The notes beneath the pieces are model-generated. The model searched no databases and was not told the origin of the DNA. It was given only the letters and a program-made list of their open reading frames with translations. Both the position numbers and the translations under genes were made by a program. 47,165 bases of DNA, from IMG/VR virus record IMGVR_UViG_3300020183_000135, positions 1 to 47,165 of that record, one strand, 5' to 3'. Source of the stretch: a virus. Shown one piece after another: positions 1-47,165 of this stretch; position 1 is the first letter of the stretch; each line of letters starts with the position of its first letter.

Positions 1-22
1 ATGCGTTATTTAAATACGCCAT
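1..22 (-). CDS. Partial CDS, N-terminus of the next late gene
   Basis: An ATG at position 22 on the minus strand opens a frame (M-A-Y-L-N-N-A) that runs off the window edge. It lies just downstream of the 1372-aa baseplate gene and behind a good ATATTTAT box (41-48), the same arrangement as other unit-leading genes here. Only seven codons are visible, so no function can be proposed. By synteny another baseplate or tail gene is expected. Confidence rests on the promoter-like box and the open frame alone. Confidence 0.4.
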
Positions 23-40
23 TTGTATTTTCTTTTATCT

Positions 41-48
41 ATAAATAT
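41..48 (-). promoter_or_regulatory. Late-promoter-like ATATTTAT box
   Basis: The plus strand reads ATAAATAT, so the sense of the downstream minus-strand gene is ATATTTAT. It lies 18 nt before the ATG at position 22. It matches boxes in front of many other unit-leading genes in the window. Promoter function is inferred. Confidence 0.45.
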
Positions 49-57
49 AATGATTGA

Positions 58-3000
58 CTAAATTAAGTTTTGACTCTTTAACGATTTTATGGTGTTTCCT
101 GCTTCTTGCCTAATTTTTTCGGGAAGGTATTGTGGATACAGTATACCATCTTGTGTAATATTGGATTTTGGATCGTATCTAATTATCACGTTTGTTTCGT
201 CAGGAACGTGCTTGTTAAAAATAAAATAGCTAATTGGACTCGGAAAACTTCTTTCACTCTCTGTGGACTTAAGTACGTTATCTGTGCTACCGAGATCTAT
301 TGGTTTGTCTAAGTTAAGTTGAATTCTTAAACTTCCACTGTTATCTAAAACTTGTTCAACGCTGACTACTCTATACTCTAGACTTTCGGGCCAAAAATTT
401 TTCTCAGGATCTGCGGAAGATTTATTGGCATAAGATTTTTGATCTTTTAGTTTAATCATATCTCCCAATCCAAATTCTATTGGAAAAACAGGACTTTCTA
501 TGTTTTCATAAGAAATATTTTGCACCACTTTTCCGTAATATAAGTTAGAAGATTGTGTTACTGATAACCAAATGGAAGAGCTGTTGTTAGTCAGTGGAGC
601 GAAAACCCCCTTATATGTTCCCATATCGTTGTCTTGAATTTCACTTACGTATCTAGTAATTGTGGAAGTCACTGTTTGAGGACTAGTTGGGGTACCCGAT
701 TGTAAAACCTGTAGTATTTCTACAGTAATTTGCGCCGCTATTCTACCCCCAGAAACGCTAAAGCCAGGAAAAAACGCAGTCGCAGTATGATTACCCAATG
801 GAAAATCTAAATAAACAGTCTGTGTGGTTTGACCCTCGTTAGTAGCGACTAAGTATAGCTTGGCTGCGATAGTGAAAACTTTTGTACACCTGAATTCCGC
901 GAAAACCCCAGAAATTCCTCCTTGAATGCCTGGGCTTACTTCTCCAATTTGCTCGAAATCAGAAACACTTAATTCAGTGTGAGGAACGTAGTTATCTGTC
1001 GGTTGTCCTTGGGTGTACGTGGTCGGCTCCGTAATGGCTATGGGAGGATTTATTTCATAAAACAAATTTCCAGTTCCAGCTATAAAATATAAGACGGGGG
1101 AATACCTCCATCCGCCTTCGTATATTTTAAGATCTTTCTTGTTTGTTAAAAACTGCACGTCAGGATTCTTAGGATCGAAATTAAAAAGAGACACGTTTAT
1201 GTTTTCTTGACTTTTGAATATATTTTGAGTGAAAAATATGTTCTCGTTTGTTTTAGTTAAGTCTAATACATTTTGATCGTTATCTAAAATATATTTTATT
1301 TGAGAATTACTTCTTCCGGGTAGGTTTAAAGAGGCCGTATATATGTCTATCAAATACGCAAATTGATATTTTATTTTGTCTATCGCTGCTGTCTTACCAT
1401 AAGACCCGCTCTCTCCCTGAACGTAATACGTATATTGACTGCTTTGCGTTTTAGAACCGTAGTATCTAGGGACTGTGAACGCATTGGTGCTATAGTTATA
1501 ATCTTGCACGTAAGCGAAGGGCGCGTAAATATCAGAGAAATAATTATTCCAATTATTTGAGTTAGATCTAGATACCGCTGTTTGTATAAGATCGAAATTG
1601 ACTGGTACGTTTTGTTGATATGAATAATCTAAATCAAAAAACTTACTAGATTTCAATGATTTAGAAACGTTTTGATAAAGCGCGACTAAAGATTGTGTAA
1701 TTAAACTCTGACTTGCATTGGAAGAATACTCTATTTGAGGATTAAAAGAGTTGAGAGATGTGACTTCTATAGCGGTACCTTGAAAATCTCCAGTGTATTT
1801 TTCTATTCCATCTGTTGTGACAAACGGTATATAGCCCAAAGAAGAAGTGAAATACCCACTCTTAGAAGTCGAAGATCCTGACATAGAGTTCGCTGCGTAA
1901 GCACTAATAAAAGCGGTGTCTATAGACTGAGAGAAATTGCTAGACTTGTCTCCCTCCGGTTCGTGTCTAGCGTACTTGTTTCTATGTAATATGTGATCCT
2001 TTATGAGTATACCCGTAGAAACGTTAGACCTCGCTGGAACGAAGTCTTTAATCATTCTAAATATCGAGTTATTGTAGTACTTTACGAGTCTAATATAGTC
2101 CCATACGTTGAATCTTTTAACATAATAATCTCTCAAGTAATCTTCGTAGACGTAATTTAGTTGTTCGTAAGAGCTTGATAGTAAGTTTCCTGGAGAAGCT
2201 ACCAAACTTTGTAAATTCAAGCTTGGAATGCTAGAAGTAATGTGAGCGTTAAAAAGATCAGAGGGAGAAAACGCTACTTCTATGTTTGTAGAGTTAATGT
2301 AACTATCGTTTGAATAGTACTGTAAAGTAGAACATGGGTTAAGAAAGCTAGAAGAAATTTCTAAAGGATTTGTATAATGCTTTATTTTATCGTCGTTGAA
2401 TTCAAGTATTCCTATTTTTTCTGTTGTGTTATATCCTCCAAACTCTTTAACATCTAATATAGATTCAGGAATTCCGTAACACGACAAAAGGGCCCTTATA
2501 GATCTTCTTGTTCCCTTACTTTTTAGTAAATAAGGTAAATTGTGATACAATCTCTTGTAAACTTCCTTCTCTACTTCAAAAGAAGCGAGAGTTTCTAAGC
2601 TAGAAGTAACAGTTTTGGCTATTATTTCTGATCCAGTAGGAGGCAATAACGATCCATCTTGATTTACTCCAAACAGAGAAAAATATACGTTATTAGATAT
2701 AGTAGAATTTGCGTATATCTCCACACCTAAACTTCTTAACGCGTCTGCAACTTGATCTTTGGATATGCCTTTTTGAGGATTGTTGGCTGCGTTATATCTA
2801 TTTGATACGTCTCTATAATAAATCCAAATATTGTCAAAGTGTTGACCTACCATATCTAAAAAGGTAAGGTACGGTTCGTTATCGCTATCTTCTCCCAAAT
2901 AATTAGGTATAGAATTTACTAGCCTATTTTGATTTTGAACATCATAATAAGAAGCTGAAAAAAGTAGCGAAGCAGTGGATACAGTAGGATTAACGTTTGA

Positions 3001-4176
3001 AGAGCCCAACCAGTTAGAAGCTAAAGAAGACGTAACAGAAACCTGTTGATATGGCTTAGTCGAGTTATATTTTGGCCAAGCAAAAGACTCTGAAGTGAAA
3101 TATAGATAGTATTCGTAAGTATCTAACTTCTCTACTAACCTATTTATATTATTTTGTAAGGTAACTATAGAGCCTGAAGTCACATTTTGAGTTCCAGAAC
3201 CTCCACCATATCCCTTTAAATTAGAAATTTGATCTTGATAGCTCTCTATCAACTGTAATTTATAAACAAAGTTATTTATTCTCTCTTTAGCGCTAGAAAA
3301 ATGAATAAAGTTTTCAAAATTAGTGTAATCTACATTTATTTCTATGGCTTTATCATCGTAAAAACTCTTTAATTGTTGCGCAGAAGACGTAATATTAGAG
3401 CTAAACAGGCTGTTATAGCTGTAAAAAGGAGTAGTTTGACCAGTTTTTTCGTTTATTTTTATATTAAAATTAGCTCCCCTAAGCCTAAAATCTTCTATTT
3501 GATCTTCAGGGGGAATTTGAATATTTACTTCGTAGCTTACTGAATCTGCTGCTTTTTCTACTATCCAAAGTTGAGATTTTAAGCCAAAATCGAAGGGTAG
3601 GGGTTCGTAAAGCTTTACAAGTAAGTAAGAATCAGTATCGTCTTCTGTGTATGCTGCGTTTACAGCTAAAACCAGGGAGTTAAGACCAAAATTTAAATAA
3701 AAATCGTTGTAGTAGTTCTTAGTAGAAACTGAAGTCTGGAAAGAGCTGAACCCGTTTTCTATGTCAAAATTACCAATATCTACGCTTGCAAGCCTAAGTT
3801 CTGTTCTTGAAGGGGAAATTTCTTTTATAAAGTACTGGCTACCTAAGTTTGAATTGAATAGCTCTCTTAAAAAATTATATTGTACCGTTGTGACTCCCCT
3901 ATTGATCCCAAGACTTTCCAGATCGCTCTGGGGATCGATAGTTAAAGCTGTAAACAGGTTTGTCTGAGGGTCTATAGAATCTGGCCTATATGATTCCAGA
4001 TTGTAATTGCTCGCTATTAGTGTTCCACTTTCGTCGTATACAAAAAATTCTACATAATCGTTAGGTGCACCAAAATTTGGAGTTATAAAATTAGATGATA
4101 TTAAACTTTCGTCAACAATCGCATAATCTTGATACGTTTGACCAGATCCGACGTAAGATATTTGTACTATTTCCAT
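58..4176 (-). CDS. Very large baseplate wedge protein, gp7 / P2 gpI type (putative)
   Basis: This is a 1372-residue, Ser/Asn/Tyr-rich, mostly beta-looking protein, last in the baseplate operon. Around residues 545-580 it carries a segment with LPYLLKSKGTRRSIRALL followed by a YGIP turn. That strongly resembles the 'LPxLxRxKGTxxGLxxLL' core of the P2 gpI family, whose T4 counterpart is wedge protein gp7. Order supports this: gp25, then gp6, then this gene, as in other contractile systems. It is longer than T4 gp7 (about 1030 aa), and the flanking regions may be decoration or fibre-attachment domains. Its ATG overlaps the stop of the preceding 114-aa gene, implying translational coupling. The wedge role is inference from one motif plus synteny; a large fibre or adhesin is the main alternative. 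Confidence 0.6.
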   Translation of the reverse strand: MEIVQISYVGSGQTYQDYAIVDESLISSNFITPNFGAPNDYVEFFVYDESGTLIASNYNLESYRPDSIDPQTNLFTALTIDPQSDLESLGINRGVTTVQYNFLRELFNSNLGSQYFIKEISPSRTELRLASVDIGNFDIENGFSSFQTSVSTKNYYNDFYLNFGLNSLVLAVNAAYTEDDTDSYLLVKLYEPLPFDFGLKSQLWIVEKAADSVSYEVNIQIPPEDQIEDFRLRGANFNIKINEKTGQTTPFYSYNSLFSSNITSSAQQLKSFYDDKAIEINVDYTNFENFIHFSSAKERINNFVYKLQLIESYQDQISNLKGYGGGSGTQNVTSGSIVTLQNNINRLVEKLDTYEYYLYFTSESFAWPKYNSTKPYQQVSVTSSLASNWLGSSNVNPTVSTASLLFSASYYDVQNQNRLVNSIPNYLGEDSDNEPYLTFLDMVGQHFDNIWIYYRDVSNRYNAANNPQKGISKDQVADALRSLGVEIYANSTISNNVYFSLFGVNQDGSLLPPTGSEIIAKTVTSSLETLASFEVEKEVYKRLYHNLPYLLKSKGTRRSIRALLSCYGIPESILDVKEFGGYNTTEKIGILEFNDDKIKHYTNPLEISSSFLNPCSTLQYYSNDSYINSTNIEVAFSPSDLFNAHITSSIPSLNLQSLVASPGNLLSSSYEQLNYVYEDYLRDYYVKRFNVWDYIRLVKYYNNSIFRMIKDFVPARSNVSTGILIKDHILHRNKYARHEPEGDKSSNFSQSIDTAFISAYAANSMSGSSTSKSGYFTSSLGYIPFVTTDGIEKYTGDFQGTAIEVTSLNSFNPQIEYSSNASQSLITQSLVALYQNVSKSLKSSKFFDLDYSYQQNVPVNFDLIQTAVSRSNSNNWNNYFSDIYAPFAYVQDYNYSTNAFTVPRYYGSKTQSSQYTYYVQGESGSYGKTAAIDKIKYQFAYLIDIYTASLNLPGRSNSQIKYILDNDQNVLDLTKTNENIFFTQNIFKSQENINVSLFNFDPKNPDVQFLTNKKDLKIYEGGWRYSPVLYFIAGTGNLFYEINPPIAITEPTTYTQGQPTDNYVPHTELSVSDFEQIGEVSPGIQGGISGVFAEFRCTKVFTIAAKLYLVATNEGQTTQTVYLDFPLGNHTATAFFPGFSVSGGRIAAQITVEILQVLQSGTPTSPQTVTSTITRYVSEIQDNDMGTYKGVFAPLTNNSSSIWLSVTQSSNLYYGKVVQNISYENIESPVFPIEFGLGDMIKLKDQKSYANKSSADPEKNFWPESLEYRVVSVEQVLDNSGSLRIQLNLDKPIDLGSTDNVLKSTESERSFPSPISYFIFNKHVPDETNVIIRYDPKSNITQDGILYPQYLPEKIRQEAGNTIKSLKSQNLI

Positions 4177-4520
4177 TAGGCTATGTTACTAATAGTTAAG
4201 TAAGTTTGACCAAGATCCAAAAGTTGCTGTCTCAGGGAGTTTATCTCCTCTATCAAAGCTTTTTTCTCTTCGTCTTCTATGTTTCCACCAAGATATTGTG
4301 TGCTTCTTTCTATCATGTACGTGTGGGAATTTATCAACCCAGATATGGGTATGTCAAAAAAAAGCCTCTCGTACTCTTGAAAAAATTCGTCTACTGTTAA
4401 GACGACTTCTGTTTCTTCTACTTCTGAAGTAATTAATTCGCTGAAAGAGGTATTTACGACCTTTGGGTACGTATTTGTTCCATACACTTTTTTTATTAAA
4501 TCAACCCTTCTTTTAGCCAT
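4176..4520 (-). CDS. Small baseplate-operon protein of unknown function
   Basis: A 114-residue soluble protein. It is basic at the N-terminus (MAKRRVDLIKKVYG) and has an acidic, helical C-terminal half with heptad-like leucines, about residues 80-110, that could form a coiled coil. It is wedged between the DNRLRE-like protein and the giant wedge protein, with one-base TAATG-type overlaps on both sides. It should therefore be made in step with them. I do not recognise the family. The context suggests a structural or assembly role in the baseplate, but nothing in the sequence proves it. Confidence 0.65.
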   Translation of the reverse strand: MAKRRVDLIKKVYGTNTYPKVVNTSFSELITSEVEETEVVLTVDEFFQEYERLFFDIPISGLINSHTYMIERSTQYLGGNIEDEEKKALIEEINSLRQQLLDLGQTYLTISNIA

Positions 4521-5617
4521 TATCTTACTATTTTTATTGTGTTATTCGTATCAACTATGATAGTTTCACCTGTAGATAGCGCTGTTTTAATTAGTATTTT
4601 GTAATATCTCTCTGGTTGTAAACCCCCGGTATATAGCATAAGGTAATTTCCCATCGAATCACAGCTTATTTTAGTGTAATCATCATCAAAATCTATTACC
4701 ATTTCCTCGGTTTTTAAATCTTTTATTGCCCAATAAGAATTTTGGGGCAAAGCTTTATTGTTAACATACAATGAAGCTGTAGTAAACTGTCTAACTGGGT
4801 ATTTATCCCTCGCATTTATTCTAAATTTATAGTTAGTACCCAATTTGTATTCGGAGTAGTTATTTGCTATAGTTAGAATCATATCGTCTGTTGAAATGAC
4901 AGAGAGACTTCCAGTAGAGTATGAACTATCGTCCCACCTAATTTCTAAACATGGGGGGTATATTGTGTGAGTATCTACAGAAAAATATTTCAAAGCCATG
5001 TAAGAATAGCCGTTACCTTCTATAGAGTCTGGATGTTTTAGTATAAAACCGTTGTTTGAAGATCCCGAAAACCAAGAATCTACTATATTAGTAACTTTGC
5101 AACTTATGTCTTTATCAGAACTATTGGTAAAGGATTGGGTGACTAATAAATTCGTCCAAGAACCTCCTCCTGATGTTATGTAGACTTTTCCGTGACTAAC
5201 ATCCCAAGAAGTAGATGTTGTGAAATAAGAAGATGTGCTGTACCAACACACTCCATTCATAGTCTCAGGAGAATCTCCATATTGACCGGTGCCCATATCG
5301 TAACTTTGAGAAAGTTGGCGAATTTCTAAATAATAATTTTGAGATAAATTCTCTGCATTAGCCAAGTAGAGTTTGAGATACGCGTTCCAAGAACCTGTAG
5401 TAAAAGATTTTAGCGTGTTTAAATCAGAGTTTGAGAACGTAACTAAAGACCTAACGATATCTTCGTTTAATAGAGATCCAGTGCCAAGTACTGGGCTTAG
5501 TTGATTAAACGAGTTTTTTACGGACACTTCTAATATCTCATCTAATCCTGTATTTTTTTTGGGAAAAGCTGAGTATATCGAAGCATCTTTATCTGGAAAT
5601 ATTTTATATACTGCCAT
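4520..5617 (-). CDS. DNRLRE-like beta-sandwich structural protein
   Basis: A 365-residue protein. Its N-terminus (FPDKDASIYSAFPKKNTG near residues 7-24) matches the opening strand pattern of DNRLRE-type beta-sandwich domains: an Asp-Ala-x-Ile strand, then an Asn-x-Gly turn. Later it has a 'VTNIVDSWFSG' segment typical of the same fold. It lacks a signal peptide and sits between gp6 and the large wedge gene, so it is more likely a virion protein than an exported one. Such sandwiches often serve as carbohydrate- or fibre-binding modules, so a baseplate decoration or fibre-attachment role is plausible. Fold assignment is by eye; the function is inferred. Confidence 0.6.
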   Translation of the reverse strand: MAVYKIFPDKDASIYSAFPKKNTGLDEILEVSVKNSFNQLSPVLGTGSLLNEDIVRSLVTFSNSDLNTLKSFTTGSWNAYLKLYLANAENLSQNYYLEIRQLSQSYDMGTGQYGDSPETMNGVCWYSTSSYFTTSTSWDVSHGKVYITSGGGSWTNLLVTQSFTNSSDKDISCKVTNIVDSWFSGSSNNGFILKHPDSIEGNGYSYMALKYFSVDTHTIYPPCLEIRWDDSSYSTGSLSVISTDDMILTIANNYSEYKLGTNYKFRINARDKYPVRQFTTASLYVNNKALPQNSYWAIKDLKTEEMVIDFDDDYTKISCDSMGNYLMLYTGGLQPERYYKILIKTALSTGETIIVDTNNTIKIVR

Positions 5618-5627
5618 TTTTTAGTTT

Positions 5628-7487
5628 TTATACTGTTACGACCCGACCTTGTATGTCCGTGTTTGGATATTTTACCTCAAAAATACTGGGATCCAAACTT
5701 GGATATATAACACCGTCTAAGGTAGCCCCGCTTACATCGTAACTGTATTTAGAGTACCCTAAATTTTCCCCGTGAAGATTAGTAATATTGATTGATTTTA
5801 CTGTCTGCACTCCTTCAACGATATCTAGTGTAGAATATACGTTAGAAAGAATGATAGGTTGATTTATTTGCCACCTTGCAATATCAAAATAACTTTTCAT
5901 AGATTCTAAGCACCTAGCTATGACGTCTACATTCGAATAATTGGGACGAGTGACAATTTCGAATTCTACTTTTATGTTTATTATGTATGCTGGTTTTATA
6001 TTTATAGCGTCCGTTAACATCCTATATTCAGATAAGTAAGTATCCAAATTTTTCATTAACGCATTAGATGGATTTGTTAACTGATTCGAGCTGTTTACGG
6101 AAAGAACACACAAACTAACTAAGACGGGATCTTTTTGATATATAGAAGATTTGAAGTAATTTGTAAAAGTGGAGTCGTCTTTACTTATGTAGGCTTTAGA
6201 AATTCTACCGTAAATTTGAGGCATATTCAAAGTTCTAGCTAAATAATCCTCTTGAGTTACCGCTCTCAATTGGCTTGAAAATTCTGCTGCCGCGTTTAAT
6301 CTTATAGAATCTATATCGTCTCCGTCTGCTCCTCCAACTGCTGGATTTTCGTTGTTAGTTACTACTGTATTTTGTTGACTCGTATTCACCGCCGTTGCAG
6401 TAAATGATACGGGTATAGTCAATTCGTTACTTTCTGCGTTACTAGAAGCTCCACCACCTGCTAAATACGTAAAAGTTATACTCGTATTGTACGGAGCTAA
6501 TCCGTAAGTTTGAGTTGTTACGAAATTAGTGGGATCAAAAGCTGAAGATATAAAAGTGGTGGGATAATTTACCGTGCCCAATCCAACATTATTTGGATTG
6601 GGTATTACGGAGGTGTCTGCTACCGTATTTATTCCTGGTCCAAATTCAATATCTAAAGATTCGTTACTTCTAAACCTAGAAACGAATCTTGTTGGTACAC
6701 TAACTTTTTCTAAAATGTAGGGTACTTGGTTTGCGGATTGATACAAGGAAGGATAATTAGCTTGAGTATTTTCTACTGGATTAAGAATATAATCTTGAGC
6801 TAAGTAAGGCACTTCGTTCCACTTATTTCCATCAGAATCTACTGCGCTAACTATTCCTACAATATCAGTATCTTGTATATTAACCGTATTGAACCTAGTC
6901 GCAGATCCGAAGGAAAAGGTCTTTGTTCTTAATTGACCAGATATAGCAGAAGTTTTCTTTTTTAGTAAAAATTTTGTAGGTACTCCCGCTCCGTTTACGG
7001 TGTATACAGACACATCGGTTGGATCCATAGAAGAGGATATAGTGAAATCTACTTTTTCGGGGCAATAATAAAAGAGATTGCTATTTATGTTCGATTTTAC
7101 AACCATTCCTGGTGCTATTGTTAACGCGTAAGTAAAATCTGGAACTACGGAACCTCCAACATTAAGAGAAGGAACTTGTTGATACACATCTAACTCCGCA
7201 AGAGCAACTGAAGTCATTTTAGGTCTGTAACCTAGCATGTAAGACATATCAAATACGTTGCTCTTTTGCTTTGAATACTGCAAAAAAGTCTCTTGTATTT
7301 GATTATCTAAGTAGAAAGAAAGAACATCTCCTACGTAAGCCGCCATCTCTATAAACATAGTGCCTGGAGATGCCTGCGTAAAGTCATTATACACTGTGGG
7401 ATAATAAGCTCTAGCAAATTCTATTAGATCGGCTCTAAAGGCAGAATAGTCTTTGTTTAAATATTTTATATCTATTTTATTAGCCAT
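5628..7487 (-). CDS. 6: Baseplate wedge protein gp6 (baseplate J family)
   Basis: A 619-residue protein with the hallmarks of T4 gp6 / P2 gpJ. Near the N-terminus 'ASPGTMFIEMAAYVGDVLSF' (residues 39-58) and 'LGYRPK' form the conserved wedge dimerisation region. A central 'GGADGDDIDSIRLNAAAEF' (about residues 385-405) followed by 'RAVTQEDYLAR' is the typical baseplate J signature. gp6 forms the inner iris ring of the baseplate, contacting gp25 and gp7. It lies directly downstream of gp25 (14 nt gap), the expected order. Length is close to T4 gp6 (660 aa). The identification is firm at family level. Confidence 0.92.
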   Translation of the reverse strand: MANKIDIKYLNKDYSAFRADLIEFARAYYPTVYNDFTQASPGTMFIEMAAYVGDVLSFYLDNQIQETFLQYSKQKSNVFDMSYMLGYRPKMTSVALAELDVYQQVPSLNVGGSVVPDFTYALTIAPGMVVKSNINSNLFYYCPEKVDFTISSSMDPTDVSVYTVNGAGVPTKFLLKKKTSAISGQLRTKTFSFGSATRFNTVNIQDTDIVGIVSAVDSDGNKWNEVPYLAQDYILNPVENTQANYPSLYQSANQVPYILEKVSVPTRFVSRFRSNESLDIEFGPGINTVADTSVIPNPNNVGLGTVNYPTTFISSAFDPTNFVTTQTYGLAPYNTSITFTYLAGGGASSNAESNELTIPVSFTATAVNTSQQNTVVTNNENPAVGGADGDDIDSIRLNAAAEFSSQLRAVTQEDYLARTLNMPQIYGRISKAYISKDDSTFTNYFKSSIYQKDPVLVSLCVLSVNSSNQLTNPSNALMKNLDTYLSEYRMLTDAINIKPAYIINIKVEFEIVTRPNYSNVDVIARCLESMKSYFDIARWQINQPIILSNVYSTLDIVEGVQTVKSINITNLHGENLGYSKYSYDVSGATLDGVIYPSLDPSIFEVKYPNTDIQGRVVTV

Positions 7488-7501
7488 TATTCATTCTACT
7501 T

Positions 7502-7912
7502 TTAAGTTTGTAAATCAACCAAGACTGTATCGTTTTCGTTAGTGTTAATTATAGAATAGCTAAAACTTATTCTAATTTTATGTCTATCTGGATCAGCAGT
7601 AACCAAAAGTTTAGACACTTTTATATTAAGAAAGTTATTTTCCAATTGGGTGATCAAAGATAATTCTATTTGATCGGCCGTGTCTTGATTTATTTGTTCA
7701 AAAAGTCTTTTTCTTATGCCGGCTCCAAAATTAGGAGAGAATATTCGTTCTCTTTTATCTGTCAGTAAAAAACTGATTATGTTGTATCTTAATTGATCTT
7801 TAGTGGAATATACTCTTTCAAAAACACTAGGATTAGAAAATGGTATTTTTACACCTATGGATATAGATTTGCGTATATCAAGTGGCGATATGTTTTTAAT
7901 ATCGTATGCCAT
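7502..7912 (-). CDS. 25: Baseplate wedge protein gp25
   Basis: A 136-residue protein with the GPW/gp25 pattern. An N-terminal IGVKIPFSNPSVFERVYST leads into 'QLRYNIISFLLTDKRERIF', then 'PNFGAGIRKRLFEQ', the conserved glycine/arginine loop of the family. A beta-rich C-terminus ends in 'VDLQT'. gp25 nucleates sheath assembly from the baseplate by offering a sheath-like handshake strand, and it contacts gp6. Its ATG overlaps the stop of the 150-aa gene upstream, and gp6 follows. Length and order match T4-like phages. Confidence 0.92.
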   Translation of the reverse strand: MAYDIKNISPLDIRKSISIGVKIPFSNPSVFERVYSTKDQLRYNIISFLLTDKRERIFSPNFGAGIRKRLFEQINQDTADQIELSLITQLENNFLNIKVSKLLVTADPDRHKIRISFSYSIINTNENDTVLVDLQT

Positions 7913-8364
7913 TACATCACACCTTTACTTATCATTTTATTCATGAGATCTGAAAAATTAGGAACTTCATTTATTTGAACCATTTCGTGAACTCCGCTTG
8001 GTCTTGAAGAAGTCAACATGCCATTCACTGTGCTAACCCTTGCTGATTCGTCTGAAGATCTTTGCATTAGAGCAAATCCGTCTACATCGTGACTAGAAAA
8101 GTTAATATTGTCTGTTTGTTGCATCCCCATTGCAGTTTCGTTGAGGAGTGAATTTAGCATTTTATTCCCACTTAGTTTAGGAGCTACCGCTCTTTGAGGT
8201 TGCTCGTTAAGGGTTAAGGGAACGTCACTTTTGTTTTTTGACTTAAAAGTTTCTAAATAATCGTTTGATTTTTTACCTTCTAACATGAGTTTAGAGAGCT
8301 CTTCTTTTAAAACAACTCTCATTTCTTCCCTTATAATTTTTCTAAGTACGTCTAACTTTGCCAT
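7912..8364 (-). CDS. Unknown protein with amphipathic N-terminus, start of a baseplate unit
   Basis: A 150-residue protein of unknown family. The first 30 residues (LDVLRKIIREEMRVVLKEEL) are strongly helical and amphipathic and end in a leucine-rich LMLEG. That resembles the (L/I)xE-ended leader peptides found on many proteins in the plus-strand cluster. The rest is low in predicted structure and Ser/Asn-rich. It is preceded by an ATATTTAT box five nt before the ATG and is translationally coupled to gp25 (TAATG overlap). A virion or assembly role is inferred from position only. Confidence 0.6.
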   Translation of the reverse strand: MAKLDVLRKIIREEMRVVLKEELSKLMLEGKKSNDYLETFKSKNKSDVPLTLNEQPQRAVAPKLSGNKMLNSLLNETAMGMQQTDNINFSSHDVDGFALMQRSSDESARVSTVNGMLTSSRPSGVHEMVQINEVPNFSDLMNKMISKGVM

Positions 8365-8369
8365 ATTTT

Positions 8370-8377
8370 ATAAATAT
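8370..8377 (-). promoter_or_regulatory. Late-promoter-like ATATTTAT box
   Basis: Sense ATATTTAT, five nt upstream of the ATG at 8364. With so short a spacing, transcription from this box would give an almost leaderless mRNA for the 150-aa protein, gp25 and gp6. Inferred from recurrence of the box across the window. Confidence 0.45.
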
Positions 8378-8385
8378 TTTCTTTG

Positions 8386-10410
8386 TTATTTCTTAAGTTC
8401 TGCTATTTGCTTATCGACATCTTTAATTTGTTTTGTTTTTGCAGCGACTACTGCGAACCCAGCTGGACCTGTTAAAAGAGCTTGTCTTCTTTGTTTCTCT
8501 AGGTCTTCTTTCTTTTTTTGAAGTTCCTCTATTTTTGCTTTTTTCGATTCATTACTTCGCTTTGAATCTTCTTGACCTCCTCCCACATTAAAAGAAGGTA
8601 AATTAAACCCAAATTTAGAAATTATAGAAGCTATCTTTTTTCGAACCCTTTCTCTTAGTTTCTTTCCTCCTTGAGACTTATTAATGTAAGCATTGAGTCC
8701 TATGCCTTTATTTTCGTCTTCGTTATTTGGATCATCCAAGGTATCTCCTTGTAAAGAAATATCAAATTTGTCGCTCAAGTTAGATTCTTCAATGCTTATT
8801 TCGTTGTCTTCTAAAAAGTTTGTAGACTCGTTGATCGCGACTAATTCTTGAGAATCTACAGAAACACTACTAGGATTTACTAGTTTTTTAGATACTAAAA
8901 GCGCCTTCACTTCTTCTATTATAATTCTATCGTCACTTGCAAAAGTTGGAGTAGAACTCGCCACTAAAATGTTAGCCATATTCAGTGCTACGCCGTATCT
9001 TCTTTTTAAAGATATACCTTCGTCTGTTAATTGTTCTGTGATTATTTTAATAAAATAAGAATTATTCCTGTCTCCAAAGGTTAATTTTTTATCGTTTTTA
9101 TTTTTTTCGTAGTTATCCTTAAAATTTTTTAAAATCTTAGAAGTATTTTCTAGATCTTCCACTGTTTTCTTTAGATCCTTAACTATTTCTGGATCGGCGT
9201 TATCGCAGCTTTCTAAATTGAGAATTATTATTTTTAAGTATACGAGTACTTCATCTATTTGAGAAATAGTATAAGCGACTATGCTTAAACTTCTAGTTAA
9301 AATTACGTTTAGTTGTCTTAATCTCTTTAATAAATTATCTATTAATTTATCTAATTTAGTAGTAGTAGTGTCTTGTATTATTATATTCAATCCTACAGTA
9401 GTAAAAGCGTTGGGAACAGGACTTAAAATAGCCAGTATAATTTGCCTAACTCTCTTAAACAGAGTAAGTCCAGTAATCAACCTCTTAACTAGTGTTTGTA
9501 ACCTTCTTATTATAGACAATAAAAAATTAGCTTGATTTTGTACATTAACGCAAGCTTTTTGTATATTTTTTACGAATGGAAGTAATTTTTCTGGTTTTAC
9601 TATTTTATTTATTTTGTTTAAGTCTTCTTGAACTTTAGCTGGTAAAAAACTCAATCCTGAGGATAATAAAAATGCAGGATTATTTGGGTTTATTATCTGT
9701 ATAGTAATCAAAACTCCTCTTATTTTGCTTACTGTAGATTTTATTTTTTCGTATTTTTTATTGCTTATTATCGTAAAATTTGTATACCTGCCGAAAGATT
9801 GCACGGAATCAAATAAAAATTGCAAAAGCGTTTGTAATACAGCTAATTTTACAATTTTTTTAATGTTTTCATCGTCAGATTGTAAAACTTGTTGTAATTT
9901 TTTTTGAATTTGTGCGTCTACTACGACTTGTAACTGTTGACACGTCAGAAACAACGCGTTTTTTGCGTTGATGTCTTTCGAGTCTCCAAATTCAGAAAAA
10001 TACGAATCTATAATCTTTTGGGCATCATACGCTCCATCTTGTATACTTGATAAAAAGGTTTCAAATTGCGTTTTAGGTCTGGATTCTTCAGTCGCAGAAT
10101 CAGCTTTGGGATTAGATCCATCTTTTTTTTGGGCTGATTGAGGTATATTTTTTACTACGTTAGGTACTTTGTTAACAACGTAACTTAATACGTTACACAA
10201 ATCTATCTCCGATACTTCTCTTACTATTGGTACTAACCCCCTATCTAATGGATTTTTATACTTTTTTCCTGGGGAAAGCGGCCGGCCTTCAAAAACCTTT
10301 TCTACAACCTCTTGTATTTTGTCCATAGAATCGCTAACCAAAAGAACAGCTCTCTCTATTCCATCGGCTTGCTTTTGTTGTTCTTCGCTATTTTTAAAAT
10401 TTATAGGCAC
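8386..10410 (-). CDS. Large helical structural protein of unknown function
   Basis: A 674-residue, mainly alpha-helical, Lys/Ile/Leu-rich protein. Several long hydrophobic or amphipathic helices occupy about residues 150-400. An acidic spacer follows (about 530-580). The C-terminal coiled coil (about 620-674) includes a short Gly/Ala-rich patch, TGPAGFAVVAAKTKQ. The frame opens with GTG within a TAGTG overlap with the 138-aa gene, so it is coupled to the spike genes. Length and helicity would suit a tape-measure or hub-associated protein, but it lies after the spike rather than before it, and I do not recognise the family. A virion role is inferred from the operon. Confidence 0.6.
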   Translation of the reverse strand: MPINFKNSEEQQKQADGIERAVLLVSDSMDKIQEVVEKVFEGRPLSPGKKYKNPLDRGLVPIVREVSEIDLCNVLSYVVNKVPNVVKNIPQSAQKKDGSNPKADSATEESRPKTQFETFLSSIQDGAYDAQKIIDSYFSEFGDSKDINAKNALFLTCQQLQVVVDAQIQKKLQQVLQSDDENIKKIVKLAVLQTLLQFLFDSVQSFGRYTNFTIISNKKYEKIKSTVSKIRGVLITIQIINPNNPAFLLSSGLSFLPAKVQEDLNKINKIVKPEKLLPFVKNIQKACVNVQNQANFLLSIIRRLQTLVKRLITGLTLFKRVRQIILAILSPVPNAFTTVGLNIIIQDTTTTKLDKLIDNLLKRLRQLNVILTRSLSIVAYTISQIDEVLVYLKIIILNLESCDNADPEIVKDLKKTVEDLENTSKILKNFKDNYEKNKNDKKLTFGDRNNSYFIKIITEQLTDEGISLKRRYGVALNMANILVASSTPTFASDDRIIIEEVKALLVSKKLVNPSSVSVDSQELVAINESTNFLEDNEISIEESNLSDKFDISLQGDTLDDPNNEDENKGIGLNAYINKSQGGKKLRERVRKKIASIISKFGFNLPSFNVGGGQEDSKRSNESKKAKIEELQKKKEDLEKQRRQALLTGPAGFAVVAAKTKQIKDVDKQIAELKK

Positions 10411-10826
10411 TATTGCGTGTATGTTACTTTAGATAAATTATTTGGTATTGTTATTTTTTTATCTTGCAGTGTTCTTTTTAAAATTCTCGCTGCGCTCCTT
10501 ATATCTGGTACTACTGCGGCAAAATTAGTCTCATTTATATCCTTAAAAGCATCTGAAAATTTTTCTAGCGCAGTAATAATTTGTAATAGATCCTTAACCA
10601 TTGAGTTTCCCAAAATAACTTTCTCAGTTGCATTAGATCCTAAAAAAATGAAAGGAGAATATATTAGTACCCCCTCTTTTGAATCTATGTTTATAGTGCT
10701 TGGAGAAGATAAGCCTACGGTAGCTTTACCAAAAAGGAAAACTCCTTCCAATTTAGAATACAACATAACTCTATCTGAAGTAATTATAGCTTGACTTCCT
10801 GTGTATGGAAACTGCGGGGATATCAT
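10410..10826 (-). CDS. Spike-associated beta-repeat protein (putative)
   Basis: A 138-residue protein. The first about 70 residues are short alternating strands with regular 'ITSDRVMLYSK', 'GKATVGLSS' and 'STINIDSKEG' steps, reminiscent of the beta-prism/beta-helix needle of gp5/gpV spikes. The last about 55 residues are helical. It follows the OB-fold hub/spike gene, with its ATG overlapping that gene's stop (TAATG). The two may together form what is a single gp5-like chain in other phages. This is an inference from repeat-like strand spacing and position. A small baseplate adaptor is the alternative. Confidence 0.55.
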   Translation of the reverse strand: MISPQFPYTGSQAIITSDRVMLYSKLEGVFLFGKATVGLSSPSTINIDSKEGVLIYSPFIFLGSNATEKVILGNSMVKDLLQIITALEKFSDAFKDINETNFAAVVPDIRSAARILKRTLQDKKITIPNNLSKVTYTQ

Positions 10827-11821
10827 TATTTAAGCGCGTTGTTATCGTTTGATTTAGCAGAATTAACTTCGTTGGAAGTTGGATTCTTAGTTAATTGGTC
10901 TGTTCTATTAGTCTGATTGAGTACTTTATTTACTCCCATAGTTAGCGATACAAATGCAGATCCCTTATACGAATTCATGGGAAATACGGAAAGAGACGCG
11001 AGATCATCTATGAGTATCTGTTGACCGGCCGTGAGATATATAGAAGAGTTGTCGTAGTTTATATTCTCTATCGTTGGTTGGTCTGATAAAGATAAAATAG
11101 CAACGTTGTCCGTGGTTATTGGATACGATAGAGTATTTCTACCTTGTCCATTTCTAATAATTGTTATAGGGGCTCCTTCGGGACCTGTATTAGACCAACT
11201 ACTTTCTGTTTTTTTAAAAGTCGTCGTAGAACCGAATCTTATGGATTGACCGAACCTCCCCTCTATTATAGAATCTCCTTCAAATGGAATCACATGTCTT
11301 ACGTCTTGTTCTTTAAAATAAACGCCTTTTGGAAGCTCGGGTGTAACTTGATTATCTCTCAATAATTTCTTTTTATCGTAGTTATATCCTTCTTTTTCGT
11401 AAACGCTTATGATAAAATTCCTGTATTCAGACAAATTAGGAAAAGCGTTTTGGTTCGCAGAATTCCAAATATTGTAGGGAGGAAAGTAGTAGGCTTGCAT
11501 CGCACTAGCGCTATCATTCATATCTTTAGTTGGTCCTAAAACTATTAGTACTAACTCTCCTACGACGGGATATTGTTTTGCGAAAGAGAAAATAGGCCAC
11601 GCAGGTCTTACTGCTTTTTCTCCAAAAGATATTTGTTTGTTTCTATATACTACACTATACAGTATTTTTCCAAGGTCTCCAGGATTGTTGTACTCAGGAT
11701 TTCTCGTTCTTTTATCATCTAAGTAAGGAGATAGCGCAACACTAATTACTCTACCCACAACTAGTTCGCTGTGTTTAGTAAAACCGGCTTCAGGTTCTAA
11801 AGGTATTTGATTAAACGCCAT
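10826..11821 (-). CDS. gp5-like baseplate hub / spike OB-fold protein
   Basis: A 331-residue protein. The N-terminal part (about residues 20-115) reads as an OB fold: VVGRVISVALSPYL, then ILYSVVYRN, then 'PVVGELVLIVLGP', the surface-exposed pattern seen in gp5/gpV-type spike proteins. A second conserved block near residues 180-200 (FEGDSIIEGRFGQSIRFGS) is characteristic of hub proteins in marine T4-like phages. No lysozyme domain is visible, unlike T4 gp5. The next gene supplies a possible needle, and gp25 and gp6 follow. It overlaps the upstream 120-aa gene by 11 nt. Hub/spike is the best call from fold pattern and synteny. Confidence 0.6.
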   Translation of the reverse strand: MAFNQIPLEPEAGFTKHSELVVGRVISVALSPYLDDKRTRNPEYNNPGDLGKILYSVVYRNKQISFGEKAVRPAWPIFSFAKQYPVVGELVLIVLGPTKDMNDSASAMQAYYFPPYNIWNSANQNAFPNLSEYRNFIISVYEKEGYNYDKKKLLRDNQVTPELPKGVYFKEQDVRHVIPFEGDSIIEGRFGQSIRFGSTTTFKKTESSWSNTGPEGAPITIIRNGQGRNTLSYPITTDNVAILSLSDQPTIENINYDNSSIYLTAGQQILIDDLASLSVFPMNSYKGSAFVSLTMGVNKVLNQTNRTDQLTKNPTSNEVNSAKSNDNNALK

Positions 11822-12173
11822 CTGTTAGCCTCTTTTTTTCTTCCTTTTCGTAAGGTGTTGGATTCGACCACAACTGCTCTATATCTTTTGCAGTAAGTAT
11901 GCCTTCACTGTCAGCTCCTTTCGCTTCAGCGCTTTGCGCTTTTTGGAAAAGACCCAATATCTTGACAAGTACTTCGTCGTTTTTTAACCCAGAATCTATT
12001 AGAGGCTTGATCATGGGAGCTATAGCTAAAGCCTCCCCGGGAGATGAAATCATTTCGGAAAGTCTGGAGATCTCCATGCTTATTAGAGACTCTTGTTCCT
12101 TGTGTTTTTCATACGCTTCTTTGACAATGTCAGATAAAGTCTTTCCTTTGAAAATTTCCTTATCTAAATCCAT
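11811..12173 (-). CDS. Small acidic helical phage protein, unknown
   Basis: A 120-residue acidic, almost entirely helical protein with a long N-terminal helix (about residues 10-45) and a C-terminal 'LTAKDIEQLWSNPTPYEKEE' tail. No catalytic or metal motif is visible. It leads a transcription unit (ATATTTAT box at 12181-12188) and overlaps the hub gene by 11 nt. Function unknown; an assembly chaperone or minor virion role would fit its place before the hub gene. Confidence 0.65.
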   Translation of the reverse strand: MDLDKEIFKGKTLSDIVKEAYEKHKEQESLISMEISRLSEMISSPGEALAIAPMIKPLIDSGLKNDEVLVKILGLFQKAQSAEAKGADSEGILTAKDIEQLWSNPTPYEKEEKKRLTDGV

Positions 12174-12180
12174 CTTTTGT

Positions 12181-12188
12181 ATAAATAT
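12181..12188 (-). promoter_or_regulatory. Late-promoter-like ATATTTAT box
   Basis: Sense ATATTTAT seven nt before the ATG at 12173. It is squeezed between that gene and the stop of the sigma-factor candidate, where a baseplate unit would start. Inferred promoter. Confidence 0.45.
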
Positions 12189-13121
12189 TTAATCGTCGTA
12201 ATTCTCAAGTCTATCACCCAACATAGAGAAATACGTTTTTTTCATAGTCTTTATGACTTTAGTTATAGAATTAGAGTTGGCGTCAGTCATCTCTTTCACG
12301 TAAATAAAAAATGCCTTTTTATTGAATATGTCGATCTTCTCTTTCTTTCTAAAGATAGTTAGTATTGCGTCTGCTATTTTAACTTCTTCGGAAGTAGAAA
12401 AAGTATCTAATAATTTGCTGTCTATCTTTTGTAAGAAGGATTCTAATAAATTTTCTCTATTAACTTCATTTTTAGGCACTTCTTCGGACAAAGAGTTAAA
12501 AACATCGTCGTCTTCGTTAGCATCGTCTAAGTAATATTGCGACCTAAGCTTTTTGTAATTCTTATTGTTATAAATTATAAGATATCTTTTCGCTATTGTA
12601 CCAAAATAAGAATAAGCTTTTGGGGGTTCTATTTCAATCAGTTTTAACCTACAATCTTCAGAAACTTTTAAGTTGTCTATGAATTTGATTATTTGATCCT
12701 TGGAAACTATAGTAGAGTTACTCGTGAAAGTCACAAAAGATCCGTTTTCGTACTCTTCTCCAAACTCTTTGGATATGGTCTTGTAAAACTTATCGTTTAC
12801 AAACTTACTGTGGTTAAAAAGGTGCAGCTTCTGAATGAGAAAAGATATAACTTCGTACTTTAGATCTTCTATGTCGTCAACTTCTGTGTAATAGAACTTA
12901 AAAGTGTGTATTATATTTTCCGCAAGCTTGTAAAAGGCGTAGTGTATTTTCTCACTGTACAGTCGATCCTTTCGTATAGAATCTTGTTCAGAAATGTAAG
13001 CTACTATAGCTTCTTCTGTTTCTTGAGTAAAGTATACGTTCTTTTTCTTTGGCTTCCTCTTTCTTGGTTTTCCACTTTTTGTTAACCCTATTTCTTCAAC
13101 TTGCAAATCTTTTATTTTCAT
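12189..13121 (-). CDS. Putative late-transcription sigma factor (T4 gp55-like)
   Basis: A 310-residue protein. After a very basic N-terminus (residues 15-28, SGKPRKRKPKKK) comes a helical region, about 60-190, that resembles sigma-70 region 2 as found in T4 gp55 relatives. An 'AFYKLAENIIHTFKFYY' helix and a 'DLKYEVISFLIQKLHLF' helix lead to the conserved 'KAYSYFGTIAKRYLI' segment and 'NNKNYKKLR'. In T4, gp55 with gp33 and the sliding clamp directs RNA polymerase to late promoters. This protein is longer than T4 gp55 (185 aa) and adds a C-terminal helical domain of unknown role. The recurring ATATTTAT boxes would be its natural targets. The call is by motif resemblance only. Confidence 0.55.
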   Translation of the reverse strand: MKIKDLQVEEIGLTKSGKPRKRKPKKKNVYFTQETEEAIVAYISEQDSIRKDRLYSEKIHYAFYKLAENIIHTFKFYYTEVDDIEDLKYEVISFLIQKLHLFNHSKFVNDKFYKTISKEFGEEYENGSFVTFTSNSTIVSKDQIIKFIDNLKVSEDCRLKLIEIEPPKAYSYFGTIAKRYLIIYNNKNYKKLRSQYYLDDANEDDDVFNSLSEEVPKNEVNRENLLESFLQKIDSKLLDTFSTSEEVKIADAILTIFRKKEKIDIFNKKAFFIYVKEMTDANSNSITKVIKTMKKTYFSMLGDRLENYDD

Positions 13122-13394
13122 TTATGTGGTAATTCTTTTAATTGTAAAATTTAACGCTTTTATATTATCAAAAAGCTGAATCAATTCTGGGTCTGATTGA
13201 ACCCACATAGTGGTGTCTATCTTATTTGCGATAGAATCTAAGTCTGAGGAAACCACATTTACAGATTGAATGTAAAAATTCTGAGACTCGATGATCTCTT
13301 CCATCTTTTTGTTCTTTTGATACAGGTTCCAAACTATGAAACCCAATACTGTTACTATCCACAGTATGATGCTTAAGGCTACTCCTATTGTCAT
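13122..13394 (-). CDS. Small single-span membrane protein with coiled coil
   Basis: A 90-residue protein. An N-terminal hydrophobic segment (about residues 5-24, IILWIVTVLGFIVWNLY) is followed by a Lys-rich turn and a helical, heptad-like region. The likely topology is N-out with a cytoplasmic coiled coil, or the reverse. It lies between the HD hydrolase and the sigma candidate with gaps of 0-3 nt. No family recognised. A membrane-anchored regulator, or an i-spanin-like protein, are guesses only. Confidence 0.6.
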   Translation of the reverse strand: MTIGVALSIILWIVTVLGFIVWNLYQKNKKMEEIIESQNFYIQSVNVVSSDLDSIANKIDTTMWVQSDPELIQLFDNIKALNFTIKRITT

Positions 13395-13397
13395 GCG

Positions 13398-14027
13398 TTA
13401 TTGGTTTTGTCTTTCTATTCTAGATGCTATGGAATCAGCTTGATGAAGTATGTAAGGCAAGTTACTCTTTATATGGTGTTCCGCACTACTCATATAGTAA
13501 GCTTTATTGGCTTCTTCATACAACCCGTCGTGAAGTTTAATGGCCAAGAATTCTGTGTCAGATATTTGTATTCCGTATTTTTGAAGTGTAAACAAGCTTC
13601 TATCTGATATACGCATGTGAGGTATCTCTGTATTGTATTTGAAATAATACCCCTGTTTTACGTGCCAATCAGAATCGTTTACTAAATAGTGAGGGATGTC
13701 TTTGTATCCCAACTTTCCCAAATCGTGATTAATGGCCGAAAAAACTAATTCTTCGTGAGTATAGTCCTTATCTTGCCCAAACCTATCCCAGACTTTATCC
13801 AAAATTATAGAATATTCGACTACTCTCGTGGTATGATCGATGAAACCTCCGATAAAAGCATTGTGAAAGTTCTTTTTAGTTGAAGCTGGTGCTATCACTA
13901 GATTATCTTCCAAATCCTTATACATATCTAACAACTGATCTTTTCTATCAGATGAAATATGTTTCTTAATTAAATCATAAAAACCTTGGAGATTTTCCAA
14001 TAGTTGTTCTTCAGATAACTTTTGCAT
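13398..14027 (-). CDS. HD-domain metal-dependent phosphohydrolase
   Basis: A 209-residue protein with a clear HD-superfamily metal site. A first histidine lies in 'HNAFIGGFIDHTTRVV' (about residues 54-69). The His-Asp pair is in 'INHDLGKLG' (about 97-105), and a downstream 'LHDGLYEEANKAYYM' and 'QADSIASRIER' complete the pattern. The arrangement is closest to the HD domains of YhaM-like 3'-5' exoribonucleases and nucleotide phosphohydrolases. The natural substrate cannot be told from sequence. In a phage it could act in nucleotide metabolism, RNA turnover or removal of host signalling nucleotides. It sits in the first, probably earlier-expressed part of the minus operon with the glutaredoxin-like gene. 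Confidence 0.8.
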   Translation of the reverse strand: MQKLSEEQLLENLQGFYDLIKKHISSDRKDQLLDMYKDLEDNLVIAPASTKKNFHNAFIGGFIDHTTRVVEYSIILDKVWDRFGQDKDYTHEELVFSAINHDLGKLGYKDIPHYLVNDSDWHVKQGYYFKYNTEIPHMRISDRSLFTLQKYGIQISDTEFLAIKLHDGLYEEANKAYYMSSAEHHIKSNLPYILHQADSIASRIERQNQ

Positions 14028-14032
14028 AACTA

Positions 14033-14377
14033 TTATTTGTTTATAAGTAATACTTGTATTCTATCTATAACGGAATCTAGAGAGTGGTGCCACTCTAAAA
14101 CATCAAAGTGAGACAATCGCATTGTTTTATTGGTTTCTTTAACGCCTTTCACTGCCAAATATAAGTGAGTTTTGTTTGTATTAAAAACTTTCAGTATTGG
14201 GTACGTAAAACAATTTGTAAATTCTTCTAAGTTATCACAAATTTCTGATTCGTCTTCGCAAACGTATTTTTGGTAGGGTATGGATAAGAAATCCAATTTA
14301 CTAAGTAAGTATTCACACTTGTCGCAGCCTTTTAAGGAATACACCAATAATCTATTCAAGTTGTTCTTGATTTTCAA
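14033..14377 (-). CDS. Glutaredoxin/thioredoxin-fold protein
   Basis: A protein of up to 114 residues with a thioredoxin-fold start, 'LLVYSLKGCDKCEYLLSKL', holding a CxxC redox pair (C18/C21). A later 'TYPILKVF' corresponds to the cis-proline loop. T4-like phages use such glutaredoxins as hydrogen donors for ribonucleotide reductase, so that is the default role. There is no in-frame ATG before the CxxC. The listed start is TTG at 14377, and GTG at 14344 is another option, so the N-terminus is uncertain. It overlaps the end of the 59-aa gene upstream. Confidence 0.75.
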   Translation of the reverse strand: MKIKNNLNRLLVYSLKGCDKCEYLLSKLDFLSIPYQKYVCEDESEICDNLEEFTNCFTYPILKVFNTNKTHLYLAVKGVKETNKTMRLSHFDVLEWHHSLDSVIDRIQVLLINK

Positions 14378-14531
14378 AATTTGGATCTAATTCTTTTAAT
14401 AAAGTTTGCCACAGCACTGCTTCTTCTCCTGTCATAGAATCTAGATGCATATCTAAATATGCATATAAGGTACCTATGTTATTAACTAGCACCTGTCTAT
14501 CTTCTTCCAATATATTCTGTAAGTGTTGCAT
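14352..14531 (-). CDS. 59-aa acidic protein, first gene of the minus operon
   Basis: A 59-residue ORF starting MQHLQNILEEDRQVLVNN and ending ...NFENQEQLE. It is acidic and helical, with a 'MTGEEAVLWQTLLKELDP' core. It starts with ATG close to the structured non-coding region and overlaps the glutaredoxin-like gene by 26 nt in another frame. Codon use looks like its neighbours. Family not recognised; reported because frame, start and spacing are those of a real first gene. Confidence 0.55.
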   Translation of the reverse strand: MQHLQNILEEDRQVLVNNIGTLYAYLDMHLDSMTGEEAVLWQTLLKELDPNFENQEQLE

Positions 14532-14550
14532 TTTTTTAAATATATCTATT

Positions 14551-14811
14551 TTTTAGGGTATTCGCCCGAAAATATTTTTTGCTTTGACACCGTTTTCTCA
14601 TTCAATTTATTAACGAAAGTCCCTAGCGGAATTTATAATCCGTCGGTTTTACCCGATATTACTTTCGTTTTTTCACCAAAAGATCTGTTTATATACCCGA
14701 AGCATTGTTACCTTCGTCTTAGCTCCTGGTGAATGCTTTATCGATCACTCTAAGACTCGCTCATGGAATTTCACCAAGCTACGGCATAGAACTTAATCGA
14801 GCTATTCTATA
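14551..14811 (+). ncRNA. Candidate structured RNA with H-type pseudoknot in a divergent intergenic region
   Basis: The 352-nt gap between the divergent operons has no convincing ORF but many nested complementarities. A 9-bp stem (14612-14620 with 14661-14669, AACGAAAGT/ACTTTCGTT) encloses two small hairpins (14627-30/14639-42 and 14643-46/14653-56). It is followed by T6. A hairpin CGAAG/CTTCG lies at 14698-14716. An H-type pseudoknot pairs 14716-14722 with 14750-14756 (GTCTTAG/CTAAGAC) and 14728-14733 with 14770-14775 (GGTGAA/TTCACC). A final hairpin is at 14786-14810. The strand is uncertain because stems read on both. Plus is chosen because a TTGACA-N17-TTATTA pair (14584-14612) precedes it. 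It could be a free RNA, a leader of either operon, or part of a replication origin. The remaining 14812-14883 is A+T-rich leader with nothing recognisable. Confidence 0.5.
14584..14612 (+). promoter_or_regulatory. Possible sigma-70-like promoter, TTGACA-N17-TTATTA
   Basis: TTGACA at 14584-14589 and TTATTA at 14607-14612 are 17 nt apart. This is near-consensus for a general bacterial promoter, though Bacteroidota housekeeping promoters usually look different. It would fire into the structured region and the primase operon. Confidence 0.3.
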
Positions 14812-14883
14812 ATAAAATATTAATTATTTTAGAAACAAAAAAAATAATTTTTTGGTTTTTAACAAAAAAGATGATATTGTATT

Positions 14884-15819
14884 ATGATGCAAGCTTCTCA
14901 ATTAGTTCTTGGCTTACTGGAAGTTAACTTGGGGCCTGGAAAAAAGGACAAAGATGGACAAAACTATACTTTCTATTGTCCGTTTTGCAAACATCACAAA
15001 CCTAAATTAGTAGTTAACGTAGAGTCTGGAGTGTATAACTGTTGGACTTGCTTTCCTCCTACGAAGGGACGAAATCCTGTGTCTCTATTAAAGAAAATGG
15101 CTGCACCTCAAACACACATAAAAGAGATGAAGTCTTACTTTTCTGAAAAAGGTTCTGAAGCTGCAATTAATTCTACTGTAGTTGTATCTCTACCGAAAGA
15201 ATTTAAGTCGCTCTTCTACGAAGACGATAACTCTCTAGATAAGAGTAGGGCTATAAATTACTTAAAATCTAGAGGAATAACTTTAGAAGATATAAAAAAG
15301 TACAATATTGGTTATTGCCAGTCTGGAAGGTACCAAAATAGAGTAATTATTCCCTCTTACGATAAGAATGGCGTCCTCAATTACTTCATCGCCAGGGACG
15401 TTAACACGAATTCTAGCAGAAAGTACGACGCTCCCAGTTGCAAAAAGAGCGAAATAATAGGCATGGAAAATACTATAAATTGGAAAGTTCCAGTTATTCT
15501 TTGCGAAGGAGCTTTTGATGCCATAGCGATAAAAAGAAACGCCATACCGCTTTTCGGCAAAAGTATATCAGAGAGCCTTATGAAAAAACTGGTAGACTCT
15601 GAAGTAAAAACCGTTTACTTAGCTCTAGATAAGGACGCTTTGAAAGAAGCTTTGAACTACTCAGAAAAGCTTTTAAATTACGGAAAAGACGTTTATCTTT
15701 TAGACATGAAGGGAAAAGATCCTTCTCGGATAGGATTCAAAGATATGGTTTGCCTTTTACACTCAGCTGAGCAACTAAATTTTAGTAACTTATTCAGAAA
15801 AAAAATGGAATTGGTTTGA
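14884..15819 (+). CDS. DNA primase, zinc-binding and TOPRIM domains (T4 gp61-like)
   Basis: A 311-residue primase. The N-terminus has a zinc ribbon with Cys pairs at CPFC (about residues 32-35) and CWTC (about 53-56), for template recognition. The TOPRIM core has 'VILCEGAFDAIAI' (catalytic Glu, about 207) and 'LALDKDALKEAL' (the DxD-like acidic motif, about 250), which bind the catalytic metals. It would make RNA primers on the lagging strand with the phage helicase. It is the first gene of the plus operon, and its TGA overlaps the ATG of the recombination nuclease gene (TGATG). ATG at 14884 is preferred; another ATG lies one codon later. Confidence 0.88.
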   Translation: MMQASQLVLGLLEVNLGPGKKDKDGQNYTFYCPFCKHHKPKLVVNVESGVYNCWTCFPPTKGRNPVSLLKKMAAPQTHIKEMKSYFSEKGSEAAINSTVVVSLPKEFKSLFYEDDNSLDKSRAINYLKSRGITLEDIKKYNIGYCQSGRYQNRVIIPSYDKNGVLNYFIARDVNTNSSRKYDAPSCKKSEIIGMENTINWKVPVILCEGAFDAIAIKRNAIPLFGKSISESLMKKLVDSEVKTVYLALDKDALKEALNYSEKLLNYGKDVYLLDMKGKDPSRIGFKDMVCLLHSAEQLNFSNLFRKKMELV

Positions 15820-18800
15820 TGAATTCAAAAACAGTTAGTTTAGGGATAGACAAGATAAAAAAAATATACCACGTATCTGACGTTCACGTTAGGAACTTTA
15901 AGCGTCATCAAGAGTACAGGAGAGTTTTCAAAACTCTTCACGACTACGTAGTAAACGATGGGGAGAAAGATAGCGTAGTAATAATTACTGGAGACATAGT
16001 ACACTCTAAAACTGACGTGACTCCTGAATTGATTCAAGAGGTTCAAGACTTTTTGAAGTTGCTGTCGTCTACTCACCAAGTAATAATAACCGCTGGAAAT
16101 CACGATGCCAACTTAAATAATTCTGATAGACTCGATACTCTCACTCCCATAGTCAACGCAATAAACAGCGATAGCATACACTACTTAAAAGACGGAGGAG
16201 TTTACGAGTTCGGTGGAATTATTTTTACAGTTTGGTCTGTGTTTGACGATCCAAAAGCTTACGTAAAGGCGAACCAAATAAACGCTCCAATAAAAATAGC
16301 CACGTATCACGGAGCAGTCACAAATGCGGTGACAGAGATGGGATTCAAACTCACTCACGAAAGAATATCGGTATCTGATTTTGAAGGATACGACTTAGTT
16401 CTTTTAGGAGACATCCACAAGCTTCAGTACTTAAACGATAATAAAACTATAGCCTACCCGGGTTCTTTAATCCAGCAGTCTCACGGAGAAGGTTTGAATC
16501 ATGGTATCTTAGTTTGGGACATAGAAAGTAAAACTAGTGAATTCGTTAAGATACGAAACAACACTTGCTACTTTACGCTCTACGTAGAAAACGGAAACTA
16601 CGAAATACCAGTCGAGATAAATGGTTACGAAAGAGTATACCTAAGAATAAGACATAGGAACACTCAGCCGTCTCAATTAAAAAACATAGTGGCGCAGTTA
16701 AAAGCGCACTACGAAGTTGTCGAGGTCTCTTACCAGTACATTCAAAAAGATTCCGAGGAGGGACAGCAGCAAAGCAAAAGGCTTTCTTCCATAGACACTA
16801 GGGAAGTAGAGTACCAAAATAAAATAATAAGAGAATACTTACAGCAAAAATATAAGTTAACAGATTCAGAAATATTCTCGGTTTTAGAAATAAACAGGAG
16901 CGTCAATAAATCCACAGATAAATCAGAATTCTGTAGGAACTGCGTTTGGATACCAAAGAGATTCAAATTCGATAATATGTTTAGTTACGGTAAGGGAAAT
17001 TACGTAGACTTTACCGCTATGGAGGGCACTTACGGACTCTTCGCTGCTAACGCTTCTGGAAAGTCCACGCTTTTAGACTCTATAACTTACTGCTTGTTCG
17101 ATAAGTGCCCCAAAACGAATAGGGGCTCTCAGGTCATAAACAATCAATCGGACACATTTTCTTGTACGCTAACGTTCGAAATGAGCTCCCAAGAGTACGT
17201 AATCAGCAGGTCAGCTATTAGGCAAAAGAACGGCAACGTTAGGGTCGAAGTCGACTTTTATACAATAGATAATCACGGCAACAAAGTTTCGCTCAACGGT
17301 AAAGAGAGAAGCGACACTAACGCTAACATAAGAAAAGTAGTTGGTAGCTACGAAGATTTCGTACTCACAACTTTGTCAACCCAAAGCGGTGGATCTGGTT
17401 TCATCGACATGAACCAAAAGGATAGAAAAGATCTGTTGTGCCAATTCCTAGATATAAATGTTTTTGAGGAGTTGTATTCGATCGCAAACAACGAACAAAG
17501 GGACTTGTCTGTGTTGATAAGGGAACACAATAAAAAAAACTATCAAGAGTGTTTGTTAGAAGTCGAGCAAAAAATAAAAAGCGAAGGAAAGCAAATACAA
17601 AAGTTAAAAGAAGATAAAGATTCCCTAGAAAATTCGATATCCAAAGAAACGGAAGAAATGTTAGAACTAAGCTCAAAGCTTTTTAATAGTACTAATGAAG
17701 ATTGCGACATAGGGGAACTAATAAAAAACAAACAGCTTCAAGAAGAATCCATAGAGAAGTTAAAAAATACGCTCCAAATACTCAAAGCAGAGTATAGAAA
17801 ATTAGAAGAACAAAGGGACGATTTAACTTCATTACTCGAATCTTACCCTTCAGACGAACAAGTGAGCATTGGCTTGTCCGCTTTGGATGGTTTTTTGCAA
17901 AAGCACTCTCAAATAACCATCGAACTGACGAAAACAAAAACAGAACTTAAGTCCAAAAAAGAAAAGCTAGACAAGCTAAAAGACTTGAAGTATGACCCCA
18001 ATTGCTCTTACTGCATGAATAACGTGTTTGTAAAAGACGCAATAGAAACAAGTTCCAGTTTTTCTCAAAACTTAGAAGACTTGAAAGAAAAGATGTTGAT
18101 TTTGGAATCTGCAAATCAGGAATTGAGCGGATCTATGTCTTTCAAAAGCATACGCGACAACAAAAGCAACACAGTAAAAGAAATATCCGCGCTACAAAAT
18201 AAACTTGGTGCTTGTTTTCCCAACATAACGAATGCAGAAGGCGAAATAAAAGGGCAAGAGTTGGTGTTGTCTAATATAAACGAAAAAATAAAATCCTACA
18301 ACGATCACAGGCAAGCTGTAGAAGCTAACAAGATTCTAAAAAAATCTATAGAAGAAGCGAAAGATAGGGTAAGCAAACTAAAAAACACGCTCTCTAAAGT
18401 ATCAGAGAAGATAAGCACCACTCAAGTCGAGGTAAAGGTACTAGAAGCAGAAAAAAATAGGTGTAAAAACTCCATAGAAGAGCTAAAAAATTTGGAAATA
18501 AAAAACAAAAGTTACCAACACTACCTTAACGCAGTTCACAGAGACGGGGTGCCTCACAACATAGTGTCTAACACGCTACCCAAGATAGAAGAAAGGGTCA
18601 ACGACGTGCTTTCTCAATTGGTAGATTTTAGGGTTGTGATGGAATCCGACGATAAGAACGTCAATGGGTACATAGCTTACGAGGAAGACAGATTTTGGCC
18701 GATTGAATTAACGTCTGGAATGGAAAAGTTCGTATCTTCCCTAGCCATACGCAACGCTTTAATTAGCGTGTCGAGCCTCCCGAGACCAAATTTCATAGCG

Positions 18801-18983
18801 ATAGACGAGGGTTTTGGAACTTTGGATAGAAACAACGTAGGGACAATACCACTGTTCTTTGACTTCTTAAAAACTCAATTCAAGTTTGTCATAATCGTGT
18901 CTCACATTGAAACTATGAGGGATAATGTTGACAGTCACATAGAGATACACAAAGTCAACGGAAGATCAAGGGTTCAGTACTGA
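15819..18983 (+). CDS. Fused SbcD-SbcC (T4 gp47-gp46) recombination nuclease
   Basis: One 1054-residue chain holds both subunits that T4 encodes separately. Residues about 10-380 are an Mre11/SbcD-type calcineurin-like phosphoesterase: 'HVSDVHVR', 'ITGDIVHS', 'AGNHDAN' (about 92) and 'LLGDIHK' (about 196). From about 390 on is a Rad50/SbcC ATPase: Walker A 'AANASGKST' (about 410), a long coiled coil, a zinc hook CSYC (about 728), signature 'LTSGMEKF' and Walker B 'FIAIDEGFGTLD' (about 990). It should resect DNA ends for recombination-dependent replication. The first Gly of the usual GxxGxGKS loop is Ala here. The frame could be extended one codon to TTG, but ATG at 15819, overlapping the primase stop, is the natural start. 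Confidence 0.92.
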   Translation: MNSKTVSLGIDKIKKIYHVSDVHVRNFKRHQEYRRVFKTLHDYVVNDGEKDSVVIITGDIVHSKTDVTPELIQEVQDFLKLLSSTHQVIITAGNHDANLNNSDRLDTLTPIVNAINSDSIHYLKDGGVYEFGGIIFTVWSVFDDPKAYVKANQINAPIKIATYHGAVTNAVTEMGFKLTHERISVSDFEGYDLVLLGDIHKLQYLNDNKTIAYPGSLIQQSHGEGLNHGILVWDIESKTSEFVKIRNNTCYFTLYVENGNYEIPVEINGYERVYLRIRHRNTQPSQLKNIVAQLKAHYEVVEVSYQYIQKDSEEGQQQSKRLSSIDTREVEYQNKIIREYLQQKYKLTDSEIFSVLEINRSVNKSTDKSEFCRNCVWIPKRFKFDNMFSYGKGNYVDFTAMEGTYGLFAANASGKSTLLDSITYCLFDKCPKTNRGSQVINNQSDTFSCTLTFEMSSQEYVISRSAIRQKNGNVRVEVDFYTIDNHGNKVSLNGKERSDTNANIRKVVGSYEDFVLTTLSTQSGGSGFIDMNQKDRKDLLCQFLDINVFEELYSIANNEQRDLSVLIREHNKKNYQECLLEVEQKIKSEGKQIQKLKEDKDSLENSISKETEEMLELSSKLFNSTNEDCDIGELIKNKQLQEESIEKLKNTLQILKAEYRKLEEQRDDLTSLLESYPSDEQVSIGLSALDGFLQKHSQITIELTKTKTELKSKKEKLDKLKDLKYDPNCSYCMNNVFVKDAIETSSSFSQNLEDLKEKMLILESANQELSGSMSFKSIRDNKSNTVKEISALQNKLGACFPNITNAEGEIKGQELVLSNINEKIKSYNDHRQAVEANKILKKSIEEAKDRVSKLKNTLSKVSEKISTTQVEVKVLEAEKNRCKNSIEELKNLEIKNKSYQHYLNAVHRDGVPHNIVSNTLPKIEERVNDVLSQLVDFRVVMESDDKNVNGYIAYEEDRFWPIELTSGMEKFVSSLAIRNALISVSSLPRPNFIAIDEGFGTLDRNNVGTIPLFFDFLKTQFKFVIIVSHIETMRDNVDSHIEIHKVNGRSRVQY

Positions 18984-18990
18984 TATAAGC

Positions 18991-18998
18991 ATATTTAT
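18991..18998 (+). promoter_or_regulatory. Late-promoter-like ATATTTAT box
   Basis: ATATTTAT lies four nt before the ATG at 19003, directly after the recombination nuclease stop. It may separate an early replication unit from a late unit. Inferred from recurrence. Confidence 0.45.
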
Positions 18999-19002
18999 TG
19001 GT

Positions 19003-20688
19003 ATGGTAAAAAAAGTCATAGCGATATACCCAGGACGTTTTCAACCTTTTGGGAGACACCACCATGACGCTTTTAGATGGTTAGCAAGCAAATTTGGAAA
19101 AGAAAATACGTTTATAGCAACTTCTGGAAAAGTAGATCCTCCAAAGAGTCCACTGAGCTTCGAAGAGAAAAAACAAGTCATATCCAAATACGGAATAGGA
19201 GATATGTTGGTGTTAGTAAAAAACCCGTATAAAGCTGAAGAGATAACGCAAAGATTCGATCCAAAGGACACAGCATTAGTGTTTATGGTTGGAGAGAAGG
19301 ACATGCAAGAGGATCCAAGGTTCAAGATAGGATTGAAAAAAGACGGTACCCCAGGATACTTTCAAAGGTACGTGGATCCCAAAAACATGCAGGGATTTGA
19401 CAAGCACGGATACTTAGTGGTTGCACCTCACGTGTCTTACGAAATACCTGGAATAGGGGGAATGAGCGGAACCAATATACGCAGAGCATTATCGAATCCA
19501 AAATCTACAAAAGAACAGTTCGAAGGAATATTCGGTTGGTACGATCCGAAAATAGAAAAGATGCTCAAAAGTAAGTTCTCACAGAAAAACGAATCACTAG
19601 CTTCCATTTTAGAAAACAAAGCAATGTCCAGGCTAGTGTTACTTGAATTGCTTTTAGAGGGAGGGGCCGCAGGCCACATGGCCCATCCATTCGATATACC
19701 GAAGGTGAAAACAGGAAAAGATTTGATATCGATTTTCGATAACACCGCTAAGTTCTTTGAAAAAAACGAAGCACCCGTAAAAATAGACGGCATAAACAGT
19801 TCCATAAGATTAGTTAATTTAGACGGAAAACAACAATTCGTGTTGGATAGGGGATCTAACAAATCGCTAGACGTCAAGGGTGTGACTTCAAAAGATCTAA
19901 TAGACAGGTTTGGAGAGGGTCACGGTATGACTAGGATAGGGGCTCAAGTGTTGAAGATATTCAACGAAGCTCTTCCTTCTATAAAAAAGGATCTCGATAA
20001 GTTGGGAATGACTAAGAATCCCAATATGATGCTTAATATAGAGTACGTAGAGGGTCAGTCAAACGTACAAAAGTACGATAAAAACTTTTTAGTTATACAC
20101 AACGTTTTGGAGATGCGACAAGTGACTCCCAAAAGGAGGCAATCTGAAGAAGTATCGTATTCTAAAGACGCCTTGCAGGACCTAATAAATAACTTAGCGC
20201 CTATCGCAAAAAAATACGATTTTGAAGTGTTTAACGTGATACCTGCCAAGTTAAAATCCGAAGTCAGTTTCTCCAATGCTTTATCCAAATCTTACACTGT
20301 AAAAATCAACGACAAGCAATCTGAGACAAAAACTTTACAGGCTTGGTTGGATCAAGCAGAGAATACCAAAGGACAAAAGCTTAAGCTTAAAGACGGTAAA
20401 ACAGTAGACGCTTTAAGTAAGCAAGTGTTCCTCTGGATAGACAAGGGTAACTCAGTAGAGGAGCTCGTAGCAGATTCGAAAGACGTTAAATTAGCCATAG
20501 ATTCTTTCGTAATATACCTTGCAACTATAAAATTGGGAGATATTTTACTTGGTTCCATGACATCCCCATTGGGAGACGTAAACGAGCAAGAAGGCGTAGT
20601 GGTTAGAAACAAAAGCGTGTATAGTGCTCCTTACAAAATAACTGGGTCTTTTATAATTAAAGGATTAGAATCATCATTTCAAAAATAA
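19003..20688 (+). CDS. Nucleotidyltransferase (NadM-like) fused to a polynucleotide-ligase-like domain
   Basis: A 561-residue, two-domain protein. Residues about 1-200 are an HxGH-type adenylyl/cytidylyltransferase: 'YPGRFQPF' (9-16) and 'MSGTNIRRAL' (about 153-162). The canonical HxGH is degenerate (GRHHHD). A linker then has a leucine-rich 'SRLVLLELLLEGG'. From about 222 comes a ligase-family domain with motif I 'VKIDGINSSIRL' (KxDG, about 259), 'LNIEYVEGQ' (about 346) and 'EQEGVVVRN' (about 527). The second domain probably seals nucleic-acid breaks through a lysyl-AMP intermediate, for instance RNA repair. The linker resembles (L/I)xE prohead-cleavage sites, so gp21 could free the ligase as packaged cargo. 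Domain calls are solid; the biological role is inferred. Confidence 0.8.
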   Translation: MVKKVIAIYPGRFQPFGRHHHDAFRWLASKFGKENTFIATSGKVDPPKSPLSFEEKKQVISKYGIGDMLVLVKNPYKAEEITQRFDPKDTALVFMVGEKDMQEDPRFKIGLKKDGTPGYFQRYVDPKNMQGFDKHGYLVVAPHVSYEIPGIGGMSGTNIRRALSNPKSTKEQFEGIFGWYDPKIEKMLKSKFSQKNESLASILENKAMSRLVLLELLLEGGAAGHMAHPFDIPKVKTGKDLISIFDNTAKFFEKNEAPVKIDGINSSIRLVNLDGKQQFVLDRGSNKSLDVKGVTSKDLIDRFGEGHGMTRIGAQVLKIFNEALPSIKKDLDKLGMTKNPNMMLNIEYVEGQSNVQKYDKNFLVIHNVLEMRQVTPKRRQSEEVSYSKDALQDLINNLAPIAKKYDFEVFNVIPAKLKSEVSFSNALSKSYTVKINDKQSETKTLQAWLDQAENTKGQKLKLKDGKTVDALSKQVFLWIDKGNSVEELVADSKDVKLAIDSFVIYLATIKLGDILLGSMTSPLGDVNEQEGVVVRNKSVYSAPYKITGSFIIKGLESSFQK

Positions 20689-20689
20689 A

Positions 20690-21076
20690 ATGGTACCCAA
20701 TAAAGCAAGAATATTAGTGGATTTCGTAGATTTCTGCTGTCAAGCGTTACAAATATCTCAAAAACCCAGAGTATTTGTGACAGAAAACAACGAATGGACT
20801 TACGCTAGACACTCATTCGGAGAATACAACGCAAGCATTCCAAGCATCAAAGTATACGTAAAAAATAGGCACATAGCCGATGTGCTTAGAACTCTCGCTC
20901 ACGAATTAGTGCATCACCGCCAAAGCGAACTCGGAATGATAAAAACGGGATCTGGTGAAACAGGATCAGATATAGAAAACCGAGCGAACTCTATAGCTGG
21001 AGTATTGATGAGGGAGTACGGAGCGATGTACAAGATGATATACGAAAGCAAACAAAGAAAGGGCCAAAAAATTTGA
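20690..21076 (+). CDS. Zinc metallopeptidase-like protein (HExxH)
   Basis: A 128-residue protein with the zinc-binding motif in 'LAHELVHHRQ' (about residues 71-80): two His ligands and the catalytic Glu. A downstream 'IENRANSIAGVLMREYG' helix could supply the third ligand (Glu). The layout is like minimal SprT/ImmA-type peptidases. It begins one base after the stop of the ligase fusion, so it is co-translated. Small proteins of this kind are common in marine T4-like phages near the packaging genes. Substrate unknown; a virion-maturation or host-targeting role is possible. Confidence 0.75.
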   Translation: MVPNKARILVDFVDFCCQALQISQKPRVFVTENNEWTYARHSFGEYNASIPSIKVYVKNRHIADVLRTLAHELVHHRQSELGMIKTGSGETGSDIENRANSIAGVLMREYGAMYKMIYESKQRKGQKI

Positions 21077-21112
21077 AAAAATTTATATAGAAACAAATAA
21101 TAAATCGCAGTT

Positions 21113-21682
21113 ATGTTACCAAAGGAGTCTACGTTAAAAAAAGAGTTTTCGAAAAGGGACGTCCAAAGAATGAGGAACCTCATTACTGGTAATAGCGGAA
21201 ACGCTACTCAATCGCAAATTGGTTGGGAAAAACACAAGCAAGACTACAAAGAGGGAGACGTTTGGGAAGAGTTAGGAAAGACTTGGACCATAAAAAAAGG
21301 AATAAAACAAACAGTAACTAAGTTAGATACGATAAAGAAACTTGCTATTCTGCCTTTGTGTTGTCCAAGTTGTAATAAACCCATGAAAGTCAACGAATTC
21401 AATAAGAGCGCGTACAGAGCCAAAGGCGTTTGTTTCGACTGTGTGATCAAGCAAGAAGACGAATTAAAAATAAAAGGCAATTACGAGGAAGTACTCCAAG
21501 AAAGGATGAAAGCCGATACGCTAGCTATGTCGGAAGATTTAGAAAAAGCATTGGACGCTTGGTATCACGCAAAAGAAAACTTTGTAAACGAACAGGGAGA
21601 CGTAGAAAACTGGCTGGGAGGAGACAAGGCGAAAATGTACGAAGAGGCCAAAAAGGAATTGAGTAAGATAAAAAACTCATGA
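21113..21682 (+). CDS. Zinc-ribbon protein of unknown function
   Basis: A 189-residue protein. A central four-cysteine zinc ribbon (CPSC at about residues 84-87 and CFDC at about 107-110) follows a conserved-looking 'GWEKHKQDYKEGDVWEELGK' block. The C-terminus is helical. The fold suggests nucleic-acid or protein binding. It sits between the metallopeptidase and the DUF3008 protein in the cluster of probable virion-associated small proteins. There is a short A+T-rich gap before it but no clear late box. Family not recognised. Confidence 0.7.
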   Translation: MLPKESTLKKEFSKRDVQRMRNLITGNSGNATQSQIGWEKHKQDYKEGDVWEELGKTWTIKKGIKQTVTKLDTIKKLAILPLCCPSCNKPMKVNEFNKSAYRAKGVCFDCVIKQEDELKIKGNYEEVLQERMKADTLAMSEDLEKALDAWYHAKENFVNEQGDVENWLGGDKAKMYEEAKKELSKIKNS

Positions 21683-21689
21683 TATTTAT
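21682..21689 (+). promoter_or_regulatory. Late-promoter-like ATATTTAT box
   Basis: ATATTTAT ends 17 nt before the ATG of the DUF3008 gene and touches the upstream stop codon (TGA 21680-21682). Inferred promoter. Confidence 0.45.
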
Positions 21690-21706
21690 TACCAAACTTA
21701 GTACAA

Positions 21707-22597
21707 ATGCCCGCGGTAAGTCAAGCGCAACAAAAATTGATGGGTGCTGCTTTAGCAGTCAAAAGAGGCGCAAAGCCCATAAGCAAAAAAGTGGCTGATA
21801 TAGCAAAGTCTATATCTACAAAAGATCTCAAAAAATACGCAGGTACCAAACACAAGGGACTGCCCGAGAAAGTAAAAAAAGAAGGCGTAACAGAAATGTA
21901 CGCTGTACAAAACCCGTACTCGGGTTGCCAGCCACAGGACCTAGTGACTCCGTTCAACCCAGTTCACGGAGTGCCTCACGACGTGATGAGTCCGGACGTG
22001 GTTCACAGCGTGCATCCCGATATGGAAACTGCTACAGCAATTGCAGAAGCCCTCTGTAGCGAAATGATACAGTACGAAGGCGTGTTAGAAGAGAAGAAAG
22101 GATCCGTTATAAAGAAGCTTCACACTGCCATCAACAAGCTCGAAAAGCAGAGAAATGAAATAATGAAGCAGGTGATGGACGATCCAAAAAAATCCAGCGA
22201 TCACAAAGAAAAAATAGCTCACATAACGAATAAGTTAGTCGATCTCTTATCCAAACTCGAGAGCGTTAGCAAGTCTCAGAAGGAAAAAGAAGAGAGCTCT
22301 AAAGAAGATAAAAGCGAAGTAAAAGAATCTATTGTTTTAGAAAACTACGAAGCTCATTATTCTGACGGAATTAGACAAATGAAAAAATTTAAACTTCCTA
22401 AAGATGCATTAAACTTTGCTAAGCAACTGATAAACACAAACAAAAATCTAAAACACATTGAGGTGTTTAAGGCTGGTCCTTCGTTCCATTCCACTGCTGA
22501 TGAAAGTTCTTTAATGTCTTGGCGGGGAGACGGTTCTTATTACGACAATTTATCTAAGAAAAAACCCGAGTTATTAAAAAAGAAAATGTCGATTTAA
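21707..22597 (+). CDS. DUF3008 protein with C-terminal extra module
   Basis: A 296-residue protein. Residues 1-60 match the DUF3008 pattern common in tailed phages: 'SQAQQKLMGAALAVKRG' then 'STKDLKKYAGTKHKGLPEKV'. A middle section has two His/Pro-rich stretches and a Lys/Glu coiled coil. The last about 90 residues follow the leader-like 'KESIVLENYEAHYSDG' and form a separate module, roughly residues 210-296. By eye that module's DNA is more A+T-rich with different codon choices. The 'IVLE' fits the (L/I)xE prohead-protease consensus, so the tail may be released cargo. Function of both parts unknown; structural or packaged protein inferred. Confidence 0.75.
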   Translation: MPAVSQAQQKLMGAALAVKRGAKPISKKVADIAKSISTKDLKKYAGTKHKGLPEKVKKEGVTEMYAVQNPYSGCQPQDLVTPFNPVHGVPHDVMSPDVVHSVHPDMETATAIAEALCSEMIQYEGVLEEKKGSVIKKLHTAINKLEKQRNEIMKQVMDDPKKSSDHKEKIAHITNKLVDLLSKLESVSKSQKEKEESSKEDKSEVKESIVLENYEAHYSDGIRQMKKFKLPKDALNFAKQLINTNKNLKHIEVFKAGPSFHSTADESSLMSWRGDGSYYDNLSKKKPELLKKKMSI

Positions 22598-22615
22598 TAA
22601 CTATAAAACATTATT

Positions 22616-22987
22616 ATGAATCAGATGGGATTACTGATTGGGACTCTGATGCAGTCTAGAAATCAAGCTCACATATACCACCTCCAAGTCACAGGACCCG
22701 GTAGTCACGCAGCTCACTTAGCTTTGCAAGCTTACTACGATGGAATTGTTCCCCTGATCGATGGGTTGGTGGAATCCTACCAAGGTAAGTACGGTATTCT
22801 CACTGGATACGCGATGGGAGCTAGTTTAAGAGAGGACGGTAACTTCGTCGCCTACTTCGAAGCGCTTTGCATGTTCGTAGAAAAAACCAGACAGAGTGTG
22901 CCTCAAGACAGCTATATCGCAAATCAGATAGATACTGTAGTAGAGCTCATGAACTCGACCAAGTATAAATTGAAATTCTTAAGCTAA
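22616..22987 (+). CDS. Ferritin-like helical protein (DUF5856-like)
   Basis: A 123-residue, all-helical protein. It has 'SRNQAHIYHLQVTGPGSHAA' then 'LQAYYDGIVPLIDGLVESYQG', a Dps/ferritin-like four-helix pattern that I associate with the phage family DUF5856. The conserved His and Glu/Asp positions (the two His in the first helix, D and E in the second) could bind metal, but a full ferroxidase site is not evident. Its TAA overlaps the next ATG. Role unknown. Confidence 0.65.
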   Translation: MNQMGLLIGTLMQSRNQAHIYHLQVTGPGSHAAHLALQAYYDGIVPLIDGLVESYQGKYGILTGYAMGASLREDGNFVAYFEALCMFVEKTRQSVPQDSYIANQIDTVVELMNSTKYKLKFLS

Positions 22988-23319
22988 TGGAAAACGTCCA
23001 CGAGTTGAACGAAGGAGAATTCTGTCCGCAGTGTTTGGCGGAGTACATCAAGAAGCACTGGAACGTTCTCCTGGAAGCTGAATACAAGGGTAGAAAGGTT
23101 CAACTTGGGAAACCATTTATGACTCCCGACGGACCCAAGAAGAGAGCGGTATATGTGAAGAACGACAAGGGGAACGTGGTCAAAGTAAACTTCGGTCAAA
23201 AGGGCGTGAAGATAAAAAAGAACATCCCTGCAAGGAGGAAGAGTTTTAGAGCAAGACACCGGTGCGATAATCCTGGACCTCGGTGGCGCGCAAGATACTG
23301 GAGTTGTAAGTTCTGGTAA
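22987..23319 (+). CDS. Cys-rich basic phage protein
   Basis: A 110-residue protein. The N-terminus has a CPQC pair. The C-terminal half is a highly basic block with 'RRKSFRARHRCDNP' and a final 'RARYWSCKFW'. This block recurs, in my recollection, in small proteins of marine T4-like phages and some giant viruses. Two Cys pairs suggest zinc binding, and the strong positive charge suggests nucleic-acid contact inside the head. Translation is coupled to the upstream ferritin-like gene (TAATG). No defined function. Confidence 0.7.
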   Translation: MENVHELNEGEFCPQCLAEYIKKHWNVLLEAEYKGRKVQLGKPFMTPDGPKKRAVYVKNDKGNVVKVNFGQKGVKIKKNIPARRKSFRARHRCDNPGPRWRARYWSCKFW

Positions 23320-23330
23320 AAAATAATAAC

Positions 23331-23663
23331 ATGATAATTCTAATAAACCTATTGAAAGAGCATTTGCGGGAGACTTGTTGGGACGGATACAAGCAAATTG
23401 GTATGAAGAAGAAGGGAGATAAGTTAGTTCCCAATTGCGTTAGGGTCAGCGAAGTAAAGAAAAAGATAAAGAAAGCTTACCTAACAAGAGACGCTAAAGC
23501 GATGAAGAAAGAGATAGATAGAGTGTCCAAACTCAGCGACGACGATCCTTCTGCGTACGATAAGTGGGACGCTGACTATGCTGATAAGGGTAAAACTAAG
23601 AAATACAAGACGAAAAAGTCCAAAGCGACTACTGCCTACGAAAAGAGATTCGGTAAACAATAA
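23331..23663 (+). CDS. Small basic phage protein with CWDGY motif
   Basis: A 110-residue protein. A leucine-rich start (MIILINLLKEHLRE) has LKE and LRE sites, like a prohead-targeting leader. Then comes 'CWDGYKQIGMKKKGDKLVPN', a motif widespread in T4-like phage small proteins. The C-terminus is Lys/Tyr-rich ('KYKTKKSKATTAYEKRFG'), similar to DUF5872-type tails. After leader cleavage the product would be a compact basic, DNA-binding-like peptide. Function not known. Confidence 0.7.
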   Translation: MIILINLLKEHLRETCWDGYKQIGMKKKGDKLVPNCVRVSEVKKKIKKAYLTRDAKAMKKEIDRVSKLSDDDPSAYDKWDADYADKGKTKKYKTKKSKATTAYEKRFGKQ

Positions 23664-23672
23664 GAAAATACT

Positions 23673-23951
23673 ATGAAGTTACACGAACTACTACATCAAT
23701 TATTTGAAGAAAGGCTAAATTTTCATCACTCGAATGCGCCTGACGCTAAGGGTAAGTTCAAAGAGCTTCCTGCTGAAAAGTTGGCTAACTGGTTAATTAG
23801 GACAAGAAAAGGTAATATGAGTAAAATTACTGGCGCATTAAATCAACAGGCTAACTTTAATCGTAAAGATGATCCTGCATACGCTAGAAAAATGGATAGA
23901 ACTCGTGAAATAGTTAAACGTAAACTCGATAAAAAAAAGAATGAAAAATGA
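23673..23951 (+). CDS. Small basic protein with (L/I)xE-ended leader
   Basis: A 92-residue basic protein. The first 13 residues (MKLHELLHQLFEE) form an amphipathic leucine-rich leader ending in LFE. The rest, 'LPAEKLANWLIRTRKGNMSK' onward, is helical and Lys/Arg-rich. By eye its codons are more A+T-rich than those of its neighbours. It overlaps the next gene by four nt (ATGA). Family not recognised; packaged internal protein is a plausible reading. Confidence 0.65.
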   Translation: MKLHELLHQLFEERLNFHHSNAPDAKGKFKELPAEKLANWLIRTRKGNMSKITGALNQQANFNRKDDPAYARKMDRTREIVKRKLDKKKNEK

Positions 23952-24217
23952 TAAAACTTCTTGATATACTATTAGAGTACGATGCAAACGTAGAGAAAGC
24001 GTTAGCGAACAAGGCTAAAGCGACAGGCATATCCAAGAGCGTGCTTAAATCCGTGTACGCCAAGGGTTTAGCAGCTTGGAAAAAGGGCCATAGGCCAGGT
24101 GTCGCGCAACACCAGTGGGCTATGGGTAGAGTCAACAGCTTCGTAACGGGTAAGGGCGGCGCTAGGAAAGCGGACGCCGCGTTGTGGAAAAGAGCAAAGA
24201 AAAGTAAAAAGAAATAA
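23948..24217 (+). CDS. DUF5824-like small protein
   Basis: An 89-residue basic protein. It has an N-terminal leader 'MIKLLDILLEYD' ending in LLE. The following 'AAWKKGHRPGVAQHQWAM' and 'RVNSFVTGKGGARKADAALW' match the DUF5824 pattern found in many large phages and some giant viruses. The two His and the Gly-rich turn are the conserved points. Its role is not established. It lies in the run of leader-bearing small proteins and overlaps its upstream neighbour by four nt. Confidence 0.7.
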   Translation: MIKLLDILLEYDANVEKALANKAKATGISKSVLKSVYAKGLAAWKKGHRPGVAQHQWAMGRVNSFVTGKGGARKADAALWKRAKKSKKK

Positions 24218-24218
24218 A

Positions 24219-24584
24219 ATGAAAAAAGTGAACCTTCCTGGCAACCAAGAAAAAATAGACGTTGCAGAACCAAAGGGTAAAATAACAGCTGCTGACTTCA
24301 AGAAACTCAGATCTATGAAAGAGGGCGGGGATCACGAAGTCGCTATGGCGATGTCGAGCCTCAAAGAGATAGTAGAAGCAGCTCAAGAGCTGATGTCTAA
24401 GTTGGGAGGACAGGAAAGAAACATCCCAGGTTGGATCCAGGATCACATCACCAACGCTGAGAACTTCATAGTGCAAGCTTCCCAGGGTTTTCACGAGGTG
24501 CACGGGGACGATCACGAAGATATGTCTTTGATAAAAATGATGCAAGAGTTAGAAGACGCTGTTACCACTCCAAAAAGCCGTTGA
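24219..24584 (+). CDS. Small conserved T4-like phage protein, unknown
   Basis: A 121-residue acidic/helical protein. It has 'AADFKKLRSMK', then 'IPGWIQDHITNAENFIVQAS' and a His/Asp-rich 'GFHEVHGDDHEDMSL'. The 'PGWIQDHITNAENFI' helix recurs in marine T4-like phages as a small standalone protein. The His/Asp cluster might bind metal. It starts one base after the previous stop and its end is overlapped by the next reading frame. Function unknown. Confidence 0.65.
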   Translation: MKKVNLPGNQEKIDVAEPKGKITAADFKKLRSMKEGGDHEVAMAMSSLKEIVEAAQELMSKLGGQERNIPGWIQDHITNAENFIVQASQGFHEVHGDDHEDMSLIKMMQELEDAVTTPKSR

Positions 24585-24601
24585 AGGATAACATTAAAAA
24601 G

Positions 24602-26518
24602 ATGAGTAGCAATTCGAAGATCTTAAAAATGCTATTGGAACAACCCGAAGGTGAAGAGAAGTCTCCAGAAACCTTCGAAGACAATCCCATGGAATTCATA
24701 CTCAAGAAGTACGTTTCCCTGAACGAGATCATGACAGAGCTCATGACCAAGGACTACAGGGAGTACCTCGACGCTGTGTTCATTGTTTCCCCAAAACCCA
24801 CGTCCTTCAAGATAGTGTTGCACAACGGACAGTACTTTTACATAACTTACATGGGTCCAGCCTACGAAGCTTCTGTGTCCGGTAAGAACTACTACCTATC
24901 GAACATAGGAGAGAAGGAGCGTTGCATGCTAGCGATATCCAAGCTGTTGAGGGGCGGAAGCCCGTTGAAGACCAAAGGGCCAGAGGGCGAGGAGCAAGGG
25001 GCGGAAGCAGATGAAGGCGGAGAAACAGGAGGACTCAGTGCTTCTAGTGCAGGAGAAGAGGAAGCTCCACAATTGACGGAGGCTTTGCTTAAAAAGTTAT
25101 TGGAAGCCACTGCAACAGAAAAAGACAAAAAAAAATTAGACTTTTATAATTCTGTTTTAAATTCTCTAAAAGCTATCGACTCTAGCGCAAAAAGAGACAC
25201 TAAGAACGGCGGTCTCCACATTAGAGCTACTATAGGCGGAGAAAAGGAAGCAATTAACACCATACAGCAATCGCTAAAAAATTTGGGGCTATCTCCTAGG
25301 GATTATTCTATAGATGTGGTAGCGCCAAATCAATTTTCAAAGGGATCCAGATCGGGTAAATTTAATACATATAAAGTAACCCTTAACAAAGATAGCGAAA
25401 CTTTAAAAAAAGGAGAAGTAGTTTTGATAGTTAGCACGGTCACGGAAGGAAAAACGACTATCACTGCCAAATCACTATCTCCCACGTCTTTAGGACTGTC
25501 AGGTAAAAGTTTTAAGAACGCAAAATCTATAGTTAGTACTGTAGAAAGTAGTATCAAAAATATAAAAAATACGCAACTTACCGAAGCTATGTCGTTATTG
25601 ATGCAAGACATATTAAAACTAAAGAGTCAAGCATACAACAGCGTTTCAGAAATAGAGACCTATTCCGAATCTGTGCCACTATCTCAGGAAACAAAAAAAG
25701 CCGTATCAGACATATTACCGGGAGATTTAGATATTATAGGTAAAGATTTTGGAGAGGTGTTAGGAGCCATACTAATGGCCAATAAAGTTAACCTTTCTGA
25801 GAAAGGCGTGTATTTTCCCGGAGGCAACGAACCGCTTATAGATTTTTATGTAGATGATTACGGAATATCTTCAAAATACAAACAAGGAGCAGCTGCCACT
25901 CTTACAAAAGTAGTTTCTCAAGCAGATCCTAAAAAACTAAATAAATCAGAAAAAACATTGCGTGATATCCTATCAGAATCATACGAACAAAAAAAAGTAT
26001 CTGATGGCTACCTATACTTAGCAAAAAAGTTGAATATTCCTGCAATAGAAGTACTTTCTTCTATCATGAAAACAAGCGTAGAAAACATATCGATTGAGAG
26101 TATAAATGATTTCGTTTTGGAGACTATAAGAGGTATAAAAAGTGATAAGAACAAAAACGAAGTAATACTCTCGAAACTGAAACCGTTTTACGATGAAATA
26201 AAAAGCACACCTTCTACTCCAATAAATTGGGAGAAGTTATCTGCAAATAAAAAACACTATGGTTTGATTATGGGTCCTATGGCAGCAGGAGTAGCAAGTT
26301 ACATGAATAAAAGCGATGGACCGTATTTAAATGCGTTGAAACAGATGATTAGCAAACAAGAGATAAAACAACTTTATTTAGACTTTAACCTGAGATCAAA
26401 TTCTATGAATTTCGAATTAAAGTCATTTGCGAAAAAAGACGCTTCTTTTAAGTTTGTCCCTTCTAATATATCAGTGTACAACCCCGATAATGGAAACATG
26501 GGATTTTTGATGAAATAG
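24602..26518 (+). CDS. Large multidomain protein, probable packaged/core-associated
   Basis: The frame opens upstream at TTG 24581, overlapping the previous stop, but ATG 24602 is preferred (638 aa). The N-terminal domain (about residues 1-125) has 'KIVLHNGQYFYITYMGPAY' and 'NYYLSNIGEKERCMLAISKL', a block I associate with T4-like marine phages. An acidic Gly/Glu linker ends in 'LTEALLKKLLEATATEKDKK', again (L/I)xE-like. The remaining about 460 residues are a different module whose DNA is, by eye, clearly more A+T-rich. In it 'LIDFYVDDYGISSKYKQGAA' vaguely recalls a D...(D/E)xK nuclease core, but that is weak. Overall role unknown; it lies just before the packaging genes. Confidence 0.7.
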   Translation: MSSNSKILKMLLEQPEGEEKSPETFEDNPMEFILKKYVSLNEIMTELMTKDYREYLDAVFIVSPKPTSFKIVLHNGQYFYITYMGPAYEASVSGKNYYLSNIGEKERCMLAISKLLRGGSPLKTKGPEGEEQGAEADEGGETGGLSASSAGEEEAPQLTEALLKKLLEATATEKDKKKLDFYNSVLNSLKAIDSSAKRDTKNGGLHIRATIGGEKEAINTIQQSLKNLGLSPRDYSIDVVAPNQFSKGSRSGKFNTYKVTLNKDSETLKKGEVVLIVSTVTEGKTTITAKSLSPTSLGLSGKSFKNAKSIVSTVESSIKNIKNTQLTEAMSLLMQDILKLKSQAYNSVSEIETYSESVPLSQETKKAVSDILPGDLDIIGKDFGEVLGAILMANKVNLSEKGVYFPGGNEPLIDFYVDDYGISSKYKQGAAATLTKVVSQADPKKLNKSEKTLRDILSESYEQKKVSDGYLYLAKKLNIPAIEVLSSIMKTSVENISIESINDFVLETIRGIKSDKNKNEVILSKLKPFYDEIKSTPSTPINWEKLSANKKHYGLIMGPMAAGVASYMNKSDGPYLNALKQMISKQEIKQLYLDFNLRSNSMNFELKSFAKKDASFKFVPSNISVYNPDNGNMGFLMK

Positions 26519-26545
26519 TTGCATTTTAATAACTTACACCCCTTT

Positions 26546-26553
26546 ATATTTAT
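26546..26553 (+). promoter_or_regulatory. Late-promoter-like ATATTTAT box
   Basis: ATATTTAT lies 12 nt before the ATG at 26566, at the head of the terminase-portal unit. Inferred late promoter. Confidence 0.5.
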
Positions 26554-26565
26554 AAGAAACGCATT

Positions 26566-26859
26566 ATGTCTTTTGACATAAAAAATTTCTTGATAGAAAA
26601 CAATCTCACTACGATCTCAAAAAAGAGAAAGTTACGCGAATACGAAGAAGAGGACGAATTACAAAGGTTACGAGACCAGCTTAGGGCGATACAGGATCAA
26701 TTCGGATTCAAAGACGGTGAGGCTCCCACCACGGGAGTTGCGACTCGAGACGATCAAGTAATGAAAAATTACTTAAGGGTCGTAGGAAATCTTCCGCAAA
26801 AAATAAAGGATCTAGAAGACGAAAAAGCCAAACAATCAGATGAGCGAGACGCAGGTTAA
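26566..26859 (+). CDS. Small coiled-coil protein upstream of terminase (possible small terminase)
   Basis: A 97-residue protein. It begins MSFDIKNFLIENNLTT, which contains an LIE leader-like site, followed by a basic stretch and a charged helix (about residues 30-45, 'DELQRLRDQLRAIQDQFGF'). It then has a second helix to the C-terminus. It overlaps the large terminase gene by 20 nt. Position and helical character would suit a small terminase (gp16), but no helix-turn-helix is evident and the leader-like start points to a packaged protein instead. Left open. Confidence 0.6.
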   Translation: MSFDIKNFLIENNLTTISKKRKLREYEEEDELQRLRDQLRAIQDQFGFKDGEAPTTGVATRDDQVMKNYLRVVGNLPQKIKDLEDEKAKQSDERDAG

Positions 26860-28441
26860 CATAAAAGAAAAGATAAAGGAAGAGTTTATCAAGTGCTCCC
26901 AAGATCCTGTGTATTTCATGAGAAAATATTACATGATTCAACACCCTCAAAGGGGTAGACAACTTTTTAACCTCTACCCGTTTCAAGAGAAGGTGCTTAA
27001 ACTGTTTCAAAAGAACGAATTCTCTATAATCAACAAAAGCAGGCAGCTGGGCATATCCACGCTGGTTTCCGCTTACTCCCTTTGGATGATGCTTTTCAAG
27101 AAAGACAAAAACATACTCATCATAGCTACTACGCAGGCCACCGCAAAGAATATGGTAACTAAAGTGAGGTTCGCTTACCAAAACCTCCCAGTTTGGTTGA
27201 AGATAGGACACACCGAAGATAACAGACTGAGTCTGAGGCTAGTAAACGGTTCCCAAATAAAAGCCGTTTCCGCAGCAGGGGACGCTTCAAGGTCTGAGGC
27301 CGTTTCGCTCCTAGTTATTGACGAAGCCGCCTTTATTGATCGCATAGAGGAGATATTCACAGCGGCCCAACAGACCCTGGCAACGGGTGGTGGCTGCATA
27401 GCGCTATCCACTCCCAACGGTATAGGTAACTGGTTTCACAAGACTTACACTGCCGCTCAGAAGAAAGATAATAGTTTCCTACCGATATCTCTCCCTTGGA
27501 CAGTGCATCCAGAAAGGACTCAAGAATGGAGGGAACAGCAGACAAAGGACTTGGGAGTTCGTAACGCTGCGCAAGAGTGCGACTGCGACTTTGCTAGTTC
27601 TGGTAACACTTTCATAGATCCCACAGTCTTACAGTGGTACGAGCAAAATTCTATAGCGGAACCCATAGAAAGGAGATTTGCTGACAAAAACTACTGGATA
27701 TGGGAGTATCCCGATCCTTTCAAGTATTACATGGTAGTTGCTGATGTGGCTCGAGGAGACGGTGGCGACTACTCGGCTTTTCACGTTATAGACATAGAAA
27801 CTGTCACTCAAGTTGCGGAGTACAAGTCGCAATTAGGAACTAGGGATTACGCAAAGATACTCGTGACCGCTGCGAGGGAATACAACAACGCTCTCCTCGT
27901 GATAGAACACGCAAGCATAGGTTGGGACGTTATACAGAGCGTGTTGGAAATGCAGTACGAAAACATGTACTACTCGCAACGAGGAGAGTACAATATGAAT
28001 ATTGATACGTATATTGATAGATATGATAGGGGAACAGGACTAGTTCCTGGGTTCTCCACAAACATGGTAACAAGACCTCTGATACTGGAGAAAATGAGAG
28101 CTTATTTGGAAAGCAAATCTGCTACGATAAGGTCTCTCAGGTTTTTGGAAGAGCTTAGGGTCTTCATATGGAAAAACAATAAACCCCAGGCGATGCAGGG
28201 ATACAACGACGACTTGGTTATGCCGTTTGCGATCGCTATGTTTTTGAGGGAGACTTCTTTGAAGTTCAAAAAAACCATGCAAGATCTGTCTTACTCGAGC
28301 TTGAACAGTTTCAATAAAATAGGAAACTCTTCGGGCTTTGAAGTGTATACATCTAACACTGTAAATAATTATAACCCATGGGCCATGGAAATACAAACTG
28401 GTCAGGGAACTCAACAAGAAAACCTTAATTGGCTAATATAA
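26840..28441 (+). CDS. 17: Large terminase subunit (gp17)
   Basis: A 533-residue DNA-packaging motor. The ATPase domain has a Walker A variant 'SRQLGIST' (about 67-74), Walker B 'LLVIDEAAF' (about 157-165) and coupling motif 'LSTPNG' (about 190). The C-terminal RNase-H-fold nuclease has 'VVADVARGDGGDYSAF' (first catalytic Asp, about 300) and a later 'LVIEHASIGWDV'. It docks on the portal to translocate DNA and cuts concatemers at headful. It ends in a TAATG overlap with the portal gene. Length is somewhat shorter than T4 gp17 (610 aa). Firm identification. Confidence 0.95.
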   Translation: MSETQVNIKEKIKEEFIKCSQDPVYFMRKYYMIQHPQRGRQLFNLYPFQEKVLKLFQKNEFSIINKSRQLGISTLVSAYSLWMMLFKKDKNILIIATTQATAKNMVTKVRFAYQNLPVWLKIGHTEDNRLSLRLVNGSQIKAVSAAGDASRSEAVSLLVIDEAAFIDRIEEIFTAAQQTLATGGGCIALSTPNGIGNWFHKTYTAAQKKDNSFLPISLPWTVHPERTQEWREQQTKDLGVRNAAQECDCDFASSGNTFIDPTVLQWYEQNSIAEPIERRFADKNYWIWEYPDPFKYYMVVADVARGDGGDYSAFHVIDIETVTQVAEYKSQLGTRDYAKILVTAAREYNNALLVIEHASIGWDVIQSVLEMQYENMYYSQRGEYNMNIDTYIDRYDRGTGLVPGFSTNMVTRPLILEKMRAYLESKSATIRSLRFLEELRVFIWKNNKPQAMQGYNDDLVMPFAIAMFLRETSLKFKKTMQDLSYSSLNSFNKIGNSSGFEVYTSNTVNNYNPWAMEIQTGQGTQQENLNWLI

Positions 28442-30432
28442 TGGCAGAACAACAAAAACAAGAGAACTTATTCAGTGCGTTAAGGAGAATGTTCTCTTCA
28501 GACGTCGTCATAAGAAACGCTGGAAACAGGCAACTGAAGGTGCTGGATACGCAAAACATCCAGACTTCTGGCGTCATACAAAACAACTCGCTGATAGATA
28601 GGTTTAACAAAGTATACACCACGTCTACGGCTTATGGAGTAAACCTAAACCTCGCTCAAAACTATCAATCGGCGAGAGTTCAAATCTACGCTGACTACGA
28701 TGCTATGGATACGGACGCTATCATAGCTTCGGCTCTCGATATTATATCGGACGAGTGTACGCTTAAGAACGAACAGGGAGAGGTGCTTCAGATACGATCC
28801 TCAGACGAAAACATACAGAAGATACTCTACTCGCTATTCTACGACGTGTTAAACATAGAGTTCAATCTATGGTCGTGGATACGCAATATGTGTAAGTACG
28901 GAGATTTTTACTTGAAAATGGAGATAGCCGATAAGTACGGGGTTTACAACGTAATTCCCTTCTCTGCGTACAATATAGTTAGACAAGAGGGATTCAATCC
29001 CCAGAACCCCAACGAAGTTAGGTTCAAATTCGATCCCAACGCTTCTCTCGCTTCTACTTCCGGTTATTCATCTGCTTTCGCAAACCAAGATCCTGGAATT
29101 TTCTTCGATAACTACGAGATAGCGCACTTCAGACTAATTGGAGACGTTAACTATCTCCCTTACGGTCGCTCTTACTTAGAACCTGCTAGAAAGCTGTTCA
29201 AGCAGTACGTACTGATCGAAGACGCTATGCTCATTCACAGGATAGTTAGGGCTCCGGAAAGGAGAGTGTTCTACGTTAACGTTGGCGCTATACCTCCCAA
29301 CGAAGTGGAGAACTACGTTCAGCGCATGATGAACAAGATGAAGAAGACGCCTCTCATCGACGCTCAAACTGGTCAATACAACCTCAAATACAACGTGCAG
29401 AACATGCTCGAAGATTTCGTTATACCTGTAAGGGGCAACGATCAGTCTACGAGGATAGACACTGCCAAAGGTCTAGATTACAACGGTATAGAAGACGTTT
29501 CTTACTTTAGAGAAAAACTATTCGCAGCCCTGAAGATACCCAAGGCTTTCATGGGATACGAAAAGGACCTGACTGGTAAAGCCACTCTCGCCGCTGAAGA
29601 CATTCGATTCGCTAGAACGATAGAAAGGATTCAAAGAATTATCGTTTCCGAACTCACTAAAGTGGCTTTGGTACACCTTTACTCTCAAGGATACACAAAC
29701 GAATCTGCCGCAAACTTCTCCATATCGCTTACGAACCCTTCAATAATTTACGATCAAGAGAAGATAGCGCTGATGAAAGAAAAAATCGATCTAGCTAACT
29801 CAGCGATGGAGAGCAAGTTGCTTCCCAAGTATTACATATACGATAAGCTATTCCAGTTCTCAGAAGATCAGTTCAACGAGTTCAATGATCAGATAGCAGA
29901 GGACCAAAAGCAACTTTTCAGGTTCAACCAGATATCTGGAGAGGGTAACGATCCATCAGAAACAGGTCAAGCTTTCGGCACTCCTCACCAATTAGCAAGT
30001 CTTTACGGTGGAAAGGGAGACATGCCGCTTGACGTACCAACTGGATACAATAGCGAAAACCCCAACGAACCAGTAAAAATTTCTGGCCGCCCTCAGAAAT
30101 ACAAGTCTACGTACGGTAAGGACGAATCTCCCTTTGGAAGGGACGCTTTGGGAAGGAGAGATCTTAGATCTTCTGGGGCGGGAGAGGACTCTAATGGTTT
30201 GAGAAACAATTTCAGAGGCGGATCGGCCATATCGTTAGAGAATACGAGATTGGAATTCTTGAGGAACAAACAAATATTAGATTCTTTGCTTTCCAAGAAA
30301 GTCGGCAGGAAGGTTCCCCTTTTTGAATCGGAAGTGTTGAACGAAAAAAACATAATGCAAAACGATATTCAATCTAAAGAAAGAGAAGGAATTAGCGATT
30401 CTTTAGACGAAGATAACATACTTCCAATATAG
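28441..30432 (+). CDS. 20: Portal protein (gp20)
   Basis: A 663-residue portal vertex protein. Typical T4-like portal segments are 'DYDAMDTDAIIASALDII' (about residues 80-97), 'WIRNMCKYGDFYLKMEI', 'LIEDAMLIHRIVRAPERRVF' and 'DLTGKATLAAEDIRFA'. It forms the dodecameric gate through which the terminase packs DNA and to which the neck attaches. A Gly/Ser/Asn-rich C-terminal tail of about 130 residues ends in 'VPLFESEVLNEKN', which may be an internal-head extension. The frame can be opened upstream at TTG 28429, but ATG 28441 overlapping the terminase stop is the natural start. Confidence 0.95.
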   Translation: MAEQQKQENLFSALRRMFSSDVVIRNAGNRQLKVLDTQNIQTSGVIQNNSLIDRFNKVYTTSTAYGVNLNLAQNYQSARVQIYADYDAMDTDAIIASALDIISDECTLKNEQGEVLQIRSSDENIQKILYSLFYDVLNIEFNLWSWIRNMCKYGDFYLKMEIADKYGVYNVIPFSAYNIVRQEGFNPQNPNEVRFKFDPNASLASTSGYSSAFANQDPGIFFDNYEIAHFRLIGDVNYLPYGRSYLEPARKLFKQYVLIEDAMLIHRIVRAPERRVFYVNVGAIPPNEVENYVQRMMNKMKKTPLIDAQTGQYNLKYNVQNMLEDFVIPVRGNDQSTRIDTAKGLDYNGIEDVSYFREKLFAALKIPKAFMGYEKDLTGKATLAAEDIRFARTIERIQRIIVSELTKVALVHLYSQGYTNESAANFSISLTNPSIIYDQEKIALMKEKIDLANSAMESKLLPKYYIYDKLFQFSEDQFNEFNDQIAEDQKQLFRFNQISGEGNDPSETGQAFGTPHQLASLYGGKGDMPLDVPTGYNSENPNEPVKISGRPQKYKSTYGKDESPFGRDALGRRDLRSSGAGEDSNGLRNNFRGGSAISLENTRLEFLRNKQILDSLLSKKVGRKVPLFESEVLNEKNIMQNDIQSKEREGISDSLDEDNILPI

Positions 30433-30443
30433 ATTAAAGAGCA

Positions 30444-30451
30444 ATATTTAT
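30444..30451 (+). promoter_or_regulatory. Late-promoter-like ATATTTAT box
   Basis: ATATTTAT lies 21 nt before the ATG at 30473. A nearer ATG at 30466 opens only an 11-codon frame. Inferred late promoter for the core and protease unit. Confidence 0.45.
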
Positions 30452-30472
30452 TGATAGTACACATTATGGAAT

Positions 30473-31330
30473 ATGGGCTCTATAAAGCACAGCAAATATA
30501 AAAATACTGGCATTTTATTTGAACTTTGCGTAAGGCAAATTACTACAGATCTATTACATAACAAGGATTCTAAGGCTGTAAAAATACTCAAGAAGTATTT
30601 CACAAACACAGAATTGGGCAACGAATACGCGCTTTATTCGGCGATAGTAAACAGCCCAAAACTAAACGAATCTAAATCAGAGATACTGCTTTCCACTGTA
30701 ATGGAGCAGTATAGGAAGCTTGATAAACAAAAAATAAACAAACTTAGGTACAACCTAATAAAAGAGATTAAAAACAACTACGAAATAGACGATTTTTTCA
30801 AGGCTAAAATAAATAAATATAAAGTTCACGCGGCTGTCTACACAATATTTGAAAGCGAAAATCAAAAAACGATAGGTAATACCGACCAGATAGTGAATAA
30901 TAAGATAGTAGTGTTCGAACACTTGAACGATAATTCGACAGAAAACAACGATAGCAAGCAAGATAACATCTTGGGAGATTTATTAAAAGAGGACAAGGAA
31001 ATAAGGTTGCTGACTTACAAGCTCATAGTTGAGAAGTTCAACGAGAAGTATTCTTTTTTTTCAGAAAGGCAAAAAAAAGTTCTCAAAGAATACATATACA
31101 ACATTACTGACACAGTGAAGCTCAAACAATTCTTAAACGAAGAACTCTCTTACTTAAAAAAGGAGCTATTGAATATTGTCGCGAACACTGAGGATAAAGT
31201 AACAAAGATAAAGATAAAGGAAGTCGTAAAATTTGTAGCCCCCCTGAGAGAGAACGAAACTATAAAGGACGAACTCATTACTGGCATACTTCAGTATCAC
31301 CAATTGATAAACGAACTTAAAACAGAGTAA
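30473..31330 (+). CDS. Helical protein between portal and protease, unknown
   Basis: A 285-residue, Lys-rich, all-helical protein starting MGSIKHSKYKNTGILFELC. The 'KYKNTGILFELCVRQIT' start and 'VKFVAPLRENETIKDELI' near the end look like conserved phage blocks. T4-like phages of marine origin carry a protein of similar size and charge at this point between gp20 and gp21. A role in prohead core or portal assembly is inferred from position. No enzymatic motif is visible. It ends two nt before the next ATG. Confidence 0.65.
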   Translation: MGSIKHSKYKNTGILFELCVRQITTDLLHNKDSKAVKILKKYFTNTELGNEYALYSAIVNSPKLNESKSEILLSTVMEQYRKLDKQKINKLRYNLIKEIKNNYEIDDFFKAKINKYKVHAAVYTIFESENQKTIGNTDQIVNNKIVVFEHLNDNSTENNDSKQDNILGDLLKEDKEIRLLTYKLIVEKFNEKYSFFSERQKKVLKEYIYNITDTVKLKQFLNEELSYLKKELLNIVANTEDKVTKIKIKEVVKFVAPLRENETIKDELITGILQYHQLINELKTE

Positions 31331-31331
31331 A

Positions 31332-32114
31332 ATGATCCACGATTTCAATATACAGTTCTCTACGCAAAAACTTTTAGAAGACATAGACGAAACTTCTACA
31401 ACTTCTGGAGCTGGAGCGTACTTACCTAAAGCTGGGTACAAGAAGAAAGAGGGAGAGCGCACCGAAGGTGGAATGATATACAAAGATCTTTGGAACGAAG
31501 GAGACACTAACGAATCCCTTGAAATAGGAGATAGAGTTAAAGTTACTTATGGTAACGAATTTTACGGCTATACTGGTACAATAGACGATATAGTTAGGGG
31601 ATTCGTAGTAGTTGATGTCGATGGTGAAGGCCTTCATTCTATGCACATTAGCGACGTACAAAAGATAGAAGATGAAGAAGAGGAAGACGAAGATCTCGAT
31701 GAAGTTTTCGCTACTCAAGAAAAAGATAAGGTTAAACAGCTTTTAGACAAACTAAAACAGATAGACTACAACGCTTACAGGAAACTCTTGATGGCAATCA
31801 TAGATCCAAAACCATACACTTACGCCGACGCTGAAACAGAACTGGGAGGAAAATTAGGACTCTCTGAAAACTATTCTCGTTTCAAGAACGAAACGAAAAC
31901 TAGAAACAAATCCGAACAATTCCACCAAGCCATTCGCGAAGTGAAAAAGAGGGTTCACGAGATACACAGAGTGTTTGAATACGTGAATAGACTCAAGGAA
32001 GAACTTAGCGAGGGAGAAGACGGTCTTAAGTACAAGAAGCACACAGAAGAGGCGGTGTCTAAGATAAAGGACATGGTTAGCGAATTGAATACGAAGATAA
32101 AAAAATTCAAATGA
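31332..32114 (+). CDS. Core-region protein with KOW/SH3-like module
   Basis: A 260-residue protein. An N-terminal leader-like 'STQKLLEDIDET' precedes a Gly/Lys-rich segment. A small beta-barrel-like block (about residues 60-110) has 'IGDRVKVTYGNEFYGYTGTI', which looks like a KOW/SH3 fold. A strongly acidic stretch (EDEEEEDEDLDE) and long C-terminal helices follow, with a coiled coil ending in 'KIKKFK'. Acidity and helicity resemble scaffold/core proteins such as T4 gp22/gp68. It overlaps the next gene by four nt (ATGA). Function inferred from place before gp21. Confidence 0.65.
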   Translation: MIHDFNIQFSTQKLLEDIDETSTTSGAGAYLPKAGYKKKEGERTEGGMIYKDLWNEGDTNESLEIGDRVKVTYGNEFYGYTGTIDDIVRGFVVVDVDGEGLHSMHISDVQKIEDEEEEDEDLDEVFATQEKDKVKQLLDKLKQIDYNAYRKLLMAIIDPKPYTYADAETELGGKLGLSENYSRFKNETKTRNKSEQFHQAIREVKKRVHEIHRVFEYVNRLKEELSEGEDGLKYKKHTEEAVSKIKDMVSELNTKIKKFK

Positions 32115-32584
32115 AAAACAAAGATCTCATAGAGAAGCTCAAAGCTTTGAAAGAGAGCACAAAAGTAGCCAATCGTCAAGCTCAAATGGATAAGTACGTG
32201 TACGACAAGATGCAGTACATTGCTGGCATCAAGAAAGAAAGATTGTCAGAATCTAACTATGTTAATCAGCTGTTAAAGCAAGCTAAGACTGGCGTGGAGA
32301 GAGGTCAAGAAGTGACCGTGCAAGGTAAAAAAATAGTAAAAGTCATTCCTGCTGCTGGAGCTTTCAAAACAGAAGACGGACCTATGATTAGGATTAGCGA
32401 TCTTGAGAATCCTGAAACCGATATACTTATTGGAGGAGAAAGAGTAAGCTTAACGGACCCTAAACCATTTTCTACAATAGAACCCTCTCCAGAAGAAAAA
32501 GAAAAACGTCAAAAAGACTTTGATAAGCGCTATGGATTGGGCGGAGGATACGAAACCCAAGCGGGTTTTTACACTGGAGATTAA
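32111..32584 (+). CDS. Small core-region protein, unknown
   Basis: A 157-residue protein. It has a charged helical N-terminus (MKNKDLIEKLKALKEST), then a compact beta segment with 'VTVQGKKIVKVIPAAGAF' and 'MIRISDLENPETDILIGGE', and a charged Gly-rich tail 'KRYGLGGGYETQAGFYTGD'. The N-terminus has LIEK and LKE sites like the leader peptides of neighbouring proteins. Four-nt overlap with the upstream gene. No family recognised. Confidence 0.6.
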   Translation: MKNKDLIEKLKALKESTKVANRQAQMDKYVYDKMQYIAGIKKERLSESNYVNQLLKQAKTGVERGQEVTVQGKKIVKVIPAAGAFKTEDGPMIRISDLENPETDILIGGERVSLTDPKPFSTIEPSPEEKEKRQKDFDKRYGLGGGYETQAGFYTGD

Positions 32585-32601
32585 TAAAATAAAAACAAGT
32601 C

Positions 32602-32733
32602 ATGGCAAAATCATCGGGTCGCGGTGGGGAAAGCAAAAAAATAACTTTCGGTAAAAGGAAGTTAGGCAGAGCTAAAAAGAGTCACAATAAACACGATAGG
32701 GTCGAGAGGAACTATAGGGCTCAAGGAAGATAA
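32602..32733 (+). CDS. 43-aa highly basic protein
   Basis: A 43-residue ORF beginning MAKSSGRGGESKKI and ending 'RVERNYRAQGR', with about one third Lys/Arg. Basic mini-proteins with a similar 'KKSxNKHxxxxxxYRxQGR' ending occur, as I recall, in T4-like phages near the head genes. It probably binds DNA or the acidic core. It starts 17 nt after the previous stop and is followed by a late box at 32740. The strongly biased composition and conserved-looking ending support a real gene. Confidence 0.65.
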   Translation: MAKSSGRGGESKKITFGKRKLGRAKKSHNKHDRVERNYRAQGR

Positions 32734-32739
32734 TACTTA

Positions 32740-32747
32740 ATATTTAT
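32740..32747 (+). promoter_or_regulatory. Late-promoter-like ATATTTAT box
   Basis: ATATTTAT, seven nt before the ATG at 32755, in front of the core protein and protease pair. Inferred. Confidence 0.5.
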
Positions 32748-32754
32748 AAGCGAA

Positions 32755-33900
32755 ATGAAAAACGTTAACCAACAATACAAGGATCTTAAAGAGGGCAAAA
32801 TGTCCAAAGATCAATTCTTAAGAAACGCTAGAATGTCTTTTCCGGAATTAATTAGTCCTATTACTAATTACAATGATACCATTTCAATATTAAAAGCTAA
32901 GAGCATTCTTTCTGAAGATTTTTTTGCTAAACAAATCGTTAATGAAGCTTCCATTAATACAGGATATTCTTACATTGAGTTAGACACAGAATTTCCTGTT
33001 ATAGACTTAGTCAATCCCTATCAACTTCAAGTAGGCGTTAAATTTGAACTTTCTAAAATAGAAGATATGTCGGGAGACGCTTACATGGTAGCTCTCGATA
33101 AGGCTCTCAAGGAGATATCTAAAGACCCAAATGCGTATCGCGAAATTCAACTTGCAAACTACAACGAAGTTAAGAAAGAGGACGATAAGCTCCAAATGAA
33201 AGAAGTTGGAAATAAAGAGGGAAGTATTCGCGAGACAGATAGCTCTGGATACCTTAAGAAGGTCATAGTAAAGAACGAAAAAGCAAACACGTCTGTTAAT
33301 AAAATAGAGAACAAAAAGGACAAACCCGAGGGCGTTAAAGAGATGAGCTCAAAACCAAAGAAGCAGAGCGGTGTCCAAATGATGGAGATGCCAGGTAAGG
33401 AGCAAGTACTCAACGAGCTCAAGGATTTCCTCCAAAAAAAAAGTAAGCTGAGCGAAGACCTGCACTACAAATACACGGTAGGTCAACAAGTTCTCACTCC
33501 TAAGGGAGAGGGAATAGTAACCGAGATAGTGGGTGGCACCATTACGGTAAAGCTCGGGGACGATTCGATTCAAGATTTTCAAGTTAACATACTCGATAAG
33601 CAGCACGACGTGCAGCACGATCAGACTCCCATAGACATCCCAGAACCCGCAGTAGAAGCTCCTCCCAGCACAGACAAGGATCGAATCCTAGAAAAAATAA
33701 AAAAGGCGCTTTCCAAAAGTGAAAACAAACAGGAAGTCATAAAGGCGTTGAAAGAGTTTTTTTCTAAAAAGAAAATGAAGGAGGCTACAATATTCAAGGT
33801 AGGAGGAGATGTAGTAGTGAAAAAAAGCGGTGAAGAAACCACAAATTTTAGAGACGAATTAACAAGAGCAGGAGCAAAATTTACTCAATCTGATGTCTAA
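32755..33900 (+). CDS. Prohead core-associated protein, putative
   Basis: A 381-residue, Lys/Glu-rich protein that overlaps the prohead protease gene by eight nt. The N-terminal about 100 residues are a module with, by eye, more A+T-rich DNA than the rest. The middle is a charged, disordered-looking linker. After 'KKSKLSEDLHYKY' there is a KOW-like beta unit, 'VGQQVLTPKGEGIVTEIVGG' (about residues 240-260). A helical stretch and a small C-terminal domain follow. Scaffold-like charge and coupling to gp21 suggest a core component or protease substrate. No direct homologue recognised. Confidence 0.6.
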   Translation: MKNVNQQYKDLKEGKMSKDQFLRNARMSFPELISPITNYNDTISILKAKSILSEDFFAKQIVNEASINTGYSYIELDTEFPVIDLVNPYQLQVGVKFELSKIEDMSGDAYMVALDKALKEISKDPNAYREIQLANYNEVKKEDDKLQMKEVGNKEGSIRETDSSGYLKKVIVKNEKANTSVNKIENKKDKPEGVKEMSSKPKKQSGVQMMEMPGKEQVLNELKDFLQKKSKLSEDLHYKYTVGQQVLTPKGEGIVTEIVGGTITVKLGDDSIQDFQVNILDKQHDVQHDQTPIDIPEPAVEAPPSTDKDRILEKIKKALSKSENKQEVIKALKEFFSKKKMKEATIFKVGGDVVVKKSGEETTNFRDELTRAGAKFTQSDV

Positions 33901-34525
33901 ACAACTTCTCATAGAGCATCAACTCTTTACTCCCATAAGAAGCACTCTCACCGAAGGCATCAAATCTCCCAGTGGTAACATGATAGTCAGCGGTCAGGTT
34001 CAAGCGTGCGACAAGCCAAACGCCAACATGAGAATATATCCTTACGAAACCCTGTACGTACAGGTGGAGAGGTACGTACATGGACCTATAAAGGAGAATA
34101 GGGCGCTGGGAGAATTGGACCACCCGGAGTCTTCCGTGATCAACTTAAAGAACGTTTCTCACAATATCCTCAAGCTTTGGTGGGACGGTAAGAACCTGTA
34201 CGGAGACATAGAGATACTTCCGACCCCTTCGGGCAACATAGTCAAGGCGCTATTTCAGAATAACATAACGGTAGGCATATCCTCAAGGGCGATGGGCAGC
34301 ACCACTCCGATAGGAGAGGGACTTGTTAGGGTGGAAGAGGACTTGGAAATTATATGCTGGGATTTCGTGTCCCAACCGAGCACTTACGGAGCGTACATGA
34401 AACCCGTATCAGGGCTAAACGAATCTGTAGAGATCTCCGCTAAGCTGCACTCTAAGCAACAGAAGATCAATAGGCTCTTCTCGGATATCATGTGTTCTAT
34501 GGGAAACCAATGTTGTATTAGGTAA
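33893..34525 (+). CDS. 21: Prohead core protease (gp21)
   Basis: A 210-residue serine protease of the T4 gp21 family (fold of herpesvirus assemblins). The catalytic His is in 'GELDHPESS' (about residue 75), with the family-typical block 'NVSHNILKLWWDG' after it. The Ser is in 'VGISSRAMGS' (about 129), followed by 'DFVSQPSTYGAYM'. T4 gp21 cleaves scaffold, capsid and internal proteins after (L/I)xE, a pattern repeated in many neighbouring proteins here. It begins with its own leader-like 'MSKQLLIEHQLF'. Its end overlaps the convergent GIY-YIG gene by eight nt. The major capsid gene does not follow. Confidence 0.92.
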   Translation: MSKQLLIEHQLFTPIRSTLTEGIKSPSGNMIVSGQVQACDKPNANMRIYPYETLYVQVERYVHGPIKENRALGELDHPESSVINLKNVSHNILKLWWDGKNLYGDIEILPTPSGNIVKALFQNNITVGISSRAMGSTTPIGEGLVRVEEDLEIICWDFVSQPSTYGAYMKPVSGLNESVEISAKLHSKQQKINRLFSDIMCSMGNQCCIR

Positions 34526-35006
34526 TCACTTCCCTCGCCTCTTCGCAAACTCCTTCGACGTCTCGTCTAAAAAACTTACCGAGAATGTTCACGTTGTAAG
34601 ATTTTGGAGAACAAAGCACATCGTACTGTAGCTGCCACAGCATTTCGAAGTACGTGAGCTGCTTGGAGCTAAAACAGAACTGCAAGATCCTCTTTTCAAA
34701 GGAACATTCGCCCAAAGATTTGACGTCGTCCTTGAGCTCCTGGTTACTCCCCCAGTAGTCCTTCCAATTCGACTCCTTTACCTCTTTCTTTTTCTTTGGA
34801 ACTCTGCCCGGTTTGGACCACTCGGAGATCTCTTTTTTAGTGAGTTTTTTACTCAAATTGTTTCTGAGGATCTTCTTACCCACATAGAACTTACCGCTCT
34901 CCTTGTTTGTGATGATGTAAACGAACCCGTGAGTCTTTTCTGGGAACTGTGAAATGTCTGTGTAGGGGGTGATATTACCCTCCTTGTCTTGTCGAAACCA
35001 ATCCAT
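34518..35006 (-). CDS. GIY-YIG-type endonuclease-like protein
   Basis: A 162-residue protein. Its 'GFVYIITNKESGKFYVGKK' (about residues 27-45) is a good GIY-YIG core in variant form (VYI...YVG). A Lys-rich loop follows, then 'WKDYWGSNQELKDDV' and a C-terminal 'LTYFEMLWQLQYDVL' with the catalytic-type Glu. T4-like phages carry several such stand-alone nucleases, some homing and some involved in host DNA breakdown. No obvious DNA-binding C-terminal module is present. It converges on gp21 with an eight-nt overlap, so it may have been inserted here. Confidence 0.75.
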   Translation of the reverse strand: MDWFRQDKEGNITPYTDISQFPEKTHGFVYIITNKESGKFYVGKKILRNNLSKKLTKKEISEWSKPGRVPKKKKEVKESNWKDYWGSNQELKDDVKSLGECSFEKRILQFCFSSKQLTYFEMLWQLQYDVLCSPKSYNVNILGKFFRRDVEGVCEEAREVIT

Positions 35007-35020
35007 GTAACCGCTTTCCT

Positions 35021-35028
35021 ATAAATAT
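35021..35028 (-). promoter_or_regulatory. Late-promoter-like ATATTTAT box
   Basis: Sense ATATTTAT, 14 nt before the ATG at 35006 of the GIY-YIG gene. Inferred promoter. Confidence 0.45.
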
Positions 35029-35043
35029 AGGGAGACGGTGTTT

Positions 35044-35646
35044 TTAGAGTCGCTCGGCCTCAAAAACCTTGACAACGTAGTCTGGAATGTTCTCGTAGTT
35101 CTCTTGAAACTCTTCTGGCATCGCGTTTATTATGCTTTCGTTTGAGTAGGGACTGCTCTCTGGATCCGACCACCTCCTAGTCTTCATCATCCAAGTGTAG
35201 AAGTACACGTACCCGTTTGCCTTCTTCGTATACCTTTTCGTGTCTACTGGTAAATCGAACCTCTTTATCAGTTCCACAGAGCGTTTCTCGTTGTCCAGCT
35301 CCAAGTCTCGCATATTCCTTATGTGATCGAACACGTCTGGTACGTCCTCTCCAGCAAGCCACCTTTCTATGTGATCGATCGTGTATTCGCAAGCGATCCA
35401 CTCATCGCACCTTTCTGCCCACTGGGTGAGATGACCGTACTCGTGCACAAGTGTTTCTGTCCAATCGTCCCTCTTAGCAGCTACTACTAGCTGTTTAAAC
35501 TCGCTATCGAAGTAACCCGAACACTTGATGTTTCCGCTAAGTCTAAGGTATCCAGATCTTTTTCTAAGTTCGAATTTAATCTTGTGTAATTTGCATTGTT
35601 TTTTTACGTAAGCTATAAAAGATTGTTCTTGGGGAGATAATCGCAT
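35044..35646 (-). CDS. Metallopeptidase-like protein (HExxH)
   Basis: A 200-residue protein with a zinc motif in 'LVHEYGHLTQWAER' (about residues 66-79), that is HEYGH with the catalytic Glu. The N-terminal half is a small beta region ('RKRSGYLRLSGNIKCSGYF'). The C-terminal half is helical with conserved-looking 'FYTWMMKTRRWSDPESSPYS'. The domain arrangement is that of phage SprT/ImmA-like peptidases. It is the second HExxH protein in the window and not closely similar to the first. Target unknown. Confidence 0.75.
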   Translation of the reverse strand: MRLSPQEQSFIAYVKKQCKLHKIKFELRKRSGYLRLSGNIKCSGYFDSEFKQLVVAAKRDDWTETLVHEYGHLTQWAERCDEWIACEYTIDHIERWLAGEDVPDVFDHIRNMRDLELDNEKRSVELIKRFDLPVDTKRYTKKANGYVYFYTWMMKTRRWSDPESSPYSNESIINAMPEEFQENYENIPDYVVKVFEAERL

Positions 35647-35672
35647 AAGCTAACCTATTAACTATACTTATG

Positions 35673-36428
35673 CTAAAAAAATATAAATCTCTTTTTTTTC
35701 TTTTTGTTTGTGCAATAGCCGAATTTTACAGTTTTCCTCCCGTTCCAATTCTTACCCACGTTTTCTACAGTAGCGTTCTCAGAATCTAAGTGTATTCCCA
35801 CTATTTCGGGTATTAGTTCCCTTTTGTCTCTACTCCACTTTTTGCAAAAAAGAACGTCTGTTCTATCTGCGCTACCGTGTTCAGAATTGTACTTGTTAAC
35901 CCCAGATCCCTGAGGGTGAAACATTTGAAAGTAGCCTATAGGCAAATAACCCGATTCTTTATATTGCATGGTCCTAGCCGCTATGGGAAAAGCGTCCAAG
36001 TGCATAAGAAAGTAGTTCTCGTAGATTAATTTCGGATTGGTTACGAACTCGCTCCATGATTCGAAATTTGGACACATCATCCTGTCTATACCGTATATCT
36101 TGCTTTTATCAAAGTATAGGTTATCGAACATCTGTCTGGTGAATGGAGGAAGATACACGTCCGCATCTATGTGACACACCCAATCCCTCTTGTGCAGAAA
36201 GTCCAATCCCTCGTTGATACCCCTAGCTTTATTGAAAGCGTCCCCTTCCTCGTAAAACGCTTTTGTCTTAATGCACTGCACGTTGTGATAGTTGCACAAC
36301 CTCTGGGTGTCTTTGTCTTCAGGAGAAGTTACTACGACCAAAGAATCAAAAATGGTTTTGTTTATGGGAAGGGTGTATGCTAAAAAGTCCGAATAATTTA
36401 CGCAAACCGTCACTGCTTCTAAGTACAT
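35673..36428 (-). CDS. Glycosyltransferase-like protein (GT-A, DxD)
   Basis: A 251-residue protein with GT-A features. It starts with 'AVTVCVNYSDFLAYTL' then 'DSLVVVTSPEDKDT', a nucleotide-sugar-binding pattern. The metal-binding DxD is in 'WVCHIDADVYLPP' (about residues 82-94). A late 'IVGIHLDSENATVEN' segment may hold a catalytic His/Asp. It lacks a signal peptide, so it acts in the host cytoplasm or on virion components. Possible uses are glycosylation of phage DNA, virion proteins or host surface glycans. The C-terminus is a Lys/Phe tail. Confidence 0.75.
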   Translation of the reverse strand: MYLEAVTVCVNYSDFLAYTLPINKTIFDSLVVVTSPEDKDTQRLCNYHNVQCIKTKAFYEEGDAFNKARGINEGLDFLHKRDWVCHIDADVYLPPFTRQMFDNLYFDKSKIYGIDRMMCPNFESWSEFVTNPKLIYENYFLMHLDAFPIAARTMQYKESGYLPIGYFQMFHPQGSGVNKYNSEHGSADRTDVLFCKKWSRDKRELIPEIVGIHLDSENATVENVGKNWNGRKTVKFGYCTNKKKKKRFIFF

Positions 36429-36443
36429 AAATAATTTTATTTG

Positions 36444-36776
36444 TTAAAATTTTCTTATTGGAGCGTTATGTTTGTTGTTGTTTTGGTGTGTTTTTTTGTT
36501 ATCTGGAGAGGTAATTACCCTTCTGGGTTGACGTGGTAAGATGGGAGAGGGCGAAAGATAGGGAGTGTACACGTTAACCCTGGGAGGAGCGTAATAGTAC
36601 CCACGATAGAAGGGATGTAAGTAGAATGGATAGTAATAGGGGGAATAATTCATTACAGAAGCCGCTATGTTGTTGTTTCTCGGAGTGGAAAAGTAAATAT
36701 CGTCAGGGCAGTATTTACCTGGATACGTGTAACAAGAGGATAAAAAAACTAAAAATGCTAAGATGCAGTGCTTCAT
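36444..36776 (-). CDS. Pro/Tyr-rich lipoprotein next to lysis genes
   Basis: A 110-residue exported lipoprotein. The signal 'MKHCILAFLVFLSSCYTY' has a lipobox LSSC, so Cys15 should be lipidated. The mature part is Tyr/Pro-rich ('SPYYYPFYLHPFYRGYYYAP') with an Asn/Lys-rich end, without recognisable domains. The frame can be extended upstream to 36809, but the ATG at 36776 gives a proper signal peptide and lies four nt from an ATATTTAT box. Position beside the endolysin/holin pair and lipidation raise the possibility of an outer-membrane spanin subunit. Surface modification is the alternative. Confidence 0.65.
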   Translation of the reverse strand: MKHCILAFLVFLSSCYTYPGKYCPDDIYFSTPRNNNIAASVMNYSPYYYPFYLHPFYRGYYYAPPRVNVYTPYLSPSPILPRQPRRVITSPDNKKTHQNNNKHNAPIRKF

Positions 36777-36777
36777 G

Positions 36778-36930
36778 TTAATAAATATTGTGCCTATACA
36801 AAGAAGCAACCGAATCGCTTAACGGGCGCACTAAAGACGAATCGAATACGGGTTCTTCAGTGTGTGTCGATGCTTTCTTGTTTCCACAGGATAGAAATAA
36901 AATTGAGCAAAACAAAGCGATCCTTTTCAT
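36778..36930 (-). CDS. 50-aa small lipoprotein (o-spanin-like candidate)
   Basis: A 50-residue ORF. Its signal 'MKRIALFCSILFLSCGNK' contains a lipobox LSCG (Cys15). The mature peptide is only about 36 residues ('ASTHTEEPVFDSS' onward). Size, lipidation and position directly after the holin gene resemble Rz1-type outer-membrane spanins, though it is not proline-rich. The stop codon lies two nt before the next lipoprotein's ATG and overlaps the upstream edge of its promoter-like box. The proper start and signal support a real gene. Confidence 0.65.
   Translation of the reverse strand: MKRIALFCSILFLSCGNKKASTHTEEPVFDSSLVRPLSDSVASLYRHNIY
36781..36788 (-). promoter_or_regulatory. Late-promoter-like ATATTTAT box
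   Basis: Sense ATATTTAT, four nt before the ATG at 36776, embedded in the last codons of the 50-aa lipoprotein. It may also be fortuitous coding sequence. Confidence 0.35.
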
Positions 36931-36976
36931 AAAAGTATTTTTTAAAATAAAAAAAAATAAATTAATAAATTAAGTG

Positions 36977-37237
36977 CTACTGTTGCGGCTCTTCATCGGA
37001 CTCAGAGTCTTCCTTGAGTTCCTTCTTAGTGTTTATGAACTTATCTACAGACGCTATTCCTAGGGATCCTAAGGTGAGAATGAGAAAGGAGTTGAATATG
37101 AACTCGTTCACTACTAGCTCTTTCCCCAAATACCCCGTAATGATATCAGCTATAGCAAATAAGATCATCATCACGAGAGATATGAATCCCGCCACAGACT
37201 TTTCGTTTATGTGGTTGTTATCTTCGAATAGTTTCAT
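36977..37237 (-). CDS. Two-span holin (putative)
   Basis: An 86-residue protein. There are two hydrophobic spans, about residues 14-37 ('VAGFISLVMMILFAIADIIT' onward) and about 44-63 ('FIFNSFLILTLGSLGIASV'). They are joined by a short loop, with a charged, acidic C-terminal tail. This is the profile of class II-type holins. Its ATG overlaps the endolysin stop (one nt), giving an endolysin-holin-lipoprotein order. The holin would time lysis by permeabilising the inner membrane so that the endolysin can reach the wall. Function is inferred from topology and neighbour. Confidence 0.75.
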   Translation of the reverse strand: MKLFEDNNHINEKSVAGFISLVMMILFAIADIITGYLGKELVVNEFIFNSFLILTLGSLGIASVDKFINTKKELKEDSESDEEPQQ

Positions 37238-37830
37238 TACTTGAGCAAATTGTAGTATTCGTTAAAGTGTTTCTGGCGGTCAGGAAGACCTATCGTTCCA
37301 CCGTTCACGCACTTCGTAACCGACACCACACTCGCGTCAGTAGCGTCCTTGCACCTAAACAAACAGTGCCTGTGAAAAAACCAAGCCGCTGAAAGCAGCG
37401 GATACTTCGTAGCAATAAGATCAGGGAACTGGAGGATATTTTCAGTCACCACTTTATCGAACTGTGTGTAGTTGTTCTTACCCGTAAGTTGTATGTATCC
37501 CCTTCCCCTGTATCTGTAACCTTCTCCGGAAACTTCAGGACCGTTACCCATGCGATTACCGTAAACTAAGTTTGCTATTTTTTCTGGCTTTCTCTCGTAT
37601 AGTTTTGCTTTATTGGGATCGGGGAAATATTTCTTGAACATCGCCAAGAGGCCCTTTGCGCTGTAGTTTAAATTCTCGGTTGTTAGTCTAAAGCCACCGC
37701 TTTCGTGACCGCACTGAGAGAGGAAGTGAGCTAACTTTACTGGAGTATTGAATTCGAATTTCTGGATTACTTCTGGAATCTGAGCTATTACGTTATCTGG
37801 AATGTGACCCTTTAACTTGTTTATGTCCAT
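37237..37830 (-). CDS. Endolysin, GH19 chitinase-like lysozyme
   Basis: A 197-residue glycoside hydrolase family 19 protein. 'FLSQCGHESGGF' (about residues 37-48) holds the catalytic Glu. 'ENLNYSAKGLLAMFKKYFP' and 'EGYRYRGRGYIQLTGKNNY' (about 100-118) are classic GH19 phage-lysin blocks. It cleaves the peptidoglycan glycan backbone. It has no signal peptide, so it needs the adjoining holin. It heads a unit with an ATATTTAT box 20 nt upstream. Length is typical for a single-domain GH19 endolysin. Confidence 0.92.
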   Translation of the reverse strand: MDINKLKGHIPDNVIAQIPEVIQKFEFNTPVKLAHFLSQCGHESGGFRLTTENLNYSAKGLLAMFKKYFPDPNKAKLYERKPEKIANLVYGNRMGNGPEVSGEGYRYRGRGYIQLTGKNNYTQFDKVVTENILQFPDLIATKYPLLSAAWFFHRHCLFRCKDATDASVVSVTKCVNGGTIGLPDRQKHFNEYYNLLK

Positions 37831-37850
37831 AATCTATTGGTTTTTCAGAC

Positions 37851-37858
37851 ATAAATAT
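37851..37858 (-). promoter_or_regulatory. Late-promoter-like ATATTTAT box
   Basis: Sense ATATTTAT, 20 nt before the endolysin ATG at 37830, seven nt from the stop of the lectin-like gene. Late expression suits a lysis cassette. Inferred. Confidence 0.5.
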
Positions 37859-37864
37859 CATAGT

Positions 37865-39307
37865 TTATTGAGTGGAGTGAGATAGATTCACGTCTCCTAA
37901 TACGCAATACTTTATATTTTGAGTCAAGTTACTTGTACCCAAGTTTATCGTAAAGAAGGAAACAGGGTATATAGAGGAAAAATTTGCTCTAGTTATATTA
38001 TCGTAATCAGTGGGTTCGAACCAAAGTACTTTAAAAATAAGTTTAGATCCAAGGGTGTGAGCGAGTATTAGATAAGCATCACCTAAATCTACTACGCCAT
38101 CCATGTTAACGTCTGCTGCTTTCCACTGTTTGGTGTGTGTCATGACCAACCCCAGAGCAGTTTGATTGGGAGTGCTTTCGTTCAGAATCTCTCCAAATAC
38201 CAAGTCGAAATCCGTAGATGTTACGCCCTGAACTGGCATCGATGGGACCAGTTTATAAGTTGCGTTCTGAATTGGTAGCGTGAAAGTGTAGTTACCGCTT
38301 GCGTCCACGTTCTTGTAATCTATTAAAGTGTCAGTTCCGTTTACGATTCTGTAAAGAGTTAATAACGGTCTGGATGTTAGAGATGCGGGGATAGATACTG
38401 TACCGCTTAACGTATTGGTAATGGCCACTGTATTCGTTGTGTTCGCAGTGTAAAATCCTGTGAAAGTGGCGTCCTGTGGATTCGACCACGTACCAAACTC
38501 TACTATGTACGGATTGGAAAAATTAGAGGTGCCAGGTAAATCGTTCCAACAGCTACCACCGTTCCATTTAGTCACAGCAAAGTCTTCGTCCCCAGCGTTG
38601 TTAGGTTCACCCGTACACCAGTTATTGTATTGCCCAGAAACGTTTCCAGTCAATTGACCGTTTGCGGTTTTTATCAGAGTTCCGTTTTCTGGACCAGCAT
38701 CTATCCTCCAGTAACCCTCTTGAGCCCTATCTGTAAGGGCGAACCATATATTGTTTTGCGGTACGTTAGATATGATGAAACTTTCTTCGTTGGAAGACGT
38801 TATAGTCACCAAGTATCCAGTTTGACCCTTGAAAGTCTGTTGAGCGCTCAACGCCTTAGCGTTATCGTACGTAGCACCAGCAGATACCGGTCTGTAAAAG
38901 TGACCGTTAATGGCGTTGTAGTAGTATCCAGAAGGATTAAGCGTCGCTGATATAGATATCTGGGCGTTTCCCAGAGTCGCACCGGTGTTCACCTTCAGCG
39001 TAGAGAGAGCGTTGTTTATATTTGCCATGGTTCCCGTAAAGCTTACGCGGGTGATGCTGGACCACGAAGAGTAACCCGTTGCTCTTGTCAATCCAGTCGT
39101 GGTAAGGATGCTAAAAGTGGTACCAGACGGGGGATTAATGAGACCGACCGAAGCCAATAATATGTCAGACGCTCCAAACCCGCTTATTACGAAACCGCTA
39201 GCATCCTGCCCGCTTACGCTTGCTTGGTAAGTCCTACCAGGTGGGGCTGTTATGGATTGACCCAACCCAACCAAAGGAAACAACACTATGACTACAAAAA
39301 GTCTCAT
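37865..39307 (-). CDS. Exported C-type-lectin / dockerin-like protein
   Basis: A 480-residue secreted protein with a signal peptide (about residues 1-16, ending GLGQ). Residues about 134-271 are a C-type-lectin-like domain: 'YDNAKALSAQQTFKGQTGYL', 'WFALTDRAQEGYWRIDAG', 'CTGEPNNAGDEDFA' and 'CWNDLPG'. These include the EPN carbohydrate-type motif. An Ig-like carboxypeptidase-regulatory unit follows, then a dockerin-like calcium loop 'ADVNMDGVVDLGDAYLIL' (about 397-415). The chain ends at 'LGDVNLSHSTQ', exactly where the paralogous 630-aa protein carries on into cohesin-like and T9SS domains. It probably binds glycans at the cell surface. Its start overlaps the nuclease stop (ATGA). Confidence 0.78.
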   Translation of the reverse strand: MRLFVVIVLFPLVGLGQSITAPPGRTYQASVSGQDASGFVISGFGASDILLASVGLINPPSGTTFSILTTTGLTRATGYSSWSSITRVSFTGTMANINNALSTLKVNTGATLGNAQISISATLNPSGYYYNAINGHFYRPVSAGATYDNAKALSAQQTFKGQTGYLVTITSSNEESFIISNVPQNNIWFALTDRAQEGYWRIDAGPENGTLIKTANGQLTGNVSGQYNNWCTGEPNNAGDEDFAVTKWNGGSCWNDLPGTSNFSNPYIVEFGTWSNPQDATFTGFYTANTTNTVAITNTLSGTVSIPASLTSRPLLTLYRIVNGTDTLIDYKNVDASGNYTFTLPIQNATYKLVPSMPVQGVTSTDFDLVFGEILNESTPNQTALGLVMTHTKQWKAADVNMDGVVDLGDAYLILAHTLGSKLIFKVLWFEPTDYDNITRANFSSIYPVSFFTINLGTSNLTQNIKYCVLGDVNLSHSTQ

Positions 39308-39930
39308 CTAAACTTGAATCCAGTAAGTTTTTCTATTTCTTCTACGCTTGTTTTGTTATTTTCCAACCCATCAGCCTTGCTCGTATCGTTGTTGAAAAGG
39401 TACGCAAACCACTGGTTGGTACCCTTAACATAAATAACTTTCCAACACTGTTTGGGAATAGATACCCTTCCTATTTTTTTAATTTCCCCAAAAGATCCGC
39501 ACCACACTTTAGTAGAATCGTTTTTTATAGCAATATCTCTAACAACCACTTCCAAAGACTTCCAGTCTCCCCTATTGAGAGCGGGATATTGAGCAGTCAT
39601 GTTAGTAAAGTAAAAAGATTGCTCGTTCGATACCCGATCGCACGCTGCGTCTGCAGCAGGAAAGTTGTGACCTCGATCGAATCCACTATTTGTGTAATCG
39701 CTTTGCAAATTGCTTTCTTTTGCTATTCCAGGATCTGGAATGAACTTGTCTTCTCTCTTGACTTTAATATCACAAATTAAGCTATTCTTTGTTATCCACC
39801 ACTCTACTTTTACTGGGTAACACTTAATTTTGTCAAAAGTTGTAGAATATGCCTTGTAATGCAAGGTCACCGTATCCTGAGCTTTGGCAGATGCGCAAAT
39901 AACGAAAAATGCGAGTAATAGTTTTTTCAT
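39304..39930 (-). CDS. Exported DNA/RNA non-specific endonuclease (NUC1 family)
   Basis: A 208-residue secreted nuclease. The signal peptide is 'MKKLLLAFFVICASAKAQ'. The beta-beta-alpha-metal core has 'FDRGHNFPAADA' (DRGH general base, about residues 84-87), 'FYFTNMTAQ' and 'LNRGDWKSLE' with the metal-binding Asn (about 118). Later blocks, 'KVWCGSF' and 'QCWKVIYVK', are typical of NucA/EndoG relatives. It would degrade DNA or RNA in the periplasm or outside the cell. Coupled at both ends by ATGA overlaps to the barrel and lectin genes, it belongs to a single exported-protein operon. Confidence 0.88.
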   Translation of the reverse strand: MKKLLLAFFVICASAKAQDTVTLHYKAYSTTFDKIKCYPVKVEWWITKNSLICDIKVKREDKFIPDPGIAKESNLQSDYTNSGFDRGHNFPAADAACDRVSNEQSFYFTNMTAQYPALNRGDWKSLEVVVRDIAIKNDSTKVWCGSFGEIKKIGRVSIPKQCWKVIYVKGTNQWFAYLFNNDTSKADGLENNKTSVEEIEKLTGFKFR

Positions 39931-41306
39931 AGGTTAATTTTTGATCCTACTAGTAAAAACGATAGTATTGGAAACTCTGGGTTTGTTGAAACGTTTGCTT
40001 TATAGTTTACGTTGAATTTAAACCTTTTGGTTAGTTGGTAATCTAAACCGCTACCCAAGAAACCGCTAAACGTCCTATCGGTCGTGGTTATTTGGTCCTT
40101 TGAAGAGTAAATCAAAGGGGTGGAAATGATGTATATCTCTGGGGATAGAGTAAGCCTCTTTCCCGCTCTTAGCGGTTTAGTGTAAAACGCTGTGAAAGAT
40201 GGGGATAGGTAAGTGTTATCCTCTTCTGAAACGAGAGTGCCAGCAGCGCTCAGATTAAACCCAGTAACACCCCACTTATCCGCGTTGAGTATACCACTAT
40301 ACCCAAAGAATGCTAACACGTTTCCGTAAGTGTAAACGCCAGTCAGACTAACGTTGTGAATGTATTTTAGAGATCCGCTCTTTGAGAAGTGCATCTTAGT
40401 AAATCTACCAGACAACGCGAACTGCTTAAAGTTTAGCCAAGTCATGCTTGTTAGACCCCAACTTGAGGCTCCTGTCATTGAGGACCTCGATATGCCCAAA
40501 TTTAGGATCGGAGTGAAAGATTTATCTAAGTTTTGCGCAGTGGTTAAGTCGGATTGCACTATTACAGGATTGCTTCTAGAGTTACCGCTCTTACCTCCCT
40601 TGCTACTTTTGCCTCCTCCGCCCCCTTCTTTCTCTTGTTTTGAATCGCTATTCATAGTCGTAGTCGTCGCAACTTCCTCTCCCGCTTCTGAATTTTTATT
40701 ACCAGAGTTTGAATTAGTAGCACCACTAGCGTTACCGCCGACACCAGACCCACCGCTAGCATCACTAGTATTATTCCCGCTTCCATTGCCAGTGCCTGTA
40801 GAATTTTTAGTATTACTTGAAGTGCTTGTATTATTTCCAGTATTATTGTTTGCATTTTTTTCGTTTTTTAATTTTTTTTCCGAAGAAGAATTGTTACCTT
40901 TAGAAGCAGCATCAGTCGCTCCACTCACAGAAGTTGAAGTAGAAGAAGAAGCTGATTGCGCTTGACTCATTATGCTACCAACAACGCTTTGTACTGTTCC
41001 GCTTATAGCTTGAGATACTATTTGGTTTTGAGTGACTTGCCCCGATTGTTGGGAGCACGGAGCAACTTTTCTGTATTCCGCGTAAACTTGATTGACCCAA
41101 GAGGAGAACGCTCCGCTCAAAACGTCAGATGAACTGAATTGCCTAGATTGACCTAGGAAAAATACCACAGTACCTGAGGCAGGAATAGAAAAGAACGTTA
41201 TTTGTTTTGTGCAGGGATCTACGAATTGGTGAGTGAGTACTTGACCCTCGCTCTTCAAACTACAGAGAACGAAAAACCAAGCGCTTAAAATAATTTTTTG
41301 CCACAT
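39927..41306 (-). CDS. Outer-membrane beta-barrel protein with long Asn/Ser/Gly insert
   Basis: A 459-residue exported protein. A signal peptide (about 1-21, ending SEGQ) is followed by a small domain with two Cys (C32 and C83). Residues about 117-245 are a low-complexity Ser/Asn/Thr/Gly region with a Lys/Gly patch. Residues about 250-459 are amphipathic strands alternating with turns ('WGLTSMTWLNFKQFALSG', 'RFKFNVNYKANVS'), as in 8-12-strand outer-membrane barrels. The chain ends 'FLLVGSKINL'. It is three nt downstream of the CsgG-like gene, so the two may form one secretion or display unit. Family not identified; barrel assignment is from strand periodicity. Confidence 0.6.
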   Translation of the reverse strand: MWQKIILSAWFFVLCSLKSEGQVLTHQFVDPCTKQITFFSIPASGTVVFFLGQSRQFSSSDVLSGAFSSWVNQVYAEYRKVAPCSQQSGQVTQNQIVSQAISGTVQSVVGSIMSQAQSASSSTSTSVSGATDAASKGNNSSSEKKLKNEKNANNNTGNNTSTSSNTKNSTGTGNGSGNNTSDASGGSGVGGNASGATNSNSGNKNSEAGEEVATTTTMNSDSKQEKEGGGGGKSSKGGKSGNSRSNPVIVQSDLTTAQNLDKSFTPILNLGISRSSMTGASSWGLTSMTWLNFKQFALSGRFTKMHFSKSGSLKYIHNVSLTGVYTYGNVLAFFGYSGILNADKWGVTGFNLSAAGTLVSEEDNTYLSPSFTAFYTKPLRAGKRLTLSPEIYIISTPLIYSSKDQITTTDRTFSGFLGSGLDYQLTKRFKFNVNYKANVSTNPEFPILSFLLVGSKINL

Positions 41307-41309
41307 TCA

Positions 41310-42053
41310 TTATTTAGGAAACACTCCCTTTTTAATCATTCGAGGTAATATTCGAGCGCAAGCTATGTCAAGTGCTTTCTTAGTTGCTATCGAAACCGTC
41401 GATTGATTGAACTTAACGGGATCTGCTGTGGCGTCTGAGAGTAGAGTCAATTCTCGAGTAGTTTTCGCCTCTCCTAAACCGGAAGCCGCTATGATTTCAC
41501 CCGTTTCCGCGTCAGTGAACCTAACTTGTAAACCCAAACGAGTGACCATCATGTTTTTTACTCCGTCCTTCAAGTTGATCGTCTCGTCTTCTGAAATAGA
41601 CCAATCGTAAACTTCTATGCTAACGAAGTAGTGCGCTAACCTTATCTTTCCCCTACCGTCTAATTTATCTTCGGTGATTCCTGATTGACTCGCTTGAAAC
41701 TGTTTTACCATGCGATTTTTGATCTCTGTCTTGTCCTCCGTGAAAGTAAAACGATTGAGGTTTTCGAGGTATTCTAGGGATATGTTTGCAACGCCCAGAC
41801 CCACTCTTTTCTCTTTGAGTTCAGGATACATTTCGTAAACCTCCTCAGATATACCGCACTTCAAAATCTGAATGGGAATAGTGGGCCCAGAGTAGTCGAG
41901 GTATTGCTGTATGTCTATTGCTCTCTCGAAGGAAGCTTTGTACTCTTCTGTCTTCGTAGTGCCTATCGTTTGACCTTCGGCTTTGTAAGCAGCCAAAGTC
42001 ATAGTTAGGTACCAAAGTACGAATATTGAGGCGTTTCTATTATTACTAATCAT
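41310..42053 (-). CDS. CsgG-like outer-membrane secretion/curli-pore protein
   Basis: A 247-residue exported protein (signal about 1-28, ending AEGQ). The body resembles CsgG, the nonameric outer-membrane channel of curli secretion: 'KRVGLGVANISLEYLEN', then 'LGLQVRFTDAETGEIIAASG' and a C-terminal 'STVSIATKKALDIACARIL' helix. Unlike E. coli CsgG it has no lipobox Cys after the signal. T4-like pelagiphages have been reported to carry CsgG/CsgF-type genes, discussed as a gated lysis or export pore. The frame could open one codon earlier with GTG; ATG 42053 is used. It overlaps the upstream membrane-protein gene by eight nt. Confidence 0.68.
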   Translation of the reverse strand: MISNNRNASIFVLWYLTMTLAAYKAEGQTIGTTKTEEYKASFERAIDIQQYLDYSGPTIPIQILKCGISEEVYEMYPELKEKRVGLGVANISLEYLENLNRFTFTEDKTEIKNRMVKQFQASQSGITEDKLDGRGKIRLAHYFVSIEVYDWSISEDETINLKDGVKNMMVTRLGLQVRFTDAETGEIIAASGLGEAKTTRELTLLSDATADPVKFNQSTVSIATKKALDIACARILPRMIKKGVFPK

Positions 42054-42723
42054 CACCGTTTTTTTTGTTAAACCACTCTTTAATTAAGCCGCACTTTTGA
42101 CACTCGAGTTCTCCGTCGTTGTTACTATCTCCCCAAACGTGCTCGCACTGTCTGTGTTCGAAGTAAAAGTCGATATCCCCGTCTCCGTCCTCGTCTATAC
42201 CGTCCATCACCCCGTCTCCGTCTTCGTCTATTTCGACACCTATTCTTGGTTTAGCGGTTTTGTTTTCTTCTAATTTTGATACTGTGGGTATAACTTCTTC
42301 CTCTTTTTTAAACTCTTCGGCTCTATTGGCTTCAATTAAGTTGATTTCGTGCGCATGATTTGCAGCTTTAACAAACGCATCTGGAATTAGTGGCGTAACA
42401 GATTTATTACTTTCTTTCATATCATTAGTATTTGAAAGAGAAGCACCATCTTCCTCATCCATCTTTTGAACCAACATCTTGTCCTTGTCCGTATCGCTGA
42501 ACCAGTAGTCTATGATCTTACCGTAGCTACCGATAAACGCGCCAAGCATAAGGAGTAAGAGCTCTTTCCACTCTCCAGCTATATCGCTTTTCATCTCTAT
42601 AGCAGCGAAAATGCCTCCTACTATCAAAATAAAAGATCCTAACACCAACGCAGTGATATACCACCTGCGTTTCATCATAGCATTTAATAGGTCTTTGAAA
42701 CCTGTCGATTGTTGCTTATTCAT
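42046..42723 (-). CDS. Two-span membrane protein with calcium-loop and zinc-ribbon tail
   Basis: A 225-residue protein. Two hydrophobic spans (about 21-42 and 52-68, 'ALVLGSFILIVGGIFAAIE' and 'LLLLMLGAFIGSYGKIIDYW') are followed by a charged linker. Then comes a repeated Asp-rich loop 'DEDGDGVMDGIDEDGDGDID' (about 169-188), like thrombospondin-3/EF-type calcium sites. It ends in a Cys/His zinc-ribbon-like tail, 'CEHVW' and 'CQKCG'. The 'WKELLLLMLGAFIGSYGK' span resembles phage holin-like families. It may anchor the export cluster in the inner membrane. Function unknown. Confidence 0.6.
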   Translation of the reverse strand: MNKQQSTGFKDLLNAMMKRRWYITALVLGSFILIVGGIFAAIEMKSDIAGEWKELLLLMLGAFIGSYGKIIDYWFSDTDKDKMLVQKMDEEDGASLSNTNDMKESNKSVTPLIPDAFVKAANHAHEINLIEANRAEEFKKEEEVIPTVSKLEENKTAKPRIGVEIDEDGDGVMDGIDEDGDGDIDFYFEHRQCEHVWGDSNNDGELECQKCGLIKEWFNKKNGDD

Positions 42724-42726
42724 GAT

Positions 42727-43047
42727 TTACCATTGAGGCTCTTTCTCTTTGAATTCGTCTCCCTCTTTTTTCTTCTTGGGAGCTTCTTTTACTACTGGTT
42801 TTTCTACGACTCTCTCGATCACCTTAGTTCCGCCACCAACTGCCTGCGTTTGACTGTTATTATTCTCTACGTTGAGATTAATTACAGGAGCGACTTGTTG
42901 AACTGGAGCGGATTCTTTATCGTCTTCGCCAAAAAGGGTGGTACCTACCCAAGTGCCTGCGCCGAGAACTATGGTGCTGATAGTGCCTATGATGGTCTTT
43001 TTCAGGCCAGACCAAGTGCCATCGTTTTGTTCTAATTCTTCTGACAT
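42727..43047 (-). CDS. Single-span membrane protein with Pro/Lys-rich tail
   Basis: A 106-residue protein with one membrane span (about 16-40, 'KKTIIGTISTIVLGAGTWVG' onward). The tail is Gln/Asn/Val-rich, then Pro/Lys-rich ('EKPVVKEAPKKKKEG'), loosely TonB- or spanin-like in composition. It lies three nt upstream of the calcium-loop membrane protein, so the pair is probably co-translated. If the tail is periplasmic it could reach outer-membrane partners encoded next to it. No family recognised. Confidence 0.55.
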   Translation of the reverse strand: MSEELEQNDGTWSGLKKTIIGTISTIVLGAGTWVGTTLFGEDDKESAPVQQVAPVINLNVENNNSQTQAVGGGTKVIERVVEKPVVKEAPKKKKEGDEFKEKEPQW

Positions 43048-43059
43048 GGTTATTTAATT

Positions 43060-44952
43060 TTAAGCTTTAATAAATTGTTTTGTTAATTTTCTTTGGTTTT
43101 CGTTATCAAGTACCAATAAATAGTTCCCATTTGCTGCTGAGGTTAAATCTACTTGCTTAATCACTGTGGTAACGTATTCGTCGCTAGCCACCCTACCTAT
43201 ATCTTTAATTTTCCTTCCCTGAATGTCATAAACCGTGGCCATAGAAGCCATGTTAGTTCTAGGGAATATCACTACGAGTTCGAAGAACCCGCTGGTAGGA
43301 TTGGGACGGATGGTAGCAGTTATCTCTTTGTTGGATTGGTAGTAAGAGTCGGATCTTTTAGAAGATAAAACAACGTAATCCGAGGCCAAGTTTATGTTAA
43401 AGTGATCCCCGTCCTTATCGCTAGCATCCATCAAGCGTCTCACGTATACGTTTGTCTGCACATCAGCGCTTCCGATGGGAGAGAACTTGAGTTTAAACGG
43501 CGTGTAGTTACCCAAAAGAGATCCGATCTTTTGGTTGTTCATTCCACCGAAGCGAATGATACCGTTAGCGTCGTCGTGAGTCAAGTATTGCAACCAGGGC
43601 CCCTGAATATTGGAAACTATTTCTTCGAATCTCACCTTATTGGGATCGTATTTCATCTCGAACTGCAACCCATCGTTGCTAATTCCGTTTGTGTTGATGT
43701 TAAAATTAGCGTACATTGCCTGTCCAGTAGGAACCGTTACGTTTGGTATGCTCACTTCCATAGTTCCTATATATTTGGCAGCTGCTACTAAGTTACCGTT
43801 AGCGTCGTAAACGGGAGAGGAGTGCGTTCTGTCAACGTCCCCAAGTATGAAGTATTTAATGTCAACGTTTGTCAGGTTAGTCGTACCTACGCTATCGTAA
43901 ATATGAGTTACACCATTTATGTAACTAGGCCAGTTATTCCACTGATTCGCATCTAACACAAGAGAATCGTACGCTCCCCTTCTAAACACGTTTATCAGTT
44001 TAGTGGTGTCTATTGGTTTTAGACCTGAAACAGAAGCATAGATGAGGTAGGGATCGCCTCCGTCAAGAGCTCCGGATTTGTTGATGTCTGCTATCAAGTA
44101 AGCTAACCCGTTCTTCAGGTACTGACGGGTGTAAGCTTGGTTAACGTCTGTAGTGATGTATTCGTCGTATGCTTTTACTGCATCTGACACCGTAACAGCG
44201 TTATCCCTAATCGTGGATAGCGCTCCAGGAAACTTCACTTCCAACTTGTATCTCGTGTTTTCCTCTATATTCTTGAGGGTATACGTGCCGTCTGCAGCCA
44301 CGGTGATAGAATCTACGAAAGAGTTATTATTGGCTTGATAACACAGGATTTGGGGTTTAAGATTTATGCTCGGTCCCAACCACACTTTACCAGATAGCGT
44401 CAAGTTGTTGGATAGCTTCAAAGCGAGCTTTTGATTAACCAATTGAGCGACGTTGTCTCCTATGCTTTTACCGTCGTTCTTAAACATCCTAACCCAGTTT
44501 ACGGTTACGCTATCAGCGAAGTAGTTAGCTGTTACGTTGTTTATCTTGTACTTGTTATGAATGATATATCCGTTAGAGTTTATCGCTCCACCGCTCGGAA
44601 GTACCAAGTAGTTGCGACCTATTACCCAATCGTTATTAGAAACGTAAGTGTAAGTGCCATTAACGTAGTTGTTGTATTTGTAATTTTCCCACGTCTTGTA
44701 TGAAACCGTGGGAGTCATGCCGTTCACAGAAGCATCTACCGTAGTAGATATGTAAGTGAGCAACGCCCTTTTGTATTGCCAATCCACCTGAAATGCGCGA
44801 ATTTCGTTAGAGCCAGGACGATAGTACCAAGCTACATCAAGCGTGTCTCCTCTCTTTATTGTAGAGATGGTCTGAAAGTGTCCTATCTGGGGTGTCTGTG
44901 AAAAAGAAGCAAAACTAATTAGAAGCGCAATGACTAATAATAGTTTTTTCAT
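43060..44952 (-). CDS. Exported dockerin/cohesin-like protein with T9SS sorting domain
   Basis: A 630-residue secreted protein with a signal peptide (1-19, ending ASFSQ). An N-terminal beta region leads to a regulatory-like Ig unit. Next is a split dockerin-like pair, 'ADINKSGALDGGDPYLIYA' (about 286-304) and 'LGDVDRTHS' (about 370). Residues about 395-535 look cohesin-like ('LQFEMKYDPNKVRFEEI', 'PFKLKFSP'). The last 86 residues are a type A T9SS C-terminal domain: 'IRPNPTSGFFELVV', 'VYDIQGRKIKDI' and a final 'KLTKQFIKA'. Hosts with T9SS cleave this tail and attach or release the cargo at the cell surface. A paralogous module is in the lectin protein nearby. Confidence 0.82.
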   Translation of the reverse strand: MKKLLLVIALLISFASFSQTPQIGHFQTISTIKRGDTLDVAWYYRPGSNEIRAFQVDWQYKRALLTYISTTVDASVNGMTPTVSYKTWENYKYNNYVNGTYTYVSNNDWVIGRNYLVLPSGGAINSNGYIIHNKYKINNVTANYFADSVTVNWVRMFKNDGKSIGDNVAQLVNQKLALKLSNNLTLSGKVWLGPSINLKPQILCYQANNNSFVDSITVAADGTYTLKNIEENTRYKLEVKFPGALSTIRDNAVTVSDAVKAYDEYITTDVNQAYTRQYLKNGLAYLIADINKSGALDGGDPYLIYASVSGLKPIDTTKLINVFRRGAYDSLVLDANQWNNWPSYINGVTHIYDSVGTTNLTNVDIKYFILGDVDRTHSSPVYDANGNLVAAAKYIGTMEVSIPNVTVPTGQAMYANFNINTNGISNDGLQFEMKYDPNKVRFEEIVSNIQGPWLQYLTHDDANGIIRFGGMNNQKIGSLLGNYTPFKLKFSPIGSADVQTNVYVRRLMDASDKDGDHFNINLASDYVVLSSKRSDSYYQSNKEITATIRPNPTSGFFELVVIFPRTNMASMATVYDIQGRKIKDIGRVASDEYVTTVIKQVDLTSAANGNYLLVLDNENQRKLTKQFIKA

Positions 44953-45425
44953 AAGATTTTCTCAATTAAGGTTACAATGGTTTTTTTAAGGGCAGAACGA
45001 GCTGTCGCTTGGTTAAAACCACCACCTTCATCGATAATCATAGTAGAAGTAGATATTTCGGAGGACTTACCTGTCGCAACGTATTCTTTCAATCTTTTTT
45101 CTCCTTCGTACAAGGTACCCTTTATTTTTATGATAGTTTCGTTGTCGACCTTGTGAAATACGCTAACACCCGCAGAAGTCTGTTGGATATCGAAGTACAC
45201 TATCTCTAATTCCAATTTGAGAGCTTTAGGATCTTCGCTGAGGCCGTAGCCCCTGTCCTGTATCGCTTCTTCCAAAACGTTCTTAACGCCGAAAGCCAAG
45301 TTCTTGTTTCCAGTCATGGGTCCGATCTTGACTTTGTTCGTAACTTTACTAATCTTTACAAAGGTAGGCTGGGCAAAGCAAAAATTACAGAACAACACTA
45401 GCGCTATTGTCATAATATTTTTCAT
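44949..45425 (-). CDS. Small exported CsgG/DUF4410-like protein
   Basis: A 158-residue exported protein (signal about 1-19, ending CFAQ). The body has 'NKNLAFGVKNVLEEAIQDRG', a long beta hairpin 'ALKLELEIVYFDIQQTS' and a C-terminal helix 'ATARSALKKTIVTLIEKIL'. This layout is similar to small CsgG-like or DUF4410-type periplasmic/outer-membrane proteins. It heads the export operon, and its TGA overlaps the ATG of the T9SS-tailed protein. The frame can open two codons earlier at TTG 45431, but ATG 45425 gives the better signal peptide. Family assignment is tentative. Confidence 0.6.
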   Translation of the reverse strand: MKNIMTIALVLFCNFCFAQPTFVKISKVTNKVKIGPMTGNKNLAFGVKNVLEEAIQDRGYGLSEDPKALKLELEIVYFDIQQTSAGVSVFHKVDNETIIKIKGTLYEGEKRLKEYVATGKSSEISTSTMIIDEGGGFNQATARSALKKTIVTLIEKIL

Positions 45426-45433
45426 ATGCAATC

Positions 45434-45441
45434 ATAAATAC
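45434..45441 (-). promoter_or_regulatory. Late-promoter-like GTATTTAT box
   Basis: Sense GTATTTAT, eight nt before the ATG at 45425, at the head of the export operon. One mismatch from the common ATATTTAT. Inferred. Confidence 0.4.
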
Positions 45442-45456
45442 TAGAAAAAACAGCAG

Positions 45457-45472
45457 TATAGGTTAACCTATA
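45457..45472. promoter_or_regulatory. Perfect 16-bp palindrome, operator-like
   Basis: TATAGGTTAACCTATA is a perfect palindrome. It lies between the divergent 158-aa secreted protein and the 41-aa basic protein. It would suit a dimeric repressor or activator controlling one or both. No other full copy was noticed in the window. Confidence 0.4.
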
Positions 45473-45515
45473 TTATTATTTTGAGAAAAAGTACGTTTAT
45501 AAAAAAATAAAGATT

Positions 45516-45641
45516 ATGGCAAACGCTAAACCAAAATCAGTTCCTATGAGAAGTAGAAGAAGTGGTGTAAAGAAAACGAAATTAATAAAAGCAAATTTAA
45601 AAATAATTAACAAAATTGAGAAAGAGTTAAAGATTTCTTAA
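45516..45641 (+). CDS. 41-aa basic protein
   Basis: A 41-residue ORF, MANAKPKSVPMRSRRSG then a Lys-rich helix ending 'KIEKELKIS'. It is very basic and A+T-rich in codon use. It lies divergently from the export operon, after the 16-bp palindrome, and before the DUF2490 gene. Small basic proteins are common in phages, but support here is only frame, start and composition. Confidence 0.45.
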   Translation: MANAKPKSVPMRSRRSGVKKTKLIKANLKIINKIEKELKIS

Positions 45642-45658
45642 TATAGAAATAACGGCTT

Positions 45659-45722
45659 AAAAGAAACGCTTTCATAGTTATTTGGGAGCTAACTAAATTA
45701 ACTTTATGAGAGCGTTTCTTTT
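45659..45722 (+). promoter_or_regulatory. 18-bp inverted repeat that covers the DUF2490 start codon
   Basis: Arms 45659-45676 and 45705-45722 pair over 18 bp with a single G-U, around a 28-nt loop that holds a small GTTA/TAAC hairpin. The ATG (45706-45708) lies in the right arm, and a T-run follows. It could act as a translation-blocking stem or an attenuator/terminator. Confidence 0.5.
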
Positions 45723-46311
45723 TTTATTGTTACTTTTTTTACTCACTTTTGTTTTTGGGCAAGATGAACAATGGTCAACACTTAATGTTGTTGGAAAGTT
45801 AAGTAAGAACTATACACTTGCTATGGAGGGTGAGCAAAGATATAGTTGGGAAAAGGATTATGTTAGATATTTTCATTACGATGCTGGTTTGATTAGAACA
45901 TTCAATTCACATCTTAAAGTTGGTATTTTTTATAGAGAGATATATGAAATTAAAAATGGAAGGAGAGTAATAGAGTTTAGACCTCATACCGATGCTTTTG
46001 TAACACATGGGAAACATTGGAAATGGAGAGTACGATTGGAATATCAGGGTAAAGAATTTGATGAAGACCTTTTTAGATTCCGAATCAGACCAACATACGA
46101 ATTACACAAATTTAAACAAGCAGACCCATTTATACAAACTGAATTAAACTTTACCAAATATGGATTTACCCGAAATCGTTTTAACACTGGATTAACATTT
46201 CATTGGGGAAAACTAACAACACAACCTGCTTTTCTATTAGAATCCTTAAACAAAGGTGGTAATTGGACAAACGTAACAGCAATTTGGATAAACAATAAGA
46301 TTTCTTTTTAA
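45706..46311 (+). CDS. DUF2490-like outer-membrane beta-barrel protein
   Basis: A 201-residue exported protein with a leucine-rich signal peptide (about 1-18, ending VFGQ). The body is a run of amphipathic strands typical of DUF2490 barrels: 'LAMEGEQRYSWEKDYVRYFH', 'LKVGIFYREIYEIKNG', 'WRVRLEYQGKEF' and 'RFRIRPTYELH', closing with 'GLTFHWGKL'. DUF2490 is widespread in Bacteroidota outer membranes; function unknown. By eye its codons are more A+T-rich than those of the export operon, suggesting a separate, perhaps recent, acquisition from a host. Its start codon is buried in an 18-bp inverted repeat. Confidence 0.78.
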   Translation: MRAFLFLLLLFLLTFVFGQDEQWSTLNVVGKLSKNYTLAMEGEQRYSWEKDYVRYFHYDAGLIRTFNSHLKVGIFYREIYEIKNGRRVIEFRPHTDAFVTHGKHWKWRVRLEYQGKEFDEDLFRFRIRPTYELHKFKQADPFIQTELNFTKYGFTRNRFNTGLTFHWGKLTTQPAFLLESLNKGGNWTNVTAIWINNKISF

Positions 46312-46346
46312 TATTTATAGGTAACTAAAAAAGGTAATTAACACTG

Positions 46347-46367
46347 TCACAATTGATACTATTGTGA
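46347..46367. terminator. Small inverted repeat between convergent genes
   Basis: TCACAAT and ATTGTGA (7 bp, 7-nt loop) lie between the DUF2490 gene and the convergent 62-aa gene, overlapping the stop of the latter. It has no T-run, so it is at best a weak bidirectional terminator. Confidence 0.25.
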
Positions 46368-46547
46368 AACGCTATCTATGAATTCTTTTCCTTTAGATAC
46401 TATATCAATGAGGGTATATATATTCTTGGATTTTAACACTCCGTCAGCATCTCTGTTATTCCAATAGAGTAAATAAGTGTCCCTGGGAATAGCGTACCAG
46501 AGTTCAGTATGGGGATTGTAGTGAAAAACGTAATTGTATATTTCCAT
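46359..46547 (-). CDS. 62-aa conserved-looking phage protein
   Basis: A 62-residue protein rich in aromatics: 'YNYVFHYNPHTELWYAIPRD' then 'YLLYWNNRDADGVLKSK' and a C-terminal helix. The pattern recurs, as I recall, in T4-like phages as a short uncharacterised protein. It is soluble, with no metal or catalytic motif. It lies next to the tRNA cluster, convergent with the DUF2490 gene. Confidence 0.65.
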   Translation of the reverse strand: MEIYNYVFHYNPHTELWYAIPRDTYLLYWNNRDADGVLKSKNIYTLIDIVSKGKEFIDSVSQ

Positions 46548-46585
46548 CGCTTTATTTTAATGGTCTTAACCTATGTAAAGTATTT

Positions 46586-46717
46586 TCATTTTTCTTGTTC
46601 CAAAAAATCCTCTCCCCTGTAGTTTGGATGGTGCTTCGCCATGTAGTCTATGCCACCTGCCCACAACCAAGCCAAAGAGAGCGAGAAAGATACTGCGAGT
46701 AAAATGAATCCTAACAT
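46586..46717 (-). CDS. 43-aa single-span membrane peptide
   Basis: A 43-residue ORF. A hydrophobic N-terminal span (MLGFILLAVSFSLSLAWLWA) is followed by a short His/Asp/Glu-rich cytoplasmic or periplasmic tail. It has a GTATTTAT box five nt upstream, directly after the tRNA-Arg gene. Small membrane peptides like this are common in phage tRNA regions. Function unknown. Confidence 0.5.
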   Translation of the reverse strand: MLGFILLAVSFSLSLAWLWAGGIDYMAKHHPNYRGEDFLEQEK

Positions 46718-46722
46718 GTTTT

Positions 46723-46730
46723 ATAAATAC
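46723..46730 (-). promoter_or_regulatory. Late-promoter-like GTATTTAT box
   Basis: Sense GTATTTAT, five nt before the ATG at 46717 and two nt downstream of the tRNA-Arg 3' end. Inferred. Confidence 0.4.
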
Positions 46731-46732
46731 TG

Positions 46733-46804
46733 TAGTTCCGTCCAGAATCGAACTGGAATATCAAGCTTAGAAGGCTTGCGTTCTATCCGTTGAACTACGG
46801 AACC
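46733..46804 (-). tRNA. tRNA-Arg (anticodon TCT)
   Basis: A full cloverleaf on the minus strand. The 7-bp acceptor (first pair G-U) is followed by the canonical TA at positions 8-9 and a 4-bp D stem GTTC/GAAC. The anticodon stem CAAGC/GCTTG has loop CTTCTAA (anticodon TCT), and the T arm has loop TTCGATT. Discriminator A; CCA is not encoded. It reads AGA, a frequent codon in these genes. Confidence 0.92.
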
Positions 46805-46828
46805 GAAAATAGCTGTCGTTTTCTAATG

Positions 46829-46901
46829 AGCCTCCTATCGGAATCGAACCAATGACCTACTGATTACAAATCAGTTGCTCTACCTGCTGAGCTAAGGAGG
46901 C
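46829..46901 (-). tRNA. tRNA-Thr (anticodon TGT)
   Basis: A full cloverleaf on the minus strand. The acceptor is GCCTCCT/AGGAGGC, the D stem GCTC/GAGC, and the anticodon stem ACTGA/TCAGT with loop TTTGTAA (anticodon TGT). The T loop is TTCGATT. Discriminator is T; CCA is not encoded. It reads ACA codons. Confidence 0.94.
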
Positions 46902-46909
46902 CAAAGAAC

Positions 46910-47098
46910 TCAAGACTTGGATTCGAGCTCCCGCTTCTTGCGGTACATCCAGAACAGACCCATCCATCCTCCCAAAAGGATCGCGATCGCCGAAGCGTAG
47001 GGGTACGCGCTAGTCACAACCGTAAAAACCACGCAACCCGCAAGGATACCCGCAACAAAAGCAAGGGACTTACCCAAATCAATCAGTGTTTCTTTCAT
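46910..47098 (-). CDS. 62-aa two-span membrane protein
   Basis: A 62-residue protein with two hydrophobic spans (about 10-29, 'KSLAFVAGILAGCVVFTVVT', and about 34-51, 'ASAIAILLGGWMGLFWMY'). They are separated by a short Tyr/Pro turn, and the tail is basic (YRKKRELESKS). Topology resembles a small holin or membrane accessory protein, but no partner lysis gene is adjacent. It starts inside the 3' end of the upstream gene (20-nt overlap), implying coupling. Confidence 0.6.
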   Translation of the reverse strand: MKETLIDLGKSLAFVAGILAGCVVFTVVTSAYPYASAIAILLGGWMGLFWMYRKKRELESKS

Positions 47099-47165
47099 TT
47101 TCTATTTGTTTTTTTGTCCACTTACTTTTATCCAATAGGTCATCCCAATCTTTGCACCCTTGTTC
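47079..47165 (-). CDS. Partial CDS, C-terminus only
   Basis: The last 28 codons of a minus-strand gene that enters from beyond the window, ending 'KWTKKQIENERNTD' at a TGA (47079-47081). It overlaps the 62-aa membrane protein start by 20 nt. It is charged and helical, without recognisable motif. Support is only the open frame and the overlap style common in this genome. Confidence 0.4.
   Translation of the reverse strand, partial: EQGCKDWDDLLDKSKWTKKQIENERNTD

Follow-up and report, generated by a model that had tools for sequence, protein, structure and literature searches.

Pelagibacter phages such as HTVC008M carry curli (type VIII secretion) operons, and these are the nearest precedent for the locus described here. 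Pelagiphage curli operons have been proposed to serve aggregation ("sibling capture") or defence against superinfection (PMC7029224, PMC9599517), and PMC9599517 reports curlin repeats in pelagimyophages; control of lysis has also been proposed for phage CsgG/curli (PMC9004378). The HTVC008M CsgG is canonical (PF03783, 4.8e-53) and is accompanied by CsgF and curlin repeats. Near its CsgG gene, gp018 (NC_020484.1, 10638-11963) joins a PA14 domain (PF07691, 2.7e-6) to curlin repeats (PF07012, 5.2e-8), a PA14 head that goes without mention in the available part of PMC9599517. A second point of reference is FapF, which consists of a periplasmic N-terminal part, a linker and a 12-strand barrel (PMC5557850).

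The DNA analysed here is a stretch of 47,165 nt (positions 1 to 47,165 of IMG/VR record IMGVR_UViG_3300020183_000135; "the window"). The virus record has a T4-like portal (E 1.4e-75), and the window also encodes terminase, head protease and baseplate genes. Eight tightly packed minus-strand ORFs fill positions 37865-45431, just as a sequence-only reading of this DNA had described them; they overlap by 4 nt at 39304, 39927 and 44949 and by 11 nt at 42046. That reading also took the gene set to be directed at the envelope or surface of the cell, and our analysis supports this. The set unites envelope proteins with a surface anchor and with modules for sugar binding and for docking, and we therefore consider it probable that the phage encodes an apparatus for exporting adhesins and displaying them on the outside of an infected Bacteroidota cell. 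The features of the region are as follows.

37237-37830: GH19-type endolysin (PHROG 181), adjoining the cassette
37865..39307, minus: exported lectin protein, 480 aa (cargo)
about 37868-38224, minus: its X-like plus dockerin-like C-terminal region (Dockerin_1 0.03, sub-threshold)
about 38537-38845, minus: its C-type lectin domain (Lectin_C 7e-6, over cut-off)
39304..39930, minus: exported DNA/RNA non-specific endonuclease (Endonuclease_NS 8.6e-39; optional member)
39927..41306, minus: outer-membrane barrel protein, 459 aa (AlphaFold model, Foldseek; core)
about 39936-40562, minus: its 12-13-strand barrel (AlphaFold model)
about 40581-40934, minus: its disordered linker of about 118 residues
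about 41064-41243, minus: its N-terminal domain (AlphaFold model)
41310..42056, minus: exported CsgG-fold protein, 248 aa (AlphaFold and Foldseek; core, most conserved)
42046..42723, minus: TM225, inner-membrane protein, two-TM hairpin (frequent member)
42727..43047, minus: TM106, inner-membrane protein, one predicted TM (core)
43060..44952, minus: scaffold protein, 630 aa, with signal peptide (cargo and anchor)
about 43069-43305, minus: its T9SS type A C-terminal sorting domain (Por_Secre_tail)
about 43393-43761, minus: its cohesin (Cohesin 5e-4, sub-threshold in the window protein)
about 43819-44220, minus: its dockerin-like region
44949..45431, minus: Lipoprotein_16-like exported protein, 160 aa (Lipoprotein_16 5e-5, sub-threshold; core)
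45706-46311, plus: DUF2490 ORF (DUF2490 7e-9, over cut-off)
46732-46901: tRNA-Arg and tRNA-Thr, beyond the cassette

By a crude script-based scan, Sec-type signals whose cleavage site is followed by Gln occur in seven of the nine ORFs of this stretch (six minus-strand ORFs, in agreement with the earlier count, plus DUF2490) but in only 1 of the other 45 ORFs of the window. The Gln is invariant in the alignments of the barrel and scaffold proteins. Gln after the signal peptide is a known tendency of Bacteroidota exported proteins. The cassette lies between lysis genes and tRNA genes, as had been recognised, with a two-TM holin-like ORF and the endolysin adjoining it. Past the holin-like gene, at 36444-36930, there are two small ORFs that look lipoprotein-like by eye (LSSC, LSCG) and could be candidates for outer-membrane spanins.

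Co-occurrence of the gene set in related phages was looked for and found: about 170 loci hold a syntenic set, and so does the cultured Flavobacterium phage immuto (host Flavobacterium sp. LMO8), where the nuclease, lectin, X-dockerin, cohesin, TM106, CsgG-fold, barrel and Lipoprotein_16-like genes form a single run (gp12-gp19). At least 466 relatives of the CsgG-fold protein occur among the IMG/VR stretches. In the 80 closest loci, many of which are cut by contig ends, the barrel is found in 75, TM106 in 69, the scaffold in 55, the Lipoprotein_16-like protein in 52, TM225 in 51, the lectin in 39 and the nuclease in 22, and the order and direction of neighbouring genes are nearly always kept. 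A scan from immuto (81 loci including immuto itself) gave the scaffold in 77, TM106 in 77, the barrel in 73, the Lipoprotein_16-like protein in 72 and the lectin in 68; because some loci are near-copies, such locus counts are not independent. Two members of the set as first described need revision. The DUF2490 barrel is found in 0 of 169 loci and does not belong to the unit, and the nuclease, although present in the window and in 38 of 169 loci (tblastn), is optional.

A host fragment or chimeric assembly is rejected because the cassette shares its contig with a T4-like portal in 15 of 22 large relatives (100-308 kb), at portal identities down to 39%; on a 174-kb cassette contig the portal is 76% identical. 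Among about 85,000 bacterial genomes scanned there were two relatives, each on a contig with the cassette beside a phage endolysin, and one of these contigs also has a weak portal match. The chimera test thus left standing the view that the island is phage accessory DNA. In 50,697 phage records, lectin, cohesin and CsgG-fold matches came only from immuto isolates at the limits used, and our full-text search of open-licence papers found no published account of this Bacteroidota-phage cassette. The CsgG-fold, barrel and Lipoprotein_16-like genes are jointly absent from two relatives, one of 183 kb (portal 77% identical) and one of 163 kb (61%), though both records are linear and the absence could be a gap; the 163-kb relative retains only a scaffold match of about 56 N-terminal residues. 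We counted this joint absence as support for adhesin display.

The AlphaFold model of the CsgG-fold protein (pLDDT 78) matches CsgG pre-pore structures in Foldseek (4uv2, 1.5e-7), followed by PelC, FlgT and LptE. The window ORF itself has no Pfam match, and PF03783 was found in 2 of 32 homologues (best 1.9e-4); profile alignments of the family to the CsgG proteins of E. coli and HTVC008M were insignificant. The hairpin strands of the model comprise 20 and 18 residues, by count a few less than those of E. coli CsgG, and an acidic SEDE stretch is conserved in the hairpins. A lipobox Cys after the signal is absent from the window protein and most homologues and present in a few (e.g. L238 and L232). 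The protein had been called a CsgG-like pore; the fold holds in the model, but the protein has no lipobox and its hairpins are only putatively membrane-spanning, and the pore is downgraded from a fact to a possibility.

The second modelled protein, the barrel, has a predicted 12-13 strands, and in the model an N-terminal domain plus a helix precede the disordered linker. Its gene occurs in 140 of 169 loci. FapF is the top Foldseek match by E-value and FapF chains make up nine of the ten best matches, while by TM-score the barrel is closer to KdgM (0.71) and NanC (0.67); since unrelated outer-membrane barrels often match one another, the FapF ranking is suggestive only. Bacteroidota capture glycans through surface sugar binding. 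The resemblance to the KdgM and NanC porins would fit an uptake or other envelope function, for example surface glycan-binding proteins feeding a sugar or nutrient to the outer-membrane barrel; however, profile searches of the cassette detected neither a transporter nor a glycoside hydrolase nor a TonB-dependent receptor, and we regard this explanation as very improbable. PDB sequence searches with the barrel, Lipoprotein_16-like and CsgG-fold profiles returned nothing useful, the eukaryotic matches of the barrel sitting in its low-complexity linker. The 160-aa protein had been taken for a second, small CsgG-like protein; it is Lipoprotein_16-like instead, its similarity to the CsgG-fold family being weak (hhalign probability 15%, E 0.0017).

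The two inner-membrane proteins differ in how regularly they occur, TM106 in 153 and TM225 in 87 of 169 loci. TM106 has a Gln/Asn- and Lys/Glu-rich tail and an invariant C-terminal Trp, and TM225 has a Cys-rich, zinc-ribbon-like C-terminal end (alignments). In a close relative (L003:7259-7633), a 124-aa ORF without a Pfam match lies between them. The two-TM hairpin of TM225 is holin-like by eye, and in many relatives the cassette contains a holin-like ORF or has one close by. Together with the endolysin and holin-like genes that adjoin the window cassette, this raises the alternative of an envelope-lysis module, in which the CsgG-fold, barrel and membrane proteins would permeabilise the outer membrane or time its disruption alongside endolysin and holin, and the lectin and cohesin would be passengers. 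For the CsgG of methylophage Melnitz, a part in the timing of lysis has been proposed (PMC9004378). However, endolysin matches are near the cassette in only 71 and holin86 in only 52 of 169 loci, TM225 as a known holin is rejected by the lack of a PHROG holin match, the immuto cassette follows replication and nucleotide-metabolism genes, and the lectin, PA14, cohesin and T9SS domains would be left unexplained. We consider this alternative unlikely.

The predicted cargo appears modular: heads of the C-type lectin or PA14/GLEYA type are combined with dockerin-like and cohesin modules. The lectin protein carries a signal peptide and no sorting domain of its own; it has homologues in 93 of 169 loci (tblastn), and the immuto homologue matches Lectin_C at 3e-15. 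A diversity-generating retroelement acting on the lectin was considered and rejected, as positions 36000-47165 contain no direct repeat of at least 40 bp, though a template elsewhere in the genome is possible. The scaffold has both hallmarks of a type IX secretion substrate, a Sec signal and a C-terminal sorting domain (Por_Secre_tail over cut-off: 5e-6 in Pfam, 8e-7 in NCBIfam). In 25 scaffold homologues, Pfam found Cohesin in 15 (best 6.5e-10), PA14 in 5, GLEYA in 3 and T9SS domains in 4. Immuto devotes two separate genes to the X-dockerin part and the cohesin-plus-sorting-domain part; its dockerin-like modules belong to gp13 and gp14 and its cohesin to gp15, and Cohesin (5.9e-9), Lectin_C and Por_Secre_tail all match over threshold. 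The dockerin matches are weak (0.03 in the lectin protein, 0.0038 in 1 of 25 scaffold homologues, ScaH dockerin 0.029). The lectin, nuclease, T9SS-domain and DUF2490 identities of the sequence-only reading thus agree with matches over cut-off; of its cohesin/dockerin pair, the cohesin is borne out by the homologues and the dockerin stays at the sub-threshold match.

The anchor of the scaffold takes two mutually exclusive forms. Scored with a profile made from C-termini of these same phages, the sorting domain is present in 81 of 127 loci, with zero small lipoproteins between the scaffold and TM106 genes, and absent from 46, of which 45 carry one to three small lipoproteins in that position. 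The sole exception, L180, has a truncated scaffold ORF. Similarity to the sorting domain was seen in three groups of these lipoproteins (hhalign E 5.9e-7, 4.1e-5 and 9.4e-5). The tree requires three switches of anchor, at least two of which are imposed by supported branches, and at every switch the two traits change in opposite directions; with only two to three independent switches, the exclusivity does not reach significance in independent-pairs statistics. A further lipoprotein of ~100 aa lies near the CsgG-fold and barrel genes in three relatives without the sorting domain (L041:10797-11102, L006:9668-9946 and L043:11321-11623).

The presence of an anchor in nearly every locus bears on another explanation, in which lectins and nuclease released at lysis would bind glycans and degrade DNA in matrix or debris, helping progeny to spread or find hosts while the living cell is not remodelled. 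The lectin and PA14 heads suit such a role, and the nuclease adjoins the lectin both in the window and in immuto. A sorting domain or lipoprotein anchor and an optional nuclease argue against it, and we think it quite unlikely.

All cassette genes are under purifying selection, with median dN/dS from 0.10 (CsgG-fold) to 0.22 (lectin and TM106), as calculated from pairs among relatives that are not independent. In pairs with 75-85% CsgG-fold identity, TM106 is 61% identical, TM225 59%, the lectin 50%, the Lipoprotein_16-like protein 44%, the barrel 38% and the scaffold 36%. The barrel and Lipoprotein_16-like proteins have diverged at nearly the same pace as the cargo, so that a pattern of conserved machine and variable cargo is clear only for the CsgG-fold protein and TM106.

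For adhesin display, we envisage the following sequence of events. All parts except the two inner-membrane proteins would leave the cytoplasm by Sec, as their signal peptides suggest. The core (the CsgG-fold protein, TM106, the 12-13-strand barrel and the Lipoprotein_16-like protein) may aid export or assembly at the outer membrane, judging from folds and co-conservation. The cargo would consist of the cohesin scaffold and of dockerin-like modules that bear sugar-binding heads, a C-type lectin in this phage and PA14/GLEYA in its relatives. The genus Flavobacterium has a T9SS. Because the scaffold ends in a T9SS sorting domain, a host T9SS, the presence of which we assume for the window host, would transport it to the cell surface and fix it there, and the dockerin-bearing lectin could then dock on its cohesin. 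In sister phages, separate small lipoproteins of similar sequence profile would replace the missing sorting domain. The likeliest benefit would be a change in how the infected cell adheres or how accessible it is, either masking it against superinfection or aggregating susceptible cells. Among the purposes suggested earlier, superinfection exclusion and adhesion are possible, whereas the conserved parts, which favour adhesin display, speak less for eDNA degradation or controlled lysis.

Widespread T4-like phages of Bacteroidota thus keep a conserved, modular operon for what appear to be exported adhesins, and if the T9SS reading is true, phages would use type IX secretion for their own proteins. 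We suggest, tentatively and with more doubt than for display as such, that the operon represents an undescribed phage display class, with a T9SS-hung cohesin scaffold, dockerin-tagged lectins and a CsgG-fold/barrel/TM106 core, in which the sorting domain is exchangeable for separate lipoproteins that share its fold and act in trans. As immuto and Flavobacterium sp. LMO8 are a cultured pair carrying the operon, the purpose of phage-encoded surface export is directly testable.

Among known systems, cellulosome-type scaffolds also involve exported proteins that bear cohesin and dockerin-like modules and of which one is anchored, a likeness clearest in immuto; in contrast, the cassette has no carbohydrate-active enzymes, is phage-encoded, uses a T9SS-domain or lipoprotein anchor and has weak dockerin matches. 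PelC, LptE and FlgT, periplasmic proteins of the CsgG superfamily, share the modelled fold of the window protein, which differs from PelC in its longer hairpins and in having no lipobox. PelC and LptE also work beside a barrel. With Pseudomonas FapF, the barrel protein as modelled shares a periplasmic N-terminal part, a flexible linker and a 12-strand-type barrel; it differs in lacking a sequence match, in its extra N-terminal domain and in the higher TM-scores of KdgM and NanC, and no gene for a Fap-type substrate was found in the cassette. With the pelagiphage curli operons, the cassette shares T4-like phages, a CsgG-superfamily protein and an exported head of sugar-binding type. The window CsgG-fold protein does not align by profile to the canonical HTVC008M CsgG, and Pfam and NCBIfam found no CsgF, CsgE or curlin-repeat match in any island ORF; the cargo of the cassette is of lectin, cohesin and dockerin-like type, anchored through a T9SS domain or a lipoprotein, and the two kinds of operon differ in fibre, anchor and most components. 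With its PA14 domain fused to curlin repeats, gp018 gives the pelagiphages, like the present group, a PA14-type head alongside a CsgG-superfamily protein, although the remaining parts differ. The operon suggests that phage remodelling of the host surface extends beyond the curli-bearing phages of SAR11 and OM43.

Follow-up and report, generated by a model that had tools for sequence, protein, structure and literature searches.

The window analyzed here, a stretch of 47,165 nucleotides (IMG/VR record IMGVR_UViG_3300020183_000135, positions 1–47,165), encodes a 630-aa scaffold protein (43060–44952, minus strand) that ends in a T9SS type A C-terminal sorting domain (CTD). The scaffold is probably (about 0.68) a phage-encoded T9SS cargo that is shown on the infected cell by way of the host T9SS, within a cassette that remodels the host envelope, and hijack of the host T9SS by the window phage is the most likely reading of the locus. 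The gene was recognized as an open reading frame with TIGR04183 and PF18962 matches and has relatives in 42 IMG/VR viral contigs, and the evidence supports the view that the T9SS type A domain is genuine and that the gene is a phage one.

The CTD occupies residues 545–630 of the scaffold (43063–43320, minus strand). The first-pass annotation had proposed a T9SS type A domain at this place on the basis of three hallmarks, PNPTSG (residues 550–555), VYDIQGRKI (residues 574–582), and LTKQFIKA (residues 623–630), all of which are present at the C-terminus of the 630-aa ORF, and the interval it gave, 43060–43320, covers the domain together with the stop codon. It had also named a profile search with TIGR04183 and PF18962 as the check, and both models, when run, returned significant matches above their cut-offs and confirmed the domain. 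TIGR04183 matched residues 549–629 of 630, at the extreme C-terminus (window 43066–43308) with 28.9 bits and an E-value of 8.2e-7 (curated cut-off, 23 bits), and PF18962 matched the same end with 27.2 bits (cut-off, 27 bits). When the six frames of the window were searched with TIGR04183, the scaffold CTD was the sole match (32.3 bits, E-value 3.6e-9). CTD scores are modest in the clade of the window phage (24–40 bits), and a TIGR04183 match above the cut-off was detected in all 43 records that contain a scaffold relative. The match to the T9SS type A models exceeds chance by a wide margin.

It is reported that the β3–β4 loop of RgpB (FDMNGRR), with its glycine, is required for secretion, as is the final CTD strand, with its conserved lysine (PMC11285876). 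The window scaffold has counterparts of both, YDIQGRK for the loop and KQFIKA for the final strand. The [FY]DxxG loop motif is kept in each of the 21 distinct fused CTDs, and so is a lysine among the last six residues (21/21). The dN/dS of the CTD, taken from pairs with measurable, diverged dS, is 0.06–0.23, similar to or somewhat above that of the rest of the scaffold, and the domain is therefore maintained. At the N-terminus, a putative Sec signal peptide spanning residues 1–18 (44899–44952, minus strand) was read by inspection as MKKLLLVIALLISFASFS-Q in accordance with the Q-rule, and the Gln19 that comes next is invariant in 18 relatives.

The fold predicted for the C-terminal region also supports the CTD assignment. 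In the AlphaFold2 model of the scaffold, built on an alignment of 18 relatives with the row of phage immuto left out, the mean pLDDT is low overall (62) and reaches 74–88 across most of residues 541–630, and seven strands are predicted at residues 545–629. Residues 540–630 of this predicted model align with the CTD of Porphyromonas gingivalis PorU with a Z-score of 10.6 (VIA-align; 2.4 Å over 89 residues, 22% identity). As for the rest of the protein, which the first-pass annotation had called adhesin-like, that term proved too vague, and the body is better described as a scaffold that comprises two cohesin-like folds along with a dockerin-like loop. The N-terminal cohesin-like fold, residues 19–181 (44410–44898, minus strand), resembles 2vo8 in the AlphaFold2 model with a Z-score of 12.9 (2.8 Å over 132 residues), and the second cohesin-like domain, residues 396–534 (43351–43767, minus strand), resembles 6kgf_A in the predicted model with a VIA Z-score of 14.0 (2.5 Å over 134 residues). 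The Pfam cohesin model PF00963 scored 20.6 bits on the scaffold, under its cut-off of 24.1, and therefore the fold is claimed here rather than family membership. The dockerin-like calcium loop (D-x-N..D-G-G-D), at residues ~279–311 (44020–44118, minus strand), lies in a low-confidence part of the model and is conserved in 25 of 26 sequences.

The scaffold gene belongs to the phage. The window carries a T4-like gp17 terminase, a gp20 portal, a prohead protease, baseplate wedge proteins, a primase, and SbcC, and the scaffold relatives in the 42 viral contigs share 52–79% identity across the protein in the aligned set. The gene sits mid-contig in two 321-kb contigs, L027 and L028, and the cultured Flavobacterium phage immuto encodes a cohesin-CTD protein (TIGR04183, 46.5 bits) within a similar set of neighbors; a tblastn search for a similar CTD in other cultured phages returned immuto alone. 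An origin of the scaffold from a host flank was ruled out by this conservation within long viral contigs and in a cultured phage. L027 and L028 are near-identical, come from different metagenome samples, and contain an extra weak CTD match at 9013–9153 (17.5 bits) in a 712-aa frame. In the window, the prohead protease gene is directly followed by that of a 162-aa protein (34518–35006), which matches both a phage 'NAD synthetase' family and homing endonuclease families in PHROGs.

The host of the window phage is supported to be a Bacteroidota bacterium, as the first-pass annotation had held. Bacteroidota make little use of Shine-Dalgarno sequences, and a Shine-Dalgarno-like core was found upstream of 3 of the 43 window genes, which is no excess. 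The Bacteroidota −7 box (TAnnTTTG) was not enriched upstream of the window genes (4 vs 3.2). Gln stands at the expected cleavage site of all seven exported proteins in and beside the cassette, and the rule of a Gln after the signal peptide is specific to Bacteroidetes (PMC5837995). Among cultured phages, Flavobacterium phage immuto has the closest terminase (56%), and MAG contigs with the cassette fall in a Flavobacterium bin and in another Bacteroidota bin, the binning of phage contigs being weak evidence. The MAG bins that hold related cassettes contain 13–20 CTD matches. The CTD of one species can fail in the T9SS of another (PMC11285876). A 254-kb contig from an uncultured Bacteroidetes MAG (L126), probably a jumbo phage, contains the cassette and, at a distance of about 26 kb, another gene with a T9SS CTD (49 bits).

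Along the minus strand, the scaffold belongs to a cassette with the order YajG-like protein, scaffold, 106-aa protein, 225-aa protein, 248-aa protein, 459-aa barrel protein, nuclease, and lectin. This order recurs in 42 relatives, mostly without the nuclease, and some of the small genes are missing or lost at contig ends. The YajG-like exported protein (Lipoprotein_16; 44949–45431, minus strand) is conserved in position and scored 23.4 bits with PF03923, under the cut-off of 25. The 106-aa protein (42727–43047, minus strand) has one likely membrane stretch and a conserved C-terminal Trp, the 225-aa protein (42046–42723, minus strand) has two likely membrane stretches and may be holin-like, and both are conserved in the cassette. 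The same holds for the 459-aa exported protein (39927–41306, minus strand), in which inspection of the sequence points to a low-complexity linker and a probable C-terminal beta-barrel. The exported DNA/RNA non-specific endonuclease (39304–39930, minus strand; PF01223, 133.9 bits) also stands beside the lectin in immuto and is absent from most other relatives. The 480-aa exported protein that closes the cassette (37865–39307, minus strand) is a C-type lectin (PF00059, 27.2 bits; cut-off, 22.6) with a dockerin-like C-terminus, on which PF00404 scored 14.9 bits, under its cut-off of 22.9; for this dockerin-like end, the loop pattern occurs in 18 of 25, and the lectin is often, not always, part of the cassette. 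An endolysin (37237–37830, minus strand; phrog_181, E-value 1.1e-59) and, on the opposite strand, a DUF2490 protein with a signal peptide (45706–46311), probably an outer-membrane barrel, adjoin the cassette.

The 248-aa exported protein (41310–42056, minus strand) has a CsgG-like fold in Foldseek and VIA comparisons. All of its top fold matches are CsgG (Foldseek E-value 6.8e-7; VIA Z-score 11.4, 4.1 Å over 168 residues), followed by PelC and LptE kin with Z-scores of 8–9. In 18 records, PF03783 gave no match at E-values up to 1, and neither did a PDB sequence search, so identity with CsgG was not adopted by sequence and the assignment is one of fold. At least 503 viral contigs have a member of the family when matched by that gene alone, and the gene nearly always lies near a surface-directed scaffold. 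A cellular homologue with 37% identity was found in an apparently chromosomal Ignavibacteriales locus (L127, 9935–11238), where its neighbors are another paralogue and an exported protein of 825 aa; the locus is a possible source of the phage gene.

In sister phages, the place of the CTD is taken by a separate lipoprotein. Fifty further records were collected with the 248-aa protein as the query, and the CTD exceeded the cut-off in one of them. In most of the others, the scaffold ends directly behind its cohesin, and lipoproteins of 109–126 aa with a lipobox are encoded by the gene or genes that follow. The 87 complete cassettes were collected in two separate searches and are not independent (at 90%, 17 fused and 49 unfused sequence clusters). 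A fused CTD without any lipoprotein is seen in 43 of them, and the other 44 have one or two lipoproteins and lack a CTD, the two anchors being mutually exclusive in 87/87. The protein extends past the cohesin by 1–8 residues in most unfused scaffolds and by 89–95 in most fused ones, and in most unfused cassettes there is one lipoprotein per scaffold gene. In L050, L051, and others, two scaffold genes precede two paralogous lipoproteins, of classes A and B, which stand before the 106-aa gene; single scaffold genes are followed by class C lipoproteins. Mapped on a tree of the 248-aa protein with the CsgG fold, the fused and unfused states change at least five times; given that all fused scaffolds belong to a single family, the changes are most simply explained by recombination that exchanges the scaffold gene. 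Bacteroidetes surface lipoproteins are reported to be exported by a C-X-K-(D/E)2 signal (PMC5080379); of 61 distinct lipoprotein anchors, 48 have Lys at +3 with an acidic residue behind it at +4 to +6, and 12 contain the complete minimal motif. The cassette as such does not require T9SS, since the sister phages get by with no T9SS CTD.

Shared descent of the lipoprotein domain and the CTD is suggested. Sub-threshold matches of the lipoproteins to PF18962 were obtained in 7 of 15 (best E-value 0.0014) and to TIGR04183 in 4 of 15, and DUF3244 was matched as well; in nine of the records with only sub-threshold TIGR04183 matches, such matches fall inside the lipoproteins when the coordinates are mapped by hand. 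A profile comparison of the CTD with the lipoproteins was weak (probability 3–18%), too weak a support for homology to be claimed from it. In class A lipoproteins, Asn replaces the loop Gly, and [FY]DxxG is kept in 0 of 28.

From the computed CTD, fold, motifs, selection, cassette, and lipoprotein exchange, we infer how the scaffold may act. It would be exported by the Sec system of the infected Bacteroidota cell, as its signal peptide with Q at +1 indicates. The host T9SS would then recognize the folded CTD, carry the scaffold across the outer membrane, and fix it to the cell surface, where the displayed part would be a scaffold with two cohesin-like folds. The neighboring C-type lectin may dock on the scaffold by its dockerin-like end, and together the scaffold, the CsgG-fold protein, the beta-barrel protein, and the small membrane proteins would remodel the host envelope. 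The benefit to the phage would most likely be the exclusion of other phages or a changed adhesion of the cell during infection. Two anchors are found in the same place on the same kind of scaffold, which points to a common aim, fixing the scaffold on the outer surface of the infected cell. Both versions have the CsgG-fold, barrel, and small membrane proteins, so the role of these proteins lies in a step for which neither anchor can stand in, perhaps the export or assembly of partners, for example, the lectin.

Instead of a T9SS signal, the C-terminal domain could be an Ig-like module in an envelope assembly that the phage builds itself, with the sister lipoprotein as its counterpart and with export by way of the CsgG-fold protein. 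The CsgG-fold gene is present in both versions of the cassette, and the sister lipoproteins share the gene position and the sub-threshold PF18962 and TIGR04183 matches, as such a module would have it. We nevertheless regard this as unlikely, since the window CTD lies above the cut-offs of the T9SS models, the [FY]DxxG motif kept in all 21 fused CTDs is absent from the 28 class A lipoproteins, with Asn for Gly, and the profiles of the two domains compare so weakly.

The scaffold might also be a virion protein, a tail or decoration adhesin with a borrowed bacterial Ig-like domain; cohesin-like domains are adhesive by fold, and lectin and Ig-like domains are frequent on phage tails. This is quite improbable, because proteins built into virions in the cytoplasm would lack the Sec signal peptides seen on the scaffold and its exported neighbors and the lipobox of the sister anchors, and there is no tail gene within the cassette. 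Least credible is the view that the gene does nothing for the phage, having been picked up lately from a host or lying on host chromosomal DNA fused to the contig. In its favor, Bacteroidota are rich in T9SS proteins, and tRNA genes lie nearby; however, a scan of 84,980 prokaryote genomes confirmed no relative of the scaffold within its sensitivity, the gene is under purifying selection, and the cassette is found in 42 viral contigs, mid-contig in the 321-kb contigs, and in a cultured phage, by which this explanation is largely refuted. A broader proposal is tentative, with the odds somewhat against it: a surface-assembly cassette centered on the CsgG-fold protein may be common in Bacteroidota phages, its scaffold attached by an interchangeable T9SS tag or surface lipoprotein, with a lipoprotein domain that descends from such a tag by loss of the loop glycine and with repeated switching between the two.

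The first-pass annotation knew of no well-described T9SS cargo in phages, but such cargo was described in 2019–2020 (PMC6949934, PMC7468147), and that claim of novelty therefore falls. What is new is the setting, a conserved cassette in which the CTD is swapped for a separate lipoprotein in sister phages; the literature searched yielded neither the conserved scaffold nor the CsgG-fold cassette nor the replacement of the CTD by a lipoprotein, and a paper on the phages of host LMO8 makes no mention of secretion or cohesin (PMC7077304). If the T9SS reading is true, immuto on Flavobacterium sp. LMO8 would offer a tractable test of the use of T9SS by a phage to dress the infected cell. It would also offer a clue to the CsgG-type operons of T4-like phages, which are so far without explanation. 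Counted by the CsgG-fold gene alone, the cassette is widespread, with 503 viral contigs or more.

Like the T9SS type A cargo proteins RgpB and PorU, the scaffold has a signal peptide, a seven-stranded Ig-like CTD, the loop motif, and a terminal lysine; unlike them, it is encoded by a T4-like phage and has cohesin-like folds in its body, and its secretion is a prediction. Cryophage encodes type A CTD proteins, for which T9SS hijack and superinfection exclusion have been proposed (PMC7468147). The cargo of Cryophage consists of endoglucanase, GH39, and PA14 proteins in hypervariable islands, whereas the window has one conserved scaffold in a fixed cassette. Crass-like cluster 2 gut phages encode T9SS-domain proteins near BACON ORFs (PMC6949934); they share with the window phage T9SS sorting domains in a phage genome but differ in having BACON repeats, and no such cassette has been described for them. 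Curli-type csgF/csgG operons, whose role is debated, occur in pelagimyophages and phage Melnitz (PMC7029224, PMC9004378), and the present cassette is likewise a multi-gene envelope cassette of a myophage with a CsgG-fold protein. However, the CsgG-fold protein of the window is not recognized by PF03783, no CsgF was found, and the gene is joined to cohesin-like scaffolds, T9SS-tagged or lipoprotein-anchored, in phages of Bacteroidota. The anchors of the sister phages are like C-X-K-(D/E)2 surface lipoproteins (PMC5080379) in their Lys at +3 and acidic residue at +4 to +6 (48/61) and unlike them in that only 12 of 61 have the full minimal motif. With cellulosome scaffoldins, the scaffold and its lectin share cohesin-like folds and dockerin-like calcium loops, but here both lie below the Pfam cut-offs and no enzymes are involved.
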